Shown in pieces: positions 1-32,525 of a DNA stretch of 32,525 nucleotides; position 1 is the stretch's first letter, and each line of letters starts with the position of its first letter. This DNA is from Chloroflexota bacterium (GTDB lineage: Bacteria; Chloroflexota; Anaerolineae; J102): the NCBI GenBank assembly GCA_013152585.1, contig JAADGC010000130.1, positions 1 through 32,525 on the forward strand, read 5' to 3'. The notes under the pieces were generated by a model, which saw only the letters and a program-made list of their open reading frames with translations, ran no database searches and was not told the origin of the DNA. Both the position numbers and the translations under genes were made by a program.

Positions 1-40
1 TTTTTGCCCCAACAGAGCGTTTTTGGCCACCTCCCGGAGG
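1..40. repeat. Copy of palindromic intergenic repeat
   Basis: The 16-mer GGCCACCTCCCGGAGG at 25-40 recurs at 511-526, and its reverse complement is at 465-480. The preceding stretch of T-rich sequence and AGCGTTTTT also matches the reverse complement of 481-505 with only a few differences. The core ACCTCCCGGAGGT is itself a palindrome around one central base. It is a dispersed intergenic repeat; no coding role is visible. Confidence 0.7.
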
Positions 41-236
41 TCTGAATGACGACCCCACGAAATCCGAAAAACCGCCCCGCCGATTGAAATCGGGCTTTTT
101 AGGCGCTTCGCGCCGGAGGTCGGCCTCCGCCGACCGATCTTGTTGACAGTGGAGGCCTGTTGCAGCGATAGGCGCTGTCCTTGCAGGAAGGCAAACGGCG
201 GAACGCCCTTTAGCCCCGAACCTGATCGCCGCTGCC

Positions 237-412
237 TGTCATTCTGAACGGGTTTTTCAGCCAACACACATCAGAGAGACAAGCACCTTGACGCCGAAAC
301 GGCCATCACGAAGCCGATTCCAGCGAAGAATCTCGCCCCTCGTGGGCAGCGAGACCCTTCACTGGCGTTTCGTGTTCATGTGCGTTGCGGGCTCAACCCG
401 TTCAGGGTGACA
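237..412. repeat. Imperfect palindromic intergenic element
   Basis: The left end TGTCATTCTGAACGGG (237-252) is complementary to the right end CCCGTTCAGGGTGACA (397-412) at 14 of 16 positions. An inner pair, GAAGAATCTCGC and GCGAGACCCTTC, matches at 10 of 12. This resembles the widespread bacterial intergenic repeats with TGTCATTCTGA ends and a GAAGAATCTC core. No convincing gene lies in 1-645, and this element and its neighbours account for much of that stretch. Confidence 0.6.
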
Positions 413-464
413 CTCAGGGGAACACAATATCTGTTCAACCGCATCTCAAGGGATCTCGCAGTGC

Positions 465-526
465 CCTCCGGGAGGTGGCCAAAAACGCTTTGTTTAGGCA
501 AAAATATCCCGGCCACCTCCCGGAGG
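465..526. repeat. Inverted-repeat element with 16-bp arms
   Basis: CCTCCGGGAGGTGGCC at 465-480 and GGCCACCTCCCGGAGG at 511-526 are exact reverse complements separated by 30 bases, so the RNA or DNA strand can form a long hairpin. The same arm occurs at 25-40. A related hairpin sits between rplK and rplA near 30407-30470. It is probably a non-autonomous repeat family of this genome. Confidence 0.75.
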
Positions 527-645
527 TCTGAATGACGCCCCCCACGAATGTCAAGTCCCTGCGGGGACTGCACACAGGGAATATCCAGAGCAACCCTGCC
601 ACTTTTGGGGGATGCACCCATGCCCGACTCTGTCCGGCGCCTTGC

Positions 646-674
646 TTGACCCGTATTCCCCAAAGATTTATCAT
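646..674 (+). promoter_or_regulatory. Probable sigma-70 promoter of the PIG-L gene
   Basis: TTGACC (646-651) and TATCAT (669-674) are 17 bases apart. Transcription would start near 681. That places the upstream in-frame ATG at 673 before the RNA start and favours translation from the ATG at 730. Confidence 0.5.
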
Positions 675-729
675 GGAAGCAGACCGACGCCATTTTCTGC
701 CCGGCGGCTATTCAACTCGCCTGTGTCCC

Positions 730-1581
730 ATGCGTTTTCATTCCCCTACCGCCCACATCTTCGTCCCCGATAGCCTCGAACCCCAGGCCGCCCTCGCCCG
801 TAGCACGCACATGGGCATCGGCGCCCATCAGGATGACCTGGAGATCATGGCCATCGACGGTATTCTCCGCTGCTTCGGCCGCAGCGATCACTGGTTCACA
901 GGCGTAGTCGTCACCGATGGCCGCGGCTCGCCCCGCACCGGCATCTATGCCGACACCAGTGACGAACAAATGCGCCACATCCGCATCCAGGAGCAGAAAA
1001 AAGCTGCCATTATCGGCGAATACGCGGCGCAGGTGTTTCTCGACTACCCCAGCGCCGCCGTGAAAACGGCCGGAAACCAGGCACCTGTCGCTGACCTGGC
1101 CCACCTGTTCAGCCTGGCCCGACCGCAAATCGTCTACACCCACAATCTCGCCGACAAGCACGAGCACCACGTGGCCGTCGCCCTCAAGGTGATCGCAGCA
1201 CTTCGCAGTCTTCCCGCGGGCGCCCGGCCCCAACACCTGTACGGTTGCGAAGTCTGGCGGGATTTGGATTGGCTGGTCGATAGCGACAAAGTCGCCTTTG
1301 ACGTCTCTTCCGCCGAAAACCTGCAAAAGGCGCTGGTGGGCGTGTTCGACTCCCAGATCAGCGGCGGCAAACGCTATGATCTGGCCACCATGGGCCGCCG
1401 CCGCGCCCATGCCACCTATCATGCCTCCCATGCCACCGACGCAAGCACGGGCATGGTCTTTGCCATGGACCTGACGCCATTGATCGAAGACGACGGCCTG
1501 GACATCGCCAGCTACGTGCAGGCACACATCGATCGTTTTGCGGCTGATGTGCAGGCCCGTATTGCCCAGATGCAATCGTAG
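730..1581 (+). CDS. PIG-L (LmbE-like) family deacetylase
   Basis: The 283-residue product belongs to the PIG-L/LmbE family of zinc-dependent amidases, which remove acetyl groups from amino sugars (for example in bacillithiol or mycothiol synthesis and GPI anchors). The signature AHQDDLE is at about residues 32-38 (a variant of AHPDDE), and a His-rich metal-binding segment HNLADKHEHH is near 138-147. The conserved IGAHQDDLEIMA context fits a cytoplasmic enzyme, and no signal peptide is visible. The frame is open upstream to 532, with ATGs at 673 and 730; 730 is chosen because a promoter at 646-674 overlaps the earlier one. The substrate cannot be deduced. It is followed after 74 bases by a hydrolase gene on the same strand, possibly co-transcribed. 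Confidence 0.85.
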   Translation: MRFHSPTAHIFVPDSLEPQAALARSTHMGIGAHQDDLEIMAIDGILRCFGRSDHWFTGVVVTDGRGSPRTGIYADTSDEQMRHIRIQEQKKAAIIGEYAAQVFLDYPSAAVKTAGNQAPVADLAHLFSLARPQIVYTHNLADKHEHHVAVALKVIAALRSLPAGARPQHLYGCEVWRDLDWLVDSDKVAFDVSSAENLQKALVGVFDSQISGGKRYDLATMGRRRAHATYHASHATDASTGMVFAMDLTPLIEDDGLDIASYVQAHIDRFAADVQARIAQMQS

Positions 1582-1655
1582 CACTTGAGCCTGCGAATCT
1601 ATTCCTCCGCCCCTCGGCGTAAAAATACTCTGCCAGCTCTCTTTACGAGGTAACC

Positions 1656-2582
1656 ATGAAAAAGAAACTAATGCTTGTCTTACTTGCCCTCGTCATTATT
1701 TTCGCTGTGCTGCCGGTGGTTCGGAATACCGAAAAGCTCGAAATCACGGATGAAGTCCGCGCTCAGGCGCCCGGCAGTTTTGTGCAAACCCCCATGGGCG
1801 TGGTGCATTACGAGCTGACCGGCCCCCAGGACGGCCAAACCGTGGTGCTCGTCCACGGCGGCACCGTGCCCTATTATCTCTGGGACCCCACCTTCGCGGC
1901 ACTCAAAGAGGCTGGTTTTCGCGTCTTGCGCTACGATTTATTTGGCCGCGGCTATTCCGACAGGCCCGACGCCGTCTACAGCAACGCCTTTTTCGAGCAG
2001 CAACTACTCGACCTGCTGCAAGCGCTGGATATTGCCGGCCCCGTCGATCTGGTGGGCGTATCCATGGCCGGCCCCATCGTCGCCGGATTTACCGACCACC
2101 ATCCACAACTCGTGCGCCGGGTCGTCATTAGCGATCCCTTCTTCGAGCAGATGAACATCCCCTTGCTGGGCATTCCCGGCGTCGGCGACTATATCATGAC
2201 AGTGTACCTGGAGCCGGCCCTGCCGAAAATGCAGTTGGACGACTTCTACCGACCAGAGCTCTTCCCCGACTGGCCCGAGCGCTACCGTTTTCAGTTGCAA
2301 TACAAAGGGTTCCGGCGGGCGCTGCTCTCGACCCTGCTCAACTTCGCCAACGAAGACAAGCTCCCCCTGTTCCAGGCTCTGAATAAACTCGACAAGCCGG
2401 TACTGCTGATATGGGGCGAAGAAGATAAGACCGTGCCCTACGAGACGCACACGCGCATCACGCAGGTACTGGATGCCGAATTTTTCCCTGTGCCCGAGGC
2501 CGGGCATCTGCCCCACCTGGAACAGGCCGAGATCGTTAATCCCAAGATCGTCTCCTTCTTGCTGGAAAAAGACACGCCATAA
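1656..2582 (+). CDS. Membrane-anchored alpha/beta hydrolase
   Basis: This 308-residue alpha/beta-hydrolase-fold protein has an N-terminal hydrophobic segment after KKK (residues 5-22), a signal anchor or uncleaved signal placing the catalytic domain outside the membrane. The oxyanion segment VHGGT is near residue 66. The nucleophile elbow is GVSMAG with Ser136. An acid is likely in LLIWGEEDKTVP, and the catalytic His is in AGHLPHLE near the C-terminus. The elbow reads G-x-S-x-A rather than the usual G-x-S-x-G. A good ribosome-binding site (ACGAGGTAACC) precedes the ATG. The family covers esterases, haloperoxidase-like and C-C bond hydrolases, so the substrate is unknown. It lies 98 bases upstream of the deiodinase-like selenoprotein and may share its transcript. 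Confidence 0.85.
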   Translation: MKKKLMLVLLALVIIFAVLPVVRNTEKLEITDEVRAQAPGSFVQTPMGVVHYELTGPQDGQTVVLVHGGTVPYYLWDPTFAALKEAGFRVLRYDLFGRGYSDRPDAVYSNAFFEQQLLDLLQALDIAGPVDLVGVSMAGPIVAGFTDHHPQLVRRVVISDPFFEQMNIPLLGIPGVGDYIMTVYLEPALPKMQLDDFYRPELFPDWPERYRFQLQYKGFRRALLSTLLNFANEDKLPLFQALNKLDKPVLLIWGEEDKTVPYETHTRITQVLDAEFFPVPEAGHLPHLEQAEIVNPKIVSFLLEKDTP

Positions 2583-2680
2583 GCTGACTTCGTGAGCCGT
2601 TCTCACCGCACGAAGTGCGAAAATCGCTCGCCAGGGCATCAAACTATCACTATCCACACTCCTTCCGGAACGAGAACCCT

Positions 2681-3301
2681 ATGCTCACATTTTTACAACG
2701 CACGCTCAGCTATCGCGGCCGCGAAAAGGCCTGGCAACAAAAATTCAATCCGCTGGCCCCCAAAGCCGACGATATGGCCCCTGACTTTGCATTAGCGGAG
2801 GTGGGCAGCGAGCGCATGTGGCGCTTGTCCGATTTTCGCGGCCAAAAGCCCGTCGTGCTGATCTTCGGTAGTTTTACCTGAACGGTGTTTGCCACTGCGG
2901 CCGGGAGCCTGCAGAAAATCGTCGATCAGTATCAAGATCAGGTGCTGTTCATCAACATTTACATTCGCGAAGCCCATGCCCGCGATGCCTGGTGGCTGGG
3001 CGAAGGGGTCCTGGGCCGAATCGTACGCACACTTTTTCCCCGCGCGGCCTACGACGTGGACGACCCCCGCGATGCCACCGAACGCCATGATGTGGCCTCG
3101 CAATGCCGGCTGGCGCTGAATCTCAACATGCTCATGCTGGTGGACGACGAAGACGACTCGGTGAACAAGGCCTACGCCGCCCATCCCACCCGCTTCTACT
3201 TCATCGACAGCGATGGCCGGGTGATTTATGCCGGAGGTGTGGGCCCGTTTGGCTTGCGGCCCTGGGAATTGAAAAAGGCGATTGCGAATTACCTGGGCTG
3301 A
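2681..3301 (+). CDS. Deiodinase-like thioredoxin-fold selenoprotein (in-frame TGA)
   Basis: Two open segments in the same frame, separated by a single TGA at 2879-2881, together make one 206-residue protein of the iodothyronine deiodinase family if TGA is read as selenocysteine (residue 67). The active-site context is VVLIFGSFT-U-TVF, against NFGSCT-U-PPF in animal deiodinases. Downstream, INIYIREAHARDAW matches the deiodinase IYIEEAHxSDGW block with its Glu and His, and the C-terminal RFYFIDSDGRVIYAGGVGPF matches the block ending KGKSGPW. The homology continues uninterrupted across the TGA with no frameshift, which argues for recoding rather than two genes. The ATG at 2681 follows a weak GGAACGAG. 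In bacteria the role is unknown: a thiol/selenol redox enzyme or reductive dehalogenase is plausible. The alternative is a nonsense-mutated pseudogene. Confidence 0.85.
2879..2914 (+). promoter_or_regulatory. Candidate bacterial SECIS element
   Basis: After the TGA at 2879-2881, CTGCGG (2895-2900) can pair with CTGCAG (2909-2914) through six pairs including one G-U, closing an 8-base G-rich loop (2901-2908). The loop starts 20 bases after the TGA, within the spacing seen for bacterial SECIS elements that bind SelB. This is a hand-drawn fold; no energy was calculated. Confidence 0.45.
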
Positions 3302-3458
3302 GCCTAATTAAATAAGATGAGGTCTTGCGGCCCGCCCCCGCCGGGGGATAAAGTCTCCCGGCGCCACAACTGCGCCCCGTGAACGGGGCTTGGCAGAAGA
3401 AATCTCTCGCAGAGCATGTCCTCTCGGTTCTGGCCATGCCAGGTTAGGGGAACCGGGA

Positions 3459-3498
3459 CAAACAAAAAAGCGCAAGCGGTATGACCCACTTGCGCTTT
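3459..3498 (-). terminator. Rho-independent terminator of ppdK
   Basis: AAAGCGCAAG (3467-3476) and CTTGCGCTTT (3489-3498) are perfect 10-base complements. Read on the minus strand, the hairpin is followed by a run of Ts. It lies 20 bases beyond the ppdK stop codon. Confidence 0.9.
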
Positions 3499-3517
3499 GC
3501 AGGAGGAGAAAGTCAAA

Positions 3518-6247
3518 TCAGGCAGTTTTGTCGCGCAGGGCGGCCTGCGCGGCTGCCAGGCGGGCGACGGGCACGCGGAAAGGCGAACAACTGACGTAAT
3601 TGAGATTCAGACCATGGCAGATCTCAATCGATTTGGGATCGCCGCCGTGTTCACCGCAAATACCCACTTCCAGTCCCGGGTGAGTCTGGCGACCGAGTTC
3701 CACGGCGATGCCCATGAGCTTGGCGACGCCATTTTTGTCCAGGGTAGCAAAGGGATTATCGGGCAAGATGCCTTGCTGGATGTAGTCCATGAGGAAGCCT
3801 TTCTCAGCGTCATCGCGGCTGATGCCGAAGGTGGTCTGGGTAAGGTCGTTGGTGCCAAAGGAGAAGAACTGGACATAGCCGGCGATTTCATCGGCGGTCA
3901 GGGCGGCTCGCGGAATCTCGATCATGGTGCCGAATTTGTAGTCAATCTCCACGCCCTTCTCTCTCATCACCTGTTTGGCCTCGCTTTCCAGGGCTGCGCC
4001 CTGCACTTTGAGCTCGTTGACATGGCATGTCAGCGGAATCATGACCTCGGGATAGACATCGACACCGGCTTTGCTGACCTCACAAGCGGCCTCGAAGATA
4101 GCGCGCACCTGCATCTTGGTGAGTTCGGGCATGAGGATGCCGAGACGCACGCCACGGGTGCCCAACATGGGATTGGACTCGTGAATAGCCTCGACCTGTT
4201 CCAGGATGACCTCTGCTTCCTGAATTTTCTGCAACAATTCGTTCAGAGCGGTCATATTGGGCGCCTGGCTCAATTGCAGTTTGTAGTCGGCCAGTTGTTG
4301 CAGCAGGGTGTCGTGCCCAGGCAGGAATTCGTGCAGGGGTGGGTCGATAAGGCGGATGATGACCGGACAGCCGTCCATTGCCTCGAATAAGCCCTTGAAG
4401 TCGCTGCGCTGATAGGGTAGCAGAGCCGCGATGGCTTCATTTCGCTCTGTCTCCGAATCGGTCATGATCATCTTCTGCACGAAGGGCAGGCGTTCGGTTT
4501 CGAAGAACATGTGCTCGGTACGGCACAGGCCGATGCCCTCGGCGCCGTATATGCGGGCTCGTTGTGCATCCTCGGGATAGTCGGCATTGGCCCACACGCC
4601 CAGGCGACGGAATTCATCGGCCCAGGTGAGCAGTTTCATCAACCAGGGATCGGAAATGTCGGGCACTACGCTCTGAAGCTGTCCGATAAAGACCTCGCCG
4701 GTGGTGCCGTCGATAGACAGCCAATCGCCCTCATGAATGACATGACCCTGCACCTCAGCCGCGCGGGCGCTAAGGTTGATCTGCAAGGCGGCCACGCCCA
4801 CGACGGCGGGCTTGCCAAACTGACGGGCCACCAGGGCCGCATGGCTGGTACGACCCCCGCGGCTGGTGAGAATACCATTGGCGGCCAACATACCATGCAC
4901 ATCATCGGGTTTGGTCTCGGGGCGCACCATAATCACGTCTTTGCCTTCCTTGGACCAGGCCTCGGCGCGGTCGGCGTCGAAGGCCACTACGCCCACTGCC
5001 GCCCCCGGCGAGACGTTGAGCCCCTTGGCTACGAGACGATCTTCGGTCACAGCCTGTGCTTTGGAATCACGAGTGAACTGCGGGTGCAGGAAGAAATCGA
5101 CCTGATCGGGGCTAACGCGCAGGATAGCCTCTTCACGGGAGATCATGCCATCTTCGGCCATATCTACAGCGATGCGCACTGCGGCCTGTGCCGTACGCTT
5201 ACCGTCACGGGTCTGCAACATCCACAGCTTGCCCCGCTCGACCGTGAACTCCATATCCTGCATATTGCGATAATGCTTTTCCAAACGTTCGGCGATCTGC
5301 ACCAGCTCGTTATAAGCCTCAGGCAACTCCTGCTGCATGGCCTCGATGCGTTTGGTGATGCGGCTGCCTGCCACGACATCTTCGCCCTGAGCATTGTCCA
5401 GGTAATCGCCTTCCATCTTGGGTTCACCGGTGGTGGCGTCTCGGGTCATGGCCACGCCCGTGGCACTATCACTGCCCATGTTGCCAAAGACCATGGTAAC
5501 GATGTTGACGGCAGTACCGAGATCGTGGGGGATATGCGCTGCATTGCGGTAATCGATGGCGCGCTTCCCATTCCATGATTTGAACACAGCCTCGGTAGCG
5601 AGCTGAAGTTGTTCGTAGGCGTCTTCGGGGAAATCGCGACCGGTATGTTTTTTGAATATTGCCTTAAATTCTTTGCTGATGGCTTGCCAGTCTTCGGCGG
5701 TGAGATTGGCATCGGAATCGACGCCGCGTTTCTGACGATATGCCGCGAGCACTTCTTCGAAGAGCTCATCCGGCACATTCATGACCACCGAGCCAAACAT
5801 TTGGATCAGGCGGCGATAGGAATCGTAGACGAAGCGCGGGTCCTGGGTGAGAGCAATCATCCCCTGCACAGTCTCCTGATTGAGACCGATGTTGAGGACG
5901 GTGTCCATCATGCCCGGCATGGAGAATTTGGCGCCCGAGCGGCACGAGACCAGCAGCGGGTTTTGAGGATCACCCAATTTCTTACCCGCTTTTTCTTCTA
6001 CGTCTTTCAGTGCTATCAGTGCCTGCTCCCACATGCCTGCGGGGAATTGTTCGCCGGCGGCGAGATAGGCGTTACAGGCCTCGGTGGTAATGGTAAAGCC
6101 AGGGGGCACAGGCGCCCCGATGCGGGTCATGTCGGCCAGGTTGGCGCCTTTACCACCCAAAAGGGCGCGAACACCGTCCCAATTGCCACCAACATACTGT
6201 TCGGCTTGTTCAACTTCATCAAACAGGTAAACCCATTTTTCAGACAT
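3518..6247 (-). CDS. ppdK: Pyruvate, phosphate dikinase
   Basis: This 909-residue enzyme has the full length expected for PPDK. It interconverts pyruvate + ATP + Pi and PEP + AMP + PPi. The N-terminal ATP-grasp domain begins with LLGGKGANLADM. The swivelling phosphohistidine domain carries GGRTSHAALVAR near residue 467, whose His is phosphorylated. The C-terminal PEP/pyruvate barrel has CRTEHMFFE, GTNDLTQTTFGISRDD and the closing EVGICGEHGGDP motif. The start is supported by AGGAGA upstream of ATG. It is a single-gene unit ending at its own terminator. In this genome it could supply PEP for gluconeogenesis and for the DAHP synthases next door. Confidence 0.98.
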   Translation of the reverse strand: MSEKWVYLFDEVEQAEQYVGGNWDGVRALLGGKGANLADMTRIGAPVPPGFTITTEACNAYLAAGEQFPAGMWEQALIALKDVEEKAGKKLGDPQNPLLVSCRSGAKFSMPGMMDTVLNIGLNQETVQGMIALTQDPRFVYDSYRRLIQMFGSVVMNVPDELFEEVLAAYRQKRGVDSDANLTAEDWQAISKEFKAIFKKHTGRDFPEDAYEQLQLATEAVFKSWNGKRAIDYRNAAHIPHDLGTAVNIVTMVFGNMGSDSATGVAMTRDATTGEPKMEGDYLDNAQGEDVVAGSRITKRIEAMQQELPEAYNELVQIAERLEKHYRNMQDMEFTVERGKLWMLQTRDGKRTAQAAVRIAVDMAEDGMISREEAILRVSPDQVDFFLHPQFTRDSKAQAVTEDRLVAKGLNVSPGAAVGVVAFDADRAEAWSKEGKDVIMVRPETKPDDVHGMLAANGILTSRGGRTSHAALVARQFGKPAVVGVAALQINLSARAAEVQGHVIHEGDWLSIDGTTGEVFIGQLQSVVPDISDPWLMKLLTWADEFRRLGVWANADYPEDAQRARIYGAEGIGLCRTEHMFFETERLPFVQKMIMTDSETERNEAIAALLPYQRSDFKGLFEAMDGCPVIIRLIDPPLHEFLPGHDTLLQQLADYKLQLSQAPNMTALNELLQKIQEAEVILEQVEAIHESNPMLGTRGVRLGILMPELTKMQVRAIFEAACEVSKAGVDVYPEVMIPLTCHVNELKVQGAALESEAKQVMREKGVEIDYKFGTMIEIPRAALTADEIAGYVQFFSFGTNDLTQTTFGISRDDAEKGFLMDYIQQGILPDNPFATLDKNGVAKLMGIAVELGRQTHPGLEVGICGEHGGDPKSIEICHGLNLNYVSCSPFRVPVARLAAAQAALRDKTA

Positions 6248-6312
6248 AATACTTTCTCCTGAATATGTGTCAAGCTGACTGAATTATCAGCGGATCTGAA
6301 TTGGTCATACGC

Positions 6313-6336
6313 ACTAGAAAGACCCCGATATCGGGG
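6313..6336 (-). terminator. Possible terminator downstream of tyrA
   Basis: CCCCGATATCGGGG (6323-6336) is a perfect palindrome followed, on the minus strand, by TCTTTCT. It lies about 200 bases beyond tyrA and just upstream of ppdK, so it may end the aromatic operon. The T-run is interrupted and the loop is very short, so the call is tentative. Confidence 0.4.
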
Positions 6337-6532
6337 CCCACTCCTTTGTGGAAAACTCATGTATTATGAATCAAACCCCGCGTTTTGGCAATGATCGGCA
6401 TCATACAAAGTGATGCTAGCGAGGCTGCGCCTGAGACCGGCAAGATAGTGGGCGCGGATAAATTCTGTATGACCCAGCCAATACGGTCGAGGATTGTTCC
6501 GAAACGCTTATTCCTTTTGCCCTTCAAGCCCT

Positions 6533-7417
6533 CTAGCGCCGCTCATGCCATTGCCGGCGGGCATCGGCGATGATTTCCAACTCCGTGCGCAGCTTTTCTT
6601 CTTCGCCCCGCGCCAACCATTGCTGCCATTGCCCCAGATGCTCCTGAAAATCAGCCAGGGCCGAGAGAACAGCCAGTCGATTGGTAAGCAGAATATCGAG
6701 CAGCATGTTGACGTCGGAGGCAGCAACGCGGCTGCTATCGCGAAAGCCGCTGGCCGCCACATCCCACACAATGGGATCGGTGGCGGCGACATTTCGGGTG
6801 TGGGCCACCAGTGCACAGGCAGCCAAATAGGGCAGATGGCTGATGGCGGCCACCAGTTTGTCGTGGCGAGCCGATTCCAGCACCAATGGCCGGGCCCCGA
6901 TGGTGGCCAGGAGGACATGAACCAGTTCGAGTGTGGATGCGCTGGTGCGGGGGAGGGGGCACAGCACAAAGGTGCAGTCGCGATACAACCCGGCTTCGGC
7001 CGCGGCCAGGCCAGCCTGCTCTTTCCCACACATCGGGTGTCCTCCTATCACCTGCACATGCTCTGGCAAAACGTGCATGGCCCCACAAATTGCCTGCTTG
7101 GTGCTCCCCATATCCAGCAAAATAGCGCCCGGCTGCATGGCCTGCCCCACCCGCGGGATTTGCCGTAAAATGGTGCGCACAGGCGTGGCCATGATCACCA
7201 GATCTGCCGTGGCCACGGCCGCTGTCAGATGCAGAGAGGCGTCATCGACGCAGCCCGCTGCCAGGGCTTGTTCGGCGGCCTGGGGTCGGCGTACGACCCC
7301 GGTCACTTTGCGGCAATGTCCTTTCAGGTCGTAGGCTAACGAGGCGCCCATAAGGCCCAGCCCTACGATGACGATGTGCAATGGAGCCAGGGGGGTATCG
7401 GTAACAGGTGAGATCAT
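6533..7417 (-). CDS. tyrA: Prephenate dehydrogenase
   Basis: This 294-residue NAD(P)-dependent enzyme converts prephenate to 4-hydroxyphenylpyruvate, the committed step to tyrosine. The N-terminal Rossmann motif is IVIVGLGLMGASLA. The substrate-pocket segment GGHPMCGKEQAG matches the HPMxG motif of the family, and a helical dimerisation domain follows. There is no ACT domain and no fused chorismate mutase; the latter is supplied by the separate aroH. The ATG at 7417 gives the family's N-terminus, but no clear ribosome-binding site precedes it. An upstream extension would overlap the DAHP synthase gene, which ends 46 bases away. It is the last gene of the Phe/Tyr operon. Confidence 0.93.
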   Translation of the reverse strand: MISPVTDTPLAPLHIVIVGLGLMGASLAYDLKGHCRKVTGVVRRPQAAEQALAAGCVDDASLHLTAAVATADLVIMATPVRTILRQIPRVGQAMQPGAILLDMGSTKQAICGAMHVLPEHVQVIGGHPMCGKEQAGLAAAEAGLYRDCTFVLCPLPRTSASTLELVHVLLATIGARPLVLESARHDKLVAAISHLPYLAACALVAHTRNVAATDPIVWDVAASGFRDSSRVAASDVNMLLDILLTNRLAVLSALADFQEHLGQWQQWLARGEEEKLRTELEIIADARRQWHERR

Positions 7418-7463
7418 GAGAGAGAATTGCGAAGTGGGAAGTGGGAATGTGGTTGGTCGGGTA

Positions 7464-8477
7464 CTACAGCAGGCGGTGGGCGAGGGGCGCCAATGCCCGC
7501 AGATCGCACATGAGCTCGGCAAAGCGCTGGGGTTTGAGCGATTGCGCCCCATCGGACCAGGCTTCGGCGGGATGGGGATGGACTTCGATCATCAAGCCAT
7601 CGGCGCCGGCGATCAGCCCGGCTTTGGCCACGGCTGCCACCAGATCCCATTTGCCGGTGCCATGGCTGGGGTCAGCAATCACTGGGAGATGAGTGAGCTG
7701 CTTGAGAGCAGGAATGGCGTTAATATCAAAGGTATTGCGCGTAAAGCGGGTGAAGGTGCGGATGCCGCGCTCGCAGAGAATGACATTGTAATTACCGCTG
7801 GCCAGGATATATTCGGCCGCCATCAACAGGTCCTGCAGGGTGCTGCTCATGCCGCGTTTGAGGAAAACCGGGGTGTCGACTTTACCCACGGCCTGCAATA
7901 AGCGATAGTTTTGCATATTGCGGGCTCCTATCTGCAAGATGTCGGTATATTGCGCCACCAGGGGCACTTCATTGGCCCCCAGCACCTCGGTGATGATGGG
8001 CAGGCCGGTCTGTTCCCGAGCCTCGACCAGATACTCCAACCCTTCCTCGCCCAATCCCTGGAAGGAGTAGGGGGAGGAGCGGGGTTTGAACGCCCCCCCG
8101 CGCAGGATGTGCGCCCCTGCTTCTTTGACGGCATGGGCGGTTTCGAGCAGTTGGCTGCGGCTTTCGACCGAACAAGGCCCGGCCATAACCACAAAATGCT
8201 CCCCACCGATCTTCACACCCCTCACATCGATCACGGTGTCGGTAGCTTGGAATTCGCGGCTGGCCACCTTAAAAGGCTGCGATACACGCAGGGCCTGTTC
8301 GACCCCGGCCATGACTTCGAAACTGTTGCGGTTGAGCCGTTGTGTATCGCCTAAAATGCCGATAATGGTGCGAGCTTCGCCGGCGGAAAGATGCACATCT
8401 TGCCCGAGATCGCGGATGCGATGCACAACGCTGTCGACTTCCGCCGAAGTGGCGGAGGGTTTCATGATAATAATCAT
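7464..8477 (-). CDS. aroF: DAHP synthase (second of a tandem pair)
   Basis: This 337-residue 3-deoxy-7-phosphoheptulonate synthase joins PEP and erythrose-4-phosphate, the first step of the shikimate pathway. It is the short type with an N-terminal ferredoxin-like regulatory domain (about residues 1-70, starting MIIIMK), as in Thermotoga-type enzymes. The KDO8P/DAHP synthase barrel follows: [58 protein letters not shown] and [11 protein letters not shown]. All of these active-site blocks are intact. Its ATG overlaps the stop of the preceding paralogue by four bases (8474-8477), indicating translational coupling. Confidence 0.95.
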
Positions 8478-9523
8478 CGTACGTCTCCCTGCAGGACGGG
8501 CGTGGGAAGTTCCAGTGTACGATCGACTGCCGCGGCCACGCGTTTGAGTTGCTGCATGAGCTCGGCAAATACCTGGGGTTTGAGGGATTGGGGACCATCC
8601 GAAAGGGCCCGGGATGGGTGTGGGTGCACCTCAATCATGAGGCCGTCGGCGCCAGCAGCGATGGCTGCCCGCGCCATGGCTGGCACGACATCCCAACGCC
8701 CGGTGGCGTGGCTGGGATCAGCGATCACGGGCAGGTGGCTGAGTTGTTTGAGCACGGGCACGGCGTTGAGATCGAAGGTGTTGCGGGTATATTTTTCAAA
8801 ACTACGGATACCGCGTTCGCATAGCATGACCTTGTAATTGCCCCCGGCCAGGATGTATTCGGCCGACATCAGCAGCTCTTCCATGCTGCTCATCATACCA
8901 CGTTTGAGTAAAACCGGTCTCTGCACGCGCCCCACCGCATGTAGCAGCCCATAATTTTGCATATTGCGGGCGCCAATTTGCAGAATGTCGGCATATTCGG
9001 CCACCATGGGCACGGCCTGGGAATTCATGACCTCGGTGACGATGTGCAGGCCGTAGATCTCGCGGGCTTCGGCCAAAATCTCCAGTCCCTTTAATCCCAG
9101 GCCCTGGAAGGAATAGGGGGAGGAGCGGGGTTTGAAAGCCCCTCCGCGCAGGATGTGGGCGCCGGCTTCTTTGACGGCGTGGGCGGTTTCGAGCAACTGG
9201 CTGCGGCTCTCGACCGAACAGGGCCCGGCTATGATAACGATCTCAGGGCCGCCGATGCGCACGTCATTGAGCTGGATGATGGTGTTGTCGGGATGAGATT
9301 CGCGGCTGGCCAGTTTGAAGGGAGCGCTGATGGACGTGATTCTTTCGACGCCGGGCATTTGCTTAAATGCTGTCGGATCGAAGGCCCGGGTTTCGCCCAC
9401 GACGGCCACAACGGTGCGCTCGGCGCCGTAAATGGGATGAGGGCTGGCGCCGATATCCTGGACGCGGGCGATGACGGCGCCGATTTCGGCTGCCGTGGAG
9501 TTGGTTTTCATGACGATGATCAT
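8474..9523 (-). CDS. aroF: DAHP synthase (first of a tandem pair)
   Basis: This 349-residue paralogue of the following gene has the same architecture: a ferredoxin-like regulatory N-terminus (MIIVMK) and a DAHP synthase barrel with [59 protein letters not shown] and [11 protein letters not shown]. The barrels are close to each other in sequence while the regulatory domains differ clearly. This suggests a duplication followed by divergence of feedback control, for example one form sensing Phe and the other Tyr. The C-terminal tail is about ten residues longer than in the neighbour. It lies 168 bases after pheA. Confidence 0.95.
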
Positions 9524-9600
9524 GGTGTCACCTGTCTGAGAATGAAAAACTTGGGGAACAGGTAAGTGTCGGGGCTGGGTTCTGGTTGACGCTATGGGCC

Positions 9601-9630
9601 CCCGGTCTACCGGTTACCTGGTTGACCGGG
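9601..9630. other. Stem-loop between pheA and DAHP synthase
   Basis: CCCGGTC (9601-9607) pairs perfectly with GACCGGG (9624-9630), with three further inner pairs after a T-T mismatch. No T-run follows on the minus strand, so it is not a terminator. It could stabilise or process the operon mRNA. Confidence 0.4.
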
Positions 9631-9691
9631 TTCCGGAAAAGAGTCATAGTCGTCGTGATCTTCTCTATCGCCGACCGTTTGGCTCCGGTAT

Positions 9692-10564
9692 CTAAATCTG
9701 CAACAATTCTGCCTGGGCGGTTTCGTGGTCGGTGGGGATGGGTGCTGCGGGATAGGAGCCCAACAGCTTCACAAATGCGGCTCGCGAGAGCAGGTCTACC
9801 AGCGCCTCGCGACAGGGTGCATCCTGCCAGTGCCCCTCGAAGTCGAGATAGAAGACGTAATGCCAGGGGCGATTGCGCCGGGGTCGGCTTTCGAGTTTGG
9901 TGAGGTTGATGCCGCGCGAGGCAAAGGCATCGAGGCACGCCACCAGGGAGCCCGGAGAATGGGGAAGGGCAAAGATGAGGGAGGTTTTGGCCGGTTGGGC
10001 GTGGGGAGGATCTCCCTGGCCGATCACGAAGAAGCGGGTGTAATTGAAGTCAAGGTCTTCGATACCGGGCGCCAGGATGTCGAGCTTATATTTTTGGGCT
10101 GCCAGACGGCTGGCGATGACAGCCACGCCGGTGGCAGGCTGGGCTGCCAGCTCTTTAGCGCTGCCGGCGGTATCATACCAGGGGATGGCCTGCCAGCCAT
10201 GACGGTTGAGGGTGTGCTCGCATTGGGCCAGAGCCTGCGGGTGGGAGCGCACCGCCGTGATATCTTCGAGAGAAGTCCCAGGGGCGGCCAACAGGTTGTG
10301 ACGCACGCGCAACAGAATCTCGCCCCAGATGCGTAGATCGTGCTCAAGTAGTAAATCGTAGGCCTTGTTGATGGAACCGGCGATCGAGTTTTCTACGGGC
10401 ACAGCCCCATACATTGCCCGGCCTGCTTCCACTGCCGCGAAGATGTCGGCGAAGGCATGGCAGGGCAGCGTATCGAATTCGGAACCGAAGTGCTGGTGGA
10501 TGGCTTCTTCACTGAAGGCGCCGTGTTCGCCCTGGAATGCGACGATAGCGGGCGAGGTACTCAT
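9692..10564 (-). CDS. pheA: Prephenate dehydratase
   Basis: This 290-residue monofunctional enzyme turns prephenate into phenylpyruvate, the committed step to phenylalanine. The N-terminal PDT domain starts [16 protein letters not shown] and contains [21 protein letters not shown] and the active-site segment NYTRFFVIG. The C-terminal ACT domain (from about residue 200) has LPHSPGSLV and the Phe-binding motif ESRP, so feedback inhibition by Phe is likely. The ATG is preceded by AGGAG at good spacing and overlaps the aroH stop codon by four bases. Confidence 0.96.
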
Positions 10565-11004
10565 GCTCGGCTCCTGCCGTTTTGCCAGGCCAGTAATTGG
10601 GCATCGATCCAGGCCGTCAGTTCGGCTTCGTCGATGGAGGGCAATTCGGCCTTGTCGGGGCGCAGTTTTACGGCCTCGCCCAGATAAACATGGTGGATGT
10701 CGTGGATGGATTTGCTGGTGTTCCAATGCACAAGGATGCGGATACAGTGGGGCAGGCTGTGGGGCACGTCCATTTCATGCCCGCAAAGGAGGGCAGCATC
10801 GAGCCAGCCCAGTTGCCGCGCCGCCAGGGCCGGAAATTCGGCGTTGAGATCGCGGGTGGTGGTGAAGATGGCGCTGGCGACCTCGTCCGGCTGAATGCCG
10901 TTGAGGCGAATGATGAGGGCCAGCAGACGACGGGTTGCGCGCAGAATTTCGCTACGCGAGTTGCTTGCGATAGTTGTGGCGCCACGGACGCCGCGACAGA
11001 CCAT
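10561..11004 (-). CDS. aroH: Chorismate mutase, AroH type
   Basis: This 147-residue monofunctional chorismate mutase of the AroH trimeric barrel fold converts chorismate to prephenate, the branch point to Phe and Tyr. The N-terminal RGVRGATTI holds the substrate-binding Arg. [16 protein letters not shown] carries the Cys, Glu and Arg that line the active site in Bacillus subtilis AroH, and [13 protein letters not shown] matches the conserved C-terminal block. It is slightly longer than the roughly 127-residue Bacillus enzyme because of a C-terminal tail. A strong AGGAGG supports the ATG. It is the first gene of the Phe/Tyr operon, about 430 bases downstream of the promoter and behind the attenuator. 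Confidence 0.95.
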
Positions 11005-11176
11005 CACGGGGACCTCCTGAGGGGGCGGGCTCATCGCCCAAATGGAATTGGTGACGGGTGCAGAGTACCAGAGTCCGGCTTGCAACATGAGAACACGCTC
11101 CGTGTGTGAAGCGGGAGCTGCCCCCCACGCTGATAAACCGGCATCCCCCATCCGGAACTTGCTGCCCGCAGGCAAC

Positions 11177-11205
11177 AAAAAAGCGTGGGCGGGTCGCTCC
11201 ACGCT
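11177..11205 (-). terminator. Attenuator terminator of the Phe/Tyr operon
   Basis: On the minus strand AGCGTGG (11205-11199) pairs with CCACGCT (11188-11182), and the hairpin is followed by six Ts. It lies after the leader peptide and before aroH. Its 5' arm is also part of the predicted antiterminator, so it is a regulated rather than constitutive terminator. Confidence 0.85.
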
Positions 11206-11265
11206 GAAAGGGGATGTTGGTAAACAATGGGCCTACATCATCTAACCCTGTCAGCGGCGAGCGAC
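11193..11265 (-). promoter_or_regulatory. Antiterminator pairing of the Phe/Tyr attenuator
   Basis: Minus-strand GTCGCTCGCCGCTGA (11265-11251), which lies in the last codons of the leader peptide, is complementary to TCAGCGTGGAGCGAC (11207-11193) at 13 of 15 positions: seven pairs, a two-base internal mismatch, then six pairs. The second segment contains the 5' arm of the terminator hairpin, so the two structures exclude each other. A ribosome stalled on the upstream Phe/Tyr codons would leave this pairing free to form. Confidence 0.8.
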
Positions 11266-11327
11266 TTGCTAAAGCCGAAAAAGGTATAATAAAAGGCAAA
11301 AGAAAACCCGCAGCGGATAAATGCCAT
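11238..11327 (-). CDS. Phe/Tyr-rich leader peptide (attenuator sensor)
   Basis: A short frame of 29 codons contains the run GFSFAFYYTFFGF. In total it has seven Phe and two Tyr codons, all within residues 3-19. It lies between a strong promoter (11440-11468) and the terminator at 11205-11177, directly upstream of the Phe/Tyr biosynthetic operon. It resembles the E. coli pheA leader peptide (FFFAFFFTF core) in composition and position. Its stop is 32 bases before the terminator hairpin. The start is uncertain: ATG at 11327 has only a weak upstream purine stretch, and the same frame extends to another ATG at 11402 (54 residues). The peptide itself probably has no function beyond being translated. 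Confidence 0.8.
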   Translation of the reverse strand: MAFIRCGFSFAFYYTFFGFSKSLAADRVR

Positions 11328-11336
11328 GCGCGGGTT
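11300..11336 (-). other. Hairpin enclosing the leader start codon
   Basis: On the minus strand AACCCGC (11336-11330) pairs with GCGGGTT (11311-11305) and is followed by TTCTTTT. The 18-base loop contains the ATG at 11327. It could be a pause hairpin, an early terminator or a device that limits leader translation. A second perfect hairpin, CAACCAG/CTGGTTG with a four-base loop, lies just upstream at 11362-11345. Confidence 0.5.
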
Positions 11337-11439
11337 CGTTCTCGCAACCAGGGAACTGGTTGTGCTACAGTGAGCGTGCGAATGAGAACAGATGCCGGTC
11401 ATGGTATTTGGCTGCGGGACAGGGTAATGATTGCGGCGG

Positions 11440-11468
11440 AGCATAGCACAGCGACGGGATGATGTCAA
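11440..11468 (-). promoter_or_regulatory. Sigma-70 promoter of the Phe/Tyr operon
   Basis: Minus-strand TTGACA (11468-11463) and TATGCT (11445-11440) are 17 bases apart, close to consensus. The RNA would start near 11433 and run through the leader peptide and attenuator to aroH. Confidence 0.75.
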
Positions 11469-11540
11469 ATTCTATTTGGGGAGGCTTCAAAAAGGGGGCT
11501 TTGGGTTCAACCTCGGCGGATTGCGAATCCGCCCGGTGCA

Positions 11541-11582
11541 CAAAAAAGAAAGGGAGATCATCTACGGTGATGATCTCCCTTT
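11541..11582 (-). terminator. Terminator of the tRNA transcript
   Basis: AAAGGGAGATCATC (11549-11562) and GATGATCTCCCTTT (11569-11582) are perfect 14-base complements. On the minus strand they are followed by CTTTTTT. The hairpin lies just after tRNA-Phe and separates the tRNA transcript from the aromatic operon promoter. Confidence 0.92.
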
Positions 11583-11600
11583 GGAACTAAATCAGACAGG

Positions 11601-11674
11601 TGCCGAGGGACAGACTTGAACTGTCGACTCCGCAATTTTCAGTCGCGTGCTCTACCAACTGAGCTACCTCGGCA
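11601..11674 (-). tRNA. tRNA-Phe (GAA)
   Basis: The cloverleaf has acceptor TGCCGAG/CTCGGCA, a D arm AGCTCAGTTGGTAGAGC, anticodon loop CTGAAAA (anticodon GAA) and T-arm GTTCAAGTC. The CCA end is not encoded. It decodes the Phe codons that the leader peptide of the next operon uses as its sensor. Confidence 0.95.
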
Positions 11675-11839
11675 TATGAATATGAAACTGGGGTCTGGCG
11701 AAAACGGAATCCGTCACTTATAGACGCATCTTCGGCCACAAATTGCATGAATGAGACGAATTATGAAAGGCTTTTACCTTCTTTTTTCGCGAATTTCGTG
11801 GCAAAACCAAAAAACGCCAGGGTCCAGTATGAAAGTGAA

Positions 11840-11862
11840 AGAGGGCCGGTGTAGCCCCGGCC
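11840..11862 (-). terminator. Possible terminator after tRNA-Gly
   Basis: GGCCGG (11844-11849) pairs with CCGGCC (11857-11862); on the minus strand the hairpin is followed by CTCTTTC. It could end part of the Leu-Ala-Gly transcript before tRNA-Phe. The rest of 11675-11870 shows no gene. Confidence 0.4.
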
Positions 11863-11869
11863 TTCTGAA

Positions 11870-11942
<73 letters not shown>

Positions 11943-11979
11943 AATACTGTTGCACTTGAACCTGATGCCGCTCACAGAG

Positions 11980-12052
<73 letters not shown>

Positions 12053-12074
12053 TTGTCGGGCATGCATGCTGTGA

Positions 12075-12159
12075 TGCCGACGAGAGGACTCGAACCTCCA
12101 CGACCTTGCGGTCAACAGATCCTAAGTCTGTCGCGTCTGCCAATTCCGCCACGTCGGCA
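12075..12159 (-). tRNA. tRNA-Leu (TAG)
   Basis: This 85-base class II tRNA has acceptor TGCCGAC/GTCGGCA, anticodon loop CTTAGGA (anticodon TAG), a long variable arm and T-arm GGTTCGAGTCC. It is the first tRNA of the minus-strand cluster, after rnpB. Confidence 0.95.
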
Positions 12160-12189
12160 AGGTGTCGGCATCCAACAGAACAAGCGAAA

Positions 12190-12586
12190 AAATGGGAGTA
12201 CTCCCGATTCTGTTTGAACCGCCATCTGTCTCACACTGCTGTGCAGCGTGGTGAAGTCTGGCTTGGCGGGTGTTACCCGGCATCACCGACGTTCACTGCG
12301 ACGAGACCGAACTAAATAGCCCGGCCCACTCGCCTTGCTCCCAGTTGCACGCTCGCCTAGCCGGCTGTATTGCTACACGCCGCTGGTGGGCTCTTACCCC
12401 ACCCTTTCAGCCCTTACCACCGTGGTGGCGGGTCTACTTTCTGTTGCGGTTGTAGTCATGGGCCATTTCTGGCGCCATGCCCTCACTTGCTGTTTCATGA
12501 GGCAACCTTGCCTCGAATTTCGAAGCTGGGAGTCGGGAAGTTCCTCTGCTCATCGAGATGATCAGCAGCGGCGGCGCTCCATTTTA
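12190..12586 (-). ncRNA. rnpB: RNase P RNA, class A
   Basis: This is the catalytic RNA that matures tRNA 5' ends. On the minus strand the conserved blocks appear in order: AGAGGAACTTCCCGACTCC (P4 5' region), GCAACAGAAAGTAGACCCGCC, GGTAAGGGCTGAAAGGGTGG, GGTAAGAGCCCACC, GGAGCAAGGC, and AAACAGAATCGGGAG near the 3' end (P4 3' strand). The layout is class A, as in E. coli M1 RNA. The 5' end is set by the promoter at 12594-12623. The 3' end is followed by a perfect palindrome GGGAGTACTCCC (12194-12205) and six Ts, which acts as terminator. Exact ends are uncertain by about ten bases. It lies directly upstream of four tRNA genes that are its substrates. Confidence 0.93.
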
Positions 12587-12593
12587 TCTGACT

Positions 12594-12623
12594 TGTATAA
12601 AAAACGTTGTTGTTAATGTTCAA
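12594..12623 (-). promoter_or_regulatory. Probable promoter of rnpB
   Basis: Minus-strand TTGAAC (12623-12618) and TATACA (12599-12594) are 18 bases apart and lie just upstream of the first recognisable RNase P RNA sequence. Confidence 0.55.
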
Positions 12624-12681
12624 GCGCAAGGGCGATTATAGCATTGGGAGGCAGGGTTGTCAAATCAAAAATGCACAGGGG

Positions 12682-12771
12682 GGGTGTCCCAGGAATTTGG
12701 GCGTAAGGTTGGAGGTGGCGCTGCGGCGCATCCGTGATGCGCCGAGCGCTTCCTTTTTTCGTGTGTTGGCC
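12682..12771. repeat. Dispersed repeat, copy 1
   Basis: About 90 bases here, from GGGTGTCCCAGG to GTGTGTTGGCC, match 15865-15956 almost base for base. The core hairpin CGGCGCAT-CCGTG-ATGCGCCG is at 12724-12744. The right-hand half of the other copy is missing here. The surrounding stretch 12600-12995 holds no other recognisable gene. Confidence 0.8.
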
Positions 12772-12995
12772 GCAGCACAGGGGGGGGACGTCCTCTTTTG
12801 GGAAGTGAGCCTTGGGGCCAGGAAACGGCGGTGTCCGTGCTGGCGGGTGGGGAAAGAGATCAATATGGGTCGCCGGAGCGGACGACTGCTGACGAGTTGC
12901 TTTTTACCCGCCTGGTGTGTAACCTTACGGCATATCAATCCAATTTGGGCTAAGATAATCGCGAAACCCCTCTTATCGCTGATAGGAAACTCTTT

Positions 12996-13274
12996 ATGAA
13001 AGTCAAAATTTATGCGACGTTACGTGCTTTAGTCGATGCCGAGGTACTGGAGTTAGAGACCCGGCCCGGAGATCGTATCATTGATCTGTTACACGAGATC
13101 GTTAGGCGTTGGCCGCAACTGAAACCTGAGTTGCTGGATGACAATGGGGCGTTGGTGGCGCAGATTCATCTGTTTTTGAATGGCCGCGATGTGCGGTATT
13201 TGGAAGGACTGGAGACGATCATTCCCGCAGAGGCCGACATCCGCATCTTCCCCCCCGTGGGAGGCGGCGCGTGA
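12996..13274 (+). CDS. MoaD/ThiS-like sulfur carrier protein
   Basis: This 92-residue beta-grasp (ubiquitin-like) protein starts MKVKIYATLRALVDAE and ends ADIRIFPPVGGGA. MoaD-type carriers end in Gly-Gly, which is thiocarboxylated to give the dithiolene sulfur of molybdopterin; here one Ala follows the glycines, so trimming or a variant role is possible. AGGA precedes the ATG. It overlaps the next gene by four bases and lies beside an aldehyde:ferredoxin oxidoreductase, which needs a pterin cofactor. A role in making tungsto- or molybdopterin for that enzyme is therefore likely, though it is convergent rather than in the same operon. Confidence 0.85.
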   Translation: MKVKIYATLRALVDAEVLELETRPGDRIIDLLHEIVRRWPQLKPELLDDNGALVAQIHLFLNGRDVRYLEGLETIIPAEADIRIFPPVGGGA

Positions 13275-13564
13275 TCCCCTGGCAGATTGACACTGTGGAT
13301 GGCCAGCCTACCGTGCATATTGAGGCGCGGAGTATGAGCCCCTGGCAGGTGCAGCGATACCTGGTGAAGTTGGGCGGACAGGTAGTGGAGGAACATCGCC
13401 ATGTGGTGGGAGATGGCTGGGTGGCTCGACTCGAGCGCGGGCAACCCGTAGGCTTGGGCTCGTTGAGAATTGGGGTCGTGCAACTGGATTTGTTTGGGGA
13501 CGAGGAGACACTGGAAGCCATGATGAAGAAGCTGAGTCTGTGGTTGATGCGGGGTGGCGGCTGA
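13271..13564 (+). CDS. Small protein with C-terminal Gly-Gly-Gly, MoaD partner
   Basis: This 97-residue protein begins at a GTG inside the moaD-like stop codon (GTGA overlap), so it is translationally coupled to that gene. I do not recognise the family. Visible features are an N-terminal IPWQIDTVDGQPTVHIEAR, a middle GSLRIGVVQLDLFGDEE and a tail MRGGG. The three terminal glycines resemble those of ubiquitin-like carriers, although the rest does not obviously show that fold. Coupling to a MoaD-like gene next to AOR suggests a part in pterin cofactor assembly or AOR maturation. A second glycine-tailed carrier or a regulatory protein are alternatives. Confidence 0.75.
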   Translation: MIPWQIDTVDGQPTVHIEARSMSPWQVQRYLVKLGGQVVEEHRHVVGDGWVARLERGQPVGLGSLRIGVVQLDLFGDEETLEAMMKKLSLWLMRGGG

Positions 13565-13686
13565 GCGATCACAGGGATACAGCTTTGCCTGATCAGCGTT
13601 GGTAGCTCAGCCATTCCTCTCTCCCGCCCATCCCCTTTTCCCTGACAGAAATCTCCGCCCCTTTGCATCCACGGCTCTGTACACAA

Positions 13687-13716
13687 CAGACGCCGCCTGG
13701 GCATAAGCGGCGTCTG
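13687..13716. terminator. Hairpin between convergent genes
   Basis: CAGACGCCGC (13687-13696) and GCGGCGTCTG (13707-13716) are perfect 10-base complements with a 10-base loop. It lies 24 bases beyond the AOR stop and between the converging units. T-runs are poor on both sides, so it may be a transcript-end stem rather than a classic intrinsic terminator. Confidence 0.6.
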
Positions 13717-13739
13717 TATGGGGGAATTGTCAGGGGTTG

Positions 13740-15590
13740 TTAGAGAATGCCGAGTTCCTTCAGCTTGTCTTCGGGCACGACGCCATTTTCCCAACCGCGA
13801 GCGGCATAGTATTCTGCCAGCATGTCGTCAAGCTCGCAGACCTGGCCTTCGGAGCCAGGCATGGTGCTGGGCTCTTCCAGGAAACGCTTGGGCAGGTAGT
13901 CGCTGCCTTCGCCGAAGCCATTCAGGTTGTTGTAATAGCGTTCCAGATTGTAGACTCGTTCACCGGCCTGCAGCAGTTCTTCGGCGCTCTTGTTTTGGCC
14001 GGTGATGGTGTTGTACTGGCTCACGTATTCGTCGATACCTTCAGCAAAGGCGCTGAATTTGCAGATATCGAAGCTATCGGAGACGGCGTGGAAGTCCTGG
14101 AAGGCTTTGACGAGGTCGCCTTTGCCTTTCCATGCCAGCGGATCGACCTTGAGCGAACCGAAGGGCATCACGCCCAGCTCGGCGGCAGGGGTGTAGGCGC
14201 GCAGGTGGCAGGCCCCGCGGTTGCTGGTGGCATAGCCAATGCCCATCCCCTTGATCCCGCGCGGATCGTAGGCAGGAATCGCCTGGCCTTTCACGCTCAT
14301 GGCGATCTCGGGATGCCCAAAGGCCTGTGCCGCACCGGCGGCGCCCAGTCCCAGGTTTCTGGCGAATTCGTCCTTGGCCTGGACTATGCGCTCGATGATG
14401 GCTACCATGCCGTGCCTATCGCCCCAAGCCAGACCGTTGCCGTTCAATTGGCCATAGCCCTTTTCTGTGGCTTCCATCAGCACACTCAGCACGTTACCAA
14501 TCTCGATGGGATCCATGCCGTAGCGATTGCATTGATCAATCATGTAGGCGATGGCGCCCTTGTCATCAACACCGCAGTTGGCACCCAGTGCCCAAGCCGA
14601 TTCATATTCGACGCTTTCCATGTGCACCTTGAAGGGGCCCTCCGTGACTTCGACTTCGATCTTGCAGGCCACAGGGCAGGCGTGGCAGGTAGGATCCCCA
14701 ACGAGGATCTCTTCGCGCACACTTTCGCCGGAGATATGCCCGTACAAATCGTCACCGGTATCACTGATAAAGGAGGTTTTCTGGCTGTTGTAAGCGGGCA
14801 AAGCCCCGATGCTGCCAGTGATGTTCATGAGCACGTTGGTGCCATAGACGCTGAGGCCGCCCTTGCGCGGGGAAGTGATGTTGGCTTCATCCATGATAGC
14901 GGCCAGGGTGACTTTGTCTGCTTCCTTGAAAGCATCGCGGTCGGCAGGCTTGGGCTGCTTGCTTTTATCGCCAATAAAAACAATGGCCTTTAGGTTTTTG
15001 CTGGCACCAACGAGACCGGTGCCACCGCGACCACAAGCTCGATCATCTTTGTTGATCCAGCCGGCAAAGCGCACGCCATTTTCGGCAGCAGGGCCTACGG
15101 CCATCACGTCGACATAGCGGCCGGGATGTTTTTCCAGCAAGGTTTTATGGACTTCGTGCGTGGTCTTGCCCCACAAATCACCGGCATCGTGGATGCTGAC
15201 TTCACCGTTTTCGCAGAGCAGGTACACCGGATGATCGGCCTTGCCCTTGATCAGTAGGGCGTCGAAGCCAGCCCATTTCATGTAAGCCGCTGTCCAACCG
15301 CCCATATGGCTATCGGTGACAGTGCCCGTGAGTGGGCTTTTGGTGACCGCACACAGCCGGCCGCTCATCTTGACTTCGGTGCCCGACAACGGCCCGGTCA
15401 TGATAGCCAGCAGGTTGTCCGGCGACAGGGGGTCCACGTCGTGACCATTATCAAAGACATACTTGACGCCTAAACCACGTCCTCCCAAATACTTGTGGGC
15501 GTCTTCTTCGTTGATGCTCTCGTAGCTCACGCTGCCTGAATTCAGGTCGATTCGAGCAACGCGGTCTACAAATCCTCCTAAGGTAGTCAT
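13740..15590 (-). CDS. aor: Aldehyde:ferredoxin oxidoreductase
   Basis: This 616-residue member of the tungsten bis-pterin AOR family oxidises aldehydes to acids with ferredoxin as partner, or reduces acids in reverse. The N-terminal cofactor domain has YLGGRGLGVKYVF and GPLSGTEVKMSGR. The 4Fe-4S cluster ligands are CHACPVACK near residue 300 and a fourth Cys in DSFDICKF near 508, the same spacing as in the Pyrococcus enzyme. It is full length and probably cytoplasmic. The ATG at 15590 is chosen because AAGGAGG precedes it at six bases. The gene has a long 5' leader (about 220 bases) with a terminator-like hairpin, and a MoaD-like gene pair converges on it. The substrate cannot be read from sequence. 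Confidence 0.95.
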   Translation of the reverse strand: MTTLGGFVDRVARIDLNSGSVSYESINEEDAHKYLGGRGLGVKYVFDNGHDVDPLSPDNLLAIMTGPLSGTEVKMSGRLCAVTKSPLTGTVTDSHMGGWTAAYMKWAGFDALLIKGKADHPVYLLCENGEVSIHDAGDLWGKTTHEVHKTLLEKHPGRYVDVMAVGPAAENGVRFAGWINKDDRACGRGGTGLVGASKNLKAIVFIGDKSKQPKPADRDAFKEADKVTLAAIMDEANITSPRKGGLSVYGTNVLMNITGSIGALPAYNSQKTSFISDTGDDLYGHISGESVREEILVGDPTCHACPVACKIEVEVTEGPFKVHMESVEYESAWALGANCGVDDKGAIAYMIDQCNRYGMDPIEIGNVLSVLMEATEKGYGQLNGNGLAWGDRHGMVAIIERIVQAKDEFARNLGLGAAGAAQAFGHPEIAMSVKGQAIPAYDPRGIKGMGIGYATSNRGACHLRAYTPAAELGVMPFGSLKVDPLAWKGKGDLVKAFQDFHAVSDSFDICKFSAFAEGIDEYVSQYNTITGQNKSAEELLQAGERVYNLERYYNNLNGFGEGSDYLPKRFLEEPSTMPGSEGQVCELDDMLAEYYAARGWENGVVPEDKLKELGIL

Positions 15591-15653
15591 GGCTTGCCTC
15601 CTTTGGCGATGGGAGACCTTCGCATATGAAGGTCGGGGTGGGAAGAAACGGCT

Positions 15654-15688
15654 AAAACAACAAAACGCCATGTCGGAATGACATAGCG
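15654..15688 (-). terminator. Terminator-like hairpin in the AOR leader
   Basis: Minus-strand CGCTATGTC (15688-15680) pairs with GACATGGCG (15674-15666), with one U-G pair, around a five-base loop, and is followed by TTTTGTTGTTTT. It lies between the promoter (15820-15848) and the AOR start, so transcription through it must be controlled. A further hairpin, GACCTTC/GAAGGTC, lies near the ribosome-binding site at 15612-15631. Confidence 0.7.
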
Positions 15689-15819
15689 CTTGGGTTAGCT
15701 AAAAAGCCCGGGAGCTGTGGGGCGATGGGAGTGGCGATTGGTTGACTTCTTCGCCAACGAAACTCAATCTCGTTATCGATCGCTGTACACCTGATTGTAG
15801 AAGTGGATTCTATGTTTAT

Positions 15820-15848
15820 ATTATGACACCGATATTTTTCTTTGTCAA
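15820..15848 (-). promoter_or_regulatory. Sigma-70 promoter of AOR
   Basis: Minus-strand TTGACA (15848-15843) and CATAAT (15825-15820) are 17 bases apart. RNA would start near 15813, giving a leader of roughly 220 bases before the AOR start codon. Confidence 0.7.
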
Positions 15849-15860
15849 TTCGCTTTTGAG

Positions 15861-16025
15861 GCAAGGGTGCGTCCCAGGAAATTGGGCGTAAGGTTGGAGG
15901 GGACGCTGCGGCGCATCACGGATGCGCCGAGCGCTTCCTTTTTTCGTGTGTTGGCCACATCCATGATGCGACCAACACACGCCACCAAAAACATGGGACG
16001 CACCCCAATTGAAACGCACCCTTGC
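15861..16025. repeat. Palindromic MITE-like repeat element, copy 2
   Basis: GGGTGCGTCCCA (15865-15876) and TGGGACGCACCC (15994-16005) are perfect terminal inverted repeats. An alternative perfect pair is GCAAGGGTGCGT (15861-15872) with ACGCACCCTTGC (16014-16025). Inside are two more perfect hairpins: CGGCGCAT/ATGCGCCG, and GTGTGTTGG/CCAACACAC. The left 92 bases are shared with 12682-12771. There is no coding capacity, so it would be non-autonomous. It ends about 70 bases before the truncated recA. Confidence 0.8.
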
Positions 16026-16051
16026 AGGTTCGGCCTGGTTTGGGGTATACT
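16022..16051 (+). promoter_or_regulatory. Possible promoter for the recA remnant and recX
   Basis: TTGCAG (16022-16027) and TATACT (16046-16051) are 18 bases apart. The -35 box overlaps the end of the repeat element, which would therefore provide part of the promoter for the downstream genes. No LexA-type operator is evident. Confidence 0.4.
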
Positions 16052-16092
16052 TTAATGAGTCTTCATGTACAATAAGCATGCAGGTATTTTTT

Positions 16093-16641
16093 ATGGCATC
16101 AGACGGTCGCAAACAAGTCCTCGACTCCACGATGAGTCAGGCTCTGCGTAAGCTCAGCGGCGCTATCAAGCGAACCAATACCATTGTCATCTTTACCAAC
16201 CAGTTGCGGCATAAAATAGGCATGATGTTTGGCTGCCCTGAAACCACCAACGGTGGTTTGGCGCTCAAATTCTATGCCTCGGTGCGCCTGGATATCCGTC
16301 GCAACCAGAGCCTGAAATCTGGCTCTGAGGCCATTGGCAATTGCGTACGGGTCACTGTCAAGAAAAATAAAGTCGCACCACCTTTCCGCACCGCTGAGTT
16401 TGACATCATGTTCAATGAAGGCATTTCTCGTGCCGGAGAAGTGCTGGACCTGGAAGTTGACAACGACATCATCGATAAACGGGGGTCCTTTTATGCATAC
16501 GAGGGGACTCGTCTGGGCCAGGGACGTGAAAACGTCAAAAAATATCTGCGCGCCAATCTTAAACTTCTCGATATCATCGAGAATCAAATCCGCGCCCTGA
16601 AAGGTTTGCCGATACGGTGGCAAGTCGTCGCCAACGACTGA
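16093..16641 (+). pseudogene. recA: 5'-truncated recA (C-terminal half only)
   Basis: The 182-residue frame matches only the C-terminal half of RecA, from about E. coli residue 170 onwards: [20 protein letters not shown], then [20 protein letters not shown] (the allosteric Gln and DNA-binding loop L2), [22 protein letters not shown] and [13 protein letters not shown]. The N-terminal half, with Walker A, the catalytic Glu and loop L1, is absent, and the 40 residues before the match look unrelated. Substitutions at usually invariant sites (for example Cys for Asn in FGNPETT) suggest relaxed selection, yet there is no internal stop or frameshift. It sits at the normal recA-recX position, just after a repeat element. 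It could be a relic or an expressed RecA fragment. Starts at 16009 and 16078 are also in frame. Confidence 0.8.
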
Positions 16642-16749
16642 CTTGAGCCGTGAGGCAGGTCTTCACCCTGAGCGATTGTGCGTCCGCTGCGTTCCTCACG
16701 CACCGGTCTGGCGATCGTCTGGCGACCCAAGCAGATTTTTCCCACCCAC

Positions 16750-17394
16750 ATGGCAGGCATCATAACTCGTCTTGTTTATCAAAAGCGTAACCGGCAGCGC
16801 GTCAATGTTTACCTGGATGACGCCTATGCTTTTGCCCTGCCCGATCTGGAGGCGGCCCGCCTGCACATCGGCCAGCAGCTTGACGAGGATGAGATGGCAC
16901 AACTGCAACGTGTGGGAGAAGATGCCAAAGCCAGAGATCGGGCCCTGCGCCTTTTAGGCACACGTCCACGCTCCGAGCACGAAATTCGCACCCGGTTGCG
17001 GAAAGCCGCCTTTGATGACCCGACCTGCCAACGGGTGCTACAGCGACTGCAGGAACAAGGTTATGTGGATGATGCCGAGTTTGTGCAATGGTGGCTGCAA
17101 AACCGCAATCAGTTTCATCCCAGCGGCCGGCGTTTGCTGGCTGCCGAATTGCGGCAGAAAGGCATTGCCCCCGATCTGATCACCCATGCCCTCACGCATC
17201 TGGATGAACAAACCCTGGCTGTGGCCGCCACCCAACAACGCGTTTCGCGTTGGGCTCATCTCGATAGAGAAAATTTTCGACGCAAGATGCTGGCCTTCCT
17301 GCAACGTCGCGGCTTTTCGTACAGCAGCTCTGGCGAGGCCTGTGAGCAAGCCTGGTCAGGCATTCACGAAAGCAGCTCCCCCTCTTACGACTAA
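16750..17394 (+). CDS. recX: Regulatory protein RecX
   Basis: This 214-residue RecX protein modulates RecA filaments, usually by blocking their extension. It shows the three-helix repeats of the family: ALRLLGTRPRSEHEIRTRLR, then VLQRLQEQGYVDDAEFVQWWL, then GRRLLAAELRQKGIAPDLI. The N-terminal part (ITRLVYQKRNRQRVNVYLDD) is the usual beta-rich lead-in. The ATG at 16750 fits this N-terminus, although the frame is open upstream. It is 108 bases after the truncated recA and 48 before rny. A full recA must presumably exist elsewhere for this protein to have its normal target. Confidence 0.93.
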   Translation: MAGIITRLVYQKRNRQRVNVYLDDAYAFALPDLEAARLHIGQQLDEDEMAQLQRVGEDAKARDRALRLLGTRPRSEHEIRTRLRKAAFDDPTCQRVLQRLQEQGYVDDAEFVQWWLQNRNQFHPSGRRLLAAELRQKGIAPDLITHALTHLDEQTLAVAATQQRVSRWAHLDRENFRRKMLAFLQRRGFSYSSSGEACEQAWSGIHESSSPSYD

Positions 17395-17442
17395 TTCCCA
17401 TTTTATGATAAAGTTTTCCACTTCACCAAAGGACAATATCCC

Positions 17443-18972
17443 ATGGAAATAATCCTTCTCATCGCTCTGGCCCTCATCGCTCTGGCCCTTGGCGTTAGAC
17501 TGGGTTTCTATCTCAAGACCCGTGCCGATGCCCGCGCCGTAACCAATGCCCAACAGCAGGTTGCAGTCATCATCACTGAAGCCAAAGACAGCGCCCGCGA
17601 GATCGAAATCGAGGCCAAAGACAAGGCCCTGGTGATTCGTAACGAAGCCGAAGCCGAGATGAATCGCCGCCGCCGCGAGTTGAGCCGGCTGGAAGAACGG
17701 ACACAAAGACGCCTGGACCAACTGGAGGAACGCAGCGAAAATCTCGAAAATCGCGAACATCGCATTAACCAACGCCAGAGCTCCATCGACAAACGCTTTG
17801 CCGAGCTGCAAAAAGCCGAATCCGAGTACGAAGCCACACTGGAACGCATCAGCAGCATGACTCGCGAAGAAGCCAAGAGTGAGATGCTCAGGCGCGTCGA
17901 GCAGACAGAGCGCACCGAAATGGCCCGGGTCGTGCGCCAAATCGAGGCCGAACTCGCCGAGACGGCTGATCAGCGTGCCCGCGAGCTTGTCACCCTGTCG
18001 ATCGAACGGCTGGCATCCGACATCGTCGCCGAAAGCACCGTCGCCTCCATCCCCCTGCCCGCCGATGACATGAAAGGTCGCATTATTGGCCGTCAGGGGC
18101 GCAACATCCGTGCCATCGAAAGCGCCACCGGCGTCGATCTCGTGGTCGATGACACGCCCGAAGCCATCATTATCTCCAGCCACGACCCTGTGCGCCGCGA
18201 AGTCGCCCGTATTGCCCTCTCTAAACTCGTGCAGGACGGTCGCATCCATCCCGCCCGCATCGAAAAAGAAGTCGAAAAAGCGCAGGAAGAAGTCGATCGA
18301 GCCATACGGGAAGCCGGGGACGAGGCCGCTTTCCAGACCGGCTTCCAGGGACTGCATCCTGAGATTCTGAAACTGGTGGGGCGCCTTAAATTCCGCACCA
18401 GCTACGGCCAGAACCAGTACTATCATGCCATCGAGACCAGCCATCTGGCCGGATTGCTGGCCACCGAGCTGCACGGCGACGTGCGTGCCGCCAAGATGGG
18501 GGGCCTCTTGCACGACCTCGGCAAGGCCGTCAGCCATGAAGTCGAAGGCCCTCATGCCAGCGTCGGCGCCGAAATTGCCCGCCGCTACGGCGTCCCCGAA
18601 AAAGTCGCCAATATCATTGCCGCACACCATGGCGAGGCCGAACCCCAATCCCTCGAAGCCATCATCGTGGGTGCTGCCGACGCCATCTCCGGCGCCCGTC
18701 CCGGCGCCCGTCGCGAATCCCTGGAAAACTACATCAAACGCCTCAGCGCCCTGGAAGAAATCGCCAACGGCTTTAAGGGCGTTCAGGAAGCCTTTGCCAT
18801 CCAGGCCGGCCGCGAAGTCCGCATCATTGTTCGCCCCGATCAGCTCGACGATATGTCCATCATCGAACTGGCCCGCAACATTGCCCACAAAGTCGAAGAC
18901 AGCCTGCAATATCCGGGACAGATCAAAGTCACGGTCATTCGCGAGACACGGGCTGTGGAATTTGCCAAGTAA
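17443..18972 (+). CDS. rny: Ribonuclease Y
   Basis: This 509-residue membrane-anchored endoribonuclease initiates mRNA decay. The order of parts is a single N-terminal transmembrane helix (about residues 2-26), a long charged coiled coil (about 35-190), a KH domain with [15 protein letters not shown] starting near 212, and an HD domain with metal-binding HDLGK at 357-361 and AAHHGE. Length and domain order match Bacillus RNase Y. The family name 2',3'-cyclic phosphodiesterase, sometimes given to it, refers to the HD domain. It follows recX on the same strand, a common bacterial arrangement, and ends at a strong terminator. Confidence 0.97.
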
Positions 18973-18991
18973 AGGCGCCACCTTCGCTACA

Positions 18992-19022
18992 AAAGGGCGG
19001 CCGTATGGTCGCCCTTTTTTTA
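18992..19022 (+). terminator. Rho-independent terminator of rny
   Basis: AAGGGCGGCC and GGTCGCCCTT form a hairpin with a four-base loop and a single mismatch, followed by seven Ts. It lies about 20 bases after the rny stop. Confidence 0.9.
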
Positions 19023-19058
19023 TGGTGTTTTCGGGCTGGTGCCGGCTGCCATTGCCAT

Positions 19059-19122
19059 CGTTAGGCACTTACGCCGTGGCACCGACAAAAGTCTGTCGCT
19101 GTTGCTGCCTAAGCGCCTAACG
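19059..19122. repeat. Long imperfect stem-loop
   Basis: CGTTAGGC (19059-19066) pairs perfectly with GCCTAACG (19115-19122). The arms extend inwards with mismatches, and an inner hairpin CGACA/TGTCG lies near the tip. It sits between the rny terminator and the permease gene, and looks like a palindromic intergenic repeat. Confidence 0.5.
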
Positions 19123-19268
19123 TACTTCGGCAAATGCGTCGCATAAGGGAATGATACAATCTCCTCCCCACATATGGAGGGTCTCACCAGCATAGTGTAT
19201 ACTAAAATGAGCAGAATTTTAACAGCCTTGCTGACTCATGCCCTCCGCCCTATGCCGATAACACTGCT

Positions 19269-20627
19269 GTGAATCCCCATCCCACACCTCCTCCGGCTGC
19301 AATTGAAGATCAGCCATGGTCGCCCACCGTCCGACTCGTGGTCCTGGTGCTCACGCTCATGGCCAGTTTATGGCTGATGTGGCTGGCGCGTCCTTTTTGG
19401 TGGTTGCTGGTCCTGTCCTCGATTATAGCCTATCTATTACAGCCGCTCATTGACGGATTGACGCGTCTCAAATTACCGCGGACGGTGGCGACCATCATCG
19501 TGGTGCTGGTCACGCTTACCCTGGTGCTGCTGATCATTTTGGTGCTGATTCCATCCCTGCTGGTTGATCTGCAACCCGTATCGTTTGATCTCACCGCATG
19601 GATAAGCAGCTTGAGCCTATGGTTGCAGCAATTGCCCCAAACATGGCCCGGCATCGATTTCTGGGGCGTACACATCGATCTGACGCCCCTCTACAATCAG
19701 ATCATCACAGGTCTGCGCTATGTCGATCTCTTGGCCTGGCTGCCATCTCCATCCGAATGGATCAACGTCCTCAACGAAACCGCACGCAGCGCCGGCAGCG
19801 TTTTGGGCTTCGCCACCAATCTGGCCACATCGCTATTTGCCCTCACCCTGGCCTTGATCCTCAGCCTGATGATGCTGCTGATCTTCACCCTCTATCTCAG
19901 TAAAGATCTGCCATCCTTTTTCGATGCCATTATCCAGTTAGCGCCGGTCCCCTATCAACCCGAATGGCGCGAACTCTGGCACCGCACCGGGCATGTGTGG
20001 CACGCTTTCTTTCGCGGGCAGTTGTTGCTCAGTACGGTGGTGGGGTTGAGTGTGTGGGTGGGATTACGCATCATTGGCCTGCCCGGCGCCCTGGCCCTGG
20101 GTCTGATCGCCGGTATCCTGGAGATATTGCCCAATATAGGTCCCATTCTGGCCCTGTTGCCTGCCATGGTCATCGCCCTGCTGGCGGGCTCAATCTCCCA
20201 TCCCGATGTCCCCTATCTCACCGTCATGATCGCAGTTGTCGCTCTGTACACATTGATCCAACAACTGGAAAACTACATTCTGGTTCCGCGTATTTTGGGT
20301 GGCAGCGTGGGCGTGCATCCGGTGTTTGTCTTGGCGGGCGTGTTGATTTTTTCGTTTCATTTCGGCGTGCTGGGCGCCTTCGTGGCTGCTCCCATCCTTG
20401 CCACCCTGCGCACGTGGGGAGAATACGTCCATGCTCGTTTATTGGGGCAGTATCCTTATCCTCACCTACTACCGGCTCCCGCCCTCCCGTCGCAGTCTTC
20501 CCCATCACCACATCCCTCGCCCCCACCCTCTGAAGAGCCGCCTCCGGCCTCCCGGCCTGAACTTCCCCCCACAGTCATCCTACAACGTCCTTCCCACAGC
20601 CCGCCGCCCCCACGGCCCAAAGACTAA
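19269..20627 (+). CDS. AI-2E family (PerM/YdiK-type) permease
   Basis: This 452-residue polytopic membrane protein has about eight hydrophobic segments in the AI-2E transporter pattern. Two near-adjacent helices come at the start (about 25-90), followed by a soluble stretch, the central ALTLALILSLMMLLIFTLYL, and the conserved block GLIAGILEILPNIGPILALL then YTLIQQLENYILVPRI. Members export diverse small molecules or act as sodium/proton antiporters, so AI-2 export should not be assumed. The C-terminal 65 residues are very rich in Pro and Ser and are probably a disordered cytoplasmic tail. The start is a GTG with no clear ribosome-binding site. A TATACT at 19198-19203 may belong to its promoter. 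Confidence 0.88.
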   Translation: MNPHPTPPPAAIEDQPWSPTVRLVVLVLTLMASLWLMWLARPFWWLLVLSSIIAYLLQPLIDGLTRLKLPRTVATIIVVLVTLTLVLLIILVLIPSLLVDLQPVSFDLTAWISSLSLWLQQLPQTWPGIDFWGVHIDLTPLYNQIITGLRYVDLLAWLPSPSEWINVLNETARSAGSVLGFATNLATSLFALTLALILSLMMLLIFTLYLSKDLPSFFDAIIQLAPVPYQPEWRELWHRTGHVWHAFFRGQLLLSTVVGLSVWVGLRIIGLPGALALGLIAGILEILPNIGPILALLPAMVIALLAGSISHPDVPYLTVMIAVVALYTLIQQLENYILVPRILGGSVGVHPVFVLAGVLIFSFHFGVLGAFVAAPILATLRTWGEYVHARLLGQYPYPHLLPAPALPSQSSPSPHPSPPPSEEPPPASRPELPPTVILQRPSHSPPPPRPKD

Positions 20628-20758
20628 AGCCCGAGCTTTGGCCACGGTTCTGATCTTTGCCCTGCTGTTTTTCGGATCAGCCCTGCTGAGATGTAAAATA
20701 CCCTCACCCCAAAGCGAGATGTCTCACCATATATCACACTTCTCGCGAGGAATATCCT

Positions 20759-21226
20759 ATGACAGTATTCGAAAAACTACATAAACAACCCCTTCGAGAG
20801 CTTGATCTCACACACTATTGCCTTGTTTCGACCCATGATCTTGTCAAAGATGCTGTGCAAAAAATGCAGGAAACAAACAGCAACTGCGCCTTTGTCACCC
20901 AAGATGGCAAACTCATGGGTATTTTTACCGATCGGGATGTATTGCAAAAAGTGGCAAATAAAACCGGCGTTTGGGAGCAGGCCATCACAACCGTGATGAC
21001 GCCCAATCCCCAGGTTGCGCGTTCCGACTACAGCATCGCCACGGCCCTGAAGATAATGAACGACCATCATGTGCGCAATCTGCCCGTCGTCTCACACTCC
21101 GGAGAGATCGAAGGGAACTTCACGCATCACGCCTTCATCCGTTTTCTGGCCGATTATTTCCCTACCGAAATCTACAATCGCCCTTCCGATGCCTCTCGTA
21201 CAGCCGCCCATCGTCACGGCGCCTAA
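20759..21226 (+). CDS. Stand-alone CBS-domain pair protein
   Basis: This 155-residue protein consists of two CBS motifs that together form one Bateman module: CLVSTHDLVKDAVQKMQETN with LMGIFTDRDVLQKV, and VMTPNPQVARSDYSIATALK with NLPVVSHSGEIEG. Such modules bind adenine nucleotides and sense energy charge. There is no attached enzyme. GAGGAA precedes the ATG. It lies 52 bases upstream of korA, and korB itself carries another CBS pair, so this protein probably adds to control of the same ferredoxin-dependent enzyme. That is inferred from position only. Confidence 0.9.
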   Translation: MTVFEKLHKQPLRELDLTHYCLVSTHDLVKDAVQKMQETNSNCAFVTQDGKLMGIFTDRDVLQKVANKTGVWEQAITTVMTPNPQVARSDYSIATALKIMNDHHVRNLPVVSHSGEIEGNFTHHAFIRFLADYFPTEIYNRPSDASRTAAHRHGA

Positions 21227-21278
21227 CAGCATACATAACTAGCCAGCGCTATGACAGCCTGGCATCAGGAGTACCTTC

Positions 21279-23144
21279 ATGACTGCACCCAAAATCAAAA
21301 TCCAGGAACTGGATTCTGTCGTCATTCGTTTTGCCGGCGATTCGGGCGATGGCATGCAGCTTACCGGCACCCAGTTTACCAACACGGCTGCCATTGTCGG
21401 CAACGACATCAGCACTCTTCCCGACTATCCCGCCGAAATCCGGGCGCCGGCCGGCACCCTGGCAGGGGTCAGCGGTTTTCAGGTCCAGCTCTCGGAACAT
21501 GATATCTGGACGCCCGGCGATGCGCCGCATGTACTCATCGCCATGAACCCCGCCGCCCTCAAAGTCAGCCTGCCCGATCTCGATGTCGCCGCCACCATCA
21601 TCGTCAACACCGACGCTTTTAGCAAGAGTAACCTCAAGAAAGCCGGCTATGCCTCAAACCCGCTGAAAGATGGCTCACTGGACAAATACACCGTCTACAA
21701 GATGCCCATCACCAGCCTCAACCGCACAGCCGTCAAAGAGGTGGAAAGCCTCAGCTCCAAGGGTGTCGATCGCAGTCAAAACTTCTTTGCGCTCGGCCTT
21801 GTCTACTGGCTCTACGATCGACCCCTGGAAAACACGCTTGCCTGGATCAAAACCAAATTCGCCAAGCGCCCCGAAGTCGCCGAAGCCAACATCCTGGCGC
21901 TGCAAGCTGGCTATTTTTATGGCGACACCACCCGCGCCTTCCAGACACGGTATCGCATTCGCGCCGCCTCCCTGCCACCTGGCACCTATCGCAAGGTGAG
22001 CGGGAACGAAGCCATCGCCCTGGGCCTGGTCACGGCGGCCCAAAAAGCCGACAAACTCCTCTTTTACGGCGCCTATCCCATCACCCCGGCCAGCGATATC
22101 CTGCACACCCTGGCGCCTCTCCGCAACTACAATGTCATCACCTTCCAGGCCGAAGACGAAATCGCGGCGATGGGTGCCACGGTGGGAGCTGCCTTTGGCG
22201 GCGTTATGGCCGTGACCGGCACCAGCGGGCCGGGCCTGGCTCTCAAAAGTGAAGCGCTCAACCTGGCCGTGATGTTGGAACTTCCGCTGGTGATCGTCAA
22301 TGTACAGCGCGGCGGCCCCAGCACGGGCCTGCCCACCAAGGTCGAGCAATCCGACCTGTTACAGGCCATGTTTGGCCGCAACGGCGAAAGCCCCATTCCC
22401 ATCCTGGCTCCCGCCACCCCGGCCGACGGCTTCGAAATTGCGATCGAGGCTTACCGCCTGGCCGTACGGGCCATGAGCCCGGTGATGATCCTCAGCGATG
22501 GCTATCTTGGCAACAGCGCCGAGCCCTGGCGCATCCCCGATCCCGACAGCATCCCCCCCATCATCATCGAACATCCTACGGCAGCCAACAGTGACGACGG
22601 CAGCTTTCTGCCTTACAAACGCGATCCCATCACCCTGGGGCGCCCGTGGGCACTCCCCGGCACGCCGGGCCTCGAACACCGCATGGGTGGGCTGGAAAAA
22701 TCGCCAGAGAAAGGCAATGTCTCCTACGCCCCCGAAGATCATCAGCGCATGACCGACGATCGGGCCGCCAAAGTCGCCCGTCTGGCCGACGTCATCCCCG
22801 AACAAACCGTCTTTGGCCCCAAGCAGGGCGAGCTACTTGTCATCGGCTGGGGCAGCACCTACGGTGCTATTCACGCCGCCGTGGCCCGGGCTCAGACCAA
22901 AGGGCAATCAGTGGCCCAGGCGCACCTGCGTTATATCAACCCCTTCCCGCGTAACCTGGGCTTTCTTTTGCAACGCTATCGCCATATCCTTGTAGCCGAA
23001 ATGAACATGGGGCAACTCAGCCTCCTCTTGCGCGGACGTTACCTGCGCGACCTCGCCACTCTGCACAAAGTCAAAGGTCGCCCCTTCAAAATCAGCGAAA
23101 TCAGCCACAAGATCGACGAGATTCTGGCAGGAGCAGCATCATGA
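21279..23144 (+). CDS. korA: 2-oxoacid:ferredoxin oxidoreductase, fused gamma-alpha subunit
   Basis: This 621-residue subunit belongs to a 2-oxoglutarate-type ferredoxin oxidoreductase, which makes succinyl-CoA and CO2 from 2-oxoglutarate or fixes CO2 in reverse. The N-terminal gamma domain (about 1-195) has [15 protein letters not shown]. The alpha domain (from about 240) has [46 protein letters not shown] and [15 protein letters not shown]. The fusion and length are typical of two-subunit Kor enzymes. AGGAGT precedes the ATG. Its stop overlaps the korB start by four bases. Substrate preference for 2-oxoglutarate over other 2-oxoacids is inferred from the architecture. Confidence 0.93.
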
Positions 23145-24658
23145 GCACGTTAGAACCCCTACATCTTTCCCGCAGAGATTTTGTTTCCGATCAGACCATC
23201 CGCTGGTGCCCGGGCTGTGGCGATTACGCCATCATCTCTCAGGTGCAAAAAGTCTTGCCCGACCTGGGTATCCCCAAAGAAAACATCGTCTTCATCTCCG
23301 GCATCGGATGCTCCAGCCGCTTCCCCTACTACATGGATACCTACGGCATCCACAGCATCCACGGCCGTGCGCCCACCCTGGCCACAGGGCTGAAAATCGC
23401 CAACCCCGAGCTCAGCGTCTGGGTGATCACAGGAGATGGCGACGCCCTGTCGATTGGTGGCAATCACATCATCCACACCTGCCGCCGCAACGTCGATCTC
23501 AACATCATCCTCTTCAACAATCGCATCTACGGTCTCACCAAAGGCCAGTACTCCCCCACTTCGCCCCAGGGCATCCGCACCAAATCTTCCCCGATGGGGA
23601 GTCTGGAACGACCCCTCAACCCCATCTCCCTGGCGCTGGCCTCCGAAGCAACTTTCATCGCCCGCACCGTCGATATCATCACCAAACACATGGGCGACAC
23701 CTTCCTGAAAGCAGCCCGCCATAAAGGCATCTCTTTCGTCGAAGTCTTTCAGAACTGCGTCATCTTCAACAATGGCGCCTGGCAACCTTACAGCGACCGC
23801 CAACTTCGCTCCGACAACGACATCTTCCTCGAAAACGGCAAACCCATGATCTTTGGGCAGAACGACGACAAAGGTATCCTCTGGGGCAAAAGTGGACTCG
23901 AGGTGGTCGAGCTCGGAGATCAATACAGCGAAGATGATCTGGTTGTCCACGACACATCCTCCGTCACCCAGGCCTGGATGCTCAGCCGCCTCACCTACCC
24001 CATGCCCATTGGTATCATCCTGGACGTGCAATGTCCCTCTTACGAGCAGGCCGCCTGGGCGCAGGTGCAGGAAGCGAAAATGCAAAAGGGCGAAGGAACT
24101 CTGGCCAAGCTCTTCCATGCCGCCGACACATGGCAGATCCAGCCCCATGATGGTGACCGGCCCGCATCGCAAATGACCGTGCATAGCCGGCTGCCGTCCA
24201 ATCTCGACGAAGCCTACATGGACGATTTGCTCAATGATTTGAACGAAAGCGAACTGGAAGAACGCCTGGGCGATATGGATATTGCCGCCCTCAAACCCCA
24301 TGCGCCCATCCTCGTCGCCGACTCCGCCCGCGTGGACCATGCCGTGCAGTTGATGCAAAAACACAACATCGGCTGCCTGCTGGTCACCAGTGCCGACGGT
24401 CACCTGTCCGGCATCCTCACGGAAAACGATGTCACCAATCGCATCCTGGGCCATGATGTCGACACTCATGCCAGCACGGTTGCCGAGTACATGACGGTCG
24501 ATCCCGTGGCGCTGGGCCTTGATACGCCAGTGATCGAATCCTTGCACCTCATCTCCACCTACGGCTTCCGCCACCTGCCTGTTGTCGATGAACACGGCCT
24601 GCCCTTGGGCATTCTCTCCGTGCGCGACATCATCCATTTCCTGGCGACTGTGCTCTAA
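23141..24658 (+). CDS. korB: 2-oxoacid:ferredoxin oxidoreductase beta subunit fused to CBS domains
   Basis: The first ~340 of 505 residues are the thiamine-diphosphate and 4Fe-4S beta subunit. WCPGCGDY and [12 protein letters not shown] give three cluster cysteines, VFQNC probably the fourth, and [12 protein letters not shown] with [16 protein letters not shown] is the ThDP/Mg site. After a linker, residues from about 378 form a tandem CBS pair: [20 protein letters not shown] with [15 protein letters not shown], and [15 protein letters not shown] with [15 protein letters not shown]. Stand-alone KorB is about 300-340 residues, so the C-terminal ~130 residues are an added regulatory module that probably binds adenylates. 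Translation is coupled to korA, and a terminator follows the gene. Confidence 0.95.
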
Positions 24659-24680
24659 AACCACCCCTTTCCAATTCCCC

Positions 24681-24717
24681 AGCCCTCCTCGGCAGCCTTT
24701 GTCAGGAGGGCTTTTTT
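24681..24717 (+). terminator. Rho-independent terminator of korAB
   Basis: AGCCCTCCT (24681-24689) and AGGAGGGCT (24704-24712) are perfect complements followed by six Ts, 22 bases after the korB stop. Confidence 0.95.
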
Positions 24718-24793
24718 ACAGGTGTCACTATCTCCCCGATCATGATAAAATAACCGCGCCTCACCACATCACCCACTCAAGGGAGAAAAGGTC

Positions 24794-26479
24794 ATGCCCC
24801 TGTTCAACGAAGAACAACAAAACCAGCTCCGACAAGAACGCTCCCGTTGGGAAAACACAACCCTGGCCAAAACGCTGGCCCATAAACCTGAGCGTCAGTC
24901 GCAATTCATCACCACCTCATCCGTGCCCGTGCGCCGACTTTACACTCCCCTTGATATCGCCGACAGCGATTACCGACGCGATCTGGGCATGCCCGGTGAA
25001 TATCCCTACACACGGGGTGTCCACAGCACCATGTATCGGGGAAAGCTGTGGACCATGCGCATGTTTGCCGGCTTCGGCACCGCCGAAGAAACCAATCAGC
25101 GCTACAAATATCTGTTATCGCAGGGCAACATGGGCCTTTCTGTTGCCTTCGACATGCCCACCCTTTATGGCTACGACAGCGACGCCCCCGAAGCCCTGGG
25201 CGAATTCGGCAAATGTGGTGTCGCCGTCTCGTCCCTGGCCGATATGGAAACCCTGTTCGATGGCATCCCCATGGGCGAAGTCAGCACCAGCATGACCATC
25301 AACTCGCCCGCGGCCATCCTCTGGGCCATGTACATCGTCGCCGCCGAAAAGCAGGGCTTCCCCCGACAACAGCAGCGGGGCACCATTCAGAACGACATCC
25401 TCAAAGAATACATCGCCCAAAAAGAATTTCTCTTCCCCCCCACCCCCTCCATGCGTCTGGTCACCGACACCATCGAGTTTGGCGCCCGCGAAATGCCGCA
25501 ATGGAACACCATCAGCATCAGCGGTTATCACATCCGCGAAGCAGGCGCCACCGCCGTGCAGGAACTGGCCTTCACCCTTGCCGATGGCTTCGCCTATGTC
25601 GAAGCCGCCCTCGAGCGCGGCCTCGATATCGATGAATTCGCTCCCCGTCTTTCCTTCTTCTTCAACGCCCACAACGACCTCTTCGAAGAGATCGCCAAAT
25701 TCCGGGCAGCGCGACGCATTTGGGCGCGGGCCATGCGCGAAAAATACGCCGCCAAAAACCCCCGCTCGTGGCTGCTGCGCACGCACGCCCAGACCGCCGG
25801 CGTCAGCCTCACTACCCACCAGCCCGAAAACAACATCGTGCGCGTCGCTATACAGGCCCTGGCAGCCATCCTCGGTGGCACCCAAAGCCTGCACACCAAC
25901 AGCATGGACGAAGCCCTGGCCCTGCCCAGCGAAAAGGCCGTCACCATCGCCCTGCGCACCCAACAGATACTCGCCCACGAATCCGGCGTCGCCAATACCA
26001 TCGATCCCCTCGCCGGCTCCTACTATGTGGAACAGTTCACCAACCAGATGGAAGAGGCCGCCAACGACATCTTCCGCCGCATCGCCGGCTTTGGCGGCGT
26101 CATCCCCGCCATCGAGGCAGGCTTCTTCCAGCGTGAGATCGCCGATGCCGCCTACCAATATCAGATGGAAATCGACACCCACCAGCGCACCATCGTTGGC
26201 AGCAACGACTATGTCGATGACGAACCCATCGCCATCCCCCTGCTAAAAATGGACCCCGCCGGCTACGACCGCCAGATAGCCCGCTTGCAGCGCGTGCGCG
26301 CCGAACGGGACCACAGCGCCGTGCAAAAAGCCCTGGCCGACCTGAGCAACTGCGCCCGCGGCACCGACAATCTCATGCCCCCCATCATCGCCGCCGTCCG
26401 GGCCTACGCCACCCTGGGCGAAATCACCAACGTCTTCCGCCACGTCTTCGGCGAATATCACGAACCGGCGTACTTCTAA
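24794..26479 (+). CDS. Methylmalonyl-CoA mutase, large (catalytic) subunit
   Basis: This 561-residue protein is the substrate-binding barrel subunit of the adenosylcobalamin mutase that interconverts methylmalonyl-CoA and succinyl-CoA; the B12 domain is a separate gene. Recognisable blocks are [74 protein letters not shown] and [16 protein letters not shown]. Of the two residues that set specificity in the Propionibacterium enzyme, the Tyr89 position appears to be Phe (MRMFAGFG) and the Arg207 position remains Arg (PSMR). Arg supports a dicarboxylate substrate; the Phe leaves some doubt. GGGAG precedes the ATG. The 560-residue length is typical of the split form. Confidence 0.92.
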
Positions 26480-26762
26480 CCACACGACCGGCCCCCAATC
26501 CCCCGGCGTAAGCTATGCCCCGGTTCTCCTAAGCTGGCATAGCCACAGGAGAGCATCTCGCAAAGGCGCCAAGAACGCAAAGAAACCAAAAAAGCTGGCT
26601 CTTTTGGATTTCGTGGGGGTCTCAATTCAGATCCCCTGAGATGCGGTTGAAACAAAAAGCTTTGCGCCCTTTGCCACCCTTCGGCGACGCTCAGGACATG
26701 CTTTGCGTTGGAAACCATCAAACACCACCTGACTGCGTACACCCCCTCACAGGAGCTCCACG
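26480..26762. other. Gene-free gap with degenerate repeat
   Basis: This 283-base gap splits the two mutase subunit genes. It contains GCAAAGGCGCCAAGAACGC near 26558 and the roughly complementary TTTGCGCCCTTTGCC near 26661, which resemble common degenerate intergenic repeats rich in CTTTGCG. No credible gene or clear terminator is visible, so read-through to the small subunit is likely. Confidence 0.4.
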
Positions 26763-27167
26763 ATGAAACGTAAAATACGCGTACTAGTCGCCAAACCCGG
26801 TCTCGACGGTCATGATCGCGGCGCCAAAGTCGTGGCCCGCGCCCTGCGCGATGCCGGATTCGAAGTCATCTACACCGGCATCCGCCAAACCCCTGCCATG
26901 ATCGCCGAGGCCGCTCTGCAGGAAGACGTCGACGTCGTCGGCCTCTCCATCCTCTCGGGTGCCCACATGGTGTTGGCTCCCAAAGTCAAACAAGCCCTGA
27001 ACGAACAAGGCATGGACGATGTGCTCATCCTCCTCGGCGGCATCATCCCCGATGAAGATGTTCCCACCTTGCAGGCCATGGGCATCAAAGGCGTCTTCGG
27101 CCCCGGCACGCCCACGCCCCAAATCGTCAAATTCATCCTGCAGGAACTCGCAGAACCTGTCACCTGA
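26763..27167 (+). CDS. Methylmalonyl-CoA mutase, small (B12-binding) subunit
   Basis: This 134-residue protein is a complete cobalamin-binding domain. DGHDRG at residues 15-20 supplies His17, the expected cobalt ligand. SILSGAH and [10 protein letters not shown] are the other conserved B12-pocket segments. It starts with the typical [20 protein letters not shown], and a CAGGAG precedes the ATG. It completes the catalytic subunit encoded upstream and is followed after 21 bases by meaB. Confidence 0.95.
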
Positions 27168-27188
27168 CCCTCGCTGTCCCCCACCATT

Positions 27189-28229
27189 ATGGCGCATCCC
27201 CAGTTGAACACCCTGGCCGGCCTCGTCTCCGCCCTGCTGGCTGGCAACCGCCGGGCATTGGCCCGCATCATCTCCCACATCGAAGATAACACGGCACTCG
27301 CCCAACCCCTGCTGGCCGCCCTCTATCCCCGGGCCGGACAAGCCCACATCATCGGCATAACCGGCGCCCCCGGCACCGGCAAATCGACCCTGGTCAACGG
27401 GCTGGCCGGGCTCTACCGGCAGCGCCGGCTCAGCGTAGGCATCATCGCCGTCGATCCCACCAGCCCTTTCAGCGGGGGGGCGCTGCTCGGTGATCGCGTG
27501 CGCATGCGCGATCTGGCGGGCGACCCGGGCGTCTTCATTCGCTCCATGGCCACCCGCGGCAGCCTGGGCGGCCTGGCCCAGGCCACGGCCGACGTCATCA
27601 TGGTGCTGGATGCGGCAGGCTTCGAGCGCATCATCATCGAAACCGTAGGCGTGGGCCAGAGCGAGGTGGAGATCGCCAGCACCGCCTACACGACCGTCGT
27701 GGTCGAAGCCCCCGGCCTGGGCGACGAGGTGCAGGCCATCAAAGCCGGTGTGCTCGAAATCGCCGACATCTTTGCCGTGAACAAAGCCGACCGTGAAGGT
27801 GCCGACCGCACCGTCATGGCATTAAAGATGATGCTCAATCTCGGTATTCCCGACAAGTATCAGATCATGCACCACGGCCGTATGTTACCCGTCACCCTAC
27901 CTCTAGCCAGTGCCCCCGACCAGCAGTGGATCCCGCCCGTCTACAAAACCGTCGCCACCCAAAAGCAAGGGATCAGCGAATTGCTGGAGGGAATCGAAGA
28001 ACACCATCGCTATCTGGTGGCGAGTGGCCGCCGGCAGCTACGCTCACATCTGCGCGCCGCCACCGAGCTACGCATGATTTTGCGCGATACGCTGCTAGAC
28101 CGGGTGCTGGCCGAGCTGGGAACGGCGGCCATCGACGCCATGGTACATGCTGTCGCCCAACGCCAGATCGACCCTTACACCGCCGTCAAACAATGGGTGG
28201 CGGCCTATAATCATCGTCCCACCACCTGA
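27189..28229 (+). CDS. meaB: MeaB-type GTPase, chaperone of methylmalonyl-CoA mutase
   Basis: This 346-residue SIMIBI-class G3E GTPase protects and reloads methylmalonyl-CoA mutase with adenosylcobalamin. Walker A is GITGAPGTGKST near residue 57. The base and switch segments are IIAVDPTSPFSGGALLGDRVRM, ETVGVGQSE and VNKADREGADR. Relatives were formerly annotated as ArgK, an arginine/ornithine transport kinase, which is not supported by this context. Immediate linkage to the B12 subunit fixes the role. The C-terminal helical dimerisation arm is present. It converges on rplL with a shared terminator. Confidence 0.95.
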   Translation: MAHPQLNTLAGLVSALLAGNRRALARIISHIEDNTALAQPLLAALYPRAGQAHIIGITGAPGTGKSTLVNGLAGLYRQRRLSVGIIAVDPTSPFSGGALLGDRVRMRDLAGDPGVFIRSMATRGSLGGLAQATADVIMVLDAAGFERIIIETVGVGQSEVEIASTAYTTVVVEAPGLGDEVQAIKAGVLEIADIFAVNKADREGADRTVMALKMMLNLGIPDKYQIMHHGRMLPVTLPLASAPDQQWIPPVYKTVATQKQGISELLEGIEEHHRYLVASGRRQLRSHLRAATELRMILRDTLLDRVLAELGTAAIDAMVHAVAQRQIDPYTAVKQWVAAYNHRPTT

Positions 28230-28251
28230 TCCTTCACGCCCATCCAAAAAC

Positions 28252-28290
28252 AAAAAACTCCGGCGCCTGACAGGCAAGCCGGAGCTTTTT
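28252..28290. terminator. Bidirectional terminator between meaB and rplL
   Basis: CTCCGGC (28258-28264) and GCCGGAG (28278-28284) form a hairpin with As on the left and Ts on the right. It can therefore end transcripts from both the plus-strand mutase genes and the minus-strand ribosomal operon. Confidence 0.88.
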
Positions 28291-28310
28291 GTGGCAAAGG
28301 GTTCGTGGCG

Positions 28311-28691
28311 TTATTTGATCTCGACAACCGCGCCTTCGGCCTCGAGGGTGGCCTTCGCCTCGGCAGCGGCCTCTTTGCTGACGGCTTCGAGAATGATGGA
28401 GGGAACATCCTCGACCACACCTTTGGCTTCCTTCAGGCCCAAACTGGTGAGGGCACGCACGGCCTTGATGACCTGGATCTTCTTGGCGCCATGGTCCTTG
28501 AGGACGACGTTAAACTCGGTCTGCTCTTCGACCTCTTCCTGGGCGCCAGCAGCGCCAGGAACCATGCCGGCGAAGGCGATGGGGGCCGCAGCGCTGACGC
28601 CCCAGCGTTCTTCGAGCAGTTTCTTCAGTTCAGCGGCTTCCAGCAAAGTCAGCGCGCTCAGTTCTTCGTAAAGTTTTTCAAGATCAGCCAT
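28311..28691 (-). CDS. rplL: Ribosomal protein bL12 (L7/L12)
   Basis: This 126-residue stalk protein recruits translation factors to the ribosome. It has the N-terminal dimerisation helices ([20 protein letters not shown]), an Ala-rich hinge and the C-terminal domain with [23 protein letters not shown] at 28691 is used by family convention. An in-frame TTG at 28700 lies closer to the AAGGAGC sequence and remains possible. It is the last gene of the rplJL unit. Confidence 0.97.
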
Positions 28692-28779
28692 TGCTATCAA
28701 TGCTCCTTAAGAGTGTCAGGTGTTTAGGTAATGAAATAATGGGGGGCAAGCGAGGAATACCCTCGTTGCCAGGATTGGA

Positions 28780-29325
28780 TCAGGCGGCTTCTGCGGTCTC
28801 GCCACCTTCTTTGTCGATGCGCGCCTGTAACAGAGCAGCCAGGTCGCGATGCGGAGCCGAAATCAGGCTCACCAGCGCTGTCATGGGGCCAGAAATGGCA
28901 CCCACCAGTTGCGCCAACTGCACATCGCGCGAGGGCAGATCGGCCAGGGCCACTGCGCCAGCGGCGTCTAACACAGAATCGCCGAGAATACCGCCATGCA
29001 CACCAAAGCCTTCACCGACTTCTTTGACGAAATCTTTGAGGACTTTAGCGCCAGCAGAGATGTCTTCACCCAGGAAAACAAATCCAACCGGGCCAATCAT
29101 CGCTGCTTCGGGAACCGGCTTGCCGGCTTCCTGCAAAGCCCGGATCATCAACGTCTTCTTAGCAACGACAAATTGAGCATCATTGTTACGTAAGGCATGA
29201 CGCATTTTATCCATTGCCGCGACGCTAATGCCGCGATACTCGCCAACGAGGACGGCATGGCTGTTTTCGATGAATTCTTTGTAAGACGCAATCAGTTCAG
29301 CTTTTCGGGTTCGTGAGATAGGCAA
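28780..29325 (-). CDS. rplJ: Ribosomal protein uL10
   Basis: This 181-residue protein is the base of the ribosomal stalk; it binds 23S rRNA and the bL12 dimers through its C-terminal helix. SRTRKAELIASYKEFIENSH and VAKKTLMIRAL are typical. The start is TTG, not ATG: AAAGGAGGT lies eight bases upstream of it and the translated MPISRTRK fits the family. The L10 leader directly upstream makes its synthesis autoregulated. Confidence 0.97.
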   Translation of the reverse strand: MPISRTRKAELIASYKEFIENSHAVLVGEYRGISVAAMDKMRHALRNNDAQFVVAKKTLMIRALQEAGKPVPEAAMIGPVGFVFLGEDISAGAKVLKDFVKEVGEGFGVHGGILGDSVLDAAGAVALADLPSRDVQLAQLVGAISGPMTALVSLISAPHRDLAALLQARIDKEGGETAEAA

Positions 29326-29333
29326 GTGGTCTC

Positions 29334-29545
29334 ACCTCCTTTTGCCATAAGATGGTTGTTTATCAATATCTCAGCGCCAGAGTTTTCATCAGGAAAAAGA
29401 AAACCTTCGCACCGATGATGCGAAGGTGTACAGTTCGGTCAATCATCGCTGGCGATGACAACCTGCTGTTCTACCCTTCGCCTCGGCAGGAGATTAAGTC
29501 GGATAACCGGCACCTGCTGTCTTCAGCGCTTGAGAGTTCGAACGA
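29334..29545 (-). promoter_or_regulatory. Ribosomal L10 leader (autoregulatory)
   Basis: The minus-strand leader of rplJ contains the conserved L10-binding features GAAGACAGCAGGTGCC (29526-29511) and TTAATCTCCTGCCGAGG (29497-29481), as in the L10 leader family of Bacillus and other bacteria. The L10-L12 complex binds there and promotes termination at the hairpin downstream (29427-29392). This explains the 230-base gap between rplA and rplJ. Confidence 0.85.
29392..29427 (-). terminator. Attenuator terminator of the L10 leader
   Basis: ACCTTCGCA (29403-29411 on the plus strand) and TGCGAAGGT (29419-29427) are perfect complements. On the minus strand they are followed by TTTCTTTTT. It lies inside the L10 leader, before rplJ. 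Confidence 0.9.
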
Positions 29546-29555
29546 ATGATGGGGT

Positions 29556-30272
29556 TTAGAGACGATTACGCAGATCCTCCAGGTCGCTCACATCGATGCG
29601 AGCGGAGGGGCTCATGGTGGTGGAGATGTAAGCTCTGCGGATGTAGACGCCTTTGCTCGATGCCGGTTTGTTGCGCACCACAGAATCGACCACAGTAGCC
29701 AGGTTGTCGAGGAGTGCCTCTACTTCGAAATCGCGTTTGCCAAAGGGAATATGGATATTGGCGGTTTTATCGACACGATATTCAACACGACCCTTACGGG
29801 CTTCCTCGATCACACGTGCAATCTCGTTGCCTTGCGCGATGGTGCCCGCTTTGGGAGTAGGCATCATCCCCCGGGGCCCCAGTATACGGCCCAACCGGCC
29901 GACTTTGCTCATGGCTCGGGGAATGGCGATGGCCATATCGAAATCGAGCCAGCCGCCTTGCACCTTGCTGACCATCTCCTCCAGGCCCACATAGTCAGCA
30001 CCGGCCTCCTCGGCAATGGTCGCTTCTTCGCCATCGGCAAAGACAAGGATGCGGACTGTTTTTCCCGTGCCACGCGGCAACACGACAACGCCACGCACCA
30101 TTTGATCGGCATGACGCGGATCCACGCCCATACGCAAATGCAATTCGAAAGTCTCATTAAAACGGGCTGTGGTGTTAGCTTTCAAGAATTCGACAATCTC
30201 AGCCGGGGCGTAGGTACGCTCGCGGTCGATCTGTGCGGCAATAAGGTTGAAATTCTTACCGTGTTTAGCCAT
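29556..30272 (-). CDS. rplA: Ribosomal protein uL1
   Basis: This 238-residue protein of the L1 stalk binds 23S rRNA near the E site. Conserved blocks are VVVLPRGTGKTVRILVFADG, GRLGRILGPRGMMPTPKAGT and GKRDFEVEALLDNL. ATG at 30272 is preceded by CAGGAG; the frame is open further upstream but without family support. It follows rplK after a 212-base gap that contains a palindromic repeat. Confidence 0.98.
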   Translation of the reverse strand: MAKHGKNFNLIAAQIDRERTYAPAEIVEFLKANTTARFNETFELHLRMGVDPRHADQMVRGVVVLPRGTGKTVRILVFADGEEATIAEEAGADYVGLEEMVSKVQGGWLDFDMAIAIPRAMSKVGRLGRILGPRGMMPTPKAGTIAQGNEIARVIEEARKGRVEYRVDKTANIHIPFGKRDFEVEALLDNLATVVDSVVRNKPASSKGVYIRRAYISTTMSPSARIDVSDLEDLRNRL

Positions 30273-30406
30273 GATAAAACTCCTGTGGTCATAGCGGGCG
30301 TCGTGCACCCTGCCACTGAGAATGAGGAAAAAAGGAGGACAGACAGAGTTGCCCGCCCCCGACAATCAACTTAAGAATCGTGCAAAAATGAATTCCCGTT
30401 TTTGAC

Positions 30407-30470
30407 CTCCGTGAGGTGGTCAGAAGTGCTGCCTGCACCGAAATATCGGTGCCGACCTGCCGGAGGTTCA
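30407..30470. repeat. Palindromic repeat between rplK and rplA
   Basis: GACCTCCGTGAGGTGGTC and, about 30 bases on, GCCGACCTGCCGGAGG form imperfect inverted arms around a small hairpin CACCGAAATATCGGTG. The layout is like the element at 465-526, so this is probably the same repeat family inserted within the ribosomal operon. The rest of 30273-30484 shows no gene. Confidence 0.5.
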
Positions 30471-30484
30471 TTCGAGACAAACAC

Positions 30485-30913
30485 TTAGTCTTCGACAATC
30501 TCCAGGCCCATGCTGCGGGCGCTGCCTTCGATCTGGCGCATAGCCCCTTCGCTATCGATGGCGTTGAGATCTTTCATCTTGGTTTCGGCGATCTCACGTA
30601 CTTGCGAGCGGGTGACCGTACCGACCTTCGTCGCCAGAGGATCTCCGGAACCACTTTTTACACCGGCAGCTTTCTTCAGCAAATCGGAGGCCGGAGGTGT
30701 TTTGGTGATGAAGTTGAAGGAGCCATCGGTAAAGACCGTGATTTCGGCGGGAATGATGTTGCCGATCATGGTGGACGTGCGGGCATTGTACTCCTTGCAA
30801 AAACCAACGATATTAATGCCATGCTGTCCCAGGGCAGGGCCCACGGGAGGGGCGGGGGTCGCCTTACCAGCAGGAAGCTGTAAGGTGACAATTGCTTTAA
30901 CTTTCTTAGCCAT
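30485..30913 (-). CDS. rplK: Ribosomal protein uL11
   Basis: This 142-residue protein of the GTPase-associated centre binds 23S r[23 protein letters not shown] and [15 protein letters not shown] are the hallmark N-terminal segments; the RNA-binding C-terminus ends [19 protein letters not shown]. Length is exactly typical. GGAGC precedes the ATG. It is 87 bases downstream of nusG. Confidence 0.99.
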
Positions 30914-31000
30914 GAAATGCTCCGATATTTGATATCTAGAGGGCTAGCATAGAAACGCCAAGGATTTAGAACGGCGATAAGCTAGCTTATGATGATGAAT

Positions 31001-31672
31001 TTACGATTTTTCTAATTGCAGAAAATCAACTTCGACCGGGGTCTCGCGTCCAAAAATGGAGATAAGCACCTTGGCTTTGCCGTGCTCGACATCGAGATCA
31101 TCGACAATACCATGAAAATCGCCGAAAGCGCCTTCGGTCACGCGCACGCGGTCTCCGATCTTGAAGTTGACCTGAACGTGCGGTTCGGCCGCTTCGATCC
31201 GGCTCATGATGCGCTCAACCTCGACCGCACTAAGCGGTGTAGGACGATTTCCGATGCCTACAAAGCCGGTCACGCCGGGGGTATTCCGCACGGCATACCA
31301 GCTATCGTCGTTCAGGATCATCTGCACCAGGATGTAGCCCGGGAAAACACGGCGCTGCACGACGCGTCGTTCGCCTTCTCTGAGTTCGATCTGTTCTTCG
31401 GTGGGCACAATCACCTGAAAAATCAGGTTGGATTTAGCCATCGATTGAATGCGGTGCTCAAGGTTTTTCTTGACCTTGGTTTCCATGCCCGAGTAGGAAT
31501 GGACCACGTACCAGGCGCGACCATCGTCAACCTCGCTGAGGTCGGCAACATCAGCTTCAGATGAAGCCTTCGTTGCATCTGGTTGGGGCGCATCGACCGA
31601 TTCGGCATCAGGATGAAGTTCGGTGGACGTTGTTAGTTCGTCGTCCGGGCGTTCGATTTGAGAATCAGTCAC
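31001..31672 (-). CDS. nusG: Transcription elongation/termination factor NusG
   Basis: This roughly 223-residue NusG contacts RNA polymerase through its NGN domain (WYVVHSYSGMETKVKKNLEH, FPGYILVQM, NTPGVTGFVG) and ribosome S10 or Rho through its C-terminal KOW domain (GDRVRVTEGAFGDFHGIVDD). About 50 acidic residues (TDSQIERPDDELTT and onward) precede the NGN domain and look disordered. GTG at 31672 is chosen because AGGA lies seven bases upstream. A GTG at 31705 in the same frame would add eleven residues but lacks a ribosome-binding site. It follows secE closely. Confidence 0.93.
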   Translation of the reverse strand: MTDSQIERPDDELTTSTELHPDAESVDAPQPDATKASSEADVADLSEVDDGRAWYVVHSYSGMETKVKKNLEHRIQSMAKSNLIFQVIVPTEEQIELREGERRVVQRRVFPGYILVQMILNDDSWYAVRNTPGVTGFVGIGNRPTPLSAVEVERIMSRIEAAEPHVQVNFKIGDRVRVTEGAFGDFHGIVDDLDVEHGKAKVLISIFGRETPVEVDFLQLEKS

Positions 31673-31725
31673 GGGGTGATCCTGAGGTGCGGGAAACACA
31701 CGCACGTTGAACGGAAAACAAAAGA

Positions 31726-31950
31726 CTAACGATAAATGAAAAAGTCCATCAATTGGGCGCCTACGGCATCAATCACGCCCAAAATAAAAGACATCGCCAC
31801 TGTTACGACCAACACGATGCCGCTCAAGCGCAACCATTCCTGGCGCGTAGGCCATGTTACCTTGGCCAATTCGGCACGGGTCTCACGCAGATAGCGCATA
31901 ACCGGATTTGTTTTTGCTTTTGCAGGGGCATCAGTTTTCGCTTTTGCCAT
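31726..31950 (-). CDS. secE: Preprotein translocase subunit SecE
   Basis: This 74-residue single-spanning subunit clamps the SecY channel. It has the conserved amphipathic segment YLRETRAELAKVTWPTRQEW followed by one transmembrane helix (about residues 43-65). A Lys/Ala-rich N-terminus precedes it. GGAGC lies upstream of the ATG. The secE-nusG-rplK order is the usual bacterial one. Confidence 0.96.
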   Translation of the reverse strand: MAKAKTDAPAKAKTNPVMRYLRETRAELAKVTWPTRQEWLRLSGIVLVVTVAMSFILGVIDAVGAQLMDFFIYR

Positions 31951-32055
31951 ATAGAATGCTCCAAAGAAAGATTGCTGTCAGGTGCTGGGGAACACCTGGC
32001 CTTTACGGTTTAAGACACCGCCCCAGGGTGGGAAACGGTGTCTTGCAACAACGAA

Positions 32056-32128
<73 letters not shown>

Positions 32129-32164
32129 TCGGCAGTCAAGACAGGCGGGACATAATAGGATACC

Positions 32165-32329
32165 CTATTTTGTTTCGCGATGCAAGCGGTGAGCCCGACA
32201 GCGAGGGCAATATTTCTGCAGTTCCAGGCGGCCAGTCTGCGTGCGCCGATTTTTACTTGTGAGATAGGTGCGCTCCTTGCACTCGGTGCAAGCCAGCGTT
32301 ACTAAAGTGCGGTTACCTTTCTTTGCCAC
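32165..32329 (-). CDS. rpmG: Ribosomal protein bL33
   Basis: This 54-residue protein of the large subunit starts [20 protein letters not shown] from a GTG codon. The two Cys pairs CTEC and CPRC form a zinc ribbon, so this is the Zn-binding (C+) form. It ends in a basic HRLHRETK tail. No strong ribosome-binding site is visible. It lies between tuf and tRNA-Trp. Confidence 0.95.
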
Positions 32330-32427
32330 GGTACTTTACTCGGTCCATTGAAAAATGGGTGAAGGGAGCAGATGTAAGACCTGCCCCCAAGGATATCGTT
32401 TATCGGTTGAGAGATGGAGCGTCGGGC

Positions 32428-32525
32428 TTAGGCGATGATCTCGGTGATCACGCCGGCGCCGACGGTTCGGCCGCCTTCTCGAATCGCAAAGTGGCTGCCT
32501 GCTTCCAACGCCACGGGCACGATCA
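32428..32525 (-). CDS. tuf: Elongation factor Tu, C-terminal end (partial)
   Basis: Only the last 32 codons are inside the window. The translation contains [20 protein letters not shown] and ends AGVITEIIA, the invariant C-terminus of EF-Tu, the GTPase that delivers aminoacyl-tRNA. The gene continues beyond the right edge. Location before rpmG and secE is typical. Confidence 0.95.

Follow-up and report, generated by a model that had tools for sequence, protein, structure and literature searches.

The window, a 32,525-nucleotide stretch from a Chloroflexota genome (3.8 Mb, 96% complete), carries on its forward strand a putative deiodinase-family selenoprotein gene at 2681 to 3301. The frame is open from the ATG at 2681 to 3298 except for one internal TGA at 2879 to 2881 (codon 67), and it comprises 206 codons plus a terminal TGA at 3299 to 3301, just as the preliminary description had it. 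A standard ORF finder cuts the gene in two (2615 to 2881 and 2885 to 3301), making it an example of the splitting which that description had ascribed to automatic gene calling.

Translated through the TGA, the protein matched Pfam family PF00837 (T4_deiodinase) over residues 28 to 201 (1.9e-22; 80.2 bits against a cut-off of 27). The 139-residue part after the TGA matched the same family by itself (1.1e-13), while the 66-residue part before it gave no Pfam match by itself but completes the PF00837 domain when joined; the domain therefore spans the TGA, and the earlier claim that both halves belong to one deiodinase family is borne out. In NCBIfam, residues 27 to 202 aligned with positions 176 to 341 of the 347-position model NF038285 (deiodinase family protein) at 1.3e-50; the score of 172.8 bits falls below the cut-off of 250 because the protein lacks the model's first half and corresponds only to its second. 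A profile of nine proteins from the window's clade, hereafter group A, found mouse Dio3 (4e-34) and Dio2 (2e-31) in the PDB, with the next-best match no better than 1.5e-7. Dio2 and Dio3 were also the two best PDB matches (TM 0.74 and 0.73) of an AlphaFold model computed with 24 aligned sequences (pLDDT 91), which has a Dio-like thioredoxin fold. Identity as a generic thioredoxin or peroxiredoxin was ruled out, since Dio2 and Dio3 were far better matches by both profile and fold. Judged from these profiles and the predicted model, the gene product is a single-domain deiodinase-type (thioredoxin-fold) protein of PF00837.

Codon 67 lies at the catalytic position, aligning with Sec of Dio2 and Dio3 and with Cys in relatives belonging to group B, as we term the other bacterial deiodinase-like proteins. 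The preliminary description had placed the TGA at the Sec of a GSxT-U motif, with Glu and His of a downstream EAH motif kept; indeed, FGSFT-U, Glu97, and His99 all align with their counterparts in Dio2 and Dio3. Group A members were found by searching several hundred further Chloroflexota genomes, and they are spread over many families and many genera of the phylum. In a congener, the protein is 83% identical to that of the window and the gene 79% identical, with TGA at the same codon. Overall, UGA occupied the codon 67 position in all 16 intact group A copies compared (the congener and 15 further genomes) and Cys in none, so that the suggested comparison of homologues returned U throughout intact group A and Cys in group B relatives. 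Between the window and the congener, dN/dS was 0.08 before the UGA and 0.12 after it, indicating purifying selection on both sides. Two copies are not intact: one (G672) has a broken frame, and another from the same family as the window (G007; L023:1480-2000, minus strand) has decayed, with the UGA and hairpin region deleted and an in-frame TAG downstream. The G007 genome still has selA.

A bacterial SECIS (bSECIS)-type hairpin, CUGCGGCCGGGAGCCUGCAG, was identified at 2895 to 2914 on the forward strand, 14 to 33 nt after the UGA, with seven pairs, one bulged U, and an apical loop CGGGA whose first G is 22 nt after the UGA. The longest run identical to the congener, 41 nt at 2876 to 2916, spans both the UGA and the hairpin, and synonymous changes were rarer within it (1 of 12 codons) than elsewhere in the gene (64 of 148; Fisher p 0.03). 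Against dinucleotide shuffles, the fold of the window hairpin was unremarkable (z near 0); this approach is uninformative here, and codons were therefore exchanged at random between synonymous sites of the same gene, which leaves protein and codon usage unchanged. Across 23 homologues, the 30-base stretch from +10 to +39 folded at lower energy than in the permutations, with a Stouffer z of -5.6, and the overlapping stretch from +1 to +30 gave -3.6, values that overstate significance somewhat because the homologues are not fully independent. Eight stretches further downstream ranged from -1.0 to +1.4, so that the excess of structure is limited to +1 to +39, and four later-found homologues outside the first test gave z -4.7 at the hairpin. 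Complementary changes were also seen in the stem, where pair 17-22 occurs as A-U, G-C, and C-G within one subgroup and pair 19-27 as G-C, A-U, and G-U within the subgroup of the window. By the synonymous test, the window hairpin on its own was marginal (p about 0.06); support for the predicted element comes from the family, where it is strong.

The genome also encodes the machinery for Sec insertion. Both selB (361 bits) and selA (567 bits) were found, selB over its cut-off, together with selD and a tRNA-Sec scoring 63 bits with anticodon UCA (ARAGORN); selA, selB, selC, and selD, for which the preliminary description had recommended a search, are all present. Because selA is common in the class (over cut-off in 167 of 200 genomes sampled), Sec machinery is to be expected here and is by itself not specific evidence. 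The genome's own selD (L048:1501-2436) has an in-frame TGA within ..SCAGUASK.., and SelD is on this account probably a selenoprotein too. A Sec reading of the window gene is strongly supported by the combination of selA, selB, selD, and tRNA-Sec with the conserved UGA, the SECIS-type hairpin, and purifying selection downstream, and UGA codon 67 is almost certainly read as selenocysteine, which upholds the selenoenzyme claim at the center of the preliminary description.

If the TGA were instead a true stop, the locus would be a pseudogene or would yield two peptides, with reinitiation at the GTG at 2885. In favor are the position of that GTG, shortly after the TGA, and the decayed G007 copy with its deletion over the UGA region and in-frame TAG; however, the UGA is kept over many genera, dN/dS is about 0.1 on both sides, the hairpin and a complete Sec machinery are present, and a 66-residue product would stop at the active site. 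Neither a lack of selB and selC nor relatives with an unrelated stop followed by downstream decay, which the preliminary description had named as contrary evidence, were encountered. A true stop is thus highly improbable, and a chance frame or pseudogene is ruled out by UGA conservation, dN/dS, and the hairpin statistics. Decoding of the UGA as Trp or Cys by some other tRNA has nothing specific in its favor and is more improbable still, given the tRNA-Sec (UCA) and SelB, the bacterial SECIS-type hairpin, and the alignment of the codon with Sec of Dio2 and Dio3 and with Cys of group B.

The catalytic network of Dio2 consists of Ser127, Thr129, Tyr157, Glu160, His162, and His182, with Trp167 (PMC11592359). 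From this network the window protein keeps Ser64, Thr66, Sec67, Tyr94, Glu97, His99, and Trp104; codons 94 to 105 (2960 to 2995, forward strand) encode Tyr94, Glu97, His99, and Trp104 as well as the start of a Dio-type insertion loop. The relay His (Dio2 His182) is missing, with Pro129 in its place, and the residues of the thyronine clamp are mostly missing as well: Dio2 Glu225 corresponds to Thr170 and Dio2 Lys241/Dio3 Arg275 to Val187, thyronine-binding Dio2 Arg226 being the sole clamp residue kept (Arg171). The protein thus retains the catalytic end but not the hormone-binding end, and thyroid hormone is an improbable native substrate by this residue comparison. Codon 142 (3104 to 3106, forward strand) encodes a Cys that is invariant in the clade and is a candidate partner for Sec67. 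Animal deiodinases have a distal Cys 69 to 76 residues after Sec (PMC9141512), the role of which is unsettled even in DIO1. The Sec67-Cys142 spacing is 75 residues, although Cys142 falls in a different alignment column from the animal distal Cys, as the insertion loops are of unequal length.

Compared with animal Dio2 and Dio3 (9h48, 4tr3), the window protein shares the fold, FGSxT-U, the Tyr/Glu/His/Trp network, the Dio-type insertion, and the region of the C-terminal GGxGP motif. It differs in having no evident N-terminal membrane anchor, in the replacement of the relay His and the clamp Glu and Lys/Arg, and in the column of the partner Cys; the SECIS of the animal genes lies in the 3'UTR, whereas the window gene has a bacterial hairpin next to the UGA.

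A maximum-likelihood tree joined group A and the mouse deiodinases in one clade (support 100/96) apart from group B, while group A alone is more weakly supported (84/62). Containing only Chloroflexota sequences plus two mouse proteins, the tree does not show the direction of descent. Most of the insertion that follows the EAH motif is missing from group B, whose Sec forms include UPYC, UPI, and UPPF, while other members carry Cys, Asp, Ser, or Gly in place of Sec; group A is mostly UPPF or UPPY, and the window UTVF. Cys at U+3, as in the UxxC bacterial deiodinase-like proteins, was found in L063, L065, L067, L068, and L070, whereas the window has Phe70 there and the invariant Cys142 instead, and falls with the animal Dio clade. 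In four deiodinase-like proteins (L057, L058, L059, and L064), the Sec/Cys position is occupied by Ser, Asp, or Gly, so that they probably lack the redox residue. With regard to a phage or viral origin, no match was found among phage records or viral contigs, and plasmids gave distant relatives only. In related Chloroflexota, ResA/TlpA-like thioredoxins with an in-frame TGA (NFWATWUPHC) were observed in L034, L036, and L038 (about 1501-1737), and peroxiredoxin-like proteins with an in-frame TGA in L035 and L042 (FLUPYCRAQ and FMUPHCRAQ).

In 2005, a Sargasso Sea survey described deiodinase-like proteins of bacteria, in Sec and Cys forms and with bacterial SECIS elements, and suggested a redox role for them (PMC1088965). 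The window gene therefore adds to an already known kind, a precedent that the preliminary description did not mention. More such selenoproteins came from GOS data (PMC2398784), reviews give the family motif as UxxC (PMC9312934, PMC13188914), and a Sec deiodinase homologue exists in Dictyostelium (PMC2375036). The window protein resembles these bacterial selenoproteins (PMC1088965, PMC2398784, PMC9312934, PMC13188914) in PF00837 membership, Sec at GSxT-U, and a bacterial SECIS-type hairpin. No function has been assigned to them since 2005, and a 2026 review describes the functions of such selenoproteins as largely unknown (PMC13188914). A partial literature search found no published description of the Chloroflexota clade. 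Group A is the bacterial group nearest the animal deiodinases in the sample examined and, being also small and without an evident membrane anchor, offers a convenient test case; it bears on whether deiodinase chemistry arose from a peroxide-handling or a dehalogenating ancestor.

We consider it fairly probable that the gene encodes a cytosolic deiodinase-type selenoenzyme, with its UGA decoded via the hairpin, that acts in thiol-dependent redox chemistry (favored) or in dehalogenation, on a substrate that is probably not thyroid hormone. The one indication of a cytosolic location is the lack of an evident membrane segment. In the proposed mechanism, SelB and tRNA-Sec of the genome would decode codon 67 as Sec through the hairpin downstream, and the Sec67 selenolate would sit in a pocket of Ser64, Thr66, Tyr94, Glu97, His99, and Trp104. 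It would attack an electrophile, which may be a peroxide or other oxidant (favored) or the halogen of a small organohalogen, and the resulting selenenic or Se-X form would be re-reduced by thiol, perhaps by Cys142 and then by thioredoxin or a low-molecular-weight thiol.

A peroxiredoxin-like, thiol-dependent redox role appears preferable to dehalogenation. The re-reduction cycle of the deiodinases themselves has been described as peroxiredoxin-like (PMC11592359), and the invariant Cys142 of group A would suit such a role. On a Mycolicibacterium vanbaalenii plasmid (L105:2339-4309), a Cys-containing deiodinase-like gene of group B overlaps a gene of the AhpD/CMD family, and a glutaredoxin gene comes next, an arrangement that is a weak pointer in the same direction.

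The alternative is that the protein reductively dehalogenates small or aromatic organohalogens, as a prokaryotic counterpart of the animal deiodinases in which Sec67 abstracts halogen as formal X+. The nearest relatives of known activity are the animal deiodinases (100/96), the protein retains a Dio-type insertion loop together with the Ser/Thr/Tyr/Glu/His/Trp network, and the clade has been found solely in Sec form, as have the animal enzymes. However, the same Sec chemistry serves peroxidases too, the exchanges to Pro129, Thr170, and Val187 remove residues of the Dio relay and clamp, and no conserved dehalogenation-related neighbor was found in the congener and other relatives; we regard this alternative as possible but distinctly less likely than the redox enzyme. 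Rather unlikely is the fuller proposal that the Chloroflexota clade is a separate and so far all-Sec lineage, sister to or source of the animal deiodinases, which shares the insertion loop and catalytic network of the latter and reductively dehalogenates a natural organohalogen.

Lastly, the preliminary description had linked the gene to an adjacent hydrolase, and joint action with this alpha/beta hydrolase (1656 to 2582) is very unlikely. The two genes lie on the same strand, 98 nt apart, and the congener contig also has the hydrolase, along with a PIG-L protein; there, however, several unrelated ORFs intervene before the deiodinase gene. Ten other relatives have different neighbors, among them sulfatase, MacB/histidine kinase, AFOR, CDGSH, GrdB/rhodanese, RtcB, M20 peptidase, methyltransferase, and GMC oxidoreductase. 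No conserved partner gene was present among the congener and these ten, and no neighbor names a substrate; the comparison thus speaks against the partnership, and the suggested link is not supported. The genes intervening in the congener (L002:2100-4750) include an apparent sugar-ABC/SIS group with a broken substrate-binding gene, possibly the result of an insertion or of faulty assembly. In G310 (L087:2215-4640), the UGA-containing deiodinase gene lies between a gene of the glycine reductase selenoprotein B family upstream and one for rhodanese downstream. Elsewhere in the window, the minus strand at 11601 to 12587 carries an RNase P RNA and, nearby, four tRNA genes, all of ordinary appearance.
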